Assembly: GCF_004363725.1 (NCBI RefSeq)
Contig: NZ_SNZF01000002.1
Coordinates: 186,001-250,000, forward strand
Direction of reading: 5' to 3'
Source: Aquamicrobium defluvii
Lineage (GTDB): Bacteria > Pseudomonadota > Alphaproteobacteria > Rhizobiales > Rhizobiaceae
DNA: 64,000 bases
Position 1 is the first letter of the stretch; each line of letters begins with the position of its first letter. Below the pieces are notes generated by a model. The model was not told the origin of the DNA and ran no database searches. It saw only the letters and a program-made list of their open reading frames with translations. Position numbers and translations under genes: made by a program. Shown here piece by piece: positions 1 to 64,000 of the stretch.

Positions 1-764
1 TTGATGCGGATGATCTGCACCTTGACCGTCTGTCCGATGTTGAGGATCTCGGTCGGATGGTTGACGCGGCGCCATGCCATGTCGGTGACGTGCAGCAGGC
101 CGTCGATGCCGCCGAGGTCGACGAACGCACCGTAATCGGTGATGTTCTTGACCACGCCCTCGACAACCTGACCCTCTTCGAGGTTCTGGACGATCTCGGA
201 GCGCTGCTCGGCACGGCTCTCTTCAAGCACGGTGCGGCGCGAAACGACGATGTTGCCGCGACGCTTGTCCATCTTGAGGATTTCGAAGGGCTGCGGGTTG
301 TGCATGAGCGGGGTGACGTCGCGGATCGGACGGATGTCCACCTGCGAACGCGGCAGGAAGGCCACCGCGCCGTCCAGATCGACGGTGAAGCCGCCCTTGA
401 CCTGGTTGAAGATGACGCCTTCGACGCGCTCGCCCTTGGAGAACTTCTCCTCGAGGCGGACCCAGCTTTCCTCGCGGCGAGCCTTCTCGCGCGACAGCAT
501 GGCCTCGCCCAGCGCGTTCTCGATGCGCTCGACATAGACCTCGACGGTGTCGCCGACCTTCAGCGTGCCGTCCTTGGCCTTGGCGCCGAATTCCTTCAGC
601 GGAACGCGGCCTTCGACCTTCAGGCCGACATCGATGATGGCCATGTCCTTTTCGATGGCGGTAACGATGCCGCGGACGACCTGGCCCTCACCGGCATGAC
701 CGTCGGCGAAGGATTCTTCGAGCAGGCTCGCGAAATCGTCGCGAGTGGGGTTTGAAACTGACAT
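1..764 (-). CDS. rpsA: 30S ribosomal protein S1 (5' part; gene continues past the window edge)
   Basis: The minus-strand frame begins with ATG at 764, preceded by a good AGGAG ribosome binding site at about 770-774. The N-terminus reads [18 protein letters not shown], typical of alphaproteobacterial S1, and about 254 codons lie inside the window. The visible part is made of S1/OB-fold repeats that bind mRNA on the small subunit and help translation initiation. The 3' end is missing only because the window starts here. cmk lies 189 bases upstream in the same direction, the classic aroA-cmk-rpsA order. Open frames on the plus strand here are antisense shadows. Confidence 0.95.
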
Positions 765-953
765 ATGTTCTCCTGAAATGCCTCTTTACCGGAGGCGGCG
801 CCGTGGGTTCGTGTTGCGTTTGCCCGACCGACATTCCGGACCCTCGGGTCCCGGACCGCGCAAGGCGGTCGAAATACGGCGCGTGGAGCGCCGGCGGGCA
901 GTTTTGGTCTTCCACCGAACGAAGAGACGGCTTTAACGCCGCCCGGCCCCCGC

Positions 954-1615
954 TCAGCTTCCGCTTCCCGTCGCCACTATATCATCGATGATGGCTCTGG
1001 CGGCAAGAAACGCGGTTTCTATATCCATTTCGCTGGTGTCGAGCAAGTGCGCATCGGCAGCCGGGCGCAACGGCGAATCGGCGCGGCCCATGTCGCGCTC
1101 GTCGCGGCGCACGATATCGGCCAGAATGGTGGCGAAATCGCCGCTGCCGTCCCTGGCCTCGATCTCGGCCAGCCGACGCCGCGCCCGCACCTCGGCGCTC
1201 GCCGTGACATAGAGCTTCACCGTCGCATCCGGGCACACGACCGTGCCGATGTCGCGACCGTCCAGAACGGCACCGGAGGGTTGCGCGGCGAAGACGCGCT
1301 GCTTGTCGACCAATATGCGCCGCACCTCCGGAATGACGGCGATCTTCGAGGCCGCCTCGCCCACGGCATGGGCCGAAAGCACCGTGCGGTCGAGCCCGCC
1401 CAGATCGACGAGATGCGCGGCCTCCACCGCATGCGGCGCATCGCCGAGCGGCCAGCCCTTCGCCAGCAGCATATGCGCCACCGCCCGGTAGGTGAGGCCG
1501 GTGTCGAGATGCGGCAGGTGGTAATAATCGGCCAGCCGCCGCGCCAGCGTGCCCTTGCCGGACGCGGCAGGTCCGTCGATGGCGATGACCAGCGCGGAGG
1601 CGAGCGGGCTGGCCA

Positions 1616-1616
<1 letters not shown>
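954..1616 (-). CDS. cmk: (d)CMP kinase (cytidylate kinase)
   Basis: Phosphorylates CMP and dCMP with ATP in the cytosol for nucleotide salvage and supply. About 220 residues, the normal length. The N-terminus carries the phosphate-binding loop [17 protein letters not shown], followed by the DTGLTYRA substrate region and the [10 protein letters not shown] motif of bacterial CMP kinases. The start is ATG at 1616, inside a TGATG overlap with the aroA stop, which suggests translational coupling; an in-frame GTG at 1619 adds one residue. It sits between aroA and rpsA, as in many proteobacteria. Confidence 0.95.
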
Positions 1617-3016
<1,400 letters not shown>

Positions 3017-3173
3017 TCAAAGACAGCGCGGCGGTCTCGTATCACGGCCCGCCGCGACGGTCATCCCCCTCGGCAAGTTGCGGGAAACTCCCGTTTTCCC
3101 GTGGCGGCATTTGGCTTTGACAGGCTTACAATGAGCCGTTAAGGGGACCAGACTTTTTTCGACGAGGCTTGTC

Positions 3174-3563
3174 GTGGCAAAACCCGAACTTGGCACCAAA
3201 CGAATCGACCCGGAAACGGGCCAGAAATTCTACGATCTGAACAAGGACCCGGTCGTCTCTCCCTATACGGGCAAGACCTATCCGCGCTCCTATTTCGAGG
3301 ACAGCAAGGCCTCGATCCTGGAGGAAGAGGACGATGTGGCCGAGAAGGAGCTCGACGCCGAGGAAGATGGCGCCGTGCTGGTTCCGCTGGAAGACGCCGA
3401 CGGCGATTCCAAGGACGACGATCTGCCGGATCTCGGTGACGACGACGACGATGTCGATCTGGGCGACGATGACGACGACACCTTCCTTGCCGATGAGGAA
3501 GAAGGCGACGACGACGTTGCCGACATGATCGGCGTCGGCGACGACGAGGACGACGAGCTCTGA
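3174..3563 (+). CDS. TIGR02300/FYDLN-type acidic protein
   Basis: Family of unknown function, conserved in alphaproteobacteria. The 129-residue protein starts with GTG at 3174, preceded by GACGAGG at about 3161-3167. The N-terminal third holds the signature GTKRIDPETGQKFYDLNKDP and PYTGKTYPRSYFE. From about residue 40 to the end it is dominated by Asp and Glu, including runs of four or more aspartates, giving a strongly acidic, probably disordered tail. It is divergent from aroA and followed by tRNA-Ala. No catalytic motif or membrane segment is visible. Confidence 0.9.
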   Translation: MAKPELGTKRIDPETGQKFYDLNKDPVVSPYTGKTYPRSYFEDSKASILEEEDDVAEKELDAEEDGAVLVPLEDADGDSKDDDLPDLGDDDDDVDLGDDDDDTFLADEEEGDDDVADMIGVGDDEDDEL

Positions 3564-3577
3564 TCGGGCGCTGTCCA

Positions 3578-3605
3578 CATGCCGCGATTTTTTATGCGCG
3601 GCATG
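3578..3605. repeat. 9-bp inverted repeat after the FYDLN-protein gene
   Basis: CATGCCGCG (3578-3586) is the exact reverse complement of CGCGGCATG (3597-3605), separated by a T-rich 10-base loop. On the plus strand the stem is followed by six As, not Ts, so it lacks the U-tract of a standard intrinsic terminator. It may protect the 3' end of the upstream mRNA. Confidence 0.5.
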
Positions 3606-3725
3606 AAAAAAGCAGGCTAAAGAGGCTTGCTATTGACGACGGGCGGCGCTAGAAGCCGCCCACATCGGGCGACGCGGCGTCGCCCCGATGACCTGGCCGG
3701 AAACGGCTCCCGAGAAGTCGGGTAT

Positions 3726-3801
3726 GGGGCCATAGCTCAGCTGGGAGAGCGCCTGCATGGCATGCAGGAGGTCAGCGGTTCGATCCCGCTTGGCTCCACC
3801 A
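3726..3801 (+). tRNA. tRNA-Ala (anticodon GGC)
   Basis: The 76-base cloverleaf has acceptor stem GGGGCCA (3726-3732) pairing with TGGCTCC (3791-3797) with one G-U pair. It has a TAGCTCAG D-arm start, the anticodon stem CCTGC/GCAGG around loop ATGGCAT with anticodon GGC, and a T-arm containing GGTTCGATCC. The 3' CCA is encoded. Confidence 0.95.
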
Positions 3802-3912
3802 AAAACTTCAGAATACACATCACCGTCCGGCTTCGGTCGCCTTCCCATTGGGTGGCTGTGCGCTTTCGCGCCTGTTGTGACGCTGCGCCGGCGCGATCCT
3901 GCCGTGTGCGCG

Positions 3913-4104
3913 TCAGCTTCGCGACTGCCGGGGAAACTGGATGATCTCGCCTGCGGACCTGGCATGCTCCGCCGTGGCCACCATCTCGATCAGCAGGTCG
4001 AGCGCTTCACGCGCCTTGCCGCATGTCTCGTCATTGCCCCCGAGATAATAATAGGCGCGTTCAAGATGCACGCGGGCCGCCGACAGATCTCGTATCAAAC
4101 TCAT
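3913..4104 (-). CDS. Small conserved protein of unknown function (63 residues)
   Basis: The frame reads MSLIRDLSAARVHLERAYYY and ends with EIIQFPRQSRS. It is mostly predicted helical with alternating charged and hydrophobic residues, and has no signal peptide or membrane segment. Codon use matches its neighbours, and the composition looks like a real short cytosolic protein, which is why I prefer it over the longer plus-strand frame overlapping the tRNA gene. GGAGA lies almost directly before the ATG, closer than ideal. No function can be assigned. Confidence 0.55.
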   Translation of the reverse strand: MSLIRDLSAARVHLERAYYYLGGNDETCGKAREALDLLIEMVATAEHARSAGEIIQFPRQSRS

Positions 4105-4446
4105 TCTCCATCAATGCCCGCCTGCCCCTTCTTCGCACGGGCATGCGAACAGAGAGCAAAAAGCGGCATGCGATTTTGAGTCAAATACGAGGAAAATGAC
4201 CGCCTTCACGCCGGGCGGCGGCAAACAGTGAGACCTGCGCACGGATTCAGATTCGGCGAGCGGCTGCACAAGCACAGGTCTTTCAATGACCCGGCATACA
4301 GATGCAGTCCGACAAGGTGCCGTGGATCGTGCAGGGGTGCGGGAAAACGCCGCCCTGTCCGGCGGCCGTTCTCATTGGCCGGAACGGGAATCGCTGGTTA
4401 CGCCCGCAGCGGCTCCGCAAACGGGAAAGCGCAACGCAATCCGCCA
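4105..4446. other. Gene-free stretch downstream of ftsK
   Basis: About 340 bases between the small ORF and the 3' end of the FtsK gene. I see no convincing coding frame, tRNA, strong hairpin with U-tract or known repeat. The open plus-strand frames entering it run on through the FtsK gene as antisense shadows. Confidence 0.4.
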
Positions 4447-7053
4447 TCAGTCTGCGGCGCGATCTGTCCTGCCAATGAGGATTTCACGCTTTCCGACATG
4501 ATTCGGCGCGCCGACCAGCCCTTCCTTTTCCATGCGCTCGACCAGCGAGGCGGCACGGTTGTAGCCGACGCCGAGGCGGCGCTGGATGTAGGAGGTCGAG
4601 CACTTCTTGTCGCGCATCACCACCTTGACGGCTTCCTCGAACAATCCGTCGCCATCCTCTGCACCCATGGCGCTCTTGTCGAACACGGCGCCGTCATCGG
4701 CCTCCGGCTCCTCCTCGTCCTCGTCGGCGGTGACCGTCTCCAGATATTCGGGCCGGCCCTGCGTCTTGAGATGAGCGACCACCTGCTCGACCTCGTCGTC
4801 GGAGACGAACGGCCCGTGGACGCGGGCGATGCGGCCGCCGCCGGCCATGTGCAGCATGTCGCCCTGGCCGAGAAGCTGTTCCGCGCCCTGCTCGCCGAGA
4901 ATGGTGCGGCTGTCGATCTTCGAGGTGACCTGGAAGGAGATGCGGGTCGGGAAATTGGCCTTGATGGTGCCGGTGATGACATCCACCGAAGGCCGCTGCG
5001 TGGCCATGATCAGGTGGATGCCGGCGGCGCGCGCCATCTGGGCGAGGCGCTGGATGGCGCCCTCGATCTCCTTGCCGGCGACCATCATCAGGTCTGCCAT
5101 CTCGTCGACGATGACGACAATATAGGGCATGGGCGAGAGATCGATCTCCTGCTCCTCGAACAGCGGCTCGCCGGTGCCTTTCTCGAAGCCGGTCTGCACC
5201 TGCATGACCACGGTTTCGCCCTTGTCGCGGGCGGCCGCGGCACGCTGGTTGTAGCCGTCGATGTTGCGCACGCCGAGCTTCGCCATCTTGCGATAGCGGT
5301 CCTCCATCTCGCGCACCGCCCATTTCAGCGCGGTGACCGCTTTCTTGGGATCGGTGACGACCGGGGTCAGCAGATGCGGAATGCCGTCATAGACCGACAG
5401 CTCCAGCATCTTGGGATCGACCATGATGAGGCGGCATTCTTCCGGCTTCAGCCGGTAGAGCAGCGACAGGATCATGGTGTTGATGGCGACCGACTTGCCC
5501 GAGCCGGTGGTGCCGGCGACGAGCAGATGCGGCATCTTGGCGAGTTCCGCGATCACCGGCTCGCCGCCGATGGTCTTGCCGAGGCACACCGCCAGCTTTG
5601 CGCTGCTCTTGCGAAAGTCCTGCGATTCGATCATCTCGCGGAAATAGACCGTCTCGCGCGTTTCATTGGGCAGTTCGATGCCGATAACGTTGCGGCCCGG
5701 CACAACCGCGACGCGCGCCGAGATGGCCGACATGGAGCGGGCGATGTCTTCGGCCAGATTGATGACCCGCGATGACTTCACACCCGGTGCCGGCTCGAAT
5801 TCGTAGAGGGTGACGACCGGGCCGGGGCGGACATGGATGATCTCGCCGCGTACGCCGAAGTCCTCCAGAACGCTTTCGAGAAGGTCGGCGTTCTGCTCCA
5901 GCCGCTCCTGCGACATGTAGAAGCCCTGCCCTTCGGGCGCCTCCTGAAGCAGCTCCTCGGAGGGGAATTCATAAGCCCCGCCGGATGAAACCTGCGTCAC
6001 GCGGCCGGCCTTCGGCAGCGCGGGCGCGCGCGGGGCCGGCATGGTGATCTCGACCGAACGCGCGGCACGCACGGGTGACACCTCCGCCGCCGGTTCAACG
6101 GCCACGACCTCTTCGGGCCGTTCCTCGACCTTCACTTCGGGCTGGATGGCAGGAGCTTCAGCCACGGCGGCCGGCGTCTGCTGAACCGGAGCCGGCGCGG
6201 CCTCCTTTGCCTCCTTTGGCTGCGCGTCGAAGGCCCTGCCGGTCACGGCGCATTCGATGACGCGATAGAGCGTGGTGATGTCGGCGTTCTGAAGCGCGGA
6301 AGGGGCGATGCGCGCCCTTGGCATGGGCTCGGACCGGTTGCGAACGACCGGGGTGAAAGGTGCCGCCGATAGCCGCGCGGCAGCAGCGACAGGAGCCGCC
6401 GATCCGGCCCGGGACGGCACATCGACGGTGTTTTCGGCCACGAATTCGAAGAAGGCATGATCCGAAATACAGGCCCAGTGGCTGTCCGCCCTGCCATCCG
6501 TTCCGGCACTCGATTCGGCCTCCGCCTCCACGACAGGCCCGGCAGCCGGCTGCGCCCCGACGGTGCGGATGGGCTCGACACAACGTTCGGCTGCGACCGC
6601 CTGCCGGGCAGAAGCGCGGGGCACCGCGGCTGGCTCGGGCCTGCCGGCAGCAGCCGGGGCGGCCGCGACAGGAGCGAGACCAACCGGCCTGTTCCCCACG
6701 GGCACGGGTTCGCCGGACGGTTCGCCATGCCCGTCATCATCGCGCAGCTTCCGGATCTCGCGATCCGGCGTGCGGGTGAAGCGCACATTGGGAGCGAGGA
6801 AGAAATAGTTCTGGTAGGTCGGGCGGGCGAACTCTCCCTCCGGGCCACCGAAGTTCGGGAACGCCTCCCCCGCGCCCTTCGGCTGGACATAGCTCGCGCC
6901 GGTGCCATTGAGGTTGACCATGCGGGATGCCGGCGCTTGCGGGGCGGATGGCTGCACCGAAGGTGCGCGCGTTTCGTCGGAGCGCGGCGGCGGGCTGTCG
7001 GCCCGCGAAACCATGTCCGAAAAATTGGCCCGAGAAAGACGCATGGATGACAT
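4447..7053 (-). CDS. ftsK: FtsK/SpoIIIE-type DNA translocase without the N-terminal membrane domain
   Basis: Hexameric dsDNA pump of the FtsK family; such proteins move chromosome dimers through the closing septum and activate XerCD at dif. About 868 residues. Residues 1 to about 380 are rich in Pro, Ala and Glu with no hydrophobic helices, so the usual four-helix membrane anchor is absent. The motor follows: Walker [19 protein letters not shown] near residue 520, [19 protein letters not shown], and the [10 protein letters not shown] Walker B. The C-terminal gamma winged helix ([19 protein letters not shown]) binds KOPS sequences. Rhizobia often carry a second, soluble FtsK paralogue and this fits that type. 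ATG at 7053 is chosen; TTG at 7059 and ATG at 7044 are alternatives. Confidence 0.9.
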
Positions 7054-7300
7054 ACTCAAGACTCGCCGATTGACTGCTCTCCAAGCAATAGGAAGCGATG
7101 GTTAACAGGTCCTTCCAGATTGGATCGAATGCGACGAATATCGACAGCTTGCACCGTCATGGCGTTTGCCGCAGCTGCAAAGCCGCGTTGCCGGAAACAG
7201 CGGTCTACGACCGGCAGAGGCTGGCCCTCACCCAGGCCGCGCTCGCGCGCCATCGAGATCGGCGCCAGCACCACGCGCGAGAACCCGATTACAGAAGGCG

Positions 7301-7483
7301 CAGATCTGCTATCACCCCGTCACCGTCTTCAACGCGTCCGTGAGCTACAGGCTGCGCGAGGACACGATCCTCAACGCATCGGTGCACAACATCACCGATC
7401 GCTACTATCCGGACCCGCTGGCACAGAGCTACATGCCGGCCCCCGGCCGCACGTTCCGCGCCGGCCTGACGCTCAGGTTCTGA
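7301..7483 (+). pseudogene. 3' relic of a TonB-dependent outer-membrane receptor
   Basis: The last roughly 58 codons read FNASVSYRLREDTILNASV, then NITDRYYPDP and a terminal APGRTFRAGLTLRF. This is the final beta-strands and aromatic C-terminus of a TonB-dependent siderophore or heme receptor, which normally has 650-900 residues. Upstream of about 7300 none of the three frames continues a beta-barrel, no start or plug domain is present, and the divergent ftsK begins at 7053. It is therefore a deletion remnant. No stretch of the rest of the receptor is visible in this window. Confidence 0.75.
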
Positions 7484-7676
7484 CCGGACGCTTCCCTCGC
7501 CTGCCCGAGGACGATCGTGGCGGAGGAACCTCGCTTGCCGGGTCCCCACCAGACATGGGCGGCGGCGCCAGCGGCGCGTAACGTTCTGTTCACCTTGCTC
7601 GTAGTCGCTTTCGTATCATCTTGCCCCTATATGGTAGGGGCAAGGAAAGGGAGCCGCGGCAAGAGGCGTAATCAGA

Positions 7677-8822
7677 ATGGGGATGGATTCCGACACGCTT
7701 TTCTTCGCCGCCGGCATCTGCGCAACCGCTCTGGCCCTGACAATGCTGAGCGTATGGCTGCAGAACCGGATGGACCGTTTCCTGATGGGCTGGATGCTGG
7801 GCATGGTTCTGCTCGGCTGCGGCGCCGTTATCTACTCGACCGTGCCGTTTCATATCGAAACGCTCACCGCGTTCGGATTTCTTCTGCAAACCCTGGGTTT
7901 CGTGGCCGTGTACGTCGCCGCCCGGGTTTTCGTCGGCAAGCGGATCAAATGGGCCGCGACCATCGCGCTGGCCGCCGGCCTTTCGCTTCCCGTGGTCATC
8001 CTGATACTGGCGGGGCTGAACGGCCTGGGAACCGCCATCTACAATCTGGTGGCAGCGGTGCTCATCATGATGACGGCCCGTCTCTACTGGAATGCGCGCC
8101 GGGAAGCACCGGTATCGATTTTCGCCATCACGACCCTCTACGTGCTGACCGCACTTTCCTTCCTCCTTTGCGGCGGCGTGCTGCTGCAGGCGCGAAGCTG
8201 GACGCTTGACGCCCAGCCGAACAGCTGGGCGGAGAACGTCAATGCCATCATGGCCCTTGCCGGCATAACCGGCATCGGCGCGCTGTCGCTTGGCCTGAAC
8301 CAGTCGAGAGCCGCCCGCCGCCATCGCATCGAGGCCCGAACCGACCCGCTGACCGGCATCCTGAACCGCCGCGCCCTGTTCGACAGCCTGGCCCTCGACC
8401 ACCTTCAGCCCGCAGACGCAGTGGTGATCTTCGATCTGGACAACTTCAAGTCCATAAACGACCGATTCGGCCACAATGCCGGCGACCGCATCCTGTGCCA
8501 GTTCGCCCTCGAACTGCGCAGCAACCTGTGCCGGGGCGATCTGGCCGCGCGCATCGGCGGCGAGGAATTTGTCATGGTGATCCGGCAGGCCAACGTTCCG
8601 TCGGCCATCTCCATGGCCGAGCGCATCAGGTCCTCGTTCAAGGCGCAGCCGGTGCAGACCGGTTCCGGCCCGATCAACTGCACGGCCAGCGCAGGCATTG
8701 CCATCGTGCTTGCCTCGGACGAGGGCTTCGACAGCGTGTTCCTGCGCGCCGACGCCGCCCTCTATCGTGCCAAGAACAACGGTCGCGACCGTGTCATGAC
8801 CGAACTGCAGGTCGTCGCCTGA
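7677..8822 (+). CDS. Membrane-bound diguanylate cyclase (GGDEF)
   Basis: Makes cyclic di-GMP from two GTP, which usually favours attachment over motility. The 381-residue protein has six or seven hydrophobic segments in residues 5-210, an integral membrane sensor without a recognised ligand domain. A cytosolic GGDEF domain follows from about residue 225: DPLTGILNRRALFD, FDLDNFKSINDRFGHNAGD, and the intact active site GGEEF at residues 294-298. The position of the RxxD inhibitory I-site reads CRGD, so feedback inhibition by product may be absent. No EAL domain. GAGG precedes the ATG by about 11 bases. Confidence 0.93.
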   Translation: MGMDSDTLFFAAGICATALALTMLSVWLQNRMDRFLMGWMLGMVLLGCGAVIYSTVPFHIETLTAFGFLLQTLGFVAVYVAARVFVGKRIKWAATIALAAGLSLPVVILILAGLNGLGTAIYNLVAAVLIMMTARLYWNARREAPVSIFAITTLYVLTALSFLLCGGVLLQARSWTLDAQPNSWAENVNAIMALAGITGIGALSLGLNQSRAARRHRIEARTDPLTGILNRRALFDSLALDHLQPADAVVIFDLDNFKSINDRFGHNAGDRILCQFALELRSNLCRGDLAARIGGEEFVMVIRQANVPSAISMAERIRSSFKAQPVQTGSGPINCTASAGIAIVLASDEGFDSVFLRADAALYRAKNNGRDRVMTELQVVA

Positions 8823-8902
8823 AACGCCGTTTCATGACGGTCTTTGACAGTTGCGGCCGCGTGCCTCAGTTTCCCGGGCGATGACCACACAGGGAGAAGC
8901 AC

Positions 8903-9232
8903 ATGCGCATCTGGGGAATGCTCACGGCAATCGCGGCCGCCGCCATGCTCAGCGGCTGCGTGACGGAATCAAGCTACAAGCAGGCGCAGGAGATCGTGCG
9001 CGGCAGCCCGGCGATGAAGCGGGATGCGATCAACGAGTGCTACCGCGGCGCATCCCGGGCTTCGCCCGCCCGCAAGGCGCAGATGGCGAAGATCATGAAT
9101 GTCAGCCCGCGCAGCAATGTCGCGCGCACCTATTGCACGCGCGCCTTCAACGGCATCGCCAGCGGCCGCATCTCCTATGAAGACTTCCGCATCAGGAGTC
9201 CGCGGTTCATCCGCGTGATCCAGGGCAGATAA
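8903..9232 (+). CDS. Small secreted lipoprotein of unknown function
   Basis: 109 residues. The N-terminus MRIWGMLTAIAAAAMLSGCV is a lipoprotein signal with lipobox LSGC, so Cys19 should be lipidated and the protein anchored to a membrane facing the periplasm. The mature part is basic (many Arg and Lys) and holds two further cysteines (in NECYRG and RTYCTRA) that could form a disulfide. AGGGAGAAGC provides a clear ribosome binding site. No catalytic motif is recognised. It lies between a diguanylate cyclase and the converging Ugp-like operon. Confidence 0.75.
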   Translation: MRIWGMLTAIAAAAMLSGCVTESSYKQAQEIVRGSPAMKRDAINECYRGASRASPARKAQMAKIMNVSPRSNVARTYCTRAFNGIASGRISYEDFRIRSPRFIRVIQGR

Positions 9233-9246
9233 GGCCCGCGAAGGCA

Positions 9247-9268
9247 GCCGGCATCACTTGATGCCGGC
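9247..9268 (-). terminator. Hairpin at the 3' end of the Ugp-like operon
   Basis: GCCGGCATCA (9247-9256) and TGATGCCGGC (9259-9268) are exact reverse complements. The stem includes the stop codon of the last permease gene (9254-9256). There is no long U-tract, so it may act with Rho or as an mRNA end stabiliser. Confidence 0.5.
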
Positions 9269-10096
9269 GCGCATGAAGCTCTGCACGAACTGGCGCTGGA
9301 ACAGAAGGAAGCCGATCAGCAGCGGCGCGGAGGTCATCAGCGTCGCGGCCGAGATCACGCTCCACTGCACGCCCTGATCGGGCGAGGCGAACACCTGAAG
9401 GCCGACCGTCAGCGGACGCGTCGTCACCGAATTGGTGATGACCAGCGGCCACAAAAGGTTGTTCCAGTGATAGCTGACCGAAACCAGCCCGTAGGCGACA
9501 TAGACGGGGCGGGCGAGCGGCACATAGACCTTGAGCAGAACGGCGAGCGGTCCCGCGCCTTCGACGCGCGCGGCGTCATCCAGTTCCTTCGGCACGGTCA
9601 GGAAGGTCTGGCGCAGCAGGAAGATGCCGAAGGCCGACGCCATGTAGGGCAGGCCCATGGCGAGAACCGTATCGACCAGCCCGAGCCTGGAGATGGTGCG
9701 GTAGTTCTCCACCATCAGCACTTCCGGCATGATCATGAGCTGGATCAGCACCAGCATGAACACCACCGTCTTGCCGGGAAACTCATAGCGGGCGAAGGCA
9801 TAGGCGGCCAGCGTGCAGATCACGAACTGGCACACCAGAATGGTGGTGATCAGCGCGAAGGTGTTGAGGAAGTAGCGCGCGAAGGGCGCGGCGTTCCAGG
9901 CGTCGACGAAATTCTGGAGCGTCAGGGGCGCCAGCAATTCGAAGCGCACCTCATAGGCCGGCGGATGCACCGCCATCCACACGGCGTAGAACAGCGGCAG
10001 GATCCACAGAAACCCCAGCAGGTAGCAGGCCCCTGTTTCCAGAACCCGCCAGAAGGAGGCTTCGCGGGCATGATGGGAAAGGGTCATGGCGCTCAT
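9254..10096 (-). CDS. ABC transporter permease, UgpE/MalG type
   Basis: One of two inner-membrane permeases of a carbohydrate or glycerol-phosphate type importer. The 280-residue protein has six hydrophobic segments; the conserved cytoplasmic EAA loop reads KELDDAARVEGAGPLAVLLK. Its start overlaps the previous permease stop by ATGA at 10093-10096, indicating translational coupling. Closest by feel to UgpE, the sn-glycerol-3-phosphate permease, but substrate cannot be fixed from sequence alone. Last gene of the operon ugpC-ugpB-ugpA-ugpE-like, ending in a hairpin that contains its stop codon. Confidence 0.85.
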   Translation of the reverse strand: MSAMTLSHHAREASFWRVLETGACYLLGFLWILPLFYAVWMAVHPPAYEVRFELLAPLTLQNFVDAWNAAPFARYFLNTFALITTILVCQFVICTLAAYAFARYEFPGKTVVFMLVLIQLMIMPEVLMVENYRTISRLGLVDTVLAMGLPYMASAFGIFLLRQTFLTVPKELDDAARVEGAGPLAVLLKVYVPLARPVYVAYGLVSVSYHWNNLLWPLVITNSVTTRPLTVGLQVFASPDQGVQWSVISAATLMTSAPLLIGFLLFQRQFVQSFMRAGIK

Positions 10097-10968
10097 TTGT
10101 AGTGCACCTTGCGATCGAGAACGCCGAACTGGACGAAGGCCAGCAGGGCAAGGACGGCGAGCAGGACGACGGTCAGCGCCGAGGCATAGGCCGTATCCCA
10201 GAAGCGGAACGCGACGTTGTAGACGTAGTAGAGCAGCAGCGTGGAGGCGTTGTCCGGCCCGCCGCGGGTCATGACGATGACATGGTCGATCAGCCGGAAC
10301 GAGTTGATGATGGCGTTGATCATCACGAACAGCGTGGTCGGCATCAGAAGCGGGAAGGTCACACGGCGGAAGAAGTACCAGCGGCTGGTGCCTTCCAGCG
10401 CGGCGGCCTCGGAAAGCGTGGGGCTGATCTGCTGCAAGGCGGCCAGATAGAAGATCATGAAGAAGCCGGCTTCCTTCCAGATCGCCAGCATCATGAGGCT
10501 GCCGAGCACCGTGTCGGGATCGCCCAGCCAGTTGCGCTCATGGAAGCCGAACAGGCCGAGGAACTGGTCGATGAGGCCGTAGCCGGGCGTGTAGAAGAAG
10601 AGCCAGATGTTGGCGACAGCGATCATCGGCAGCACGGTCGGCAGGAAGAACGACATGCGCATCAGCGCACGCCCGCGAATGGCGGAGTTGACGATGATCG
10701 CCATCAGCATGGACAGGGCGATCGCCGCCGGCACCGTGCCCAGCGCATAGATGGCGTTGTTCTTCAGCGCCGCCATGAACACCGGATCGCTCAGCATGCT
10801 GCTGTAGTGATCCATGCCGACGAACCTCGCCGGCCGGTTGCCGCGCGGCGTACGGTAGAAGCTGTTGATGAAGGTCATCACCGCCGGAATATGGGTAAAG
10901 GCGGCGAGCAGGACCGTGGCCGGCAGAAGCAGCAGCCAGGGCACCACCATGTTGTTCGTCTTCTTCAC
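10093..10968 (-). CDS. ABC transporter permease, UgpA/MalF type
   Basis: Partner permease of the importer. 291 residues with six hydrophobic segments beginning at VPWLLLLPATVLLAAF; EAA loop SEAAALEGTSRWYFFRRVTF. The short form, without the large MalF periplasmic insert, matches UgpA-type proteins. It is separated from the binding-protein gene by about 90 bases that hold a strong hairpin (11019-11047), a common way to set a lower level of permease than binding protein. Substrate inferred, not shown. Confidence 0.85.
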   Translation of the reverse strand: MKKTNNMVVPWLLLLPATVLLAAFTHIPAVMTFINSFYRTPRGNRPARFVGMDHYSSMLSDPVFMAALKNNAIYALGTVPAAIALSMLMAIIVNSAIRGRALMRMSFFLPTVLPMIAVANIWLFFYTPGYGLIDQFLGLFGFHERNWLGDPDTVLGSLMMLAIWKEAGFFMIFYLAALQQISPTLSEAAALEGTSRWYFFRRVTFPLLMPTTLFVMINAIINSFRLIDHVIVMTRGGPDNASTLLLYYVYNVAFRFWDTAYASALTVVLLAVLALLAFVQFGVLDRKVHYK

Positions 10969-11018
10969 CTGCCAACCTTTCCGGGCTGTGATTTTCGACC
11001 CTGCAATCCAATGCGCGT

Positions 11019-11047
11019 GCCACGGAGCGCAACGGGCGCCCCGTGGC
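11019..11047 (-). terminator. Intercistronic hairpin between binding-protein and permease genes
   Basis: A 12-bp stem with one mismatch: outer arms GCCACGG (11019-11025) and CCGTGGC (11041-11047), inner arms GCGC with a 5-base loop. It lacks a U-tract. Placed just after the binding-protein stop, it probably attenuates or protects the upstream mRNA so that binding protein exceeds permease. Confidence 0.5.
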
Positions 11048-11057
11048 CGCAGACATG

Positions 11058-12350
11058 TCAGTCGCGATAGTCCTCAAGGATGCGGTCCGCTTCCTTCTGG
11101 GCATCGGAAAGCGCCTGCGCCGGCTCCTTCTTGCCCGTCAGCGATGCCTCGATGGCGTCGTCGATGACGCGCGAGATGCGCTGGTTCTCATGCGTGGACA
11201 GTTCCGGCACCATGTAGGGGATCTGCTCATGCGGCACGAGCGCGCCGGGGAACTCGGCGACATAGGCTTTCATGGCCTCGGTTGCCCAGGCATCCTCGCG
11301 CGCGGCGATATAGCCGGTCTTGATGCTCCATTCGGCCGCCTGCTCGGGCGAGGACAGCCACTTGACGAACTGGAAGGCGGCCGCCTGCTTCTCCGGAGCC
11401 ACGCCGTTGAAGATGTAGGCGTTTCCGCCGCTGGTCGGCGCGCCGCGCTTCTTGTGTTCGGGCAGGATCTGCACGCCGAAGGGGAACGGCGCGTTGGTCT
11501 TGATGTTGGTGAGGTTGCCGCTGGTGGTGGTGATCATCGCGGCGCGCCCCTCGAAGAAGTCCTTCGGGTTGGTCGCCCATTCGATGACGCCCGGCTTCAT
11601 GACCTTGTGCTTGTGGGCGAGATCGACCCAGTATTGCAGCGCCTCGACCACTTCGGGAGAATCGAAATAGGTCTGCGTGCCGGTCTCGTCGGCGATCTTG
11701 CCGTCGTTCTGGGCGACATAGCCTTGCAGCAGCCAATAGGAGGTCAGCGAGGACGGCACCTGCATGCCCCAGCGGCTGACATTGCCGTCGGCTTCGCGTT
11801 TGGTCAGCTTCGTGGCGAACTCGACCACCTCGTCCCAGTTCTGCGGACCCTTTTCCGGGTCGAGGCCGACTTCCCTGAACGCATCCTTGTTCCAGAAGAA
11901 CAGCGTGGTGCCGCGCTGGAACGGAACGCCCCAGGTCTTGCCGTCATGCTGGCTGTTGACCATGAACACCGGGAAGAACCCTTCCAGCCACGCCTTGTCC
12001 TCGTCGGTCCTGACGAAGTCGTCGAAGGGGACGATCGCGTCCTCGTCGATCAGCGTGTACATGTCGGTCGACAGCATGACCGCGACTTCCGGCGGCTGGC
12101 CGGCGCGGTAGGCGGTGAGAGCCTTGCTGATCGTCTCGGGATAGGTGCCCGAATAGACCGGCTTCACCTTGATGTCGGGATGATCGGCCTCGAAGCGTGT
12201 GATCAGATCCTCGACGATCTTGGCCACCGGCCCGCCTATGGCGACGGGGTAGTAGAAATTGATCTCGACGGGCGCCGCCTGTGCGGCGCCTGCACCCAGC
12301 ATGGCAACGCCTGCCAGCGCGCCCTTTATCCATCCAGTCCAGGAATTCAT
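11058..12350 (-). CDS. Periplasmic solute-binding protein, UgpB-like
   Basis: Captures the substrate in the periplasm and delivers it to the two permeases. 430 residues; signal peptide MNSWTGWIKGALAGVAMLGAGAAQA with a clear Ala-x-Ala cleavage site. The mature protein shows ITRFEADHPDIKVKPVYSGT and LSTDMYTLIDEDAIVPFDDF, which I associate with the UgpB branch of family 1 binding proteins (glycerol-3-phosphate and glycerophosphodiesters). The adjacent divergent metallophosphoesterase supports a phosphodiester-type substrate, but this is inference. It lies about 70 bases after the ATPase gene. Confidence 0.85.
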   Translation of the reverse strand: MNSWTGWIKGALAGVAMLGAGAAQAAPVEINFYYPVAIGGPVAKIVEDLITRFEADHPDIKVKPVYSGTYPETISKALTAYRAGQPPEVAVMLSTDMYTLIDEDAIVPFDDFVRTDEDKAWLEGFFPVFMVNSQHDGKTWGVPFQRGTTLFFWNKDAFREVGLDPEKGPQNWDEVVEFATKLTKREADGNVSRWGMQVPSSLTSYWLLQGYVAQNDGKIADETGTQTYFDSPEVVEALQYWVDLAHKHKVMKPGVIEWATNPKDFFEGRAAMITTTSGNLTNIKTNAPFPFGVQILPEHKKRGAPTSGGNAYIFNGVAPEKQAAAFQFVKWLSSPEQAAEWSIKTGYIAAREDAWATEAMKAYVAEFPGALVPHEQIPYMVPELSTHENQRISRVIDDAIEASLTGKKEPAQALSDAQKEADRILEDYRD

Positions 12351-12419
12351 TGTCTTTCCTCCCGTGAAAAATCCAGATTCCGATGTGGCTGACCGCCGGC
12401 AGAAGGCGGTTTCGCCCGA

Positions 12420-13526
12420 TTACTTGACTGCCCGCAGCGCCGGCACCTCGCCGGCACCATCGGCAGTCACCAGCACCTTGCGCTCGACGCGCCGGGTCGT
12501 TTCCCTGTCGAAGACATGCATGGCCTCCGGCTTCCACTCGAGGCCGACCGGGTCGCCCACTGCGTGGCGGCGCACGCCTTCCACACGCACCTGAAGAAGC
12601 TGGTCGCCGACCAGACATTCCAGAATACTGTCGGCGCCGTGATAGTCGATCGACTGCACGATGGCGGGTACGATGCCGGTGGAAGCGATCCGGATTTCCT
12701 CCGGGCGCACGCCAAGCAGCAGGCCGGCGCCCCGACCCTCGACCAGAGCAGGCCCATTGGTGCCCTTGACCACCGCACCGTCGGCGCCGTCCGCCAGTTC
12801 GACCAGATTCATCGGCGGCGTGCCGATGAAGCGCGCGGCGAAAGAGGTGGCGGGGCGCAGATAGAGCTCGGAAGGCGTCGCCTTCTGCTCGATCCTGCCG
12901 TTGCGCATGAGAATGACCTGGTCGGCAAGGCTCATCGCCTCGATCTGGTCATGGGTGACATAGACCATGGTCATGCCGAGCGACTTCTGGATGGAGCGGA
13001 TCTCCTTGCGCATCTCGTGACGAAGCTGGGCATCGAGATTGGAAAGCGGCTCGTCCATCAGGCAGACCGGGGCCTCGGCGACGATGGCGCGGCCGAGCGC
13101 GACACGCTGCTGCTGGCCACCCGACAATTGCGAAGGCTTGCGATCGAGAAGATGGGAAAGGCCGAGAATATCCACGGCGCGCTGCAGGCGGCGGGCACGC
13201 TCGGCCGCGGGCACCTTGCGCACCTTGAGACCGAACACGATGTTTTCCGCCACGCTCAGATGCGGGAACAGGGCATAGGACTGGAACACCATGGCAAGGT
13301 CGCGCCTGGCCGGCGGCTCATTGGTGACGTCGCGGCCGCCGATGCGGATCGCGCCGGACGTGGCGCCTTCAAGACCGGCGATGAGCCGCAGCGTCGTCGA
13401 CTTGCCGCAACCGGAAGGCCCCAGAAGCACGGTCAGCGTGCCTGCCTCGACTGTGAAGGAAACGTCCTGCACCGCATTGAAGGTGGCCCAGCTCTTGTTC
13501 AGGCTGGCAATCTCGATCCCCGACAT
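12420..13526 (-). CDS. ABC transporter ATP-binding protein, UgpC/MalK type
   Basis: Energises the importer. 368 residues from ATG at 13526, which has a strong GGAGGAG site; the frame opens earlier at 13583 but without one. Walker A LLGPSGCGKSTTLRLIAG, signature LSGGQQQRVALGRA, Walker B CLMDEPLSNLD, switch YVTHDQ. A C-terminal TOBE region of about 120 residues places it in the CUT1 group. First gene of the operon, divergent from the metallophosphoesterase across about 180 bases with possible operator dyads. Confidence 0.9.
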   Translation of the reverse strand: MSGIEIASLNKSWATFNAVQDVSFTVEAGTLTVLLGPSGCGKSTTLRLIAGLEGATSGAIRIGGRDVTNEPPARRDLAMVFQSYALFPHLSVAENIVFGLKVRKVPAAERARRLQRAVDILGLSHLLDRKPSQLSGGQQQRVALGRAIVAEAPVCLMDEPLSNLDAQLRHEMRKEIRSIQKSLGMTMVYVTHDQIEAMSLADQVILMRNGRIEQKATPSELYLRPATSFAARFIGTPPMNLVELADGADGAVVKGTNGPALVEGRGAGLLLGVRPEEIRIASTGIVPAIVQSIDYHGADSILECLVGDQLLQVRVEGVRRHAVGDPVGLEWKPEAMHVFDRETTRRVERKVLVTADGAGEVPALRAVK

Positions 13527-13583
13527 TCCGGTTCTCCTCCATGGATGCGGCCACAGACGCTGACTGCCAGACGAAAAAGGCAT

Positions 13584-13704
13584 GGCTGCGTCGCAATCTC
13601 TGAAATCGAAAATATTGAACTATTCTATCAAGGTCAATACATTTGTACAAATCTGCAAAATATGCGAAAAGTGCGGCGGCGCAATGCCTTCCATGGAGAA
13701 CCCG
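13584..13704. promoter_or_regulatory. Divergent promoter region with two dyads (Ugp-like operon / metallophosphoesterase)
   Basis: This stretch is conspicuously AT-rich against its surroundings. It holds a perfect 12-bp palindrome ATTTGTACAAAT at 13641-13652 and an inverted repeat TATTGA (13613-13618) / TCAATA (13634-13639). Their position between two divergent, functionally related units suggests operator sites. The regulator is unknown; the SorC-type regulator at 15592 is a candidate by proximity only. Confidence 0.5.
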
Positions 13705-14550
13705 ATGAGTCCGTTCCGCATCCTGCACATATCCGACACCCACCTCTCGCCGCGCACCGAGCACTTCCGCCGCAACAACGAGGAGATGATCGCGCCGCTC
13801 TGTGCCTCCGATCACGACTACATCGTCCACACCGGCGACATCACGCTGGACGGCATCCGCTTCGAGGAGGACTACGTCTTCTGCCGCGAGTTCCTTGGCC
13901 GCACGGGCAAGGACATCCTCTACATCCCCGGCAACCACGACATCGGCGACAATCCGAACCTGTCGAAGCCGGAAGAGGAGAAGGGAAGCCGGATCAATGC
14001 CGGCCGCCTTGCCCGCTACAAGCGCTATTACGACAAGGATCGCTGGTCCTTCGACCGCGACGGCTGGCGCATCGTCGGCATCAACTCCATGCTGATCGGC
14101 TCCGGCCTTCCGGAAGAGCAGGAGCAGTTCGTCTGGCTGGACGAGCAGCTCGACACGCTGGGCGACCTGCATCTTGCGGTGTTCAGCCACCAGCCGCTGT
14201 TCATCGACGCGCCGGAAGTGACCGAGCTGACCTACTGGACCGTCGACCCCAGCGGCACCGAACGGCTGCGCCGGCTCGTCGGCCACCGATCGCTCAGGTT
14301 CATCGGCAGCGGCCACCTGCATCAGCAGCGCTCGCGCGCCTATGGCCAGATCCGGCTGGAATGGTGCTCCTCGATCGCCTTCACCACCCGCGAGGAACTG
14401 GTGCCGGAGATGGGCGGCACGCGCCTCGTCGGCTATCTGGAGCACGGCTTCCACCCCGACGGCCGTGTCGAAACCACCGTGCGCACGCTGGACAGCTTCA
14501 CCAACAACTATCTCGACGATGTGCTTGAGACGGTCTATCCGAAATACTGA
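13705..14550 (+). CDS. Metallophosphoesterase (CpdA/GpdQ-like)
   Basis: Binuclear-metal phosphodiesterase. 281 residues from ATG at 13705, which follows GGAGA at 13694-13698; an ATG at 13693 and an earlier frame opening have weaker signals. Metal-binding motifs in order: HISDTHL (residues 7-13), HTGDIT, IPGNHDIGDNP, VFSHQPLF and GSGHLHQ. Class III phosphodiesterases of this kind hydrolyse cAMP or glycerophosphodiesters. The shared divergent promoter region with a UgpB-like importer favours glycerophosphodiester hydrolysis, which is inference. No signal peptide, so cytosolic. Confidence 0.88.
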   Translation: MSPFRILHISDTHLSPRTEHFRRNNEEMIAPLCASDHDYIVHTGDITLDGIRFEEDYVFCREFLGRTGKDILYIPGNHDIGDNPNLSKPEEEKGSRINAGRLARYKRYYDKDRWSFDRDGWRIVGINSMLIGSGLPEEQEQFVWLDEQLDTLGDLHLAVFSHQPLFIDAPEVTELTYWTVDPSGTERLRRLVGHRSLRFIGSGHLHQQRSRAYGQIRLEWCSSIAFTTREELVPEMGGTRLVGYLEHGFHPDGRVETTVRTLDSFTNNYLDDVLETVYPKY

Positions 14551-14573
14551 ACCGTCGAAATTTTAGCCGGCAA

Positions 14574-14608
14574 GCCTCGCCCCTGACATGACAGGGCGAG
14601 GCCGTTTT
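14574..14608. terminator. Terminator between metallophosphoesterase and surE (convergent)
   Basis: GCCTCGCCC (14574-14582) pairs with GGGCGAGGC (14594-14602) and is followed on the plus strand by CGTTTTCCC. It serves the metallophosphoesterase and, in the other direction, may serve the surE transcript. Confidence 0.7.
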
Positions 14609-14620
14609 CCCGAACGGGCT

Positions 14621-15370
14621 TCAGGCCGTTTCCAGCTCGTGCAGCGCGCCCGCGGGCACCTGCGCATTTCCGAACCAGTTCAGGCAGGTGACGGCGGCGA
14701 AACCGCGGTCGATGAGGCCGTTTTCGTCCTCTCCGATGGTGAAGTAGTTGCGGTCGGCCAGCGGCTCGATGCGCGCCGAAACCTCATCCTCCTCATGAAT
14801 GACGACACGTGTCGCCACCTTGTCGCGACCGATGCGGGCGGCACGCATGGGCGCCGGCACGCGGCGCGGCAGGTTGACGTTCAGCCAGTGACCTTCACTG
14901 GCCCACTCGCCGCGCGTTTCCCAGAAGGACCGGATGCGCGCCGACAGCCAGTCGAAACCGGCATCCGAGAAGGTCTCGCTGTCGCGCGGCGCCGAAAAGG
15001 CGATGCCGGGAATGCCGTTCAGCGCTGCCTCGCGCGCCACCGCCATGGTGCCGGAATAGGACACATCCTCGGCCACGTTGCGGCCTTCGTTGATGCCGGA
15101 GAGCACCAGATCGGGCCGGCCGCCGTCGCGGAACACCCAGTTCAGTCCGGCGATGACGCAATCGGCCGGAGTGCCGGTGCACGCATAACGCTGTGCGGCG
15201 ATACGGCTGACAGAAAATCCCTTGCGCAGGCTGATGCAATGACCGAAGCCGCTGCGATTGCCATCGGGCGCAATCACCCACACATCGGCGTTCAGGCGCA
15301 GCGCGGCCTCCTCAAGAACCTTGATGCCGGGAGCTCCGATCCCGTCGTCGTTCGAAATCAAAATGCGCAT
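14621..15370 (-). CDS. surE: 5'/3'-nucleotidase SurE
   Basis: Dephosphorylates nucleoside 5'- and 3'-monophosphates; linked to stationary-phase survival. 249 residues from the universal start MRILISNDDGIGAPG (ATG at 15370), with the metal-binding NDDG intact, then GTPADCVIAG and SGINEGRN. The frame stays open upstream to 15667, but that part is not SurE-like. In many proteobacteria surE sits with pcm; here it is alone and divergent from a SorC-type regulator. Confidence 0.95.
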   Translation of the reverse strand: MRILISNDDGIGAPGIKVLEEAALRLNADVWVIAPDGNRSGFGHCISLRKGFSVSRIAAQRYACTGTPADCVIAGLNWVFRDGGRPDLVLSGINEGRNVAEDVSYSGTMAVAREAALNGIPGIAFSAPRDSETFSDAGFDWLSARIRSFWETRGEWASEGHWLNVNLPRRVPAPMRAARIGRDKVATRVVIHEEDEVSARIEPLADRNYFTIGEDENGLIDRGFAAVTCLNWFGNAQVPAGALHELETA

Positions 15371-15449
15371 CAAATCCTGTCCCTGTTCCAGCCGCGGCCT
15401 TAGCCCTGCCTGGCCGCATCGCACACCGCACCCGCAGAGCTTCCCGCAC

Positions 15450-15498
15450 TGCAATAGAACATTTATTGCAAAAAAGGAATAATTGTTCAATATTGCAA
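15450..15498. promoter_or_regulatory. Putative operator cluster upstream of the SorC-type regulator
   Basis: The AT-rich spacer holds TGCAATA (15450-15456) inverted against TATTGCA (15464-15470), then another TATTGCAA at 15491-15498. Each TATTGCA is preceded by a related GAACA or GTTC element. Such clustered dyads between a regulator and a divergent gene fit autoregulation. No experimental consensus is known to me for this regulator. Confidence 0.45.
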
Positions 15499-15591
15499 CG
15501 TACAAGACCACACAAATCATGCATCGATGTGCCGGGGCCGGATTCCACTTTGCGTCGAATTCGGCTATCTGCCTCCGAGGAGGAGAAGACC

Positions 15592-16578
15592 ATGGCCCGT
15601 ACCGCCACCCGCCAGAAGAAGACCAAGTTCCAGTCCGATCAGGACGAGCTGAAGCTGCGCGCGGCATGGCTTTATTTCATCGAGGGCCTGACGCAGGAGC
15701 AGGTGGCCCAGCATCTGGGCATCAGCCGCATCAAGGCGTTGCGCCTGCTGGCCGCCACGCGCGAGGACGGCACGGTGCAGATTTCCATCAATGCACAGGC
15801 CGAGCCGCTGCTCAGGCTGCAACGGGCGCTGGAGCGGCATTTCGGCCTGTTCGAGGCGATCGTCGCGCCGGCGCAGGACCAGTCCGAGACGAGCATCGCC
15901 GCCGTGGTCGGCCATGCCACCGGCCGCTACATTTCCGAGCGCGTCTCCGACGGGCTGACGATCGGGGTCGGCTGGGGCGCCACGCTGGCGGCCTGCATGA
16001 ATTCGCTGAGCTGGCGCGAGGTCGAGAACATGACGGTGGTGTCGCTGCTTGGCGGCCTCACCCATGCCGCCGCCCACAATCCCTCGGCCGTGGCATGGCG
16101 GCTGGCGGAGTTCTACAAGACGGAACTGTTCCAGATCACCGCACCGATCTTCGTGCCGCATGAGGAACTGGCTTCTGCCCTATGGGAGCTCGACGATCTC
16201 AGGCAGCTCCGGAAACGGGCGGGAGAGGTCGACATCGCACTGCTTTCCGTCAGCGACATCAGCAAGCAGGCGTCGATCTTCCGGCGCGGCATCCTGTCGT
16301 GGGAAGAAGGCGAGAGCCTCAGGGCTGCCGGCGGCGTCGGCGATGTGCTGGGCCGCTTCGTCGATGCCGAGGGCACTGTCATCGACCACCCTGTCAACCG
16401 GCGCGCCATGTCGATCAACCCCGCCGATATCCGCAAGGTGCCGAAGGTCATCATCTCCTCGGGCGGGGTGCGCAAGATCCACGCGATCCGCGCCGGCATC
16501 GCCGCCACGAACGCCAAGGTGCTGATCACGGATGAGGCGGCAGCGCAGGCAATGCTGGAATTGCCGCCGCTCGGCTAA
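15592..16578 (+). CDS. SorC/DeoR-type sugar-binding transcriptional regulator
   Basis: 328 residues from ATG at 15592 with a strong GAGGAGGAGAAG site; the upstream open frame is not part of the protein. Residues 20-65 form a helix-turn-helix (YFIEGLTQEQVAQHLGISRI), followed by the SorC sugar-phosphate binding domain with GLTIGVGWGATLAACMNSL and the closing SSGGVRKIHAIRAGI. Members bind a phosphorylated sugar and control catabolic operons. No sugar kinase or aldolase is adjacent, so its target is unclear; candidates are the Ugp-like operon or only its own promoter. Confidence 0.9.
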   Translation: MARTATRQKKTKFQSDQDELKLRAAWLYFIEGLTQEQVAQHLGISRIKALRLLAATREDGTVQISINAQAEPLLRLQRALERHFGLFEAIVAPAQDQSETSIAAVVGHATGRYISERVSDGLTIGVGWGATLAACMNSLSWREVENMTVVSLLGGLTHAAAHNPSAVAWRLAEFYKTELFQITAPIFVPHEELASALWELDDLRQLRKRAGEVDIALLSVSDISKQASIFRRGILSWEEGESLRAAGGVGDVLGRFVDAEGTVIDHPVNRRAMSINPADIRKVPKVIISSGGVRKIHAIRAGIAATNAKVLITDEAAAQAMLELPPLG

Positions 16579-16696
16579 AAAAGTGGCGTATCGCAACGCG
16601 TTACAACAAACTCGCGCGAAACTTCATCGCCGCGGTTCAACTCGCAGCAACAATCACCAAGAGCGCTTCTGCAATTCGAGGAAAAGCGGAAAGGCC

Positions 16697-19600
16697 CTAT
16701 CCGGCGAGCACCCGCACAGAAGGAAAGGCGACCTCCACCAGCGTGCCCTCGCCCGGCGTCGAGGTGATGGTGAAGCGGGCGCGATTGGCCTCGACCATCG
16801 CCTTGGTCAGCGGCAGGCCGAGGCCGGTGCCGTCGCTGCGGCCGCGCTTGAGCGCATTGACCTGCTTGAACGGCTTCAGCGCCTGCTCGATTTCCGCCTG
16901 CGTCATGCCGATGCCTGTATCGCGTACCCGCATGACCACGTCGCCCGAGGGCTCGTAGGCGGTGGAGACGATCACCTGCCCGCCGGCCTGCGTGTAGCGG
17001 ATGGCGTTGGACAGGATGTTGAGGGCGATCTGGCGCACGCTGCGCAGATCGGCCACCACGTCGGGCAGTTTCGAGGCGAAGCTGGAACGGATGATGACGC
17101 GCTCGCGATTGGCCTGCGGCTGCATCAGCGCCACGGTTTCGGCCAGCGTGTCGTTGAGCGATACCGCCTCATAGTCCATCTCCTGCTGTCCGGCCTCGAT
17201 CTTGGAGATGTCGAGCAGGTCGTTGACCAGATCGAGCACATGGTTGCCGGAACGGTTGATGTCGCGCAGGTAGTCGCGATAGCGGTCGTTCGCGACGGGG
17301 CCGAACTTCTCGTCCATCATCAGCTCGGAGAAGCCGATGATGGCGTTGAGCGGTGTGCGGATCTCATGGCTGATGCGCGCCAGAAAATCGCTTTTCTGGG
17401 AGGAGGCGCGTTCGGCGAGCGCGCGCGCCTGTGTCAGCTCCTCCTCCGCACGCTTCCATTGGGTGATGTCGCGCACCACGGCGCAGAAACCGCTGTCATT
17501 GGGCAGGCGGCCAATGGTCATGAACAGGGGGATGAAGCGCCCCTGTGCCTCGCGGCCGATCACCTCGCGCCCGTCATTGAGCACACTGGCGACTCCAGGC
17601 TCGCTGAGGCCGGCCAGATAATCGCGCGCCGCGCGCTGGCTTTCGATGGCGAAGAGCGAGGTGAACGGCTTGCCCGTCACGTCGTCGCTGTCGAACCCGA
17701 ACAGCGCCTCTGCCGGCCGGCTGATCGAGCGGATGGCACCGTCGCGGCCGATCAGCACCACGCCGTCCGTGGCCGTGTCGATGATGGTGCGCATCTCGCT
17801 GATGCGTGCCTTGAGTTCCGCGACATCGGCCTGGGTCGCACTGCTGACGGCAGCCGGAATCGCCGCGGCTTCCGGCCTGCCGAGATCCTCGCCGGAGCGG
17901 CGCACAACCAGCAGGAGCGCGGTGCGATTCTGCCAGCGCACCGAGCGCAGGATCGCCTCGACGGGGAATTCGCCGCCGTCGCGCCTGCGCAGGAACAGAG
18001 CGTGGCGTGCCTCGTCGCGGCCGCTCTCGCCCGCATCCGGCTGGTCGGCATAGGGATCGACGAACAGGGCGTCGAGCCCGCCGGAAGCGATCAGCTCCTC
18101 AAGCGTGCAATAGCCGGTGATCTCGAGGAACTCGTCATTGGCATAGTGCAGCGTGTCGCCGGAATGTATCAGCAGCGGCACAGGCAGGCGCGCAAGGATG
18201 CTGGTGTCAGGCGCAAGCCTTGCCGCACCGGGCAAGCCCGGAGGGTCACCATCGTTTTGCGGCTGCGATTCCGTCCCGTCGGCTTCGAAGGTGGCGGTGA
18301 GATCCTGCGCATGAGTCTCGAAAAGGTCGCCGGCGATTTCGGGCTCGTCGCCGTCCAGCCTTGCATCGCGGAAATCCGCTTCGGCAATGCTGTCGTCGTC
18401 CGCGTCACGCGCATAGTCGAGCAGCGAACCCCCGCCCGGACGCCCGGGCGCCGCTTCGGCGGGTGAGGAGACGCGCACAACCTCTTCCCCCTCTTTCCCC
18501 TCTTTCCCCGGTTCCCTGGCGTCCTGCGGGCGCTCCGCACCCGTGTCTTCCTGTGTTTCCGCCTCGGTGGAACTTGCTTTCCTCAGCCGCTCGGCGATCT
18601 CCCGGAAGGCGTTGCGCTCGGTCGTGGACAAACCCCGTTCCCCGGCGGGCTGTTCCGCGACAGGAGCGCGGTGTTCGGCGAGCCTTATGATCTTGTCGCT
18701 GATGCGGCGCTCGGGTTGCGGCGAAATGCTCAGCGCGGGCACCTCCCCATTGAACGGATCCGACGGTGCGTGCTCGTGCTGCTGCGGCGTCCCGACATGT
18801 TCATGCCCCCCCGCAGGTTCATCTGCCCGGGCAGCTTGTTGCGCATTGGGCACCAGCGCCAGCCCGATCCGTTCCGGGTCGGGCCTTGCCTCGCCCATCC
18901 GGATGACGCCGAAGCCACGGAAACCCTCGAACTGGCGGTCGCGACTGTAGACCGGCAGCGCGGCCAGATCGACGGGCACGCTGAGCGCGGTGCCGGCTAT
19001 GGGCCACAGCACCGACCGGCCGGACCAGGTGTCGCGGCGCTCGAGCAGATCGCCCACCTCACCGGCAGGGTCGAAGCCGAAGGCGGCTGCGACCTCGCGG
19101 AAGCGGCGGCCGATGACATCGGCGGCCGCTGCGCCGACCGCTGCGGCAAATTCCCCGGACAGGACGCTGAAGCGACCCTCCGCGTCCGTGCGCCAGACGA
19201 AGCGCACGGGAGCGGCTTCCGTTGGTGGGCTGTCCTCCGCGCCCGGGGTCTCCGGGGCGGGAGAGGCCGGCCGGGGCGGCGCAGGGCCATCGTCGTGCGC
19301 AAAATACCAGTGGTCGTGACGGCTGCCGGTTTCGTCATGCTGCGCCGCCCCGGCTGGAGGAGGCGTCGCGGCAGTTTCGGAAGCAGGCCAACCTTCGTCG
19401 ACCACCACCAGCAGATGGCGCACAGGTTCATCCGTAAGGCGCGCAATTCCGGCCGGGCAGGATTTTTCCCCGACCCTGATCAGGCGCTTGACCATGCGGT
19501 CGTTCTCACCCGCCACGTCCCGCACCAGCCCCGCGAGCGTTTCAGCGGGGATTGCAAGCTCAGCGAAGCCTGTCGAGCTTGCCTCCACCTTGCCTTCGCC

Positions 19601-20050
19601 ATCGATGAAGGCGAGGAACTGCGCATCCTCGTCGAAGCCGCCCAGTGCGCTGGGATCGGGCGTCGAAGCCGTTTCACCGCCAGCTGCCATGGGGGCGATC
19701 AGCAGGATGGCCTTTTCCCCGTCCGGCATTGCAACGCCGCTGGCCAGTAGGGCGGTGCTCTGGCCGGAAATGCCTGCGGTCAGGCGTACCAGCAACGGAC
19801 GCTCGCCGCCAATGTCGGGATAACCGCTCGTCGCGCCGATCTGGCGGCGGGCGACGGATGGCAACCGGGCGTCGGCGCCAATCGCCGCGTCGACGTTTTC
19901 ATGGCCGAACAGCGTCGCACCGGGACCGTTGGCCCACAGGACGCGATCGAGAGCGGCCGAGAGGATGACCATCGCATCCCCCGCGGCAAAGCGCCGCCGC
20001 ACCGTGTCGAGCACGGCGACGTCGAGGAAGGAATAGGTTGCGGGCGGCAT
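16697..20050 (-). CDS. Cytosolic PAS-containing sensor histidine kinase, PdhS-like
   Basis: 1117 residues without membrane segments. The order is an N-terminal sensory region (FLDVAVLDTVRRRFAAGDA), a long Pro/Ala/Glu-rich linker (about 230-290), and PAS-like modules near 600-700 and 745-860. Then come the HisKA phosphoacceptor ISHEIRTPLNAIIGFSELM with His895 and a HATPase_c domain with RDTGIGMT and SDGTGLGLPLTKAM. The H-box sequence resembles the PleC/DivJ/PdhS group acting on DivK in alphaproteobacterial cell-cycle control. Its size and soluble nature recall Brucella PdhS; orthology is inference. No response regulator is adjacent. Confidence 0.85.
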   Translation of the reverse strand: MPPATYSFLDVAVLDTVRRRFAAGDAMVILSAALDRVLWANGPGATLFGHENVDAAIGADARLPSVARRQIGATSGYPDIGGERPLLVRLTAGISGQSTALLASGVAMPDGEKAILLIAPMAAGGETASTPDPSALGGFDEDAQFLAFIDGEGKVEASSTGFAELAIPAETLAGLVRDVAGENDRMVKRLIRVGEKSCPAGIARLTDEPVRHLLVVVDEGWPASETAATPPPAGAAQHDETGSRHDHWYFAHDDGPAPPRPASPAPETPGAEDSPPTEAAPVRFVWRTDAEGRFSVLSGEFAAAVGAAAADVIGRRFREVAAAFGFDPAGEVGDLLERRDTWSGRSVLWPIAGTALSVPVDLAALPVYSRDRQFEGFRGFGVIRMGEARPDPERIGLALVPNAQQAARADEPAGGHEHVGTPQQHEHAPSDPFNGEVPALSISPQPERRISDKIIRLAEHRAPVAEQPAGERGLSTTERNAFREIAERLRKASSTEAETQEDTGAERPQDAREPGKEGKEGEEVVRVSSPAEAAPGRPGGGSLLDYARDADDDSIAEADFRDARLDGDEPEIAGDLFETHAQDLTATFEADGTESQPQNDGDPPGLPGAARLAPDTSILARLPVPLLIHSGDTLHYANDEFLEITGYCTLEELIASGGLDALFVDPYADQPDAGESGRDEARHALFLRRRDGGEFPVEAILRSVRWQNRTALLLVVRRSGEDLGRPEAAAIPAAVSSATQADVAELKARISEMRTIIDTATDGVVLIGRDGAIRSISRPAEALFGFDSDDVTGKPFTSLFAIESQRAARDYLAGLSEPGVASVLNDGREVIGREAQGRFIPLFMTIGRLPNDSGFCAVVRDITQWKRAEEELTQARALAERASSQKSDFLARISHEIRTPLNAIIGFSELMMDEKFGPVANDRYRDYLRDINRSGNHVLDLVNDLLDISKIEAGQQEMDYEAVSLNDTLAETVALMQPQANRERVIIRSSFASKLPDVVADLRSVRQIALNILSNAIRYTQAGGQVIVSTAYEPSGDVVMRVRDTGIGMTQAEIEQALKPFKQVNALKRGRSDGTGLGLPLTKAMVEANRARFTITSTPGEGTLVEVAFPSVRVLAG

Positions 20051-20189
20051 ACTCGTAACGAACCCTCAGGGTCGAAAGGTTGCGGTTAACACTTTGTTAG
20101 TAAAAGGCCGGCGCGCCGGCGTCCACAACGTACAGGCTGAAAATGCCGGAATCCTGTCTGTGTGGTTAATGTCATGCAGCCCGCTATGC

Positions 20190-20217
20190 TGCATTGCAAC
20201 AGAGATATTGCATTGCA
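20190..20217 (+). promoter_or_regulatory. Tandem TGCATTGCA boxes upstream of the phasin gene (putative PhaR sites)
   Basis: Two identical 9-base boxes TGCATTGCA lie at 20190-20198 and 20209-20217, 19 bases apart and so almost two helical turns, about 80 bases before the phasin ATG. TGC/GCA-rich motifs of this kind are recognised by the PHB-sensing repressor PhaR in alphaproteobacteria. No PhaR gene is in the window. Confidence 0.6.
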
Positions 20218-20297
20218 CAAATTTTATGCTATATGTCCTGACGATAAATGGAACATGCTGGCGTCGAGTCAAAGCCCCAGTTCCCGAAAGGATCGAG

Positions 20298-20747
20298 ATG
20301 ACCAAGACCAAAACCGCTGAAACCGTTGAATTCCCCACCTTCGATGCCTCCAAGGCCGCCGATCAGGTGCGCGATTTTGCCGAGAAGGGCATCGAGCAGT
20401 CCAAGCAGGCCTATGCCAAGCTCAGGACCGGCAGCGAGGAAGCCCAGAAGGCTTTCGAGTCCACCTATGAGGCCGCCCGCTCGAGCGCCAGCGACCTGTC
20501 GCTGAAGGGGATCGCCGCCATGCGCACCAATGCCGAGGCCGGCTTCGCTCACCTTGAAGCGCTGGTTGGCGCGCGCTCCCTGTCGGAAGTGGTGGAGTTG
20601 CAGACCTCCTTCCTGCGTCAGCGCTTCGAGGATGCCGTGGCCCAGACCAAGGACTTCCAGTCCGTCGCTGCCAAGGCTGCCGAAGAGGTTTCCAAGCCGA
20701 TCAAATCGGCTGTCGAAAAGACCTTCAAGGGCGCCAAGGCCGCCTGA
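20298..20747 (+). CDS. Phasin family protein
   Basis: Coats polyhydroxybutyrate granules and limits their size. 149 residues from ATG at 20298 with GAAAGGA upstream; the frame is open earlier but without start signals. The all-helical, Ala-rich sequence carries the phasin signature (EKGIEQSKQAYAKLRTGSEE; AFESTYEAARSSASDLSLK; LQTSFLRQRFEDAVAQTKD), ending in a lysine-rich tail. Monocistronic, followed by a terminator at 20814. Regulation is probably by PhaR through the boxes at 20190. Acetoacetyl-CoA synthetase, another PHB-cycle enzyme, is 2 kb downstream. Confidence 0.92.
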   Translation: MTKTKTAETVEFPTFDASKAADQVRDFAEKGIEQSKQAYAKLRTGSEEAQKAFESTYEAARSSASDLSLKGIAAMRTNAEAGFAHLEALVGARSLSEVVELQTSFLRQRFEDAVAQTKDFQSVAAKAAEEVSKPIKSAVEKTFKGAKAA

Positions 20748-20813
20748 TTCTCCTTCCAGACCTGTGGCCGGTGCCCTCCCGCCGGCTACGGGAATTCGCC
20801 AGCATGACGGAAC

Positions 20814-20842
20814 AGGCCGGCCCTCCTCCCGCCGGCCTTTTC
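20814..20842 (+). terminator. Intrinsic terminator of the phasin gene
   Basis: AGGCCGGC (20814-20821) pairs with GCCGGCCT (20831-20838), followed by TTTTCC. Confidence 0.75.
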
Positions 20843-21000
20843 CATTTGCGGCGACGACGATGGAGAAAGAGCGGCTCCTCTTTCATGGCCTGTGATGTTT
20901 TCCTGCTCATATGGCTTGAATTAGAGTTCATTAGACCGTATTGACGCATCGCCGGGGCAGACGCCGCTTCGCAGGAAGCGTGAGCCCTGGCAGGCATTGT

Positions 21001-21077
21001 GCCGTTGTAGCTCAGTTGGTTAGAGCGCCGGATTGTGGATCCGGAGGTCCCTGGTTCGAGCCCAGGCAACGGTACCA
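21001..21077 (+). tRNA. tRNA-His (anticodon GTG), alphaproteobacterial type without G-1
   Basis: Acceptor GCCGTTG (21001-21007) pairs with CAACGGT (21067-21073) with a G1-U72 wobble. The anticodon loop TTGTGGA has anticodon GTG, and the T-arm is CCTGG/CCAGG around TTCGAGC. The discriminator base is A (21074), followed by an encoded CCA. The base before position 1 is T, so the G-1:C73 identity pair found in most tRNA-His is absent. Confidence 0.95.
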
Positions 21078-21349
21078 CTCTTTTCCCCGCTTCATCGCGC
21101 ATCGGTTGGTTGGCGTCGTGGCCGTATTGGGGCTTGTGCGCCGATATATGACTGTCCATGCCCCTGCATCCGGGGGATCCGATGATACCTCGCGGATGGC
21201 GCATCGGGTGCGGCTCTTGGCGGCACGGAGGTGGCGGGCGGGCCTGTATGCGGCCATGAGAAGCCGCCGGGAGAGGTTCGCAAGCCGCGGCATGACGAAC
21301 CTGCCCCCGATCCTTCCAGAGGAAGGATCGCACCGTCAGGCCATGTGAT

Positions 21350-21432
21350 CGAACGACTGCCGCTCTATCTGTTTGTTTTCGCCGTATTTATGCGACGTCG
21401 AGTGATTCCACCTGACGGCAAAATGCTCTAAG
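21350..21432 (-). repeat. Dispersed intergenic repeat R1, copy 1
   Basis: The reverse complement shares the blocks GTCGCATAAAT, AAAACAAACAGATAGAGC and GGCAG, in the same order and spacing, with 56282-56353. It begins right where the IS481 relic loses homology. Confidence 0.7.
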
Positions 21433-22248
21433 CGTTTGACGGTGGCATCCTTGATGGTGCGGTTCATCCTCCCGACCTGTCCGTTGGTCCATGGATGCCT
21501 GGCCTTGGTGGTTCGGTGGTCGATGTCGTTTGTGGCGCAGGCGTATTCGAAGTCATGAGCCCGGAAGAGTTCGCCGTTGGCGATTGCCTCCCTGACCAAC
21601 GGCACGGCCGACCCGCCGGCACCCGGCGTCGTGAACTGGATGCCGTTGTCGGTGAGCACGGTGTGGATCTTTCAGGGCACCGCCTCGATCAGCCGCAACA
21701 GGAACTCCCTCGAGACAACGGTGGCGAGACAGCGGTGGTGGCCCTCTCGTGCAGTTCGGCGAAGGCGAACTTCGACGTGCGGTCGGTGGCGACGAACATG
21801 CGCAGCTTGCCCTGTTCGGTCCGCCCCTCGGCAATGTCGATGTGGAAGTAGCCGATCGGATAGCTCTTGAAGTTCCTTTTCGCCGGCCTGTCGCCCTCGA
21901 CGCCCGCCAGTCGGCCGATGCCATGGCGCCGAAGGCAGCGGTGCAATGACGAGCGGGCCAGGTGCGGGATTGTCGGCTGCAAGGCATAGAGGCAGTCGTC
22001 GAGCGGCGGCAGCGTGTGCTTGCGCAAGGCGACGATGATCGCTTCCTCCTCGACCGAAAGCACCGTCGAGTGCGGCTCCTTCGGTCCCGTCGGACGATCG
22101 GCCACCGAGGTCCGCTTCTTCCATTCGGCAACCGTCTTCTGGGTGATGCCGTAGCGCTTCGAGAGCGTCCTCAGCTCTCTTGACTATGCTGTATCGCTCG
22201 ACGGACCGCCTCCGTCGTCGTGGCGCTGCCGTGCAGAACCTGGCCCAT
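21433..22248 (-). pseudogene. IS481-family transposase relic (frameshifted and 3'-truncated)
   Basis: Read on the minus strand from ATG at 22248 (MGQVLHGSATTTEAVRRAIQ). The original frame meets a stop after about 27 codons. Homology then passes through shifted frames: SVEEEAIIVALRKHTLPPLD, PIGYFHIDIAEGRTEQGKL and, after another shift, VLTDNGIQF and HPWTNGQVGRMNRTIKDATV. These are the DDE integrase-core blocks of IS481 transposases. The C-terminal part after DATVKRL is missing; the frame runs straight into repeat R1. No flanking terminal inverted repeats are recognisable. It is a dead copy. Confidence 0.85.
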
Positions 22249-22307
22249 AGCGCATCCTTCGATTCGGAAAACAAGGATGCCCATCAAACCGTGGGATCAA
22301 ACATCCA

Positions 22308-22380
22308 AAGCATGTCGCCCGAAAGTGGGAACCGGTTTCGGGATAACGACATGCGTAAAAACAATAACTTGAAGCGCAAG
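22308..22380. repeat. Dispersed palindromic intergenic repeat R3
   Basis: Nested dyads: GCATGTCG (22310-22317) with CGACATGC (22347-22354), and CCCGAAA (22318-22324) with TTTCGGG (22336-22342), followed by GTAAAAACAA and an A/T-rich tail. The consensus is familiar as an abundant intergenic element in Mesorhizobium-like genomes (from memory). Confidence 0.65.
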
Positions 22381-22481
22381 AGTCGAATCGGGGAGATCGC
22401 GACGCGCTTTAGGTTCATGCCTCTTCGCAGGGTGCCTGTCGCCGGCGCATCCGAAGCGCGGTTGCCTTTCAGGCAAAAAGA

Positions 22482-22501
22482 AAGGCGCCCGGGGGCGCCT
22501 T
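22482..22501 (-). terminator. Terminator-like hairpin
   Basis: AAGGCGCCC (22482-22490) and GGGCGCCTT (22493-22501) are exact reverse complements. On the minus strand the stem is followed by TTCTTTTTG, a good U-tract, so it most likely ends transcripts coming from the acetoacetyl-CoA synthetase side. The 22249-22804 spacer otherwise holds repeat R3 and the 13-bp inverted repeat. Confidence 0.65.
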
Positions 22502-22702
22502 GAGTTTGCTTTCTGTCACAACGGGCGGAGACTGCTGCGTTCCACGCGGGGGCTTGTCGAACGAAGGTTCTCCATAAAACTCACCTGCGAGTATCGCGGT
22601 GAAGACCTTAACAAGTCCTTACCGGCGCCCGAAAAAATTTACCGATCACTATCAGATGTAAAGCCTTGGTAAACTGCGCAATTAACCCGCTGTTGACCAT
22701 AA

Positions 22703-22751
22703 GCAGCCGGAGCAATGGGGTTCCGCCGTATCGTTGCGTTGCTCCGGCTGC
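22703..22751. repeat. 13-bp perfect inverted repeat downstream of acetoacetyl-CoA synthetase
   Basis: GCAGCCGGAGCAA (22703-22715) and TTGCTCCGGCTGC (22739-22751) flank a 23-base loop. No U-tract on either strand. It is the first structure after the acetoacetyl-CoA synthetase stop and may be a 3' stabiliser or part of a small RNA. Confidence 0.55.
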
Positions 22752-22804
22752 CTGTTTGGCTGCATTCGTGCGACGCCGGACATCTCTGTCCGGCTGGAAA
22801 ATGC

Positions 22805-24763
<1,959 letters not shown>

Positions 24764-24952
24764 CGGCGGCCTCCCATGCCCGTTCCGGATTGTATGTGAT
24801 ACACGTTAAGCATACTGCATCTGCCAACCGCAAGTTCGATGATGGCGACAGGCGAATGTACGCAATGCGTCATGAGCCGGCCATAAACACTTGAAATGCG
24901 TCAGACACAGGTTACACCTTGCGCCCACCTGGCGTGATGCGGAAAGGGCAAG

Positions 24953-26824
24953 ATGACGTCGAGCTGGATCCGGCGTGGCTCATGGGCGCTTGGCATCGCG
25001 GCGGCTGTCGCGGCGCTGGGGGTGGCTGCCCTGCCCTACGTCGCTTCAAACAGAATCGTGCGCGACCGCATCGCCTGGGAAATGAGCCGCTGGACCGGCT
25101 ACCGGGTCACCATTTCCGGTTCCCCGCGGATCGAAGTCTGGCCACAGCTCAACGCCGTGCTGACACAGGTGTCCTTGTCGAAATGGAGCGACGCCGAACG
25201 GCAGCCGGCGATCTATGCCGAACGGGTCGAGGTGGGCCTTTCGGCCATGGCGGCGCTGCGCGGCGAGGTAAGGTTTTCCTCCACCCGGCTGATCCGCCCC
25301 ACCATCAAGGTCGAACGTACAGCTTCCGGGCTCTATCTTCCGCCCATGCCGGATGGCGGCAGCATCGGCCGCGCCATCGAGACCGCGCGCGCCATGGTCG
25401 AGGCCGGTGCCGCGGAACCTGACCCTGCCGCGCTGCCGCGGGATGCCATCGGCAGCGTGGAAATCCGCGACGGACGCATCGTCACAAAGGTCAACGGCAA
25501 GGATACCGAGATACTGACGGGCGTGGGCGCGCGCGCAAACTGGGCAGCGCCGGGCGCACCGGCATCGCTTTCCGCTTCCGCGATCTGGCGGGGCGAGAAC
25601 ATCGCCATCGATGCCGCCACACAGAAGCCGCTTCTGCTTGCTGCCGGCGGGACCGCGCCGCTCTCCTTCTCCGTAAAGGCAGCGCCCGCAAACCTGTCTT
25701 TCGAGGGCAAGGCCGGCCTGGCCGCCAACCCGTTCGTCGAAGGCGACGTGAAATTCCAGTCGCCTTCGCTGCGCCGCGTCATGGAATGGACGGGCATGCG
25801 CATGGCCAATTCCACCAGTATCTCGGCGGTTTCCATCTCCAGCCGCCTCCTGGGCGATGCAGAGCGCATGAAATTTGAGAATGCCCAGATTGCACTGGGC
25901 GGAAACCCGGGAACCGGCGCGCTCGACCTCGGCTACGGCGAAGGCGGCCGGCCCACCCTTTCCGGCACGCTGGCTTTCGATACGCTCGACCTCGGCCCCT
26001 TCGTTTCGGCCTTCACGCCGCTTGCGAACCCCTCCGCATTGAGTGCGGACGACATCGACGCCACCCTCGCCGGCCTGCTCAACCTCGACCTCAGGCTTTC
26101 CGCGGTCAAGGCGACAGCCGGCAACATACCGCTGACCGCGCTTGCCGCCACCATTCAGGTCAAGGACGGACTGTCGGTTTTCGACGTATCGGATGCGGCC
26201 GCTTTCGGCGGCAACATCCAGACCGGCATCCGCTTCGACCGCACCCCCGGCGGAACGCTGGCCGAGATAAGGCTGCTCGCTTCGGACATCAACGGAGCCG
26301 CCTTTGGCTCCGCCGTCGGCATGACCCGCCTGATGCCGACCGGAAAAGGTACGGTGTCCGTCATCCTCAAGGGACCGGGCAAGAGCTGGAACTCCGTCAT
26401 GGAGAACGCGGACGGCTCGATTTCCGCGACCTTCGGACCGGGTGCGCTCTCCGGGCTCGATCTCGCAGCCTTCCTCAAACGCAATTCGGAAGGCGGGTTC
26501 TTCCCGCTTGACGACGTCGCCAACGGCAGCGTGCCCATCGACGGTGCGGAATTCAAGGCAAGCGTGGCCAAAGGCGTCGTGCGCATAGAGAAGGCGCAGG
26601 CCAATCAGGGCGCCTCGCGCCTGTGGCTCACCGGGATCATGCCCTATGCCGGTCGCGGGCTGGCGCTGACCGGGGGAATTTCGAACCAGCAGCCGCCCGC
26701 AGCGGCCTCGGGTGGCGAAAGCGCCGAAGCGCCTGCCCCGGCCGCCCGGCAAACCCAGTTCTTCGTCGGGGGAAGCTGGACAGCGCCTTTCATTTCCCCC
26801 ATCGCCGGCCCCGGCCCCAACTGA
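24953..26824 (+). CDS. AsmA-family protein
   Basis: 623 residues. One N-terminal membrane anchor (ALGIAAAVAALGVAALPYVA) is followed by a long periplasmic beta-rich body. YRVTISGSPRIEVWPQLNAV and the C-terminal GTGALDLGYGEGGRPTLSGT region match the AsmA pattern. AsmA-like proteins are thought to help move or balance lipids between the inner and outer membranes. AAGGG precedes the ATG. The C-terminal 40 residues are Pro/Ala-rich. It is monocistronic and ends 9 bases before the converging L,D-transpeptidase. Confidence 0.88.
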   Translation: MTSSWIRRGSWALGIAAAVAALGVAALPYVASNRIVRDRIAWEMSRWTGYRVTISGSPRIEVWPQLNAVLTQVSLSKWSDAERQPAIYAERVEVGLSAMAALRGEVRFSSTRLIRPTIKVERTASGLYLPPMPDGGSIGRAIETARAMVEAGAAEPDPAALPRDAIGSVEIRDGRIVTKVNGKDTEILTGVGARANWAAPGAPASLSASAIWRGENIAIDAATQKPLLLAAGGTAPLSFSVKAAPANLSFEGKAGLAANPFVEGDVKFQSPSLRRVMEWTGMRMANSTSISAVSISSRLLGDAERMKFENAQIALGGNPGTGALDLGYGEGGRPTLSGTLAFDTLDLGPFVSAFTPLANPSALSADDIDATLAGLLNLDLRLSAVKATAGNIPLTALAATIQVKDGLSVFDVSDAAAFGGNIQTGIRFDRTPGGTLAEIRLLASDINGAAFGSAVGMTRLMPTGKGTVSVILKGPGKSWNSVMENADGSISATFGPGALSGLDLAAFLKRNSEGGFFPLDDVANGSVPIDGAEFKASVAKGVVRIEKAQANQGASRLWLTGIMPYAGRGLALTGGISNQQPPAAASGGESAEAPAPAARQTQFFVGGSWTAPFISPIAGPGPN

Positions 26825-26833
26825 GGCGCGGAC

Positions 26834-27619
26834 CTACACCGCCAGCAGATGCCGCCTGGCGGGATCGGGGATCACCACGACAGCGCTGCCGTCCCGGACG
26901 GTGTCATGCAGGTGGATGATGTCCTGGTTGACCAGGCGGATGCAGCCGGAGGACACTTCCTTGCCGATCGACCACTCCTCCGGCGAGCCGTGAATGCGGT
27001 AAAGCGTGTCCCTGCCATCCTTGTGGATGTAGAGAGCCCGGGCGCCGAGCGGATTGCGGAGGCCGGGACCCATGCCGCCATTGGCGATGCTGTAGGGCTC
27101 GAGTTCGGGTTGACGCGCCACCATCTCGTCCGGGGGGGTCCAGCGCGGCCATGCCCGGCGATAGGCCATGACGGCGCGGCCCGCCCAGGCAAAGCCCTCG
27201 CGACCGACACCGATGCCGTAACGCGTCGCCCGCCCGCCTCGTCCGACGTGATAGAGATATTTCGCCGGCGTATCGACGATCAGCGTTCCTGGCTTTTCCG
27301 GCGTGTCATAGTCGATTTCGGTGCGCCAGAACCTTTCGTCGAGCTTGGAGATGTCGACCGCCGGAATCGAGAACTGCTCATGGGGCATGGCGTCGTACAT
27401 TGCTGGACGTACCCGTTTCGGTGTGGCCCGAACCGGAGCAGGAGGGGGCGTTGAAGGCGCTCCCGCCGAGACGCAGCCGGCAAGCGCTGCGGCGCTGGCG
27501 CCGATGACAAATGCCCGCCGCGTCAGGCCGGCGACATGGTTGCTTCGTTCACTCAAGGCTCGCAGATCCTCTTCAAGATTTGTCCCGGGCGCTGGATCAA
27601 ACTGCCCTGCCTTAAGCAC
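26834..27619 (-). CDS. L,D-transpeptidase (ErfK/YbiS/YkuD family), probable lipoprotein
   Basis: Forms 3-3 peptidoglycan cross-links or attaches proteins to the wall in the periplasm. The catalytic domain covers about residues 100-255 and includes the YkuD motif HGSPEEWSIGKEVSSGCIRL with the nucleophilic Cys. The N-terminal region has TRRAFVIGASAAALAGC, a twin-arginine-like signal plus lipobox, so export by Tat with lipidation is possible. The longest frame begins at GTG 27619; a TTG at 27556 with GAGGAT upstream would give a more usual leader. Alphaproteobacteria typically encode several paralogues. Confidence 0.88.
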   Translation of the reverse strand: MLKAGQFDPAPGTNLEEDLRALSERSNHVAGLTRRAFVIGASAAALAGCVSAGAPSTPPPAPVRATPKRVRPAMYDAMPHEQFSIPAVDISKLDERFWRTEIDYDTPEKPGTLIVDTPAKYLYHVGRGGRATRYGIGVGREGFAWAGRAVMAYRRAWPRWTPPDEMVARQPELEPYSIANGGMGPGLRNPLGARALYIHKDGRDTLYRIHGSPEEWSIGKEVSSGCIRLVNQDIIHLHDTVRDGSAVVVIPDPARRHLLAV

Positions 27620-27839
27620 ACCTTAAGCCTATGAAGCGGCACCCATGGTGTTACGCGTCCAGTTTGATAGGTTGTTAGTATTCAGGGCCTAGTGTTGTGC
27701 CTGCAGCAAACAGGCAACTTCAGGGTGCAGACTTGATCAGCAACGTCCGGCCTTCGTCGGAGCAGAAAAATTGCGTGGCCGGGAATCCGTGCTGCCACGG
27801 AGGCCATTCCATGCCGCACTGTTTCGCAGGACATTTCAG

Positions 27840-29744
27840 ATGTGCGGCATAGCCGGTTATTTCGGCCATCTGCGCCAGGATGAATCCCGCAGCCTGCTGC
27901 ATGGCATGAGCGCCGCCATCGCCCACCGCGGTCCGGATGGCGAAGGCATCCATGCCGACGGGCAATTCGGGTTTGCGCACCGGCGTCTTGCCGTCATCGA
28001 TCTCTCGCCCGACGGCGCACAACCGATGGCCAGCGGCGATGGGTCGCTATGCATCACCTACAACGGCGAGATCTTCAACCATATCGAGCTGCGCGCAATG
28101 CTCGAAGGGCGTGGCAGGCGCTTCAGAACCGCCAGCGACACCGAGGTCCTGCTTCAACTTTACGATGAATACGGACCGGACTGCCTCAGCCACCTCAATG
28201 GCGATTTCGCTTTTGCGATATGGGACGCGAAGCGCCGCCGCATGGTTCTGGCACGCGACCGCATGGGCGTGCGGCCGCTGGTCTACACATGGCACCAGGG
28301 CCTTTTCTACTTCGCTTCCGAGGTAAAGGCGCTGTTCACCGTGCCGGGGATAGAGGCCAGACTCGACCCTGTCGCTCTCGATCAGGTCTTCACCTTATGG
28401 GCACCGATCGCGCCGCGGACGGGTTTCACGGGCATTTCGGAGCTGCCGCCAGGTCACCTCATGATCGTCGAGGCGGGCAAGGCGGACGTCAGACCTTACT
28501 GGACCCTGTCGTTCCCGGACAAGGGGGACGAAAGCGATCGTCCGCAGGGCGAGCTTGTCGAGGAATTGCGGGCCCTGCTCGAAGATGCGACGCGCATCCG
28601 TCTGCGTGCCGACGTCGAGGTCGGCTCATTGCTTTCGGGCGGGCTCGACTCGTCCATGCTCACGGCCCTCGCCGCACGGGTGGTGCCGGGCCGGTTGCGC
28701 AGCTTCGGCATCACCTTCGAGGATCCCGAGTTCGATGAAAGCACCTGGCAGCAAACCATGGCGGACGCACTTGGCGTCACGCACCATTCGGTCGCCTGCC
28801 GGTCTGCCGACATAGCAAGCGTGTTTCCGGCGGTCGTCCGCCATGCGGAGCGCAGCCTGCTGCGCACAGCGCCGGCGCCGATGTACCGGCTGGCCCGGTC
28901 CGTGCGCGAACAGGGGGTGAAAGTCGTTCTTTCCGGCGAGGGCGCCGACGAGATATTCGCAGGCTACGATCTCTTCAGGGAGGCGTCCATTCGCCGCTTC
29001 TGCGCCCGCCAGCCGGGCTCGGCGATCCGTCCCCACCTGTTTCGCAGGATCTATCCCTATCTGCCGTCGCTTCGGCAGCAGACGCCGGATTACCTTGCCG
29101 CCTTTTTCGGCGTCAACGTGGACGATGCAGCCGACCCGCTGTTTTCGCACCGGCCCCGCTTCCGCACCACAGCCGGCACAAAAATGTTCTTCTCGGCAGA
29201 TCTGCGCGCCGAACTCGGCTCCTACGATGCGGCCGAGGAGCTTGCATCGCTTCTGCCCGACTCATTCCGGCGCTGGCACCCCCTGCATCAGGCGCTTTAT
29301 CTGGAGACACGCTTTTTATTGCCCGGCTACATACTGGCCAGCCAGGGTGACCGCATGGCAATGGCGCATGGCGTCGAAGCACGCTTTCCTTTCCTCGACT
29401 ACAGGGTGGTGGAATTCGGTGCGAACCTTCCCCCCGGCGCCAAACTCAGGGTTCTTCGGGAAAAGCACATCCTGCGGGAGGTTGCGGCCGACATTGTGCC
29501 GCCCGTCATAGCCCAGCGGCGCAAGCAGCCTTACCGCGCACCCGACAGCGCATCCTTCAGGGAAGCGAACTACGCTGCGGAATTGCTGTCGCCCGAGGCG
29601 GTTTCGTCGACGAGCCTGTTCAATCCGGCCATGACCGGCCGTCTCCTCGACAAGAGCCGTCGAAGCGGGTTGAACGGCTTCCGGGACAATGCCGCCTTCG
29701 TCGGCGTGCTTTCCACGCAGCTTTTGTCAGATGAATTTCTATAG
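27840..29744 (+). CDS. Asparagine-synthetase-like amidotransferase (glutamine-hydrolysing)
   Basis: 634 residues from ATG at 27840. Cys2 (MCGIAGYFG) is the glutaminase nucleophile, so the upstream in-frame extension is not used. The class II glutaminase domain covers residues 2 to about 210 (AHRGPDGEGIH; YNGEIFNH). The synthetase domain has the ATP-pyrophosphatase loop LLSGGLDSSMLTAL near residue 265 and SQGDRMAMAHGVEARFPFLD. Family members make asparagine or amidate other acyl substrates. Here it opens a tight four-gene unit with an acyl carrier protein, an acid-AMP ligase and a NadE-like enzyme, which argues for a specialised amidation rather than housekeeping asparagine synthesis. Confidence 0.88.
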   Translation: MCGIAGYFGHLRQDESRSLLHGMSAAIAHRGPDGEGIHADGQFGFAHRRLAVIDLSPDGAQPMASGDGSLCITYNGEIFNHIELRAMLEGRGRRFRTASDTEVLLQLYDEYGPDCLSHLNGDFAFAIWDAKRRRMVLARDRMGVRPLVYTWHQGLFYFASEVKALFTVPGIEARLDPVALDQVFTLWAPIAPRTGFTGISELPPGHLMIVEAGKADVRPYWTLSFPDKGDESDRPQGELVEELRALLEDATRIRLRADVEVGSLLSGGLDSSMLTALAARVVPGRLRSFGITFEDPEFDESTWQQTMADALGVTHHSVACRSADIASVFPAVVRHAERSLLRTAPAPMYRLARSVREQGVKVVLSGEGADEIFAGYDLFREASIRRFCARQPGSAIRPHLFRRIYPYLPSLRQQTPDYLAAFFGVNVDDAADPLFSHRPRFRTTAGTKMFFSADLRAELGSYDAAEELASLLPDSFRRWHPLHQALYLETRFLLPGYILASQGDRMAMAHGVEARFPFLDYRVVEFGANLPPGAKLRVLREKHILREVAADIVPPVIAQRRKQPYRAPDSASFREANYAAELLSPEAVSSTSLFNPAMTGRLLDKSRRSGLNGFRDNAAFVGVLSTQLLSDEFL

Positions 29745-29787
29745 CTGGCACAGTGATGGCCAGAGTTCAGCATGAAAGGCTAATCCC

Positions 29788-30048
29788 ATGTCCGAAACCG
29801 TCCAAAATCAGGTCCGCACCTTCGTCGTGGACAATTTCCTGTTCGGCGATCAGGACGCGCTTTCAGGGGACGATCAGTCGCTGATCGAGAATGACGTCAT
29901 CGACTCCACCGGTGTTCTGGAGCTGGTTTCCTTCATCGAGGAGCGCTTCGGCATCGCCATGTCCGATGCCGAGATCGTGCCGGCCAATCTGGACTCGGTA
30001 TCGCGTATTGCCGCCTTCATCGAACGCAAGCGCGAAACGGTGAACTGA
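29788..30048 (+). CDS. Stand-alone acyl/aminoacyl carrier protein
   Basis: 86 residues with the phosphopantetheine attachment Ser40 in ENDVIDSTGVLELVSFIEE. The usual DSL motif is DST here, as in several specialised carrier proteins (for example DltC-like and secondary-metabolism carriers) rather than fatty-acid AcpP. Four predicted helices, acidic. AAAGG precedes the ATG. It lies 43 bases after the amidotransferase gene and 8 bases before the ligase, so it is presumably loaded by that ligase. Confidence 0.88.
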   Translation: MSETVQNQVRTFVVDNFLFGDQDALSGDDQSLIENDVIDSTGVLELVSFIEERFGIAMSDAEIVPANLDSVSRIAAFIERKRETVN

Positions 30049-30056
30049 GGCCGGCG

Positions 30057-31589
30057 ATGCGTATCGAAGCACTTCTCAGGCAGAGCGCGCGGTCCGCGCC
30101 TGACAAGGTCGCGGTCACCGCCGGCGATACGCGCCTGAGCTATGCCGAACTCGATGCGCAGTCCGACCGGCTTGCGGCGTCGCTGCTGAAGGAAGGCGTC
30201 GGGCAGGGCGACCGGGTTGCCGTGCTGATGGAGAACATTCCCGAAGCGGCCATCGCAATATTCGCGGTACTGAAGGCTGGCGCGATCTTCTGCCCGATCA
30301 ACCCTCAGCTCAAGGCGGGCGGCGTTGCCCTGATCCTCCACGATGCGCGCCCGCGCGCGATCCTGACCCAGGCCAGGTTCATCGCCTTGTGCAGGGAGGC
30401 TTCCGCCGGGCTCAGCCTGCCGCCGCTGCTGATCTCGAAGCGTGCGCCGACCGCTTTGCCGGAAGGCGTCCTGCCGTTCGACGAACTTGTCGAAAATGGC
30501 GGTGGAGCGCTGCCGGAAGCCGGCGATGACGGCAAACTGGCAATGATCATCTATACATCGGGATCAACCGGCAGGCCCAAAGGCGTGATGATGAGCCATT
30601 CGGCCATGGATGCCGCATCCCGATCCATCGCCCTTTATCTGGACCACCGTTCCAGCGATGTGGTGTTGTGCCCGTTGCCGCTTGCCTTCACCTATGGCCT
30701 CTACCAGCTTCTGGTGTGCGTGCGCACAGGCGCGCATCTGGTGCTGGAGCGCAATTTCGCCTTCCCGCATGCGGTGCTGGAAAAGGCGCGGGCGGAGAAC
30801 GTGACAGGCATGCCGCTGGTGCCGACCATTGCCGCCATGCTGCTCGCCATGAAGGAACTGGAGCCGGGCGCGCTGCCTGCATTGCGCTATCTCACCAACG
30901 CCGCCGCTCCCCTGCCGCCATCCCATGTGGATGGGCTGCGCAAGCTCTTTCCAGGTGTGCTGCTCTATTGCATGTACGGGCTCACCGAATGCGCACGCGC
31001 AGCCTATCTCGACCCGGCCGAGCTCGACAGGAAGAACGGATCGGTCGGCAAGGCCATTCCCGATACGGAGGTTGCGGTCGTGGATGAGCAGGACCATCCG
31101 GTTCCGGCCGGAACGGTCGGCGAACTGGTGGTGCGCGGTCCCCACCTGATGCGCGGCTACTGGGAAAATGCCGAAGCGACGCGGCAGGCCCTGCGCCCGG
31201 ACCCGCTATCGGGGCGACTCCAGCTGCACACGGGCGATCTGTTTCGCACCGATGGGGAAGGCTTCCTCTATTTCGTCGGCCGCAAGGACGACATGCTGAA
31301 GGTGCGCGGGGAGAAAGTGGCCCCGCGCGAGGTGGAGGCCGCACTGTGTACCTGTCCCGGCGTGGTCGAGGCCGTCGCGTTCGGCCGTCCGGACCCGGTA
31401 CAGGGCACCATATTGCATGCTGCCGTGGTGGCTTCCGATCCATCGCTCACCGAACGCGATCTGCTGCGCCACTGCGCGCGCAGCCTTCCTGATTTCATGG
31501 TGCCGAAGACAATCGGATTTCACACAGAGTTACCGAAAACCGCCAGCGGCAAGATTGCCCGCAGGCTGCTTGTAGAAAGTGGAGACTGA
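30057..31589 (+). CDS. Acid-AMP (acyl-CoA/acyl-ACP) ligase
   Basis: 510-residue adenylate-forming enzyme. ANL motifs: MIIYTSGSTGRPKGVMMSHS (phosphate loop), YGLTECARAAYL, GDLFRTDGEGFLYFVGRKDD, and the C-terminal catalytic Lys in PKTASGKIARRLL. It should adenylate a carboxylic acid and transfer it to the neighbouring carrier protein or to CoA. The substrate pocket cannot be read by eye. Similar stand-alone ligases occur beside carrier proteins in D-alanylation and lipopeptide-initiation systems. It is tightly spaced with both neighbours. Confidence 0.85.
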   Translation: MRIEALLRQSARSAPDKVAVTAGDTRLSYAELDAQSDRLAASLLKEGVGQGDRVAVLMENIPEAAIAIFAVLKAGAIFCPINPQLKAGGVALILHDARPRAILTQARFIALCREASAGLSLPPLLISKRAPTALPEGVLPFDELVENGGGALPEAGDDGKLAMIIYTSGSTGRPKGVMMSHSAMDAASRSIALYLDHRSSDVVLCPLPLAFTYGLYQLLVCVRTGAHLVLERNFAFPHAVLEKARAENVTGMPLVPTIAAMLLAMKELEPGALPALRYLTNAAAPLPPSHVDGLRKLFPGVLLYCMYGLTECARAAYLDPAELDRKNGSVGKAIPDTEVAVVDEQDHPVPAGTVGELVVRGPHLMRGYWENAEATRQALRPDPLSGRLQLHTGDLFRTDGEGFLYFVGRKDDMLKVRGEKVAPREVEAALCTCPGVVEAVAFGRPDPVQGTILHAAVVASDPSLTERDLLRHCARSLPDFMVPKTIGFHTELPKTASGKIARRLLVESGD

Positions 31590-31592
31590 AGG

Positions 31593-32573
31593 ATGCCGGG
31601 GGGGCTGGCTTTTTCAAGAAGAACGCTCGATATCGATGCCAGGTCCGAAACGGATCGCATTGTCGAAGCTTTGCGGAAACAGTTGCGCGGAGCCGTGCGG
31701 CGCCGCGGCCTGGTGCTCGGCCTTTCGGGCGGCATCGACTCCAGCGTCTGCGCCGCTCTTGCCGCGCGCGCGGTCGGCCCGAAGAACGTTTTCTGCCTGT
31801 TCATGCCCGAACATGATTCCGACCCGATCAGCCTGCATCTCGGCCGACTGGTGGCCGACACCTTCGGCCTCGATGGCACAGTCGAGGACATCGGGCCGAC
31901 GCTGGCGGCAATGGGTTGCTACGAACGGCGCGACAGCTTCATCCGCGAAGTGGAGCCGGACTACGGGCCGGGCTGGAGCAACAAGATCGTGTTCGCCAAT
32001 GCGCTCACCACCTCTGGCTTCAATATTTCCTCGCTCGTCGTGCGGAACCCACAAGGTGAAATCCGCAAGCACCGGCTGCCGGCGCATGTCTATCTCGGCA
32101 TCGTGGCCGCCACCAACATGAAGCAGCGCACCCGCAAGCAGTTCGAGTATTACCATGCCGACCGGCTGAACTATGCCGTTGTCGGCACGCCAAACCTGCT
32201 GGAATACGATCAGGGCTTCTTCGTCAAGAACGGCGACGGCGCGGCCGACGTCAAGCCGATCGCCCATCTCTACAAGAGCCAGGTCTATCAGCTTGCCGAA
32301 TATCTGGGCGTGCCGGAGGAGGTGCGCCGCCGCCCGCCGACCACCGACACCTATTCGCTGGCGCAAACGCAGGAGGAGTTCTACTTCGCCCTGCCCTATG
32401 ACCGGATGGATCTGTGTCTCTACGGGCTGAATCGCTGCATTGCGGCAGCGGAGGTGGCGAAGGCCGCCTCCCTGACCGAGGACGAGGTGAAGCTGGTGTG
32501 GTGCGACATTACCGCGAAACGCAAGGCAGCGCGCTATCTTCACCTGCCGCCGCAGACGGTGGTTCCGGTCTGA
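31593..32573 (+). CDS. NadE-like ammonia-dependent amide synthase (NAD synthase family)
   Basis: 326 residues, single-domain: no nitrilase-type glutaminase domain is present. The ATP-pyrophosphatase loop is LVLGLSGGIDSSVCAALAAR. Family features include YAVVGTPNLLEYDQGFF and KNGDGAADVKPIAHLYKSQV. True NAD synthase converts deamido-NAD to NAD. However, housekeeping NadE in rhizobia is usually the long glutamine-dependent form, and this gene starts 3 bases after the ligase stop with its GGAG site inside the ligase. I infer a dedicated amidating step in the cassette; a genuine NAD synthase remains possible. Confidence 0.8.
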   Translation: MPGGLAFSRRTLDIDARSETDRIVEALRKQLRGAVRRRGLVLGLSGGIDSSVCAALAARAVGPKNVFCLFMPEHDSDPISLHLGRLVADTFGLDGTVEDIGPTLAAMGCYERRDSFIREVEPDYGPGWSNKIVFANALTTSGFNISSLVVRNPQGEIRKHRLPAHVYLGIVAATNMKQRTRKQFEYYHADRLNYAVVGTPNLLEYDQGFFVKNGDGAADVKPIAHLYKSQVYQLAEYLGVPEEVRRRPPTTDTYSLAQTQEEFYFALPYDRMDLCLYGLNRCIAAAEVAKAASLTEDEVKLVWCDITAKRKAARYLHLPPQTVVPV

Positions 32574-32580
32574 ATGAAGG

Positions 32581-33339
32581 TCAGGACGCCGGCGCGAAGC
32601 GCGCCACCAAAGTGTGGCTGTCGCCTGGATAGGTCAGCCGCACGAAGGTGACCGGGCCGGCATGGCTCCATGTTCGCCGCTCGACCACGAGGCAGGCCGC
32701 TCCCTTGGGCTGTTCGAGCAGGCGTGCCATGTCGGCGGAAGCCGTTATTGCCTGAATGCGATTTTCGGCGGCACTCCAGGGCACTTGCGCAATCAGCCAG
32801 CCACCCGGCGGATTCGCCGTGAAATCGGCCGCCGTCGCCTCCGGAACGACGCCGGCATTGATGCGGCGCTCCTCCACGCAGAACGGCTTGCCTCCGGCGC
32901 GATGCACGGCAAGCAGTTCGATCATGGGCGTGGCCTGCGCCAGCTCCATCAGCCGCCGATCTTCGGCGTTCGAAGGTCGCGTCTTGCGCGAAACGAGGCT
33001 GTAGCCGTAAGGCATGCCGAGCGATTTCACCTCGGCCTCGATGTCGTGAAGCTCCAGCACGGCGGACTGCGCGCGCGGCCGGGTGACGAAGCTGCCTGCC
33101 TTGCGGTGGCGTTCGATCAGCCCCGCCTTGGCAAGCTGGGTCATGACCTTGTTCACCGTCATGCGCGAACAGCCATAATGTTCGGCCAGATCGACCTCGA
33201 ACGGCAGGCGGAAGCCCGGCGGCCATTCGCCGGACACGATGCGCCCCTCGATCTCGCTCAGGATCGTCTGGTGGAGGGTCGCATCCTTGCCGTTAGCCTT
33301 CGCCACTTTGCCTTCGCTCTTGTTGTGCCCGGCAATCAC
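32581..33339 (-). CDS. hutC: Histidine utilisation repressor HutC (GntR family)
   Basis: Represses the hut genes and is released by urocanate. About 252 residues from GTG at 33339; a GTG at 33306 preceded by GAAGG is an alternative, and the frame upstream belongs to antisense of hutF. The N-terminal winged helix has LPFEVDLAEHYGCSRMTVNK. The C-terminal UTRA ligand domain includes PMIELLAVHRAGGKPFCVEE. It follows hutF on the same strand by about 30 bases and converges with the NadE-like gene. Confidence 0.9.
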   Translation of the reverse strand: MIAGHNKSEGKVAKANGKDATLHQTILSEIEGRIVSGEWPPGFRLPFEVDLAEHYGCSRMTVNKVMTQLAKAGLIERHRKAGSFVTRPRAQSAVLELHDIEAEVKSLGMPYGYSLVSRKTRPSNAEDRRLMELAQATPMIELLAVHRAGGKPFCVEERRINAGVVPEATAADFTANPPGGWLIAQVPWSAAENRIQAITASADMARLLEQPKGAACLVVERRTWSHAGPVTFVRLTYPGDSHTLVARFAPAS

Positions 33340-33371
33340 TAGCGTATTGGAATCCCGTTTCGCAACGCGCT

Positions 33372-34715
33372 CTACTCCGCGAGTTCCGCCATTACCTCTG
33401 CAAAACGCGCGGCAATCGCATCGCGCTTGCGGTGGCAGCCTGCCTCGACCTGCTTTGCTCCGCCCACCCATACGCTGTCGACGCCAATTCCGCGGGCGAA
33501 GACGAAATGGTCGAGCACCTTTTCCGCTGGCAGGTACCGCGTGGCAGAAAGGTCGAGCGCGAGAAGGTCGGCCGGACGACCGGCCTCGATGCCGCCGGTG
33601 GTGCCGAGCGCCTGCGCACCGCCCTTCAGCGCCTGCATATAGAGGTTCAGGCCGGTGGACTGGCCGGGATCGGCCACCACGTTGCGCGAGCGACGCAAGA
33701 GGCGCTGCGAATATTCCAGCGTGCGCAGCTCCTCCTCCAGCGAGATCAGGATGTTGCTGTCCGAACCGACGCCGAAGCGCCCGCCGGCGGCGAGAAAATC
33801 GGGAGCCTCGAACACGCCGTCGCCCAGATTGGCCTCGGTGATCGGGCAAAGCCCCGCCACCGCGCCGCTTTTTCCCATGCGCGCGGTTTCATCCGCGGTC
33901 ATGTGGGTGGCGTGGATCAGGCACCAGCGATCATCGAGCTGCATGTTGTCGAGCAGCCATTCCACAGGGCGCTTGCCGGACCATGCGATGCAGTCCTCCA
34001 CCTCCTTCACCTGCTCGGCGACATGGATGTGGACCGGCCCGCCGCTGGCGAAGGGAACGACCGCCCGCAACTCGTCAGGCGTCGCGGCGCGCAGGCTGTG
34101 CGGAGCAATGCCGAGAACCGCGCCGGGGAGGCCGGCAACGATCTCCTCCGAGCGCTCCATCAGCCGGGCGAAGGCGTCGACATCGTGGATGAAACGGCGC
34201 TGCCCCTCGATGGGCGCCGCGCCGCCGAAACCGGAATGGGCGTAGAACACCGGCAAGAGGGTGAGCGCGATGCCGGTTTCAGCGCTGGCGGCGCCAATGC
34301 GCGCGGCCATCTCGGCCGGATCGGCATAGTGCGAGCCGTCCTTGTCGTGATGCAGATAGTGGAATTCGCCGACCCGGCAGAAGCCCGCCTCCAGCATTTC
34401 CATGTAAAGCTGCGCCGCGACCGCCTCGACCTGCTCCGGCGTCATCGACAGGGCAACGCGATACATTTCGGTGCGCCAGCTCCAGAAGCTGTCGGCGCCC
34501 GGGCCACGCGTCTCGGCCAGACCAGCCATGGCCCGCTGGAAGGCATGGCTATGCAGATTGGGCATGGCGGGAACCACGAAGCGGTGGCGCTCATCGCCCG
34601 CCTGGACAGCCGCGCCCGTCTCCACACGTCCGATGCCTGAACCCGAAAAGGTGATGCGCACATCGCGCGCCAGACCCTCAGGCAAAAGCGCATGTTCAGC
34701 GTGGATGACGGCCAT
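33372..34715 (-). CDS. hutF: Formimidoylglutamate deiminase
   Basis: Hydrolyses N-formimino-L-glutamate to N-formyl-L-glutamate and ammonia, the branch used by five-step hut pathways. 447 residues from ATG at 34715 with GGGAGA upstream. Amidohydrolase fold with PNLHSHAFQRAMAG (metal HxH), HIHVAEQ, IHATHM and GVGSDSN motifs. Divergent from hutI and co-oriented with hutC; hutG, the enzyme for the next step, is in the opposite operon. Confidence 0.95.
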   Translation of the reverse strand: MAVIHAEHALLPEGLARDVRITFSGSGIGRVETGAAVQAGDERHRFVVPAMPNLHSHAFQRAMAGLAETRGPGADSFWSWRTEMYRVALSMTPEQVEAVAAQLYMEMLEAGFCRVGEFHYLHHDKDGSHYADPAEMAARIGAASAETGIALTLLPVFYAHSGFGGAAPIEGQRRFIHDVDAFARLMERSEEIVAGLPGAVLGIAPHSLRAATPDELRAVVPFASGGPVHIHVAEQVKEVEDCIAWSGKRPVEWLLDNMQLDDRWCLIHATHMTADETARMGKSGAVAGLCPITEANLGDGVFEAPDFLAAGGRFGVGSDSNILISLEEELRTLEYSQRLLRRSRNVVADPGQSTGLNLYMQALKGGAQALGTTGGIEAGRPADLLALDLSATRYLPAEKVLDHFVFARGIGVDSVWVGGAKQVEAGCHRKRDAIAARFAEVMAELAE

Positions 34716-34751
34716 GAATATCTCCCGGATCGCTGCCGCCCGCTCGCGGGC

Positions 34752-34800
34752 TTGACTTTTCGGCTTGCGTCGATTTCGATTAAGTATATACATATCAGCA
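34752..34800. promoter_or_regulatory. hutF/hutI divergent control region with a HutC-like operator
   Basis: The palindrome GTATATAC at 34784-34791 lies in the imperfect dyad AAGTATATACAT. HutC operators in other proteobacteria centre on a TGTATATACA-type core, so this is the best candidate site. A TTGACT box at 34752-34757 may be a -35 element for hutI. Assignment is by similarity and position only. Confidence 0.55.
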
Positions 34801-34852
34801 AGACGAAGCTTGCGCAATGCGCCAGTCAGAAAGCTCGTCAGGGAGATCACCG

Positions 34853-36079
34853 ATGGCAAAAGGCGACCGCATCTGGACCAATGCGCGGCTGGCGACGCTC
34901 GATCCCGGCCAGCCCGGGCTCGGCATCGTGGAGAAGGGCGCCATCGCCGCACGCGACGGCCGCATCCTGTTCGCCGGCCCGGCCGCCGACCTGCCTTCCG
35001 CCGCGCTTGCCGGTGCCGGGACCATCGATTGCGAGGGCCGCTGGATCACGCCCGGCCTGATCGACTGCCACACCCATCTGGTCCATGCCGGCAACCGGGC
35101 GCGCGAGTTCGAGATGCGGCTGGCCGGCGCTTCCTATGAGGAGATCGCGCGGGCCGGCGGCGGCATCGTCTCCTCCGTCACCAATGTGCGCGCCGCCGAC
35201 GAGGACACGCTGATCCGCGAGAGCCTGCCGCGCCTCGACGCGCTGCTGGCCGAAGGCGTGACCACCGTCGAGATCAAGTCCGGCTACGGCCTCACGATAG
35301 CCGACGAGCTGAAGATGCTGCGTGCCGCCCGCGCCCTTGCCGGCAAGCGCGACGTGGCCGTCGCCACCACCTGGCTCGGCGCGCATGCGACGCCTGCCGA
35401 ATACAAGGGCCGCAACGGAGGTTTCCTGCGCGAAGTGGTGCTGCCGGGGCTGGAAGCCGCCCATGCCGAGGGTCTTGTCGATGCCGTGGACGGCTTCTGC
35501 GAAGGCATCGCTTTCTCGCCCGACGAAATGAGGCTGGTGTTCGACGCCGCGCAGAAGCTCGGCCTCAGGGTCAAGCTGCATGCTGACCAGCTCTCCAACC
35601 TGCATGGTGCCGCCCTTGCCGCTTCCTATGGCGCACTGTCGGCAGACCATCTGGAATATACGGACGACGAGGGTGCCGCCGCCATGGCAAGGACCGGCAC
35701 GGTCGCGGTGCTGCTGCCGGGCGCCTTCTACTTCATTCGCGAGACGAAAAAGCCGCCGGTCGAGCTGTTCCGCAAGCACGGAACCCATATCGCGCTCGCC
35801 ACCGACAACAATCCCGGCACCTCGCCGCTGACCTCGCTGCTGCTCACCATGAACATGGGCGCGACGCTGTTTGCGCTGACCGTGGAAGAGTGCATTGTCG
35901 GCATCACCCGCGAGGCGGCGCGCGCGCTCGGCAGGCTGGATACCGTCGGCACGCTGGAAGCCGGCAAGCAGGCGGACCTCGCCATCTGGGACATCACCGA
36001 GCCGGCCGAGCTCGTCTACCGCATCGGCTTCAACCCGCTGCATGCCCGCATCCGCGCCGGCCGCGACGCCACGATCTGA
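34853..36079 (+). CDS. hutI: Imidazolonepropionase
   Basis: Hydrolyses imidazolone-5-propionate to N-formimino-L-glutamate. 408 residues from ATG at 34853 with AGGGAG upstream (the frame is open from 34817). Metal-binding [19 protein letters not shown], then KLHADQLSN and [11 protein letters not shown], typical of HutI. First gene of the plus-strand hut operon; 22 bases to hutH. Confidence 0.96.
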
Positions 36080-36101
36080 ACCCCTCCCGGAGGAAACCAG
36101 C

Positions 36102-37637
36102 ATGACCATCACGCTTCATCCCGGTTCCGTGCCGCTGGCCGATCTGGCCGCGATCTTCTGGACTGGCGAGAACGCCGTCCTCGACCGCAGCTTCGATTCC
36201 CGCATCGAGAAGGCGGCGGCCCGCATCGCCGCCATCGCCGCCGGCAACGAGCCGGTCTATGGCGTCAACACCGGCTTCGGCAAGCTCGCCTCGATCAAGA
36301 TCGACGCCGCCGACACCGCCACCCTCCAGCGCAACCTCATCCTGTCGCATTGCTGCGGCGTCGGGGCGCCGCTGCCGGAAAACATCGTGCGGCTGATCAT
36401 GGCGCTGAAGCTCGTCTCGCTGGGGCGCGGTGCATCCGGCGTGCGGCTGGAGCTGGTGCGCCTGATCGAGGGCATGCTGGAAAAGGGCGTGGTGCCGCTG
36501 ATCCCTGAAAAGGGCTCGGTCGGGGCGTCCGGCGACCTTGCCCCGCTCGCGCATTTCGCCGCCGTCATGATGGGCGAAGGCGAAGCCTTCTATCAGGGCG
36601 AGCAGCTTTCGGGCCGTGCGGCGCTGGAGCGCGCCGGCTTGCAGCCGGTCGTGCTCGCTGCCAAGGAAGGTCTGGCGCTGATCAACGGCACCCAGGCCTC
36701 GACCGCGCTGGCGCTGGCCGGCCTGTTCCGCGCCCACCGCGCCGCGCAGGCGGCGCTGATCACCGGCGCGCTTTCCACCGACGCGGCCATGGGCTCCTCC
36801 GCCCCCTTCACCGCCGACATCCACACGCTGCGCGGCCACAGGGGCCAGATCGACACGGCGGCGGCACTCCGCGCCCTGCTCGACGGCTCGGTCATCCGCC
36901 AGAGCCATATCGACGGCGACGAGCGCGTGCAGGACCCCTACTGCATCCGCTGCCAGCCGCAGGTCGACGGTGCCTGCCTCGACCTGCTGCGCCAGGTCGG
37001 CCGCACGCTGGAGATCGAGGCCAACGCCGTCACCGACAACCCGCTGGTGCTGTCCGACGACAGTGTCGTCTCGGGCGGCAATTTCCACGCCGAGCCGGTG
37101 GCCTTCGCCGCCGACCAGATCGCGCTCGCCGTCTGCGAGATCGGGGCGATTGCCCAGCGCCGCATCGCGCTTCTGGTCGATCCGGCGCTTTCCTACGGCC
37201 TGCCGCCCTTCCTCGCCCGCAATCCGGGCCTCAACTCCGGTCTGATGATCGCCGAAGTGACCTCCGCTGCGCTGATGAGCGAGAACAAGCAGATGTCACA
37301 TCCGGCCTCGGTGGATTCCACGCCGACCTCGGCCAATCAGGAAGACCACGTTTCCATGGCCTGCCACGGCGCGCGCCGCCTGTTGCAGATGACGGAGAAC
37401 CTGTTCAGCATCATCGGCATCGAGGCGCTGGCCGGCGCGCAGGGCGTGGAGCTGCGCGGCCCGCTGACCACCAGCCCCGAATTGCAGAAGGCGATTGCCT
37501 GCCTGCGCGCCGCCGTTCCGGCGCTGGAAAACGACCGCTACATGGCGCCCGATCTTGCCGTTGCGGCCAAGCTGGTCGCCGACGGCTCGCTGACCGCCAG
37601 CGTCTCGGCCGGCCTGCTGCCCGCTCTGGAGGGCTGA
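36102..37637 (+). CDS. hutH: Histidine ammonia-lyase
   Basis: Converts L-histidine to trans-urocanate and ammonia, the entry step. 511 residues from ATG at 36102 with GGAGG. The self-forming MIO cofactor triad is Ala142-Ser143-Gly144 in [16 protein letters not shown]. Also [10 protein letters not shown] and the C-terminal [15 protein letters not shown]. Stop and hutG start are one base apart. Confidence 0.97.
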
Positions 37638-37638
37638 G

Positions 37639-38442
37639 ATGGCCGCTGTGTTCGAAGTCCGCCAGGGCACGTCGCCGGTCATTCTGGGCCTGCCGCATAC
37701 CGGCACCGACGTGCCGGACGACATCAGGGGGCGCCTGAACGACAACGGTCTATTGCTCGCCGACACCGACTGGCACATTCACAAGCTCTATGACGGGCTG
37801 CTCGACAACGTCACCACGGTGCGCGCCACCTTCCACCGCTATTGCATCGATGCCAATCGCGATCCGGCGGGCGCGAGCCTCTATCCCGGCCAGAACACCA
37901 CCTCGCTGATCCCCGAGACCGACTTCGACGGCGTTTCGATCTGGAAAGAAGGCCAGGCTCCGACCGAAGCCGACACCGCCGACCGCATCGCGCGCTTCCA
38001 CAAGCCCTATCACGATGCGCTTGCGGCCGAGATCGCGCGGGTGAAGGCGATCCATGGCGTGGCCATCCTCTACGATTGCCATTCCATCCGCTCGCATATC
38101 CCCTTCCTGTTCGAGGGCAAGCTGCCGGACTTCAACATCGGCACCGACATGGGAAGAACGTGCGACCCGGCGATCGAAGCCGCAGCCGTCGAGATCGCGC
38201 GCAAGGCGGAAGGCTACAGCTCGATCCTGAACGGCCGCTTCAAGGGGGGCTGGACGACGCGCCACTATGGCAGGCCGGAAACGGGCGTCCACGCCATCCA
38301 GATGGAGCTTGCCCAATCCACCCATCTCGCCGCCGAGACAGTGCCCTTCGACTACGACGAAACGAAAGCCGCGCGCCTGCGCGTGCCTTTGAAAGCCATT
38401 CTCGAACGCATCGAACAGGTCGCGTTCGGGCTTAAACGCTGA
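37639..38442 (+). CDS. hutG: N-formylglutamate deformylase
   Basis: Releases formate from N-formyl-L-glutamate to give L-glutamate, the last hut step. 267 residues of the N-formylglutamate amidohydrolase family: [49 protein letters not shown]. This is the formylglutamate type, not the arginase-like formiminoglutamase that is also called HutG. That agrees with the presence of hutF. Confidence 0.95.
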
Positions 38443-38455
38443 GAGGACCCCAACC

Positions 38456-40129
<1,674 letters not shown>

Positions 40130-40137
40130 GGCAGGCC

Positions 40138-40716
40138 ATGAAGATCGCGCGCCGCGCCGGCCACAAGCGCATGGCATGGAAGAACGGGCAGGGCCTCACC
40201 GAAGAGGTGGCGGCCTTTCCGGCGGGCAGCGACACCGACAGTTTCGACTGGCGGCTGTCGATCGCCCATGTCGGTGCCGACGGGCCCTTTTCGGTGTTCG
40301 CCGGCATCGACCGCACCATCGCCCTGCTCGACGGTGCTGGCCTGGCGCTCGATCTGCCCGAAGGGAAAGCCGTCGAGCTGAAGCCCGGCGGTTCGCCCTT
40401 CTCCTTTTCAGGCGACTGGGAAATCTCCAGCCGCAATCTCGGCGGGCCCACCGTCGACCTCAACATCATGACACGGCGCGGGCGCTGCACCCATGAGATG
40501 CGGCGCCTGACGCTGGCTCCCGCAGAAACATTCCCGCCCTCTGGCACCCAGCCGGGCTTCGGCTGGGTGGTGTTCAATTCCCCTGCCAACATCGAAGCGG
40601 ACGGTCAGGAACTCGCCATCGAACGCTTCGACGCCATCGCGCTCGAAGCGGGCGAAAGCGTCATCAACCGCGCGGCGGCCGCCGAAATCCTGCACATCTC
40701 CATCGCGCAGGGCTGA
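40138..40716 (+). CDS. hutD: HutD-family protein
   Basis: Cupin-like protein encoded in many hut operons; in Pseudomonas it is thought to tune hut expression by sensing urocanate, with no enzymatic role shown. 192 residues from ATG at 40138, eight bases after the hutU stop. Family traits: MAWKNGQGLTEEVAAFP near the start, WRLSIAHVGADGPFSVFAGI, and NIMTRRGRCTHEM. Last gene of the operon. Confidence 0.9.
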   Translation: MKIARRAGHKRMAWKNGQGLTEEVAAFPAGSDTDSFDWRLSIAHVGADGPFSVFAGIDRTIALLDGAGLALDLPEGKAVELKPGGSPFSFSGDWEISSRNLGGPTVDLNIMTRRGRCTHEMRRLTLAPAETFPPSGTQPGFGWVVFNSPANIEADGQELAIERFDAIALEAGESVINRAAAAEILHISIAQG

Positions 40717-40733
40717 GCGGCCGCCAGCCTCCG

Positions 40734-41108
40734 CTATTTCATCAGCGCTGCCGGCGATCTGTAAAGACGCCGCAGCGTGCCGACCATCTCGTCGAAGGAC
40801 TTGTCCATCTCGACGCAGGTGCGCGAGGTGGGGCGCAGATAGGTCGAGCGGCCATCGCGCTGCCGATACAGAAACTCCATTCCTTCCAGCTCGCGCACCT
40901 TGCGATGCACGGTCGACAGCGGCAGGTCCAGCACATTGGCAATGGCCGAGAGATCATAGAGCCGGCCCTGATTTTCCCCGGCAATCACCGTACGGATGAT
41001 CAGCGCATGCAGCGGGCCGCCCCACATGCCCGTCTCGATCGCATAGAAGCGGTTGAGACATTCGATGATCTGCGTCTGCACAATGGTGCGGATCTGTTGT
41101 TCTTCCAC
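40734..41108 (-). CDS. Small winged-helix transcriptional regulator
   Basis: 124 residues from GTG at 41108, which has AAGGAG seven bases before it; the frame upstream to 41318 lacks conserved character and overlaps the opposite operon. A MarR/IclR-like winged helix is visible: DLSAIANVLDLPLSTVHRKV and EGMEFLYRQRDGRSTYLRPT. It is divergent from the flavoprotein operon, with a TTCCA-N3-TGGAA dyad between them, so it likely controls that operon. Ligand unknown; it has no cysteine near the helix-turn-helix that would indicate a thiol or persulfide sensor (one Cys lies near the C-terminal wing). Confidence 0.7.
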   Translation of the reverse strand: MEEQQIRTIVQTQIIECLNRFYAIETGMWGGPLHALIIRTVIAGENQGRLYDLSAIANVLDLPLSTVHRKVRELEGMEFLYRQRDGRSTYLRPTSRTCVEMDKSFDEMVGTLRRLYRSPAALMK

Positions 41109-41139
41109 CGGCGGGCTCCTTCTGAGGCGAACATCATGC

Positions 41140-41152
41140 TTCCAGAATGGAA
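41140..41152. promoter_or_regulatory. Operator-like dyad between regulator and flavoprotein genes
   Basis: TTCCA (41140-41144), GAA, TGGAA (41148-41152): a perfect 5+5 inverted repeat. It is the only strong dyad in the 140-base divergent spacer. Confidence 0.5.
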
Positions 41153-41247
41153 ACATTGCCAGAACCGGCGCCGATTTTCCTGTGCTAGCCTCACCGTCGA
41201 GGAAACATGACAGCAGGCGCAGCAATGCCCGCCGGAGGGAGGCTTTC

Positions 41248-42438
41248 TTGACCAAGCATATACTTGTCGTCGGCGGCGGCATTGGCGGCACGATGACCGC
41301 CAACAGCATCGTGGCCAAGCTTTACCCGGAAGTGGCGCGCGGCGCTGTGAAAGTCACCCTGCTTTCGGATTCGCCCTGGCACTATTACAAGCCGGCGTTC
41401 ATGTACGTTGCCTTCGACATGTTCTTCGAGGGCGAGTTGCGCCGCAAGCAGCAATCCCTGCTGCGCCCGGAGATCGACTTTCGCGTCGACAAGGTGACCA
41501 GCTTCGACTTCGCGGGCTCGAAGGTGAAGACGCAAAGCGGCAAGACCATCGGCTACGACTACATCGTCGTTTCGACCGGCTGCCTGCCAGCGCCCGAACG
41601 CATTCCCGGCCTGAAGGAAGCGGGCGACTATTTCTACCAGCAGAAGCCGGCGCTTCAGATGGCTGAGAAACTGCGCAATTTCGAGAAAGGCCGCATCTTC
41701 ATCACCGTGAACTTCCCGAAAACGCCGAACGTGCCGCACCAGTGCGGCATCGCCCCGGTGGAAACCACGCTGATGCTCGATGAATATCTGCGCCGCAAGG
41801 GCGTGCGCGATCAGGTCGAGATCGTCTACACCTATCCGACCGTTTCCCAGCTTCTGCGCAACTGCCTGTTCCTGCAACAGGAGGTGTGCGAGGTGATGCC
41901 GGCGATCTTCGAAAGCAAGGGCATCAAGTACCAGCGCGGCTTCACGCTGGCCTCGGTCGACCCGGAGCGCAAGGTCGCCACCTCCGAGGAAGGCAAGGAG
42001 GAAGGCTTCGACCTGCTCATGTGCACGCCGCCGATCCGCGCTGTGGACGCGGTTCTGGAAAGCGGCGTCTCGCAAGCCGCCAACAACGAGGGCTGGCTGC
42101 CCACCAACCGCCAGACGCTTCAGCTCGAAGGCTTCCCCAACGCCTATGTGATGGGCGACACGGTGGACCTGCCGATCTCCAAGGCGGGCGGCTCCTGCCA
42201 CAACCAGTGCCCGGTCGTCGTCAACAACATCGCCGGCGACCTGCGCCTCGGACGCACCGTGGACATGTATGACGGCAAGGTGCAGGCGGTGGCCCAGATG
42301 GGCCTCGAGGCCGGTATGCCGCTCTGGTACGACTATGACGAGGATGTGCATCCGACGCCGCCGACCAAGGTGGGCGGGCTGCTGCGCAAGGCGTTCAATC
42401 GCGGCATCTACTGGTCTGTCGCGCGCGGCATCATCTGA
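41248..42438 (+). CDS. FAD/NAD(P)-binding oxidoreductase, sulfide:quinone reductase-like
   Basis: 396 residues. Start TTG at 41248 follows GGAGGGAGG; no in-frame ATG suits. N-terminal FAD-binding Rossmann motif LVVGGGIGGTMTANSIV, STGCLPAPERIPG (Cys112), HQCGIAPVETTLM (Cys166), GDTVDLPISKAGGSCHNQCP (Cys317, Cys321). Sulfide:quinone reductases use three cysteines; Cys112 and Cys166 sit where two would be, and Cys317 or Cys321 could be the third. A C-terminal region (GLLRKAFNRGIYWSVARG) may be membrane-associated. Partner genes DUF1641 and an IscU-like gene follow. The electron donor is inferred, not known. Confidence 0.8.
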   Translation: MTKHILVVGGGIGGTMTANSIVAKLYPEVARGAVKVTLLSDSPWHYYKPAFMYVAFDMFFEGELRRKQQSLLRPEIDFRVDKVTSFDFAGSKVKTQSGKTIGYDYIVVSTGCLPAPERIPGLKEAGDYFYQQKPALQMAEKLRNFEKGRIFITVNFPKTPNVPHQCGIAPVETTLMLDEYLRRKGVRDQVEIVYTYPTVSQLLRNCLFLQQEVCEVMPAIFESKGIKYQRGFTLASVDPERKVATSEEGKEEGFDLLMCTPPIRAVDAVLESGVSQAANNEGWLPTNRQTLQLEGFPNAYVMGDTVDLPISKAGGSCHNQCPVVVNNIAGDLRLGRTVDMYDGKVQAVAQMGLEAGMPLWYDYDEDVHPTPPTKVGGLLRKAFNRGIYWSVARGII

Positions 42439-42479
42439 ACATCGAAAAACGATTTGCAGCCTCTGGGGAGGACATCACC

Positions 42480-42905
42480 TTGAACGCATCCGGTCCGGAT
42501 ACCCACGCCACCCTGCCCGAAACCGCCACAGCGCTCTCGCCGCTGCTGGACGAAGCGACGGAACGCGGCCTGAAGGAACTTGTGGAAAAGGTCGCGCCGC
42601 TCATTCAGGGCAAGCGCTTCCACAATGTCGTGGACCTGCTTTCGCTGGCCTCCGACGGCGTCGACATGTTCGACGACGCCATGGTCCAGAAACTGATGAA
42701 GGCTTACGAGGAATCCATCGGCACCGCCTGGGCCCTCGGCAATGCCGCACGCTACGCACAGAATCAGGCGGCGACCCTGCCTGTGCCGACGCTGTTCGGC
42801 CTGCTGCGCACTGCCGGCAACGAGGATGTGCGGCGCGGCCTGCATTTTCTGCTGCAGTTCCTTGCCGTGCTCGGCCGGCAGATGAACAACGACGTGGAGG
42901 AATGA
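42480..42905 (+). CDS. DUF1641 protein
   Basis: 141 residues from TTG at 42480 with GGGGAGG six bases upstream. Mostly helical; contains KRFHNVVDLLSLASDGVDMF and TLFGLLRTAGNEDVRRGLHF, the recognisable DUF1641 core. Family function unknown; members often neighbour sulfide:quinone reductase-like flavoproteins and formate dehydrogenases (from general knowledge). The stop overlaps the next start as ATGA, so they are translated together. Confidence 0.75.
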   Translation: MNASGPDTHATLPETATALSPLLDEATERGLKELVEKVAPLIQGKRFHNVVDLLSLASDGVDMFDDAMVQKLMKAYEESIGTAWALGNAARYAQNQAATLPVPTLFGLLRTAGNEDVRRGLHFLLQFLAVLGRQMNNDVEE

Positions 42906-43339
42906 CCACGGAGGGCGACCTCGCACAACTCTATGAAGCGCGGGTGCGGGACTGGGCGCGCAAGGTGCGCAACGACGCCCGGCTTGCCCCCGCAGACCTC
43001 ACCGTCAGCCGCACCAGCCCTTTGTGCGGCAGCACGCTGGCGCTCGACATCCGCCATGAAGGCAAGGTCGTGACGGCGCTGGGGTATCGGGCGCGCGCCT
43101 GCACGCTCGGCATGGCCGCAACGGCGGTCGTGGCCGCAAAAGCGCCGGGGCGTAGTTTTGGCGAGATCGCGGAAACGGGCGAACGGCTCGCCGCCCTGCT
43201 GGCGGGCGAGGACGTTGCCTTTTCCGATCACTGGGCCGAGCTTGGCATGTTCAAGGCGGCACGAACATTCCCATCCCGCCACGGCTCGATCATGCTGCCT
43301 TTCGATGCTCTCGCCGAAGCGGCCGCAAAACTGGGCTGA
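42902..43339 (+). CDS. IscU/SufU/NifU-N-like protein with degenerate metal site
   Basis: 145 residues. Two of the scaffold cysteines are kept: Cys42 in SPLCGSTLALDI and Cys67 in RARACTLGMAATAV. The aspartate that normally follows CG is Ser44. The third cysteine of the family (in the RxxC block near the end) is replaced: SRHGSIMLPF has Ser129 there. Such a protein is unlikely to hold an Fe-S cluster or the SufU zinc site in the usual way. It may bind a persulfide or serve as a partner of the flavoprotein. Coupled by ATGA overlap to the DUF1641 gene. Confidence 0.75.
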   Translation: MTTEGDLAQLYEARVRDWARKVRNDARLAPADLTVSRTSPLCGSTLALDIRHEGKVVTALGYRARACTLGMAATAVVAAKAPGRSFGEIAETGERLAALLAGEDVAFSDHWAELGMFKAARTFPSRHGSIMLPFDALAEAAAKLG

Positions 43340-43345
43340 GCGGCT

Positions 43346-43452
43346 GGCGCATTCCGCTTTTCTCCGAATCGCAAGAACCCTCCAACCCTTTGTCTCGACG
43401 CAATTCCGAGCGCAAAACCGCTTCGCACTTTTGCTGGAAATGCTTCACAGCC
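43346..43452 (-). repeat. Dispersed intergenic repeat R2, copy 1
   Basis: Its reverse complement shares the blocks TTCCAGCAAAAGTGCGAAGC, GGTTTTGCG, ACAAAGGGTTGGAG and GCGATTCGG, in order, with 56383-56475. A fragment of the same element (GAGCG, CAATTCGAGGAAAAGCGGAA) lies at about 16660-16690. The copy reaches into the last codons of the nitrilase gene. Confidence 0.75.
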
Positions 43453-44314
43453 CGAACTGCTCCGGCCAGTCGCGGTAGAGCGCCACCTGTCCCCCAAGGC
43501 GCAGGGCAGCCACTTTCTCCAGATCGATCTCGCCGATCAGCCATCGGCTGGTTTGCGTGGTCAACGCTTCGCTCTCCACAAAAACCCCGCTCGGCGGCAT
43601 GCCATAGTCGGCCGGCACGTAGAGTGCTGCGCGACCGAAATTCTCGTCCACGGCCGGCGACCATGGCGCGGAGCCGGCGGTCGGCGACACCAGCACGGCC
43701 AGCTGGTTTTCCAGCGCACGCGCCTGCGCACCGATGCGCACGCGATGATAGCCGGCTTCGGTGTCGGTGCAGCTTGGCGCGAGGATCAGCTCGACGCCTT
43801 CCTCCGCCAGGCGGCGGGCCAGCATGGGAAATTCGTTGTCGTAGCAGATGAGGATGCCGAGCCTGCCGAGCGGCGTGTCGAAGCTGCGCAACCCTCCGGT
43901 GCCGGCCGCGATGAACCATTGCTCGCGCTCGAAGCGCGTCATGACGATCTTGTCCTGATGACCGGCAGGACCCTGCGGCCCGAACAGGAAGGCGCGGTTG
44001 CGGTATTTGCCATCCGCGTCGAGCACCGGGGCGGAACCGGGGCAGAACCAGACGCCGTGGCGGCAGGCAATGGCCTCGCACAGGTCCAGCCAGCGCGGGA
44101 TGAGGGGCTGGATGGCGGCGATGGATTTGTGCAGGTCGCCGCGCTCTGCTTCCGGCAACAGGCCGGTCAGCGCCATGGCGGCATATTCGGGCAGAAGCAG
44201 CAGCTGCGCCCCGGCTTCCACCGCTTCGCCGGCAAGCCGTTCCAGATGCGCGGCATAGGCATCCCAGCCGTCGAACAGCTCGATGGCATACTGGCAGGAG
44301 GCAAATTTCACCAT
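43445..44314 (-). CDS. Carbon-nitrogen hydrolase (nitrilase superfamily)
   Basis: 289 residues from ATG at 44314. The Glu-Lys-Cys triad is visible: LLLLPEYAAMALTG (Glu), QDKIVMTRFEREQW (Lys) and LGILICYDNEFPMLARRLAE (Cys). Members hydrolyse amides or nitriles such as omega-amides and carbamoyl compounds. The start overlaps the stop of the upstream acetyltransferase gene (TGATG), implying a two-gene operon in which product acetylation and amide hydrolysis could be linked. Its stop codon lies at the border of repeat R2. Confidence 0.87.
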   Translation of the reverse strand: MVKFASCQYAIELFDGWDAYAAHLERLAGEAVEAGAQLLLLPEYAAMALTGLLPEAERGDLHKSIAAIQPLIPRWLDLCEAIACRHGVWFCPGSAPVLDADGKYRNRAFLFGPQGPAGHQDKIVMTRFEREQWFIAAGTGGLRSFDTPLGRLGILICYDNEFPMLARRLAEEGVELILAPSCTDTEAGYHRVRIGAQARALENQLAVLVSPTAGSAPWSPAVDENFGRAALYVPADYGMPPSGVFVESEALTTQTSRWLIGEIDLEKVAALRLGGQVALYRDWPEQFGL

Positions 44315-44901
44315 CAGCGCAGTTCCTTCATCCAGAACGACATGGGCTTGGCGCTCTCCTTGTCCTCGCCGATGTCGCGCCACGAAAATTCGGTGCGAAG
44401 CTGCGGCTGGTGCACATAGCCGCGCCTGTTCCAGAACGCGTCGAGCGGCACATAGTCCGCCGGCCGCAGAGGATGGTCGGCCGGACGCTCCACCGCGCAG
44501 AAGCAGCAATGGTCGAAACGGCCGAGGCGGCGGGCATAGGCTTCCCGCTCCTCGAAGAAACGCACGCCGATGCCGCGCCCGCGATAGGCGGCGAGAAGCA
44601 CGGATTCGCCGAAATAGAAGATACGCGCCGGATCCCGGCCGCTTTCCGCGAACGGCTTGCGGAAGGCTTCCGTTTCCCGATCCATCGGCACGCCGGTCGA
44701 GGCGCCGACGACGGTCTCTCCATCGAACGCCAGCACGAACAGGCTTTCGGGCGCGCTTGCATAGGTGGAAAGATAGGTCTGTTCGTAGTCGGGCGACCCT
44801 TCGTAGAGATAGGGAAAGGCCCGGAACACCTCGATGCGCAACCGCGCCAGATCGTCGATATGCGGTCCGATCTCCGGTCCCTGCCGAACCACGATATGCA
44901 T
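44314..44901 (-). CDS. GNAT-family N-acetyltransferase
   Basis: 195 residues from ATG at 44901; the open frame upstream is a shadow of the SnoaL-like gene. The acetyl-CoA pyrophosphate-binding signature is YRGRGIGVRFFEEREAYARR, preceded by FYFGESVLLAAYR. The N-terminal part (ARLRIEVFRAFPYLYEGSPD) is typical of this GNAT subgroup. Overlaps the nitrilase-family gene by one base. Substrate unknown. Confidence 0.85.
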   Translation of the reverse strand: MHIVVRQGPEIGPHIDDLARLRIEVFRAFPYLYEGSPDYEQTYLSTYASAPESLFVLAFDGETVVGASTGVPMDRETEAFRKPFAESGRDPARIFYFGESVLLAAYRGRGIGVRFFEEREAYARRLGRFDHCCFCAVERPADHPLRPADYVPLDAFWNRRGYVHQPQLRTEFSWRDIGEDKESAKPMSFWMKELR

Positions 44902-44988
44902 TGTCGCTCCCGGACTTTCAAAGCTCCAGCGGGTGCTATAGGGCTTGGCGGCAGGCTTGGCCATTGCGTTTGCGAACAGGGAGACACC

Positions 44989-45390
44989 ATGAGCGCCACA
45001 GACACCATTTCCGCCTATTACGACGCTTTCAACCGGCAGGACATGGACGCCTTCCTCGACCTGCTGACCGACGACGTGGCGCACGACATCAACCAGGGCG
45101 AACGGCAGACCGGCAAGGACACGTTCCGCGACTTCATGGACAAGATGAACCGCTGCTACCGCGAGCGGCTCACCGACATCGTCATCATGGAAAGCGCCGA
45201 TGGCACGCGCGGTGCCGCCGAATTCACCGTCAACGGCGAATACCTTGCGACAGACGAGGGCCTGCCGGAGGCCGCGGGCCAGAAATATGTGCTGCCGGCC
45301 GGCGCCTTCTTCGAGATCCGCGACGGCAAGGTTGCGCGCATCTCCAACTACTACAATCTCAACGACTGGATCGCGCAGGTCGGCGCCTGA
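44989..45390 (+). CDS. SnoaL-like / nuclear-transport-factor-2-fold protein
   Basis: 133 residues from ATG at 44989, with AGGGAG upstream. MSATDTISAYYDAFNRQDMD, FLDLLTDDVAHDINQGERQT and the closing FFEIRDGKVARISNYYNLND are typical of ketosteroid-isomerase-like cone folds that include isomerases, cyclases and non-catalytic members. Monocistronic, divergent from the GNAT gene, ended by a bidirectional terminator. Function not assignable. Confidence 0.85.
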   Translation: MSATDTISAYYDAFNRQDMDAFLDLLTDDVAHDINQGERQTGKDTFRDFMDKMNRCYRERLTDIVIMESADGTRGAAEFTVNGEYLATDEGLPEAAGQKYVLPAGAFFEIRDGKVARISNYYNLNDWIAQVGA

Positions 45391-45405
45391 TCCGGTTTGG
45401 GCGGG

Positions 45406-45455
45406 AATGAAAGCGGGCGCCGGTGCAAAAACCATCCGGCGCCCACTTTCATTTT
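45406..45455. terminator. Bidirectional terminator between SnoaL-like gene and potI
   Basis: AATGAAAG (45406-45413) and GGGCGCCGG (45415-45423) pair with CCGGCGCCC (45436-45444) and CTTTCATT (45446-45453), one mismatch between the two blocks, followed by TTG on the plus strand. A long, strong stem for two converging transcripts. Confidence 0.8.
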
Positions 45456-45463
45456 GTGGCCTG

Positions 45464-46285
45464 TCAGTCCAGTCGCATGGCCGCCTGCTCATCGCGGCGG
45501 CGCTGCACTTCGCGGCGCTTGTTGACAATCGAGGCGGCGATAACACCCAGCGACACAATGCCGATGAGAATGGTGCAGGCGGCATTGATTTCCGGCGTCA
45601 CGCCAAGCCGCACCTGGCTGTAGATCTTCATCGGCAGCGTCGTCGCGCCCGGCCCGGAGGCGAAGCTGGCAATGACCAGATCGTCGAGCGACAGGGTGAA
45701 GGCCAGCATCCAGCCCGAGATGATGGCGGGGGCGATCACCGGCAGGGTGATCTGGAAGAAGGTTTTCACCGGCGGCGCGCCGAGGTCCATCGCCGCTTCT
45801 TCCAGCGAGCGGTCGAAGGAGATCAGCCGCGACTGCACCACCACCGCCACGAAGCACATGGAAAATGTGATGTGGGCGAGCGTGACGGTGAGGAAGCCGC
45901 GGTCGAGGCCGACCGCCACGAACAGAAGCAGCAGCGACAGGCCGGTGATGACCTCCGGCATGACCAGTGGCGCGAACACCATGCCGGTGAACAGCACCCT
46001 GCCCCGGAAGCGCGTGTAGCGCGTCAGCACCAGTGCGGCCATGGTGCCGAGCACCGTGGCCGCGGAGGCCGAGACCAGCGCCACCCGGATCGTGACCCAT
46101 GCGGCATCCATCAGGCCCTGATTGCGGAACAGCGCCGCATACCATTGCGTGGAGAATCCGCCCCAGACGGTGACCAGCCGCGACGCATTGAAGGAAAAGA
46201 CGACCAGAAGCACGATCGGCAGGTAAAGAAAGGCAAAGCCCAGCACGATCGAGACGATGTTGAAGCGGCTCCAGGTGGCGTTCAT
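45464..46285 (-). CDS. potI: Putrescine/spermidine ABC transporter permease PotI-type
   Basis: 273 residues from ATG at 46285, one base after the potH stop. Six hydrophobic segments; EAA loop SLEEAAMDLGAPPVKTFFQI. N-terminus NIVSIVLGFAFLYLPIVLLV is typical for PotC/PotI. Fourth gene of potF-G-H-I. Confidence 0.9.
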   Translation of the reverse strand: MNATWSRFNIVSIVLGFAFLYLPIVLLVVFSFNASRLVTVWGGFSTQWYAALFRNQGLMDAAWVTIRVALVSASAATVLGTMAALVLTRYTRFRGRVLFTGMVFAPLVMPEVITGLSLLLLFVAVGLDRGFLTVTLAHITFSMCFVAVVVQSRLISFDRSLEEAAMDLGAPPVKTFFQITLPVIAPAIISGWMLAFTLSLDDLVIASFASGPGATTLPMKIYSQVRLGVTPEINAACTILIGIVSLGVIAASIVNKRREVQRRRDEQAAMRLD

Positions 46286-46286
46286 G

Positions 46287-47252
46287 TCAGCGATCCTGCT
46301 CCTGGGCGCGGGCCTGCGCATGCTGGAAGAGGACGATCGGGATGACCAGCACCAAAAGCAGGATGATGGCCACGGCCGAGGCCACCGGCCAGTCGCGGTT
46401 GGCGAAGAACTCGTTCCACAGCGTGCGGCCGATCATCAGCGTCTGCGAACCGCCGAGCAGGTCGGGAATGACGAACTCGCCGACCGCCGGGATGAACACC
46501 AGCAGGCAGCCGGCGATGACGCCCGGCAGCGACAGCGGGAAGGTGATCTTCCAGAAGGCGCTGATCGGCGGACAGCCGAGGTCCTGCGCGGCCTCGATCA
46601 GCGAGTTGTCCATCTTCTCCAGCGACGAATAGAGCGGCAGCACCATGAAAGGCAGATAGGAATAGACGATGCCGATGAAGATCGCCGTATAGGTGTTCAT
46701 GATGACGAGCGGCGATGAGATGACGCCGATCCCCATCAGGAACTGGTTGAGCAGCCCTTCCGGTTTCAGGATGCCGATCCATGCGTAGACGCGGATCAGG
46801 AACGAGGTCCAGAACGGCAGGATGACCAGCATCAGCAGGGTGGGACGCAGCGACGCCGGCGCGCGCGCCATGCCATAGGCGATCGGATAGCCGACCAGAA
46901 GCGTGAGAAGGGTCGATATGCCGGCGATGACAACGCTGGAAATATAGGCGTTGAAATAGAGGGGGTCCTCCGTCAGCCAGAGATAATTGTCGAAGCTGAG
47001 TTCCCTGAGCGCGGCCCACAAGCCCGAAATGCCTTCGCTGAAATCGATGGCCGGCGCATAGGGCGGCATCGAGATCGCGCTTTGCGACAGCGAAATCTTG
47101 AAGACGATGACGAAGGGAATGAGGAAGAAGAACAGCAGCCAGGCGTAGGGAACCAGAATGAGAAGCCGCCCGGTGAAGCCGGATATCAGGCGCGAGAGAA
47201 ATGTCTTTTCGGCCGGCAGGGCGGCAGATGCGGAAGCGGAGACATTCGCCAT
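46287..47252 (-). CDS. potH: Putrescine/spermidine ABC transporter permease PotH-type
   Basis: 321 residues with six hydrophobic segments, starting with a cytosolic N-tail and LLILVPYAWLLFFFLIPFVI. Family marks: FWTSFLIRVYAWIGIL and EAA loop SLIEAAQDLGCPPISAFWKI. Nine bases after potG. Confidence 0.9.
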   Translation of the reverse strand: MANVSASASAALPAEKTFLSRLISGFTGRLLILVPYAWLLFFFLIPFVIVFKISLSQSAISMPPYAPAIDFSEGISGLWAALRELSFDNYLWLTEDPLYFNAYISSVVIAGISTLLTLLVGYPIAYGMARAPASLRPTLLMLVILPFWTSFLIRVYAWIGILKPEGLLNQFLMGIGVISSPLVIMNTYTAIFIGIVYSYLPFMVLPLYSSLEKMDNSLIEAAQDLGCPPISAFWKITFPLSLPGVIAGCLLVFIPAVGEFVIPDLLGGSQTLMIGRTLWNEFFANRDWPVASAVAIILLLVLVIPIVLFQHAQARAQEQDR

Positions 47253-47261
47253 GACCGCCCC

Positions 47262-48401
47262 CTATCGCGTCAGCACGACGCCGGCATCGGGCCGGAAGGA
47301 GATCCAGGCGCGGTCGCTCCAGGTGAGCGGATCGTCGACGATCCGCGCGGCATTCAGCATCGAGGCGCGCACGATCTGGCCGTCGTCGAGCTTCACATAG
47401 TAGACCGTCATGTCGCCGAGATAGGCGATGTCGTAGACTTCGCCTTCCAGCGCGTTCACGGCATCCTGCGGCTTGCGCGACGAAATCCTGATCTTTTCCG
47501 GGCGTATGGCGAAGGCGACGTCGTTGCCCTTCGCCGCCTCGCCGGCATTCTCGACCAGGATCTGAGCGCCGCTGCCGCCGGTGATGCGGGCGCTGTTCTC
47601 GGTGCGCTCGGCGACGCTGCCCTCGAACAGGTTCACGTTGCCGACGAAGCCGGCGACAAAGCGGGAATTGGGCGCCTCGTAGATTTCGGCGGGCGTCGCC
47701 ACCTGCATGACCTCGCCCTTGTCCATGATGGCGATGCGGTCGGCCATGGTCATGGCCTCTTCCTGATCGTGGGTGACGACCACGAAGGTCAGGCCGAGCT
47801 CCTGTTGCAGGTCCATCAGCTCGAACTGGGTTTCCTCGCGCAGCTTCTTGTCGAGCGCGCCGAGCGGTTCGTCGAGCAGCAGCACCTTCGGGCGCTTGGC
47901 GACGGAGCGGGCGAGCGCCACGCGCTGGCGCTGGCCGCCGGAAAGCTGATGCGGCTTGCGGCTGGCAAAGCGCTCCAGCTTGACCAGCTTGAGCATCTCG
48001 GCCACGCGCCTGTCGATGTCGGCCTTCGACATGCCTTCCTGCTTCAGGCCGAAGGCGATGTTCTTCTCCACGCTCATATGCGGGAACAGGGCGTAGGACT
48101 GGAACATCATGTTGACCGGCCGCCGGTAGGGCGGGATACCGCGCAAATCTTGCCCGTCGAGCAGAATTTTCCCGGAAGTGGGCTCCTCGAAACCGGCCAG
48201 CATGCGCAGGAGCGTGGACTTGCCGCAACCGGATGCACCCAGCAGGGCGAAGAACTCGCGTTCATAGATGGACAGCGACAGGTTGTTGACGGCGGTGAAG
48301 TCGCCGAAGCGCTTGGTGACGTTCTCGAACCTGATATAGGGCTTCGCCTGCGGATCGCTCCACGGCGCGAAATCCCTGCGGATGCTGCCCAGTGACTTCA
48401 T
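47262..48401 (-). CDS. potG: Polyamine ABC transporter ATP-binding protein PotG-type
   Basis: 379 residues. Walker A LLGASGCGKSTLLRMLAG, signature LSGGQRQRVALARS, Walker B VLLLDEPLGALDKKL, switch VTHDQEEAM, and a C-terminal TOBE domain. Separated from potF by a 12-bp hairpin (48501-48528), so its expression is probably below that of the binding protein. Confidence 0.92.
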   Translation of the reverse strand: MKSLGSIRRDFAPWSDPQAKPYIRFENVTKRFGDFTAVNNLSLSIYEREFFALLGASGCGKSTLLRMLAGFEEPTSGKILLDGQDLRGIPPYRRPVNMMFQSYALFPHMSVEKNIAFGLKQEGMSKADIDRRVAEMLKLVKLERFASRKPHQLSGGQRQRVALARSVAKRPKVLLLDEPLGALDKKLREETQFELMDLQQELGLTFVVVTHDQEEAMTMADRIAIMDKGEVMQVATPAEIYEAPNSRFVAGFVGNVNLFEGSVAERTENSARITGGSGAQILVENAGEAAKGNDVAFAIRPEKIRISSRKPQDAVNALEGEVYDIAYLGDMTVYYVKLDDGQIVRASMLNAARIVDDPLTWSDRAWISFRPDAGVVLTR

Positions 48402-48500
48402 GCTTCGCTCTCCCCCTCCGGACGACCGGTCACATATGCCGAGTGGTGGTCCGGGCTTTTTCCGTTCCGGTTCTGGCGCACTGCCTGCAAGCTGACGGAA

Positions 48501-48528
48501 GGAAGCCCCGGCCCGTGCCGGGGCTTCC
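48501..48528 (-). terminator. Intercistronic hairpin between potF and potG
   Basis: GGAAGCCCCGGC (48501-48512), loop CCGT, GCCGGGGCTTCC (48517-48528): a perfect 12-bp stem six bases after the potF stop. No U-tract on the minus strand. Likely an attenuator or 3' stabiliser setting the ratio of binding protein to transporter. Confidence 0.65.
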
Positions 48529-48534
48529 CGAAGA

Positions 48535-49632
48535 TCATTGCCCTGTCACCACCTTGGTCCATGTGCGGGTGAACAGGCGCTGGGTCTTCGGATCGAGCGG
48601 CGTGTTGACGAAGAGCTTGGCCATCACCTCGTCCGGCGGATAGACGGCGGGATCGTCATGCACGCCTTCGTCGAGGAACTCCTGCGAGGCCTTGTTGCCA
48701 TTGGCGTAGTAGACATAGTTCGACGACTTGGCGATGACCTCCGGCTTCATCATGTAGTTGAGGAACTCGTGCGCCTCCTGCGGATGCGGCGCATCGGCCG
48801 GGATCGCCATCTGGTCGAACCACATCTGCGTGCCTTCCTTCGGGATCACGTAGCTCAGCTCGACACCGTTGCCGGCTTCCCCGGCACGGTCGCGCGCCTG
48901 GAAGACATCGCCCGACCACCCGACCGCAATGCAGATGTCGCCATTGGCGAGGCCGTTGATGAACTCCGACGAATGGAACTTGCGCACATAGGGGCGAACC
49001 TTGAGCAGCGCCTCCTCGGCCTTGGCGATGTCGTCCGGCTCGTGGCTGTCGGGATCGAGGCCGAGATAGGCCAGGGTCACCGGGATCATGTCGGTCGGCG
49101 AATCGAGGAAGTTGATGCCGCAATCCTTGAGCTTGGCGGCCTGCTCGGGATCGAACACGGCTTTCCAGCTGTCGATCTCGTCGGTGCCCAGCACCTCCTT
49201 GATCTTGCTGACATTGTAGCCAATGCCAACGGTGCCCCACATGTAGTTGATGGAATATTCGTTGCCCGGGTCGAAGACGACGGTGCGCTCGCTCACCATA
49301 TCCCACATGTTCGACAGGTTGGGCAGCTTGGACTTGTCGAGCTTCTGGTAGACGCCGGCCTCGATCTGGCGGGCGAGGAAACTGCTGGTCGGTACCACCA
49401 CGTCATAGCCGCTGCCGCCGGCCAGAAGCTTGGTTTCCAGAATTTCGTTGGAATCGTAGACGTCATAGACGACCTTGATGCCGGTTTCCTTGGTGAAGTC
49501 GTCGATGATCGAGGAATCGATATAATCGGACCAGTTGTAGACATTGACGATGCGTTCCTGCGCCCCTGCCGCGAAGGCGAAGCCTGTCGCAAGCATGGTG
49601 GTCACCAGAAGCAAGGTTGATTTTCGCTGCAT
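48535..49632 (-). CDS. potF: Periplasmic putrescine/polyamine-binding protein PotF-type
   Basis: 365 residues from ATG at 49632, GGAAAGGGAG upstream. Signal peptide ends at FAFAAGAQE. Mature motifs NVYNWSDYIDSSIIDDFTKE, YDVVVPTSSFLARQIEAGVY and VGWSGDVFQARDRA are typical of PotF/PotD; the Trp and Asp in NWSDY contact the polyamine in PotF. First gene of the pot operon. Confidence 0.93.
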   Translation of the reverse strand: MQRKSTLLLVTTMLATGFAFAAGAQERIVNVYNWSDYIDSSIIDDFTKETGIKVVYDVYDSNEILETKLLAGGSGYDVVVPTSSFLARQIEAGVYQKLDKSKLPNLSNMWDMVSERTVVFDPGNEYSINYMWGTVGIGYNVSKIKEVLGTDEIDSWKAVFDPEQAAKLKDCGINFLDSPTDMIPVTLAYLGLDPDSHEPDDIAKAEEALLKVRPYVRKFHSSEFINGLANGDICIAVGWSGDVFQARDRAGEAGNGVELSYVIPKEGTQMWFDQMAIPADAPHPQEAHEFLNYMMKPEVIAKSSNYVYYANGNKASQEFLDEGVHDDPAVYPPDEVMAKLFVNTPLDPKTQRLFTRTWTKVVTGQ

Positions 49633-49981
49633 GAGATACTCCCTTTCCAAATGTTCCCCACCGGCCGCGCTGAGGCGCGCCACCGGACATGTCTTTCAAT
49701 CTATTAAGCTTCCGGCGGGCCAACAAGCGGCATTCGACTGCCAGACAATGACGTTTGCGCGACAGGGGCGGCCCGGACGGACGGACACGCCGCGGCATGG
49801 AAAGCCCCGACCCCTTCGCCCTTCCGGGAGAGACCGGCGCATGTTCGCCACAAGCTGCCGGACGCTGACGGGATGGTGCGAACAAGGGCAAGATGGGCCT
49901 GTCTCATTGTTGCCTTTCACCCAGCCTGCCTTTGGCACGGAGGCTTTGTCAATGGGAAGTTGAACGGATCGGATGTTGCCA
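49633..49981. other. Gene-free stretch between potF and the EamA transporter gene
   Basis: About 350 bases. It should contain the pot promoter just above 49632 and the 3' end of the EamA transcript. I see no convincing gene, repeat or strong hairpin in it. Confidence 0.4.
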
Positions 49982-50929
49982 TCAGTTCGGCGCCGGCAGC
50001 CCGCTGACGCCCGGCCGGGGCGGCAGCGAATGACGCCGGAATTCGCGCGCGATGTGCACGAGCAGGGCGGCGAACACGATGCCGCCGCCGAGCAGCGTCC
50101 GTCCGGAAGGAACCTCCGCGTGGGCCAGCCACACCCATACCGGCCCCAATATGGTCTCGAACGTGCCGAGCAGGGCCGCCATGGCGGCGGGGATCATCCG
50201 CGCCCCGGTGGCGAAACAGGCCAGACCCAGGCCGAGATTCACGACCCCGAAGGCGAACAGGAAAACCATGTCGTGCCCGGACACCTTGAGGGAAGATGCC
50301 TGCGTGAGGGCGAGGAGGGCGGCGAACACGGTGCCGAGGCAGGTCGCCGGCGTCATGCGCACATTGGAAAAACGGCGGGTTATGACGGTGGCAGTGGCGA
50401 GCGCGCAGGTGATGGCCAGCGCCAGACCGTCGCCGATGGGCGAAACCGAGCCGCCCAGCGTTTCCGACACCATCACGCCGACACCGACGATGACGAAAAA
50501 GATGGCAACCCATGTGCTGCCCGATACTTTTTCACGCAGGGCGATCCACGCAAACAGCGCCGCGACCAGCGGAACGCCGGCCTGTATCAGCAGGATGTTG
50601 GCGACGGTGGTGTAGGAAAGCGCCACCACGAAGCAGATCGATGCCGTGGCAAAGCAGGCCGCGACGGCCAGTCCCGGCAAGCCCATATCGCGAAACATCC
50701 GCACGGTGCCGCGCCAGCCATCGCGCCAGACCATGTAGGCGATCAGGAAAGCGGTCGCCCATAGGGAGCGCCAGAAAATCACCGCCCATGGATCGGCCGC
50801 GTCGATATAGCGGGCAATGGCTCCGCCCAGGCTCCACAACAGCGCCGACAGAAAGACAAGTGCGGCGCCGTATCGGGAAGCGCGCGCCTGCGACGTCACC
50901 GCGACAGAGGATGATGCCAACTCAGCCAT
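49982..50929 (-). CDS. EamA/DMT-superfamily transporter
   Basis: 315 residues from ATG at 50929 (GGAGGGGCGGC upstream; the frame is open to 50971). Ten hydrophobic segments in two EamA repeats; the first begins GAALVFLSALLWSLGGAIAR, the second GLALAITCALATATVITRRF. Such proteins usually export amino acids or other metabolites. Substrate unknown; adjacent to but not overlapping the ScfR-like regulator gene. Confidence 0.87.
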   Translation of the reverse strand: MAELASSSVAVTSQARASRYGAALVFLSALLWSLGGAIARYIDAADPWAVIFWRSLWATAFLIAYMVWRDGWRGTVRMFRDMGLPGLAVAACFATASICFVVALSYTTVANILLIQAGVPLVAALFAWIALREKVSGSTWVAIFFVIVGVGVMVSETLGGSVSPIGDGLALAITCALATATVITRRFSNVRMTPATCLGTVFAALLALTQASSLKVSGHDMVFLFAFGVVNLGLGLACFATGARMIPAAMAALLGTFETILGPVWVWLAHAEVPSGRTLLGGGIVFAALLVHIAREFRRHSLPPRPGVSGLPAPN

Positions 50930-51036
50930 GCCGCCCTCCCCGAAGCGCAACGCTTTATCCGTCCCCGGCACTTACCGCCGGGATCGGGGCGTGGGAAGGT
51001 CCAGAATGCCCCGAAGCATTGGCCGGCAGCCGGCTC

Positions 51037-52455
51037 CTACTGGAAGTCGAACGCGCTGAGGCCCGTCACCATCTCGTCGAGGCCAAGCGGGCGCGTGACC
51101 GGCGGGGCGGCGCGCGACAGGCAGCCGGAGCGCTCGCAGAGCCGGCAGGCGGGGCCGACGGGCGTCACCGACCCGGCGCCCGGCAGGGCCGCACCATAGA
51201 CCACCTCGTCCTTGTAGGCGATGTCGCAGCCGAGCAGCAGCGCGGTACGGCGCGGCCGTTCGTTGAATGCGCCCTGCGGCCCTTCCAGCGTTCGCGCCAC
51301 GCAAAGGAACTCGGCTCCGTCCGGCATCTCGACGGCCTCGACGAATATCTGCCCCGGCTGCGTGAAGGAGGCATGCACGGCAAGCTTGGGACAGCCCCCG
51401 CCGAAACGGCTGTGCGGGAAACCGGCGCTGCCCGCCTTGCGGAAGGGATGGCCGGCATTGTCCACCTCCAGCATGAAGAAGGGCACGCCGGCGCTGCCCT
51501 GGCGCTGAAGCATGGTCAGCCGGTTCGCCGCCTGCTCGAAGGAGACTGAAAAGCGCGAACGCAGCACGTCGACATCGTAGCGTGCACGCTGGGCGGCGGC
51601 GAGGAAGGGCTGGTAGGGCATCATCAGCGCATGGGCGGCATAGCGGCCGAGCTCGAAACGGGCCAGCCGCCGCGCCTCGTCGCTGGACAGTTTCAGGGCA
51701 GCGATCCCGGCCGCGATCGCCACCGACATGCGCATCAGGCAGGCTTCCATCGCCACTTCGCGCAACTGATCGAAGGGCGATAGCCGCTCCGAGAGAAACA
51801 GGCGCTGCGAATGACGGTCGTAGCGGCGGCGCCAGTTGGGCATGGTCGCCACCGGCAGCACACGAACGGTAATGCCATATTCACGCTTCAGCCAGGCCTT
51901 GAGCGCGCCGTAGAGGTCGTCGCCCGGCTCCAGCACACGAATAAAGGCTTCCGCCTCCTCCTCCAGTGCGGGGTGATGGTTAGGGAGGCGCTCGAATACC
52001 TCGTGCACCTCGTCCATGGGCAGGCGTGCGCCGGAAAGCGCGGTGCCGCGCCCCTCGCGCGCCAGCAATTCGTTGAGGTCCGACAGGCGCTCGGCCTGCT
52101 CGCGATAGGCGCGGTAGAGCTTGATCATCGCGGCGGCCGCATTGGGCGCAGCCTCCGCCACCTCGACCAGCTCCTGTTCGCCCGGAAGCTCGCCGGCCAG
52201 CAGAGGATCGGCGAACATTTCCCTCAATGCGGCAATCGACCCGCCGGCCTGTGCCTGCAACTCATCCGGCTCGACCTTGTAGACGGAAGCCAGCCGCAGG
52301 ATGAGCTGCACGGTCAGCGGACGCTGGTTGCGCTCGATCAGGTTGAGATAGGAGGGTGAGATGCCCAGGCCCTCGGCCATCGCCGTCTGGGTCAGCCCCT
52401 TGGCGTTGCGGATGCGGCGGATACGGGGTCCGGCAAAGATCTTCTGTTCAGCCAT
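51037..52455 (-). CDS. ScfR/RamB-type transcriptional regulator of acetate/short-chain acyl-CoA metabolism
   Basis: 472 residues. N-terminal Cro/CI helix-turn-helix (RRIRNAKGLTQTAMAEGLGI, then SPSYLNLIERNQRP). The middle IrrE-like region and the C-terminal short-chain fatty-acyl-CoA regulator domain include GPACRLCERSGCLSRAAPP with its cysteine cluster. Relatives such as RamB control isocitrate lyase and glyoxylate-cycle genes. Here it is divergent from aceA, with repeated TTTACA boxes between. Confidence 0.9.
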   Translation of the reverse strand: MAEQKIFAGPRIRRIRNAKGLTQTAMAEGLGISPSYLNLIERNQRPLTVQLILRLASVYKVEPDELQAQAGGSIAALREMFADPLLAGELPGEQELVEVAEAAPNAAAAMIKLYRAYREQAERLSDLNELLAREGRGTALSGARLPMDEVHEVFERLPNHHPALEEEAEAFIRVLEPGDDLYGALKAWLKREYGITVRVLPVATMPNWRRRYDRHSQRLFLSERLSPFDQLREVAMEACLMRMSVAIAAGIAALKLSSDEARRLARFELGRYAAHALMMPYQPFLAAAQRARYDVDVLRSRFSVSFEQAANRLTMLQRQGSAGVPFFMLEVDNAGHPFRKAGSAGFPHSRFGGGCPKLAVHASFTQPGQIFVEAVEMPDGAEFLCVARTLEGPQGAFNERPRRTALLLGCDIAYKDEVVYGAALPGAGSVTPVGPACRLCERSGCLSRAAPPVTRPLGLDEMVTGLSAFDFQ

Positions 52456-52705
52456 GACGACGGCATTTTACACGATTTTACAAAACCGGCACTGAATTTC
52501 ACAGTCACGGCTTTTTACAATTTTGACAAATTTACAGCCGCGATCTGTCAAACGCAACACAGATTTTCCTTTATTTACAGCCGAAAACCCCGGTTTTCCT
52601 CGCCTTTACCGCACCGCAATGTAAATCAAGTCTCAGAGGCAGACGCCAATCCTGATGGCGAGGTGAATGCCGGATACTTTCACAACCGAACTGCTGGAGC
52701 TGTAA
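52456..52705. promoter_or_regulatory. Divergent regulator/aceA control region with repeated TTTACA boxes
   Basis: AT-rich. TTTTACA occurs at 52466, 52476 (exactly one helical turn apart) and 52513; ATTTACA occurs at 52530 and 52573, all in the same orientation. They are likely sites for the adjacent ScfR-like regulator. GGAG at 52696-52699 is the aceA ribosome binding site. Confidence 0.55.
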
Positions 52706-53992
<1,287 letters not shown>

Positions 53993-54037
53993 CAGACCCG
54001 GCGGCCCGAAAGCCGTCATTCCAAGGGAGAACCGAAA

Positions 54038-54277
54038 ATGGCACCGATCACCCGCGTCAAGGAAAGGGCAGAGGAACAGTCTTCTGCCATGAACACCGAC
54101 CAGCAGGCCGCCATCCGCATGCTGGCCAACGACCTGCACCGCCTCAACCAGTCCGTGATGAAGGCTGTCGAGGCCGGCGTATCGGTCGAACTGGTCCGCT
54201 CGGCCCGCCATCACAGCGGCGAAGGCAACTGGGGCGACCTGCTCATCCCGGTGATCGTCACCCAGGCTCACAACTGA
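54038..54277 (+). CDS. Small conserved protein downstream of isocitrate lyase
   Basis: 79 residues, start ATG with AAGGGAGAACC upstream, 45 bases after aceA. Helical N-terminal half (AAIRMLANDLHRLNQSVMKA), then VSVELVRSARHHSGEGNWGD. No signal peptide or membrane helix. The spacing and shared terminator suggest co-expression with aceA; function unknown. Confidence 0.75.
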   Translation: MAPITRVKERAEEQSSAMNTDQQAAIRMLANDLHRLNQSVMKAVEAGVSVELVRSARHHSGEGNWGDLLIPVIVTQAHN

Positions 54278-54369
54278 GCCGCACCCGATCCGCCGCCCCG
54301 CATGCCTCGTAAGCCGGGGTGGCGGCAGGACAGTGGCGACACGGTTCATCCGGGCTCCCTGCCCTGAAG

Positions 54370-54402
54370 TCGCCCCCGCAGCCGCTGCGGGGGCGATTTT
54401 TG
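54370..54402 (+). terminator. Intrinsic terminator of the aceA operon
   Basis: TCGCCCCCGCAG (54370-54381), loop CCG, CTGCGGGGGCGA (54385-54396), then TTTTTG: a textbook 12-bp stem with U-tract. Confidence 0.9.
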
Positions 54403-54534
54403 TGCCGTCGCCTGCCCCGCCATGCAGGAAACTTACCACTTTATGCTGATTTGGTATTAACTTGACAGTCGAAGCGGCGTCACCCAAAAGGAGGAGGGTT
54501 TCAACCCTGCATTGAGCAGATGGTGTAGATCGGA

Positions 54535-54979
54535 TTGTCTTCGTACTTCGATCAAGACGGCGGCGCTGTTTCCGGACGCGGGACGTACGTGGACGAGGGC
54601 GGCATCGCCGACCTCTCGCGGGTGATGGTCGTCGGCCGCTCGCGCATCACGCAGGTGGTCGTGGCCAAGATCGTGCAAGGGCTGGGTTTGCGGCCGCTCG
54701 TCGAATCGCCCGAATCCGCCGTGCAGGCCCTGCGCTCGATGCTGCCGGGTATCGTCGTTCTCGATGGCGGCCCCGAGAACCGCGACTGCGACCCCCCTGA
54801 TGCCGGTGCTTGCGGCTCTGCGCCGGGGCACGGGCGGTCTGCGACCGGCGCTGGTGCTGTTGTCGACCCGCATGGCCTCATCCGCCAGCCTTTCCGTGCC
54901 AGGCCTCGTGGATGCGGTGGTGGCCAAGCCGATCACGCCGGAGCAGTTGCAGCCCGTGCTCAGCCGGCTTGCGAGCTGA
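54535..54979 (+). pseudogene. Receiver-domain (response-regulator-like) protein gene with a frameshift at a C6 tract
   Basis: Frame one, possibly from GTG at 54589, reads DLSRVMVVGRSRITQVVVAK and LRSMLPGIVVLDGGPENRDC, the first half of a CheY-like fold. At GACCCCCCTGATG (54789-54801) the homology jumps to the next frame: PLMPVLAALRRGTGGLRPAL, then VDAVVAKPITPEQLQPVLSR, where KP is the conserved receiver Lys-Pro. A one-base change in the run of six Cs restores a single ~130-residue protein. It is either a real mutation, a sequencing error or a slippery tract. Confidence 0.65.
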
Positions 54980-55186
54980 AAATCTGAAGCTGAGGGCGCG
55001 AAGCTGAAACAGCGCGGCCCGCTTCCGGCGGAGCGGTGCTTCGGCAGATACCAATTCCGGGCCTTTTTTGCCGCAGCCTTGGCAAAGCGCCTGCCAATTG
55101 CCGCAAGGCCATGTATATCGCATGGTCGAAAAGGCAGCGGAAGGAAGCTCCGCGCCTCGCTGGACCAAAGGCGAAGAGGATTGCCC

Positions 55187-56281
55187 ATGACCATCGACGC
55201 GCTTTTCGAAGCCGGCTCCGCACCTGAGGCCGGGGCCCTGCCCACGATCACCATTCCGCGCCCGGACGACTGGCACGTCCACCTGCGCGACGGCGCCATG
55301 CTCAAGGCCGTCCTGCCCTATACGGCGGCACAGTTCGCGCGCGGCATCATCATGCCCAATCTGGTGCCGCCTGTGGTGACGGTGGCGGACGCGCTTGCCT
55401 ATCGCGACCGCATCCTCGCCAACCGTCCGCAGGGTTCGGACTTCGAGCCACTCATGACCTGCTACCTCACCGACCGCACCGATCCGGACGAGATCGAGCG
55501 CGGCTTCGGCGAGCGCGTATGGATCGCCGCCAAACTCTATCCCGCCGGCGCGACCACCAATTCCAGCCATGGCGTGACCGATCTTGCCGGGCTTTCGCCG
55601 GTGCTGGAGCGGATGGAGAAGATCGGCATGCCGGTGCTGGTCCATGGCGAATCCACCGATCCGGAGGTCGACATTTTCGATCGCGAGGAGGTGTTCATGG
55701 AAAACACGCTCCTGCCGATGCTGAAGCGCCACGAGGGGCTTAAGGTGGTGGTCGAGCACGCCACCACGTCCGGCACGGTCGACATCGTGCGCGTCCACGC
55801 GCCACGCGTTGCCGCTACGATCACGCCGCACCATCTGGTGATCAACCGCACCTCGATCTTCCAAGGGGGGCTGCGGCCGCATCTCTACTGCCTGCCGGTG
55901 GCCAAGCGCGAGAGCCACCGCCAGGCGCTGCGCAAGGCGATCACCTCCGGCGAGAGCTGTTTCATGATCGGCACCGACAGTGCCCCGCACATGCGCTCGT
56001 CCAAGCAGGCCGAATGCTGCTCGGCCGGCGTGTTCGGCGGGGTCACGGCCTTGCAGACCTACGTGCAGGTGTTCGACGAAGAGGGCGCGCTCGACCGCTT
56101 CGAGGCGTTCGCCTCGCTGAACGGCGCCCGCTTCCACGGGCTGGCGCCGAACAGGGGCACTGTCACCCTGGTCAAGAAGCCGGGTGTCGCCGTGGCTGCC
56201 GTACCGATCGGCGAGGAGGACATTGTGGTGTTCCGTGGCGGCGAGACGCTACCCTGGTCGATCGGCGGTACCGGCGCCTAG
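55187..56281 (+). CDS. pyrC: Dihydroorotase, PyrC type
   Basis: Cyclises carbamoyl aspartate to dihydroorotate in pyrimidine synthesis. 364 residues from ATG at 55187 (AGAGGA upstream; the frame is open from 55079). Zinc motif RPDDWHVHLRDGAML, carboxylated Lys in WIAAKLYPAGATTNSSHG, HGE, EHATTSG, and GTDSAPHMRSSKQ. The homodimeric PyrC type rather than the PyrB-associated type. Ends just before repeats R1 and R2. Confidence 0.94.
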   Translation: MTIDALFEAGSAPEAGALPTITIPRPDDWHVHLRDGAMLKAVLPYTAAQFARGIIMPNLVPPVVTVADALAYRDRILANRPQGSDFEPLMTCYLTDRTDPDEIERGFGERVWIAAKLYPAGATTNSSHGVTDLAGLSPVLERMEKIGMPVLVHGESTDPEVDIFDREEVFMENTLLPMLKRHEGLKVVVEHATTSGTVDIVRVHAPRVAATITPHHLVINRTSIFQGGLRPHLYCLPVAKRESHRQALRKAITSGESCFMIGTDSAPHMRSSKQAECCSAGVFGGVTALQTYVQVFDEEGALDRFEAFASLNGARFHGLAPNRGTVTLVKKPGVAVAAVPIGEEDIVVFRGGETLPWSIGGTGA

Positions 56282-56381
56282 AGCGTTTTGCAGTCAGACG
56301 GAATCGTCGGGCGTCGCATAAATGCGGCAAAAACAAACAGATAGAGCGGCAGCCCGGATATATCCGGGCGTCCGCCGCTCT
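56282..56381 (+). repeat. Dispersed repeat R1, copy 2, with a large hairpin
   Basis: The left part matches copy 1 at 21350-21432. The right part forms nested dyads: AGAGCGGC (56343-56350) with GCCGCTCT (56374-56381), around the perfect 16-bp palindrome CCCGGATATATCCGGG (56353-56368). Placed right after pyrC it can also work as its transcript end. Confidence 0.7.
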
Positions 56382-56382
56382 A

Positions 56383-56475
56383 GAGCGATTCCAGCAAAAG
56401 TGCGAAGCGGTTTTGCGTTCGCGATCACGTCGAAACAAAGGGTTGGAGCATTTCCGCGATTCGGGGAAACGCTCT
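56383..56475 (+). repeat. Dispersed repeat R2, copy 2
   Basis: Homologous in inverted orientation to 43346-43452. It closes with GGAGCATTTCCGCG, then ATTCGGGGAAACGCTCTA, itself a dyad (GAGC.TTTCC / GGAAACGCTC). The last bases provide the TAG stop of the neighbouring minus-strand methyltransferase gene. Confidence 0.75.
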
Positions 56476-57964
56476 AAACGCCCATCGCACTGCGCGGCAG
56501 GCGGATGAGATCGCCGAAACGGGCGCGCAGGCGCTCGTCGAGCGTGCGCGACACATGGCGCGGGAAACGCCCGGCAAGAACACGACGTTTTTCCGCCACC
56601 GCGCGCATGACGATGTCGGGACGGCCATTGTCTTCCCATTCGCGCGGCGACCAGCGCTCCGCGATCAGCGGATAGGTGTGGGGGGCCTCTTCCCGCACCG
56701 GCGGGAGACCGAGATAGTGGCCGGGACCGCCGAGGCAGGTCTGTTCTATCAGGGCAACCGAGAGCTGGTCCCCGCCGGCACTCATGCCGGCCCGGCTGTT
56801 CAGGCAATGGCCCAGCATGTCGTTGTCGATGATGAGACTTTCCAGGCAGAAGCCGAGCAGCGCGGCATGGGTGCCGGCCGCCTCATAGACGAGATCGGCC
56901 CCGCTGAGAGCGGCCAGCATATCGGTGATGCCTTTCTCATAGCCCGACTGGCTGTCCGGCAGCTTGGAATCGGTCATGCCGGCGGCGGTGCTTCCCGGCA
57001 GGTTGTAGAAGCGGGCCATCTGGGCGCAGGCCGCCCCGAGCAGGGCCTGCTCCGGCGAGCCCCCGGCCATGGCTCCACTGCGGGGATCGGAGGCGAAGGG
57101 CCAGGCGGCGAAGATCGCCGGATGGCCCGGCTTCAGCGCGTTGACATAGACGAGACCGGCGAGCACCTCGGCAACCGTCTGCACCACGGCGCCAGCCAGA
57201 TCAGCCGGGGCGGTGTTGCCTGCCTGCCCGACGGACAGCAGCAGGATCGGCAGACCGCCCTTCACGCACTCCTCAAGAACGCCGCAGGCATCCTCGGCGA
57301 ACTTCATCGGCGAGACGACAAAGCAATTGGAGTTGGAGACGAAGGGACGGGCACGGAATTTTTCTTCGCCGCCGGCGATCATGTGCAGCATCTCCAGCGC
57401 CGGCTTCACATTCTCGCGCACCGTGAAGGAGATCCCGACATGTTTGGATGTTCCGGTCACACAGGCATAGAGCGTGTTGAAATCCAGCTCGAGCGGATCG
57501 GCGATGTCGCGCGCCACCATGGGTCGCTGGAAGAAATGGATGTTGTCCAGCCCCTCGGCCAGACGGGCCGCGTCATAGATGTCCTGAAGGCGCGATTCGC
57601 GATACTCCCGTCGCTCCGCATCGACGAGGTTCACAGCCAAGCCGGCCGTGCCGAAATGAACATTGCTGCCATCAAGCAGCAGGTCGTGTCCGGGCCTCTG
57701 CCCATATAAAGTGATGTCGCGGGCGGCACCCCCGATGGTGTCGAGGACCAGATTGCGCGGGAAGCGGATGCGCCCGTCCGCGCCAAGAACGGCCCCGACG
57801 CCCGTCAGGGCATCGACACAGGAAGGGATGGCATCGGCGAAGCCCACCGTTTCGAGGACGGTGAGCGCCGATTCATGGATGCGCTCGATGTCGTTCGGGC
57901 CCAGCGGCCGGTAGCCGGGACCACAGGCTCGGGACGCATCATGGGCCGGCGCGCTCGTTTTCAT
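56474..57964 (-). CDS. Trimethylamine-methyltransferase (MttB) family protein, non-pyrrolysine
   Basis: 496 residues from ATG at 57964 with GGGGGAAG upstream; ATG at 58000 is an alternative. The sequence fits the MttB superfamily: YRPLGPNDIERIHESALTVL, SFTVRENVKPALEMLHMIAG, and LGGPGHYLGLPPVREEAPHT. No internal amber codon, so it is of the pyrrolysine-free type, whose members include glycine-betaine:corrinoid methyltransferases. No corrinoid protein gene is adjacent. Likely co-regulated with the MocR regulator upstream (105 bases). Confidence 0.85.
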   Translation of the reverse strand: MKTSAPAHDASRACGPGYRPLGPNDIERIHESALTVLETVGFADAIPSCVDALTGVGAVLGADGRIRFPRNLVLDTIGGAARDITLYGQRPGHDLLLDGSNVHFGTAGLAVNLVDAERREYRESRLQDIYDAARLAEGLDNIHFFQRPMVARDIADPLELDFNTLYACVTGTSKHVGISFTVRENVKPALEMLHMIAGGEEKFRARPFVSNSNCFVVSPMKFAEDACGVLEECVKGGLPILLLSVGQAGNTAPADLAGAVVQTVAEVLAGLVYVNALKPGHPAIFAAWPFASDPRSGAMAGGSPEQALLGAACAQMARFYNLPGSTAAGMTDSKLPDSQSGYEKGITDMLAALSGADLVYEAAGTHAALLGFCLESLIIDNDMLGHCLNSRAGMSAGGDQLSVALIEQTCLGGPGHYLGLPPVREEAPHTYPLIAERWSPREWEDNGRPDIVMRAVAEKRRVLAGRFPRHVSRTLDERLRARFGDLIRLPRSAMGV

Positions 57965-58069
57965 CGCCGCTTCCCCCGCTGGCAAGATCGCATCCTGCAA
58001 AGACTACGCAATCCGGCCACGCGCCAGCGATGAGCCATGGGCGTCCGGCTTCTGTACCAAAGCAATGGC

Positions 58070-59560
58070 TCAGGCCGCTGCGGGCCGGCGGCCGGCAGCG
58101 GTGGCAAGTTCGCGGATGCCGGGCTCGATGTGCTGGAGAGCGATCGAGGAAATGCCGAGCCGCACGAAGCGCGATGGTTTCTCGTCGAAGCCGAAATAGC
58201 GGTCGCCGGGCTCGATGATGACGCTGCGGCTGGCCGCGGCGACGGCCAGGTCGCGCGCGTTGACGCCACGGGGGGCTTCCAGCCACATCGAGGTTCCGGC
58301 CCCCGGATGCTCCGAACGCCATTCCGGCAGGAAAGCCGAGACGACCTGCCGCAACCGCTTGCGCCGCTCATCGAAGGCGCTCGACAGGCGCCTCACCAGC
58401 GCCTCGTGATGGCCCAGCGACAGGAACAGCGCCACGGCGCGCTGGTTGTTAGCCGGCGGGTGGCGCAGCATGAAGCGGCGCAGCGCGCGCAGTTCCGAGA
58501 TCAGCCCGGCGGACGCGACGATGTAGCCGAGACGCAGGCCCGGCGCGAGCGTCTTGGACATGGAGCCGACATAGACGACGCGGCCCGAGCGATCGACGCT
58601 TTTCAGCGCCTGCTGCGGCGCGTCGTCGAGCAACTGGCTGTCATAGCCGTCCTCGATGACGATCTGGTTGTGACGGTCGGCACGGGCGAGAAGGTCCCGC
58701 CGGCGTTCCTCCGACAGCGGCACCATGGTCGGGCAATGATGGCTCGGCGTGATGAAGACGAAGCCGGCATCGGAGGGAATGCGTTCGGTCACGATGCCCG
58801 ATTGGTCCACCGGCACGGGCACCGTCTCGGCGCCGGCAAGCTGGAAGGTCGAGCGCGCATCGGGATAGCCGGGGTCTTCCATCGCCACTTTCGAGCCCTT
58901 GCCCATCAGCAGCGTGGCCAGCATGTAGAGCGCATTCTGCGCCCCCAGCGTGACGATGATCTCGTCGGGGTTGGCGAAAATGCCACGACGCGGCAACAGG
59001 CGCGCCTGGATCTGCTCGATCAGCAGCGGGTCGTCGCGGTCGACCATGTCCGAGGCCCAGTTGCGGATTTCCAGCACCGCCAGCGCCATGCGGTTGCATT
59101 CGCGCCATTCGGCAGTCGGGAACAGGCCGGGATCGAACTGTCCGTAGACGAAGGGATAGGAGGATTTGATCCAGTTCTCATGCTTGTTGGGCGGCGGCAT
59201 GTCGGACGCGGCGATGCGGCGGCGCGCCTTCCAGTCGATCTCGTTCGACTGCTCGGCCGCCTTCTGCGGCTTGGCCGGCGTGGCCAGCACATCGGGATTG
59301 ACGAAATGCCCGCGCCGCTCGCGCGCGATCAGGAAGCCCTGATCGACGAGCTGCTGGAAGGCCAGCACCACCGTGCCGCGCGCCACGCCGAGCTTTTCGG
59401 CCAGTATGCGGCACGACGGCAGCGGCATGGAGGCCGCGATCTGGCGATCGAGAATGGCGGCGACGATGGCCTGCCTGATCTGCGCCTGAAGGGTTTGCCC
59501 CGAATCCGCCGATATGCGGAAAAGGCCCGACCAGATGGCCGTGTCGTTTCGCTGGGACAT
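58070..59560 (-). CDS. MocR/PdxR-type GntR regulator with aminotransferase-like domain
   Basis: 496 residues from ATG at 59560 with GGGGAGTG. N-terminal winged helix: LQAQIRQAIVAAILDRQIAA, LPSCRILAEKLGVARGTVVL. C-terminal fold type I aminotransferase domain with the PLP Lys in YVGSMSKTLAPGLRLGY and PDEIIVTLGAQNALYMLATL. MocR proteins sense PLP or amino compounds. Directly upstream of the MttB-family gene on the same strand, so that gene is the likely target. Confidence 0.9.
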   Translation of the reverse strand: MSQRNDTAIWSGLFRISADSGQTLQAQIRQAIVAAILDRQIAASMPLPSCRILAEKLGVARGTVVLAFQQLVDQGFLIARERRGHFVNPDVLATPAKPQKAAEQSNEIDWKARRRIAASDMPPPNKHENWIKSSYPFVYGQFDPGLFPTAEWRECNRMALAVLEIRNWASDMVDRDDPLLIEQIQARLLPRRGIFANPDEIIVTLGAQNALYMLATLLMGKGSKVAMEDPGYPDARSTFQLAGAETVPVPVDQSGIVTERIPSDAGFVFITPSHHCPTMVPLSEERRRDLLARADRHNQIVIEDGYDSQLLDDAPQQALKSVDRSGRVVYVGSMSKTLAPGLRLGYIVASAGLISELRALRRFMLRHPPANNQRAVALFLSLGHHEALVRRLSSAFDERRKRLRQVVSAFLPEWRSEHPGAGTSMWLEAPRGVNARDLAVAAASRSVIIEPGDRYFGFDEKPSRFVRLGISSIALQHIEPGIRELATAAGRRPAAA

Positions 59561-59595
59561 GATCACTCCCCGGTGGACAGTCTTTTCTAGCTGTG

Positions 59596-59725
59596 TGGAC
59601 CAGTAGAGTGTCGCTTGGCACAAGCAATTAAGCCAATCAATTTTTCTGATCCTATAGATTTATGCCAGTGATGTATTGGGCAGACATGAAGCCGGAAATA
59701 CATATTGAATCGATTTAAAATCGAT
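59596..59725. promoter_or_regulatory. Divergent control region mocR / pgi with dyads
   Basis: ATCGATTT-A-AAATCGAT at 59709-59725 is a perfect 8+8 dyad. TGGACCAGT at 59596-59604, just upstream of the MocR gene, resembles half-sites reported for other MocR regulators. The rest is AT-rich promoter sequence. Confidence 0.45.
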
Positions 59726-59852
59726 CCGATAACAGCGGCGGCAGGAGGTTGCCGTGGCCGGTGCAGGGGGAGTTCCACCGACGGGAGGAACGCCCTACAT
59801 TCCCATCCGAACCGGGCCGGCGGCAGGCCGCCTTTTCGTACCATCATCGGAG

Positions 59853-61511
59853 ATGTCCGTGGACCGTTCCGCTTTCGACCGTATCCTTGCCGAGCTTCGC
59901 CAGCGCCACAGCACAGGCAAGGTGGATGCGCGCGCCGCCTTCCGCGCCGACCCGCGGCGTTTCGCGCGGCTGTCCGCCACCGATGGCGACATGCTGCTCG
60001 ACTGGTCCAAATGCGCGGTCGACGACGCCACCATGGACCTGCTTGGCAAACTGGCGGCAGCCGCGGGCATGGAAGCGCGGCGCGACGCCATGTTCGCCGG
60101 CGCTCCTATCAACGTGACCGAGGACCGCGCTGTGCTGCACACAGCCTTGCGCGCTCCGGGCAGGCACGAACCGGACATCGACGGTCATGACATCGGTGCG
60201 GATGTGGCCTCGGTGCTGGATGCGATGAGCGCCTTCGCCAATGCGATCCGCAGCGGCGAGGCGCGGGGGGCGACCGGCAAGGCGATTACCGACATCGTCA
60301 ATATCGGCATCGGCGGTTCGGATCTCGGCCCCGTCATGGTGACGCTGGCGCTCGCGCCCTGGCATGACGGGCCCCGCGCCCATTATGTGTCCAATATCGA
60401 CGGCGCGCATATCCACGACACGCTGAAGGGGCTCGATCCCGAGACCACGCTCGTCATCGTCGCCTCCAAGACCTTCACCACGGTCGAGACCATGACAAAT
60501 GCCCGGACGGCGAAGAGCTGGATCGAAAAGGCGCTGGGCAAGGAGGCGGTCGCGCATCATTTCGCCGCCGTCTCCACCGCGCTCGATCTGGTCGCCGCCT
60601 TCGGCATCACGCCGGAGCGCGTGTTCGGCTTCTGGGACTGGGTCGGCGGGCGCTATTCGGTGTGGGGTGCGATCGGCCTGCCGGTGATGATCGCGATCGG
60701 TCCGCAACGCTTTCGCGACATGCTTGCGGGCGCGCATGAGATGGACACGCATTTCCGCACCGCACCGCTTTCCTCCAACCTGCCCGCGCTGCTTGGCCTC
60801 GTTGGCTGGTGGCACCGCGTCGTGTGCGGCTATCCATCCCGTGCCGTCATCCCCTATGACCAGCGCCTGTCGCGCCTGCCCGCCTATCTCCAGCAGCTCG
60901 ACATGGAATCCAACGGCAAGAGCACGTCGCTCGACGGGACGCCGGTCACCACGCCCACCGGCCCGCTGGTATGGGGCGAGCCCGGCACCAACGGCCAGCA
61001 TGCCTTCTTCCAGCTCCTGCATCAGGGCACCGACATCATCCCCGTCGAATTCCTCGTCGCCGCCAACGGCCACGAGCCGGAACTGCGGCATCAGCACGAC
61101 CTTCTGCTCGCCAACTGCCTGGCGCAGTCCGAGGCGCTGATGAAGGGCCGCACGCTGGAGGAGGCACGCGCGCAGATGCTGGCCAAAGGCATGGACCTCG
61201 CAAAAGTGGACAGGATCGCGCCACATCGCGTCTTTTCAGGCAATCGCCCGTCGATCACCATTCTCTACAGGTCTCTCGATCCGGCGACGCTCGGCCGGCT
61301 GGTCGCGCTCTATGAACATCGCGTCTTTGTCGAAGGTGTGCTTTACAACATCAATTCCTTCGACCAGTGGGGGGTCGAGCTCGGCAAGGAACTGGCGACG
61401 CAATTGCTGCCTGTCGTGGAAGGCAAGGAGAATGCCGCGGGCAGAGACGCCTCGACCGCCGGTCTGGTGAAACACATTCTCGGGCTCAGAGAGAAACAGG
61501 GCGCGAGCTGA
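59853..61511 (+). CDS. pgi: Glucose-6-phosphate isomerase
   Basis: Interconverts glucose-6-phosphate and fructose-6-phosphate. 552 residues from ATG at 59853, a usual length; the frame is open from 59754 but that part is not conserved, and the GGAG lies unusually close to this ATG. Motifs: [48 protein letters not shown], and the catalytic-region [21 protein letters not shown] phosphatase and a racemase-like gene follow closely in the same direction. Confidence 0.95.
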
Positions 61512-61526
61512 AGGAGAAGCAGGGTC

Positions 61527-62264
61527 TTGGCCGGAATCAAGGGAATCCTTTTCGACAAGGACGGCACGCTGGTCGACTTCCACGCGACATGGTCGGCCGT
61601 AGCCGAACTGATGGCGATGGAGGCGGCCGACGGCAACAGGGACAAGGCCGACAGGTTGCTGGAGGCGGCCGGGCTCGACCCGGAGACACACACCTTCAGA
61701 GCCGATTCCGTCTTTGCCGCCGGCACCAATCTCGACATCATCGAGTTGTGGTTTCCCGGGCTGCCGCGCAGCGCACAGCTTGAAACCGTGGAACGTTTCA
61801 ACCGCATCACCACCGACAAGGGCGCGGCCATGGCGGTTGCTCTTCCCGGCGTCATCAGCGCACTGGGCAGCCTGCATGCCCAGGCCTACCGGCTGGGCGT
61901 GGCGACCAACGATTCGACGCTCGGCTGCGAGAGAACGCTGGTGGCCCTCGGTATCGCCCAGCTGTTCGAGGCGGCCTATGGCTATGACGCGGTGGCCAAC
62001 GCCAAGCCGGCGCCCGACACGGTACGCGCCTTCTGCGACCTGACCGGGCTCAAGCCCTCGGAGATCGCCATGGTGGGCGACAACCGTCACGACCTCGACA
62101 TGGCCCATGCGGGCGGCTGCGGCCTTGCCATAGGGGTGCTTTCGGGCACGGGAACGCGCGATTCGCTGTCCTCGCTTGCTGACGTGGTGCTGGAGTCCGC
62201 CGCCGATCTGCCGGGCTACCTCGCCTCCCTGGGGTCGATTCCGCGCAAGAAAGCGGTGTTCTGA
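61527..62264 (+). CDS. HAD-superfamily phosphatase (phosphoglycolate-phosphatase-like)
   Basis: 245 residues, TTG start at 61527 with AAGGAG about nine bases further upstream. HAD motif I LFDKDGTLVDFHATWSAV (the second residue of DxDGT is Lys: DKDGT, as in several bacterial members), motif II around VATNDST, motifs III and IV in NAKPAPD and MVGDNRHDLDMAHAGG. 15 bases after pgi and 3 bases before the racemase-like gene, so one operon. Substrate unknown. Confidence 0.85.
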   Translation: MAGIKGILFDKDGTLVDFHATWSAVAELMAMEAADGNRDKADRLLEAAGLDPETHTFRADSVFAAGTNLDIIELWFPGLPRSAQLETVERFNRITTDKGAAMAVALPGVISALGSLHAQAYRLGVATNDSTLGCERTLVALGIAQLFEAAYGYDAVANAKPAPDTVRAFCDLTGLKPSEIAMVGDNRHDLDMAHAGGCGLAIGVLSGTGTRDSLSSLADVVLESAADLPGYLASLGSIPRKKAVF

Positions 62265-62267
62265 AGC

Positions 62268-63065
62268 ATGAAGCCCCAGCTCTGCCGTCCTGTGGCGGTG
62301 TTTGACGCGGGCATCGGCAGCTATGCCATCGTGGCCGAAATCCACAAGGCGTTCCCGAAACGGGACATCCTCTATTTCGCCGACCGCGCCAGCTTTCCCT
62401 ATGGCGGCAAGGGGCGCGACGAGCTGCTTTCGGTGATGCGGCGCTCCCTGACCTTCCTGTCGCGGTACGAACCGGGCGCCATCGTCATCGCCTCCAATGC
62501 GCCCTCCATCATGGTGCTGGAGGAGTTGCAGCGCGAACCCGGACCGCCTCTGTTCGGCGTGCACCCGCCCCTGGAAAAGGCGCTTTCACGGACACGGACC
62601 GGACATGTCGGCATCCTGGGCGTCCGCTCGCTGGTCGAAAGCCCGATGCTCTCCGGCTTCATAGCCCGACACACGGCGCATCCCGACCGGGTTGCGCAAA
62701 TCGACGCCTCGCCCATGGTTGAGCTGGTCGAAAGCGGGGCGTTCCTGTTCGACCCGGCCGCAACCCAGCAACGCGTCGAAGCCTTCATGCGCGAGGTTCG
62801 CGACCGCCATCCCCGCATCGACGTTTTCACGCTGTCGAGCACGCATCTGCCATGGCTGGCGGATTTCTTCATGAAAGCCTGCCCCGCCGCCGTCTTCCTC
62901 GATCCGGCGACGGAGGTTGTCGCCGGGCTGTGCCCGGAAGAGGGCGGCAGCGGGCAGATCCGCGGGCTGGTTACCGGGAGCGAGCGCTACGACATCGCCT
63001 CGTTCCGGGCCATGCTGGACAAGATGGGCGTGTCGATACCGCTGGAAGCGGTGACCGTCGGCTGA
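62268..63065 (+). CDS. Glutamate/aspartate racemase-like protein lacking both catalytic cysteines
   Basis: 265 residues of the MurI fold: AVFDAGIGSYAIVAEI (Asp13 kept) and YFADRASFPYGGKGRDELLS. MurI uses two cysteines, in ACNTAS and LGCTH. Here the blocks read IASNAPSIMV (Ser76) and LSSTHLPWL (Ser191), so both are Ser while the flanking residues, including Thr192-His193, are kept. Normal cofactor-independent racemisation is not expected. It could be a hydrolase- or binding-type relative. Third gene of pgi-HAD-racemase-like; it converges with the acyl-CoA ligase gene. Confidence 0.8.
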   Translation: MKPQLCRPVAVFDAGIGSYAIVAEIHKAFPKRDILYFADRASFPYGGKGRDELLSVMRRSLTFLSRYEPGAIVIASNAPSIMVLEELQREPGPPLFGVHPPLEKALSRTRTGHVGILGVRSLVESPMLSGFIARHTAHPDRVAQIDASPMVELVESGAFLFDPAATQQRVEAFMREVRDRHPRIDVFTLSSTHLPWLADFFMKACPAAVFLDPATEVVAGLCPEEGGSGQIRGLVTGSERYDIASFRAMLDKMGVSIPLEAVTVG

Positions 63066-63083
63066 CGGCCACCGCAATTTCTG

Positions 63084-64000
63084 TCAGGAGTCGCGCAGTT
63101 CTCGCCTGAGGATCTTGCCCACCGGCGTTTTCGGCAACTCGTCGCGGAACTCGATGTATTTCGGACGCTTGTAGCCGGTGAGGTTTTCCCGGCAATAAGC
63201 GATCAGCGCCTCGACGGTGAGGTTGGGGTCGCGGCGCACCACGAAGAGCTTCGGAACCTCGCCCGACTTCTCATCCGGCACGCCGACGGCAGCCGCCTCC
63301 AGAACGCCCGGATGATTGGCGACGACTTCCTCCAGCTCGTTCGGGTAGACGTTGAAGCCGGAGACGAGGATCATGTCCTTCTTGCGGTCAACGATCTTGG
63401 TGAAGCCTTCGGCATTCATGAAGCCCATGTCGCCGGTCTTGAAGAAACCGTCCGGCGTCATGACCTTTTCGGTCTCCTCCGGCCGGTTCCAGTATCCGGC
63501 CATGACCTGCGGCCCGCGGATACAGATTTCGCCGACCTCGCCCGGTGCGACGTCGTTGCCGTCGTCGTCGCGTATGACAACCTCGGTCGATGGAATGGGC
63601 AGGCCGATGGTGCCGGTGAAATCCGGCGACGAGCATTTGTTGGCCGTCGCGACCGGCGAAGTTTCCGAAAGGCCGTAGCCCTCGGTGATGTGGTTGCCGG
63701 TCAGCGCCTTCCAGCGGTCGGCCACGCCCTGCTGCACGGCCATGCCGCCGCCCAGCGAAAGCACCAGCGAACTGAAATTCAGCTTGCGGAACTCCTCATT
63801 GTTGAGCAGCGCATTGAACAGCGTGTTGAGACCGGGGAAAATGTTGAACGAATGGTTGCGGATCTCCTTCACGAATGCCGGAATATCGCGCGGATTGGGA
63901 ATGAGCACATTGAGCGCGCCCTGCTGCATGCCCATCAAGCCGTTCACCGTGAGAGCGAAGATGTGATAGAGGGGCAGCGCGCAGACATAGACCTGATGCG
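63084..64000 (-). CDS. fadD: Long-chain fatty acyl-CoA ligase (3' part; 5' end beyond the window)
   Basis: About 305 codons remain and the frame is open to the window edge, reading [20 protein letters not shown] at the edge. ANL motifs: [35 protein letters not shown], the fatty-acyl signature [20 protein letters not shown], and catalytic Lys in [16 protein letters not shown]. Activates fatty acids for beta-oxidation. Any internal Met is not the start. Confidence 0.92.

Follow-up and report, generated by a model that had tools for sequence, protein, structure and literature searches.

Identification of a four-gene cassette

The window, the whole stretch of DNA that was analysed, comprises 64,000 nucleotides of Aquamicrobium defluvii (contig NZ_SNZF01000002.1). 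It carries four genes in a row, all on the + strand and separated by 43, 8 and 3 bp, with a divergent gene in front.

26834-27619, - strand: L,D-transpeptidase (PF03734, 61.5 bits)
27840-29744, + strand: AsnB-like class II glutamine amidotransferase, 634 aa from ATG (P0001; NCBIfam, Pfam, alignment)
29788-30048, + strand: stand-alone acyl carrier protein, 86 aa, Ser40 in a DST motif (P0002; NCBIfam matches below cut-off, alignment)
30057-31589, + strand: ANL-family acid or amino-acid:carrier ligase, 510 aa, A4-like motif FTYG (P0003; NCBIfam, Pfam, PDB matches)
31593-32573, + strand: NadE-like ATP-pyrophosphatase, putative amide synthase, 326 aa, single domain (P0004; NF002048, family alignment)

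Positions, spacing and the flanking L,D-transpeptidase are as described in an earlier note made from the sequence alone. For the AsnB-like gene a longer mechanical open reading frame begins at TTG 27771, and only the ATG start gives the Met-Cys N-terminus. NCBIfam and Pfam assignments of the cassette proteins agree; the carrier has no Pfam family.

When the loci of relatives were compared, all four genes were present in a single gene order in each of the 80 best loci, one of which (L012) is truncated by its contig start. In a class-level sample only 2 of 289 genomes scored above the NF002048 cut-off, and finer taxonomic samples were therefore taken. The four genes lie together in 27 of the 28 sampled genomes that have the NadE-like gene, the exception being G580, where no AsnB gene is nearby. 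The four genes thus form a conserved unit, which answers the question of gene order raised in the earlier note, and chance neighbours are ruled out by these two counts. Mirror-tree correlations between the families (0.80-0.94) were calculated without a species-tree baseline and are not counted as evidence. When the open reading frames were clustered, cluster 0 consisted mainly of frames antisense to the cassette genes and was left aside; cluster 2 is a mixture of ligase and NadE-like frames. No paper on this gene combination was found; most of the subscription literature was out of reach, so it may be in print.

The AsnB-like and NadE-like proteins

P0001 reaches 506 bits against the asparagine synthase model TIGR01536 (cut-off 267) and 410 bits against TIGR03108 (cut-off 817). 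Both Cys2 of the class II glutaminase and the SGGLDSS loop, already recognized in the earlier note, are present, the loop being kept in 94 of 98 aligned AsnB-like proteins. The TT-x-R motif of true asparagine synthetases, which we take to be the aspartate-binding motif of asparagine synthetase B, is absent from P0001 in an alignment to 1ct9 (TTIRAS) and 6gq3 (TTVRAS), where it has RT--AP. At this position 93 of the 98 proteins carry RTAPAP. The A. defluvii genome contains a second AsnB-like gene (C21:32559-34217), located in a polysaccharide cluster near a UDP/GDP-sugar dehydrogenase gene.

P0004 scores 508 bits against NF002048 (cut-off 313) and, as previously described, is a single-domain protein with an SGGIDSS loop; compared with NadE it has about 50 extra residues in two stretches. 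Residues were compared between 85 of the 99 NadE-like members (14 with frames outside 300-420 aa were dropped) and 28 of the 29 presumed NadE proteins collected (L089 was dropped, its motif missing). At least 90% conserved in both sets are G43, S45-G47, D49, S50, N175, R179 and R181, and further T199, N201, E204, D215 and K228. The NadE-conserved residues T211, Y213, D225, L253, K202 and G200 are replaced in the window by V211, N213, H225, T253, L202 and P200, of which V211, H225, T253 and P200 occur in all 85 NadE-like members. The replaced positions may line the NaAD pocket. A separate nadE is located elsewhere in the genome (C11:43412-44179, 249 bits); it encodes a long protein of 560-571 aa (open frame 571 aa) that, by its length and sequence, is probably glutamine-dependent. 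This gene rules out the NadE-like protein as the sole NAD synthase and speaks for the suspicion of the earlier note, which had proposed a search for such a second gene, that P0004 may not be the housekeeping enzyme.

The carrier and its ligase

The carrier matches NCBIfam models below cut-off only (best NF052616, 57.5 bits of 130); its DS dipeptide is kept in all 99 aligned carriers, with DST, the setting of Ser40 picked out before, in 98 and DSM in one. For the ligase the best NCBIfam model is TIGR03098 (428 bits, cut-off 592), and Pfam recognizes both AMP-binding domains. The ANL motifs, described as complete in the earlier note, were read by eye from the sequence. Against NCBIfam, the fatty-acid ligase type PRK06187 (368 bits of 476) outscores the amino-acid adenylation domain (282 of 317), and the best PDB matches are adenylation domains of NRPS. 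The A4-like motif is FDYG in 75 of 99 ligases and FTYG in the window; FDYG resembles the amino-group-binding Asp of adenylation domains. A carrier with a phosphopantetheine serine and an ANL ligase are direct neighbours in the window.

On pSymB of Sinorhizobium meliloti 1021 the sole ligase match at E ≤ 1e-10 adjoins the sole strong carrier match, and the order of the four genes is that of the window; the window carrier is 62% identical to this carrier and the window ligase 56% to this ligase, which has FDYG. From these matches, the window pair almost certainly corresponds to SMb20650/SMb20651; the S. meliloti record has no locus tags, so this identity rests on uniqueness and not on the name. 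According to one report, SMb20650 and SMb20651 are cotranscribed and expression of SMb20650 in E. coli leads to acylated SMb20651 (PMC7232532). The same report states that SMb20650 does not replace FadD, which counters a role of the window ligase as a substitute for this long-chain fatty-acid enzyme (PMC7232532). The carrier was reported in 2009 and its function was still called unknown in 2017 (PMC5686131). The label "uncharacterised" given in the earlier note thus fits only in part, as carrier acylation has been published for the almost certain S. meliloti counterparts.

Partner genes outside the cassette

Two further families, an acyltransferase (GNAT1) and a PrmC-like methyltransferase, accompany the cassette; both lie outside the window and could not be seen in the earlier reading. 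GNAT1 is found in the flank of 69 of the 80 best loci; in all of the remaining 11 genomes a homologue lies farther away than the flank retrieved, at E ≤ 1e-80 in 10 of them and at 1.4e-43 in one. In L007-L011 it directly precedes the cassette in the same orientation, and the flank contains none of the five polysaccharide models described below. At E ≤ 1e-60, a threshold picked after the fact, GNAT1 is present in 12 and the PrmC-like gene in 9 of 20 cassette genomes, and 19 of the 20 carry at least one of the two; none of 277 cassette-free genomes has either. At the looser E ≤ 1e-25 GNAT1-like proteins also appear in 11 of these 277. GNAT1 was not found in five methyltransferase-bearing genomes (G492, G503, G512, G521 and G548). 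In A. defluvii GNAT1 (C21:18162-19271) is on another contig than the cassette, which we counted against a role in surface decoration.

Sequence models say little about GNAT1: P0005 matches PF13527 below cut-off (15.9 of 25), and P0006 and P0007 match none. An AlphaFold model of GNAT1 from L011 (pLDDT 85.7) has its best PDB matches among Eis-type and N-myristoyltransferase double-GNAT acyltransferases (Z 17.4-18.8), namely 3n7z (Z 18.8, 284 aligned, 3.6 Å), Eis 3ryo (Z 18.4, 287 aligned, 3.9 Å) and the N-myristoyltransferase 3iu1 (Z 18.1, 300 aligned, 6.2 Å), with Foldseek TM values of 0.41-0.57 among the matches listed. GNAT1 is thus predicted to have a tandem (double) GNAT fold. The Azospirillum GNAT (P0008) is a doubtful relative of GNAT1 (hhalign probability 33%).

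The PrmC-like partner carries NPPY in 55 of 55 and PR-ETE in 54 of 55 sequences. The copy of Chelativorans L177 reaches 181.9 bits against TIGR03534 (PrmC cut-off 199) and 151 against TIGR00536 (cut-off 115). A dedicated PrmC-like gene was not found in the A. defluvii genome at E ≤ 1e-35; at the looser E ≤ 1e-6 the genome yields one match, a PrmC-type homologue of 296 aa (32%).

Polysaccharide genes near the cassette and its partners

The A. defluvii GNAT1 gene is located at the edge of a polysaccharide cluster, where it adjoins epimerase, Wzz, FkbM, Wzx and acyltransferase-3 genes; UDP/GDP-sugar dehydrogenase and glycosyltransferase genes follow farther away. In Chelativorans L177 Wzx, Wzz, Wzy, deacetylase and three glycosyltransferase genes lie between GNAT1 and the cassette. 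The linkage to polysaccharide genes recurs in Azospirillum, Bosea (L025) and Sinorhizobium and, outside the order, in the exosortase-type L206, whose cassette is embedded in a polysaccharide cluster of the XrtA type that also encodes a deacetylase above the TIGR03006 cut-off. Deacetylases are present in several cassette loci. By Pfam, L208 has sugar transferase, export and flippase genes near the cassette.

The enrichment of polysaccharide genes was counted as any of five home-made gene models within about 10 kb. It was not significant, with 6 of 28 sampled genomes against 1 of 20 control stretches (p 0.21), and none of the 28 loci had two of the five models. An earlier version on 26 loci, without L146, L212-L214 and the window, had given 8/26, and the count was repeated on all 28. 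Pfam confirms polysaccharide genes that the models did not pick up in L208, L144 and L145, which offsets the weaker 6/28, but the control stretches were scored by the models alone. Among the 80 best loci, on which the models were largely trained, 35 have at least one model and 45 none. A general enrichment around every cassette is unsupported by these counts.

The gene preceding the NadE-like gene encodes a thioesterase domain in L142, L144 and L208, in the first two together with an AMP-binding domain. This suggests that a free product is released in this one sub-lineage; L208 and L144 also have polysaccharide export or sugar-transferase genes nearby.

Proposed function of the cassette

As the cassette usually travels with an acyltransferase or an amide-methyltransferase, and in several lineages lies beside capsule genes, decoration of a surface sugar is its most likely role. 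We favour, with confidence that is evenly balanced, an amide-bearing acyl group that is built on the carrier and attached to a surface polysaccharide. The ligase would activate a carboxylic acid with ATP and load it onto the carrier. The AsnB-like and the NadE-like enzyme would each amidate a carboxylate via an acyl-adenylate, the former with nitrogen from glutamine and the latter with ammonia or another amine, leaving an amide-bearing acyl group attached to the carrier. GNAT1, with its predicted double-GNAT fold, would transfer this group to an amine of the polysaccharide, and in many FDYG-type relatives the PrmC-like enzyme probably N-methylates the amide. The amide steps, the acceptor, the product and the sequence of all these reactions are inferred. 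The earlier note had left open a small amidated metabolite or a surface modification; the partner acyltransferase and the polysaccharide loci speak for the surface, while the thioesterase domains of one sub-lineage also fit a free metabolite.

A more detailed version is tentative and in our view rather doubtful. It describes a carrier-bound assembly line in which two enzymes, one descended from NadE and drawn from NAD synthesis into a new role, the other descended from AsnB, would form amides on an acyl or aminoacyl group held by the carrier, followed by N-methylation by a PrmC-derived enzyme in FDYG types and transfer to the sugar chain by a myristoyltransferase-like double-GNAT enzyme. Systems with FTYG or FGYG, the window among them, would start from a non-amino acid and lack the methylation step.

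Several other explanations were weighed. The cassette might serve two separate modifications of one polysaccharide, the AsnB-like and perhaps the NadE-like enzyme forming a uronamide as WbpS does, and ligase, carrier and GNAT acylating or aminoacylating an amine freed by a deacetylase. This would agree with the deacetylases in several loci and with the predominance of FDYG. Published work also fits: P. gingivalis requires WbpS (AsnB-like) to make the uronamide and has a putative deacetylase, VimE, while its VimA (a putative N-acetyltransferase) determines which amino acid is added, and VimA-related genes adjoin TIGR03108-type amidotransferases in exosortase loci (PMC7468200). In Rubrivivax, aggregation is influenced by a gene resembling wbpS (PMC3684757). 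However, the second AsnB-like gene of A. defluvii could itself make the uronamide, the PrmC-like partner points to an amide carried by a small side group, and no carrier, ligase or NadE-like protein is mentioned for the Wbp/Vim pathway in the text available. We consider two modifications somewhat unlikely.

It seems less probable still that the cassette is a pathway of its own for a small amide metabolite, diffusible or lipid-linked, and that its polysaccharide neighbours are coincidental or lineage-specific. The thioesterase domains are typical of free acid or amide release, no polysaccharide model lies near 45 of the 80 best and 22 of the 28 sampled loci, and L007-L011 combine an upstream GNAT1 with a flank devoid of the models. 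Yet the A. defluvii GNAT1 borders a polysaccharide cluster, the linkage recurs from Azospirillum to the exosortase-type cluster, and two thioesterase-bearing loci have such genes nearby as well. Housekeeping duplicates, i.e., a second NAD synthase and a second asparagine synthetase brought together by accident, would explain why NCBI's NF002048 names P0004 NAD(+) synthase and why P0001 passes the asparagine synthase model. Given the separate nadE, the joint occurrence in 27 of 28 genomes, the family-wide replacement of NadE-conserved residues and the missing TT-x-R motif, this is highly improbable.

Decoration of a surface polysaccharide with a carrier-built amide would provide a concrete role for the S. 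meliloti carrier-ligase pair and for a NadE paralogue family named NAD(+) synthase by an NCBI model. If true, it would be a route placing amide, perhaps N-methylamide, groups on rhizobial surface polysaccharides, which matter in biofilms and plant contact. It would also tie the cassette to exosortase-associated polysaccharide clusters through the ligase and amidotransferase that serve as markers of these.

Comparison with known systems

With SMb20650/SMb20651 of S. meliloti the window shares the ligase-carrier adjacency and the four-gene order, whereas the ligase motif differs (FDYG against FTYG). The NadE-like protein shares with NadE (NF002048/PRK00876 subfamily) the sequence family, the SGGxDS loop and other residues of the ATP core, but differs in the replaced positions, the additional residues, its neighbours and the presence of a separate nadE in the genome. 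The PrmC-like partner has NPPY and PR-ETE in common with the release-factor glutamine N5-methyltransferase PrmC/HemK, while it scores under the PrmC cut-off and is shorter (about 240 aa against the 296 aa of the A. defluvii PrmC homologue). The XrtA-associated models TIGR03098 and TIGR03108 are the best NCBIfam model of the window ligase and the second of the AsnB-like protein, respectively, but the window proteins reach neither curated cut-off (428 of 592 bits for the ligase, 410 of 817 for the AsnB-like protein), and the L206 proteins fall short of them as well. The Wbp/Vim system of P. gingivalis likewise brings together an AsnB-like amidotransferase, a putative deacetylase and a putative GNAT-type aminoacyl transferase on one surface sugar, and differs from the cassette in that its description, in the text accessible, mentions neither carrier, ligase and NadE-like protein nor a PrmC-like one (PMC7468200).

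Conservation of the four-gene cassette

The four genes of the cassette are all encoded on the forward strand and are separated by 43, 8 and 3 bp, the spacing that the earlier note had reported:

27840-29744, +, AsnB-like amidotransferase (P0001); TIGR01536 506 bits (cut-off 267), TIGR03108 410 bits (cut-off 817)
29788-30048, +, stand-alone carrier; only family matches below cut-off
30057-31589, +, ANL ligase (P0003); TIGR03098 428 bits (cut-off 592)
31593-32573, +, NadE-like protein (P0004); NF002048 508 bits (cut-off 313)

A Pfam search with the carrier gave no family, and the same holds for the gene at 32540-33226, whose frame was chosen mechanically. Farther downstream (33372-40129), Pfam matches identify histidine-utilisation genes, i.e., a HutF-type deiminase, an amidohydrolase, an aromatic amino acid lyase, an N-formylglutamate amidohydrolase and urocanase. 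On the other side an L,D-transpeptidase gene (PF03734, 26834-27619) adjoins the cassette. A homologue adjoins the partner gene GNAT1 (see below) in S. meliloti (locus L176, 10232-11047), and both placements may be coincidence.

A contig scan with P0004 yielded 304 relatives, of which the best 80 loci were retained. All 80 carry the four genes in one order (L012 is truncated at the contig start), and the closest relative found, a Mesorhizobium MAG, encodes four proteins 91-95% identical to those of the window. As the best loci are the nearest relatives, taxonomic samples were added. P0004 was matched in 20 of 297 genomes sampled from the order (E<=1e-60) and in 15 of 398 from the phylum (E<=1e-50), two samples that overlap. 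Together with one class-sample genome above the NF002048 cut-off this gives 28 distinct cassette genomes, and in 27 of them the four genes lie together within ~10 kb. One of 14 named control genomes from the class-level sample likewise exceeds this cut-off. The exception, G580, has no AsnB-like gene within ~10 kb. It retains carrier, ligase, NadE-like protein and GNAT1, and judging from this locus the NadE-like step may work without the AsnB-like gene.

The order is NadE-AsnB-ligase-carrier in loci L142-L147 and carrier-ligase-AsnB-NadE in Azospirillum; the set therefore persists through rearrangement. Its distribution is patchy, with ~7% of the order genomes sampled and five of eight in the genus. 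The cassette is also found on a contig labelled Methylococcaceae (NadE-like protein 75% identical to that of the window), reflecting either transfer or mis-binning. Thus, the conservation in relatives that the earlier note had wanted checked was found, and the four-gene module is genuine and conserved.

Departure from housekeeping NadE and AsnB

The earlier note had doubted that the NadE-like protein is the housekeeping NAD synthase and had suggested looking for a second nadE. Such a gene is present on another contig of the genome (C11, 249 bits, open frame of 571 aa). For comparison, 85 of 99 NadE-like members (14 with odd ORF lengths were dropped) were aligned with 28 presumed NadE proteins, out of 29 collected, one of which was dropped as it lacked the motif. 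Both groups share the ATP-pyrophosphatase core (SGGxDS, N175, R179, R181, T199, N201, E204, D215, K228). However, several positions conserved in NadE are changed in the NadE-like family (T211 to V, Y213 to N, D225 to H, L253 to T, G200 to P, K202 to L or R), which supports the doubt. The family also has ~50 additional residues in two stretches between ~108 and ~165, part of which do not vary among its members. These changes may remodel the acyl pocket.

The AsnB-like protein retains Cys2 and SGGLDSS. The TT-x-R motif of asparagine synthetases has a role in aspartate binding; where 1ct9 and 6gq3 have TTIRAS and TTVRAS, P0001 reads RT--AP, and RTAPAP is found in 93 of 98 aligned AsnB-like relatives. 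A housekeeping role for both enzymes is very unlikely in view of the separate NadE, the replaced NadE positions and the missing TT-x-R.

Partner proteins encoded outside the window

GNAT1, a protein of ~370 aa with a predicted double-GNAT acyltransferase fold (P0005-P0007), was found in 69 of the 80 best loci within the flank that was fetched. Its gene lies upstream in the same orientation as the cassette or is encoded on the opposite strand. The remaining 11 have a homologue elsewhere in the genome, ten at E<=1e-80 and that of L012 at 1.4e-43. In S. meliloti the homologue lies ~9 kb from the cassette on the same contig. The GNAT1 of the window's own genome is on another contig (C21:18162-19271, 50% identity to the GNAT1 protein P0006, E 5.6e-117), so that its co-occurrence with the cassette (see below) cannot be put down to adjacency only. 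An AlphaFold2 model of the GNAT1 from L011, built from 35 relatives (pLDDT 85.7, pTM 0.85), resembles double-GNAT acyltransferases in structure comparison including Foldseek (3n7z, Z 18.8, 3.6 A; Eis, Z 18.4, 3.9 A); N-myristoyltransferases reach Z ~18 at ~6 A.

The second partner, a PrmC/HemK-like methyltransferase of ~240 aa, carries NPPY in 55/55 and PR-ETE in 54/55 aligned sequences. The copy in L177 scores 181.9 bits against TIGR03534 (cut-off 199) and 151 against TIGR00536 (cut-off 115). The gene is present in 38 of the 80 best loci and overlaps GNAT1 by 4 bp in L140; a search of the window's own genome at E<=1e-35 found none.

Among the 297 order genomes, at E<=1e-60, a threshold chosen after the hits were known, GNAT1 occurs in 12/20 cassette genomes and the PrmC-like gene in 9/20, each against 0/277 others. 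One or the other is present in 19/20 against 0/277, G382 having neither. At looser thresholds the counts are 14/20 against 11/277 for GNAT1 (E<=1e-25) and 9/20 against 1/277 (G430) for the PrmC-like gene (E<=1e-35). These searches scored at most six (GNAT1) or nine (PrmC-like) candidates per genome, and the counts include kin genomes that are not independent, so that significance is overstated.

Polysaccharide context

In the window's own genome GNAT1 adjoins epimerase, Wzz, FkbM, Wzx-type and acyltransferase-3 genes. Farther along C21 follow a second AsnB-like gene (32559-34217, 451 bits; also L239 and L241, 4841-6721), which could encode a uronamide-forming, WbpS-like enzyme, a UDP/GDP-sugar dehydrogenase and a glycosyltransferase. 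In Chelativorans (L177) GNAT1, the PrmC-like gene, Wzx, Wzz, Wzy, a deacetylase and three glycosyltransferases precede the cassette (Pfam matches except GNAT1), and in Bosea (L025) polysaccharide genes flank it on both sides. Annotation of Azospirillum (L138/L139) gives deacetylase, carrier, ligase, AsnB, NadE and GNAT, ending an O-antigen-ligase/glycosyltransferase cluster. In L208, from the same order as the window, flippase, aminotransferase, sugar-transferase, epimerase and export genes surround the set, and L144 has an export gene nearby. Outside the order, the four genes of L206 are part of a cluster of the exosortase-A type, where TIGR03006 reaches 390 bits (cut-off 276), and in L205/L207 a gene resembling the Azospirillum GNAT (32%) adjoins the NadE-like gene.

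Home-made models of five gene types (Wzx, Wzz, Wzy, deacetylase, GT2), whose training set came mostly from the best loci, match 35 of these 80, 23 of them with two or more. They match only 6/28 sampled loci (none with two) against 1/20 control stretches from other parts of ten cassette genomes (p 0.21); the models are insensitive, missing L208 and L144, but the controls were matched by these models alone. The link to polysaccharides thus holds clearly for certain lineages, but its generality is unproven.

A second GNAT-like protein, remote kin of GNAT1, is encoded after the flippase in polysaccharide clusters of L177 (8688-10028) and L025 (12497-13654, PF13527 match below cut-off) and may add another acyl group. 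On S. meliloti pSymB (L176, L184) minCDE separate the cassette from GNAT1, PrmC-like and polysaccharide genes; in Rhizobium sp. ACO-34A (L137) minCDE lie just upstream of it.

Possible substrate and fate of the acyl group

The best PDB matches of the ligase are NRPS adenylation domains (4.9e-89), with acyl-CoA ligases starting at 2.9e-59. In NCBIfam, by contrast, the ligase scores higher on a fatty-acid-ligase model (368 bits) than on one for amino-acid adenylation (282), although it reaches the cut-off of neither. At the A4 motif position 99 rows (98 distinct) show FDYG 75, FGYG 12, FTYG 10 (including the window) and FNYG 2 times. Since an Asp at this position of adenylation domains binds the substrate amino group, FDYG ligases may load amino acids and the FTYG ligase of the window a different acid. 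The PrmC-like gene is found in the fetched stretch of 46/75 FDYG loci and 0/24 others; motif and gene may both merely track phylogeny, and the subtype idea is a lead.

The earlier note had left open whether a small amidated metabolite or a modified surface molecule is made. Most likely, an amide-bearing acyl group would be built on the carrier and passed to surface polysaccharide, chemistry and acceptor being inferred. Free release is possible in some lineages. The gene preceding the NadE-like gene encodes AMP-binding and thioesterase domains in L142 (7929-10160) and L144 (7181-9916) and a thioesterase domain in L208 (8379-9416), which hints that the thioesterase-bearing NadE-AsnB-ligase-carrier sub-lineage releases its product. 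At E<=1e-5 no GNAT1 was found in G492, G503, G512, G521 and G548, nor on two Azospirillum plasmids, which bear another GNAT. In lineages with thioesterase domains or without GNAT1 the group may be released or otherwise transferred.

Published counterparts and comparison with known systems

On pSymB of S. meliloti 1021 the cassette has the usual gene order. The ligase has a single match at E<=1e-10 (1451601-1453130, 56%), and the sole strong carrier match (1453179-1453424, 62%) adjoins it; a second carrier match has E 0.0055. Being unique, adjacent and in the usual order, these are almost certainly SMb20650 and SMb20651, in a record without locus tags. According to excerpts of one study, SMb20650 and the gene for the carrier, SMb20651, share a transcript, expression of SMb20650 gave rise to acylated SMb20651 in E. 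coli, and SMb20650 could not replace FadD (PMC7232532). Excerpts of two others state that the function of SMb20651 needs more investigation (PMC5686131) and list smb20650 among genes down-regulated in predation (PMC10315480). The cassette had been called uncharacterised, which is only partly right in view of the carrier acylation published for the S. meliloti pair; the literature search found no description of the NadE-like protein, GNAT1 and the PrmC-like protein as a single system. The module is mostly undescribed, as far as the searches reach.

Asparagine-synthase-like genes are listed, in the portions available, for polysaccharide clusters of Rubrivivax (PMC3684757) and Thauera (PMC4784049), and two asparagine synthetase genes for a Zoogloea cluster (PMC9012009). 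The best functional analogy is the Wbp/Vim pathway, in which, as excerpted, the uronamide requires the AsnB-like WbpS, the amine is freed by a putative deacetylase and the added amino acid is determined by VimA (PMC7468200). The module is akin to such carrier-dependent or Vim-like surface-sugar decoration, its most unusual component being a NadE-family enzyme put to a new use.
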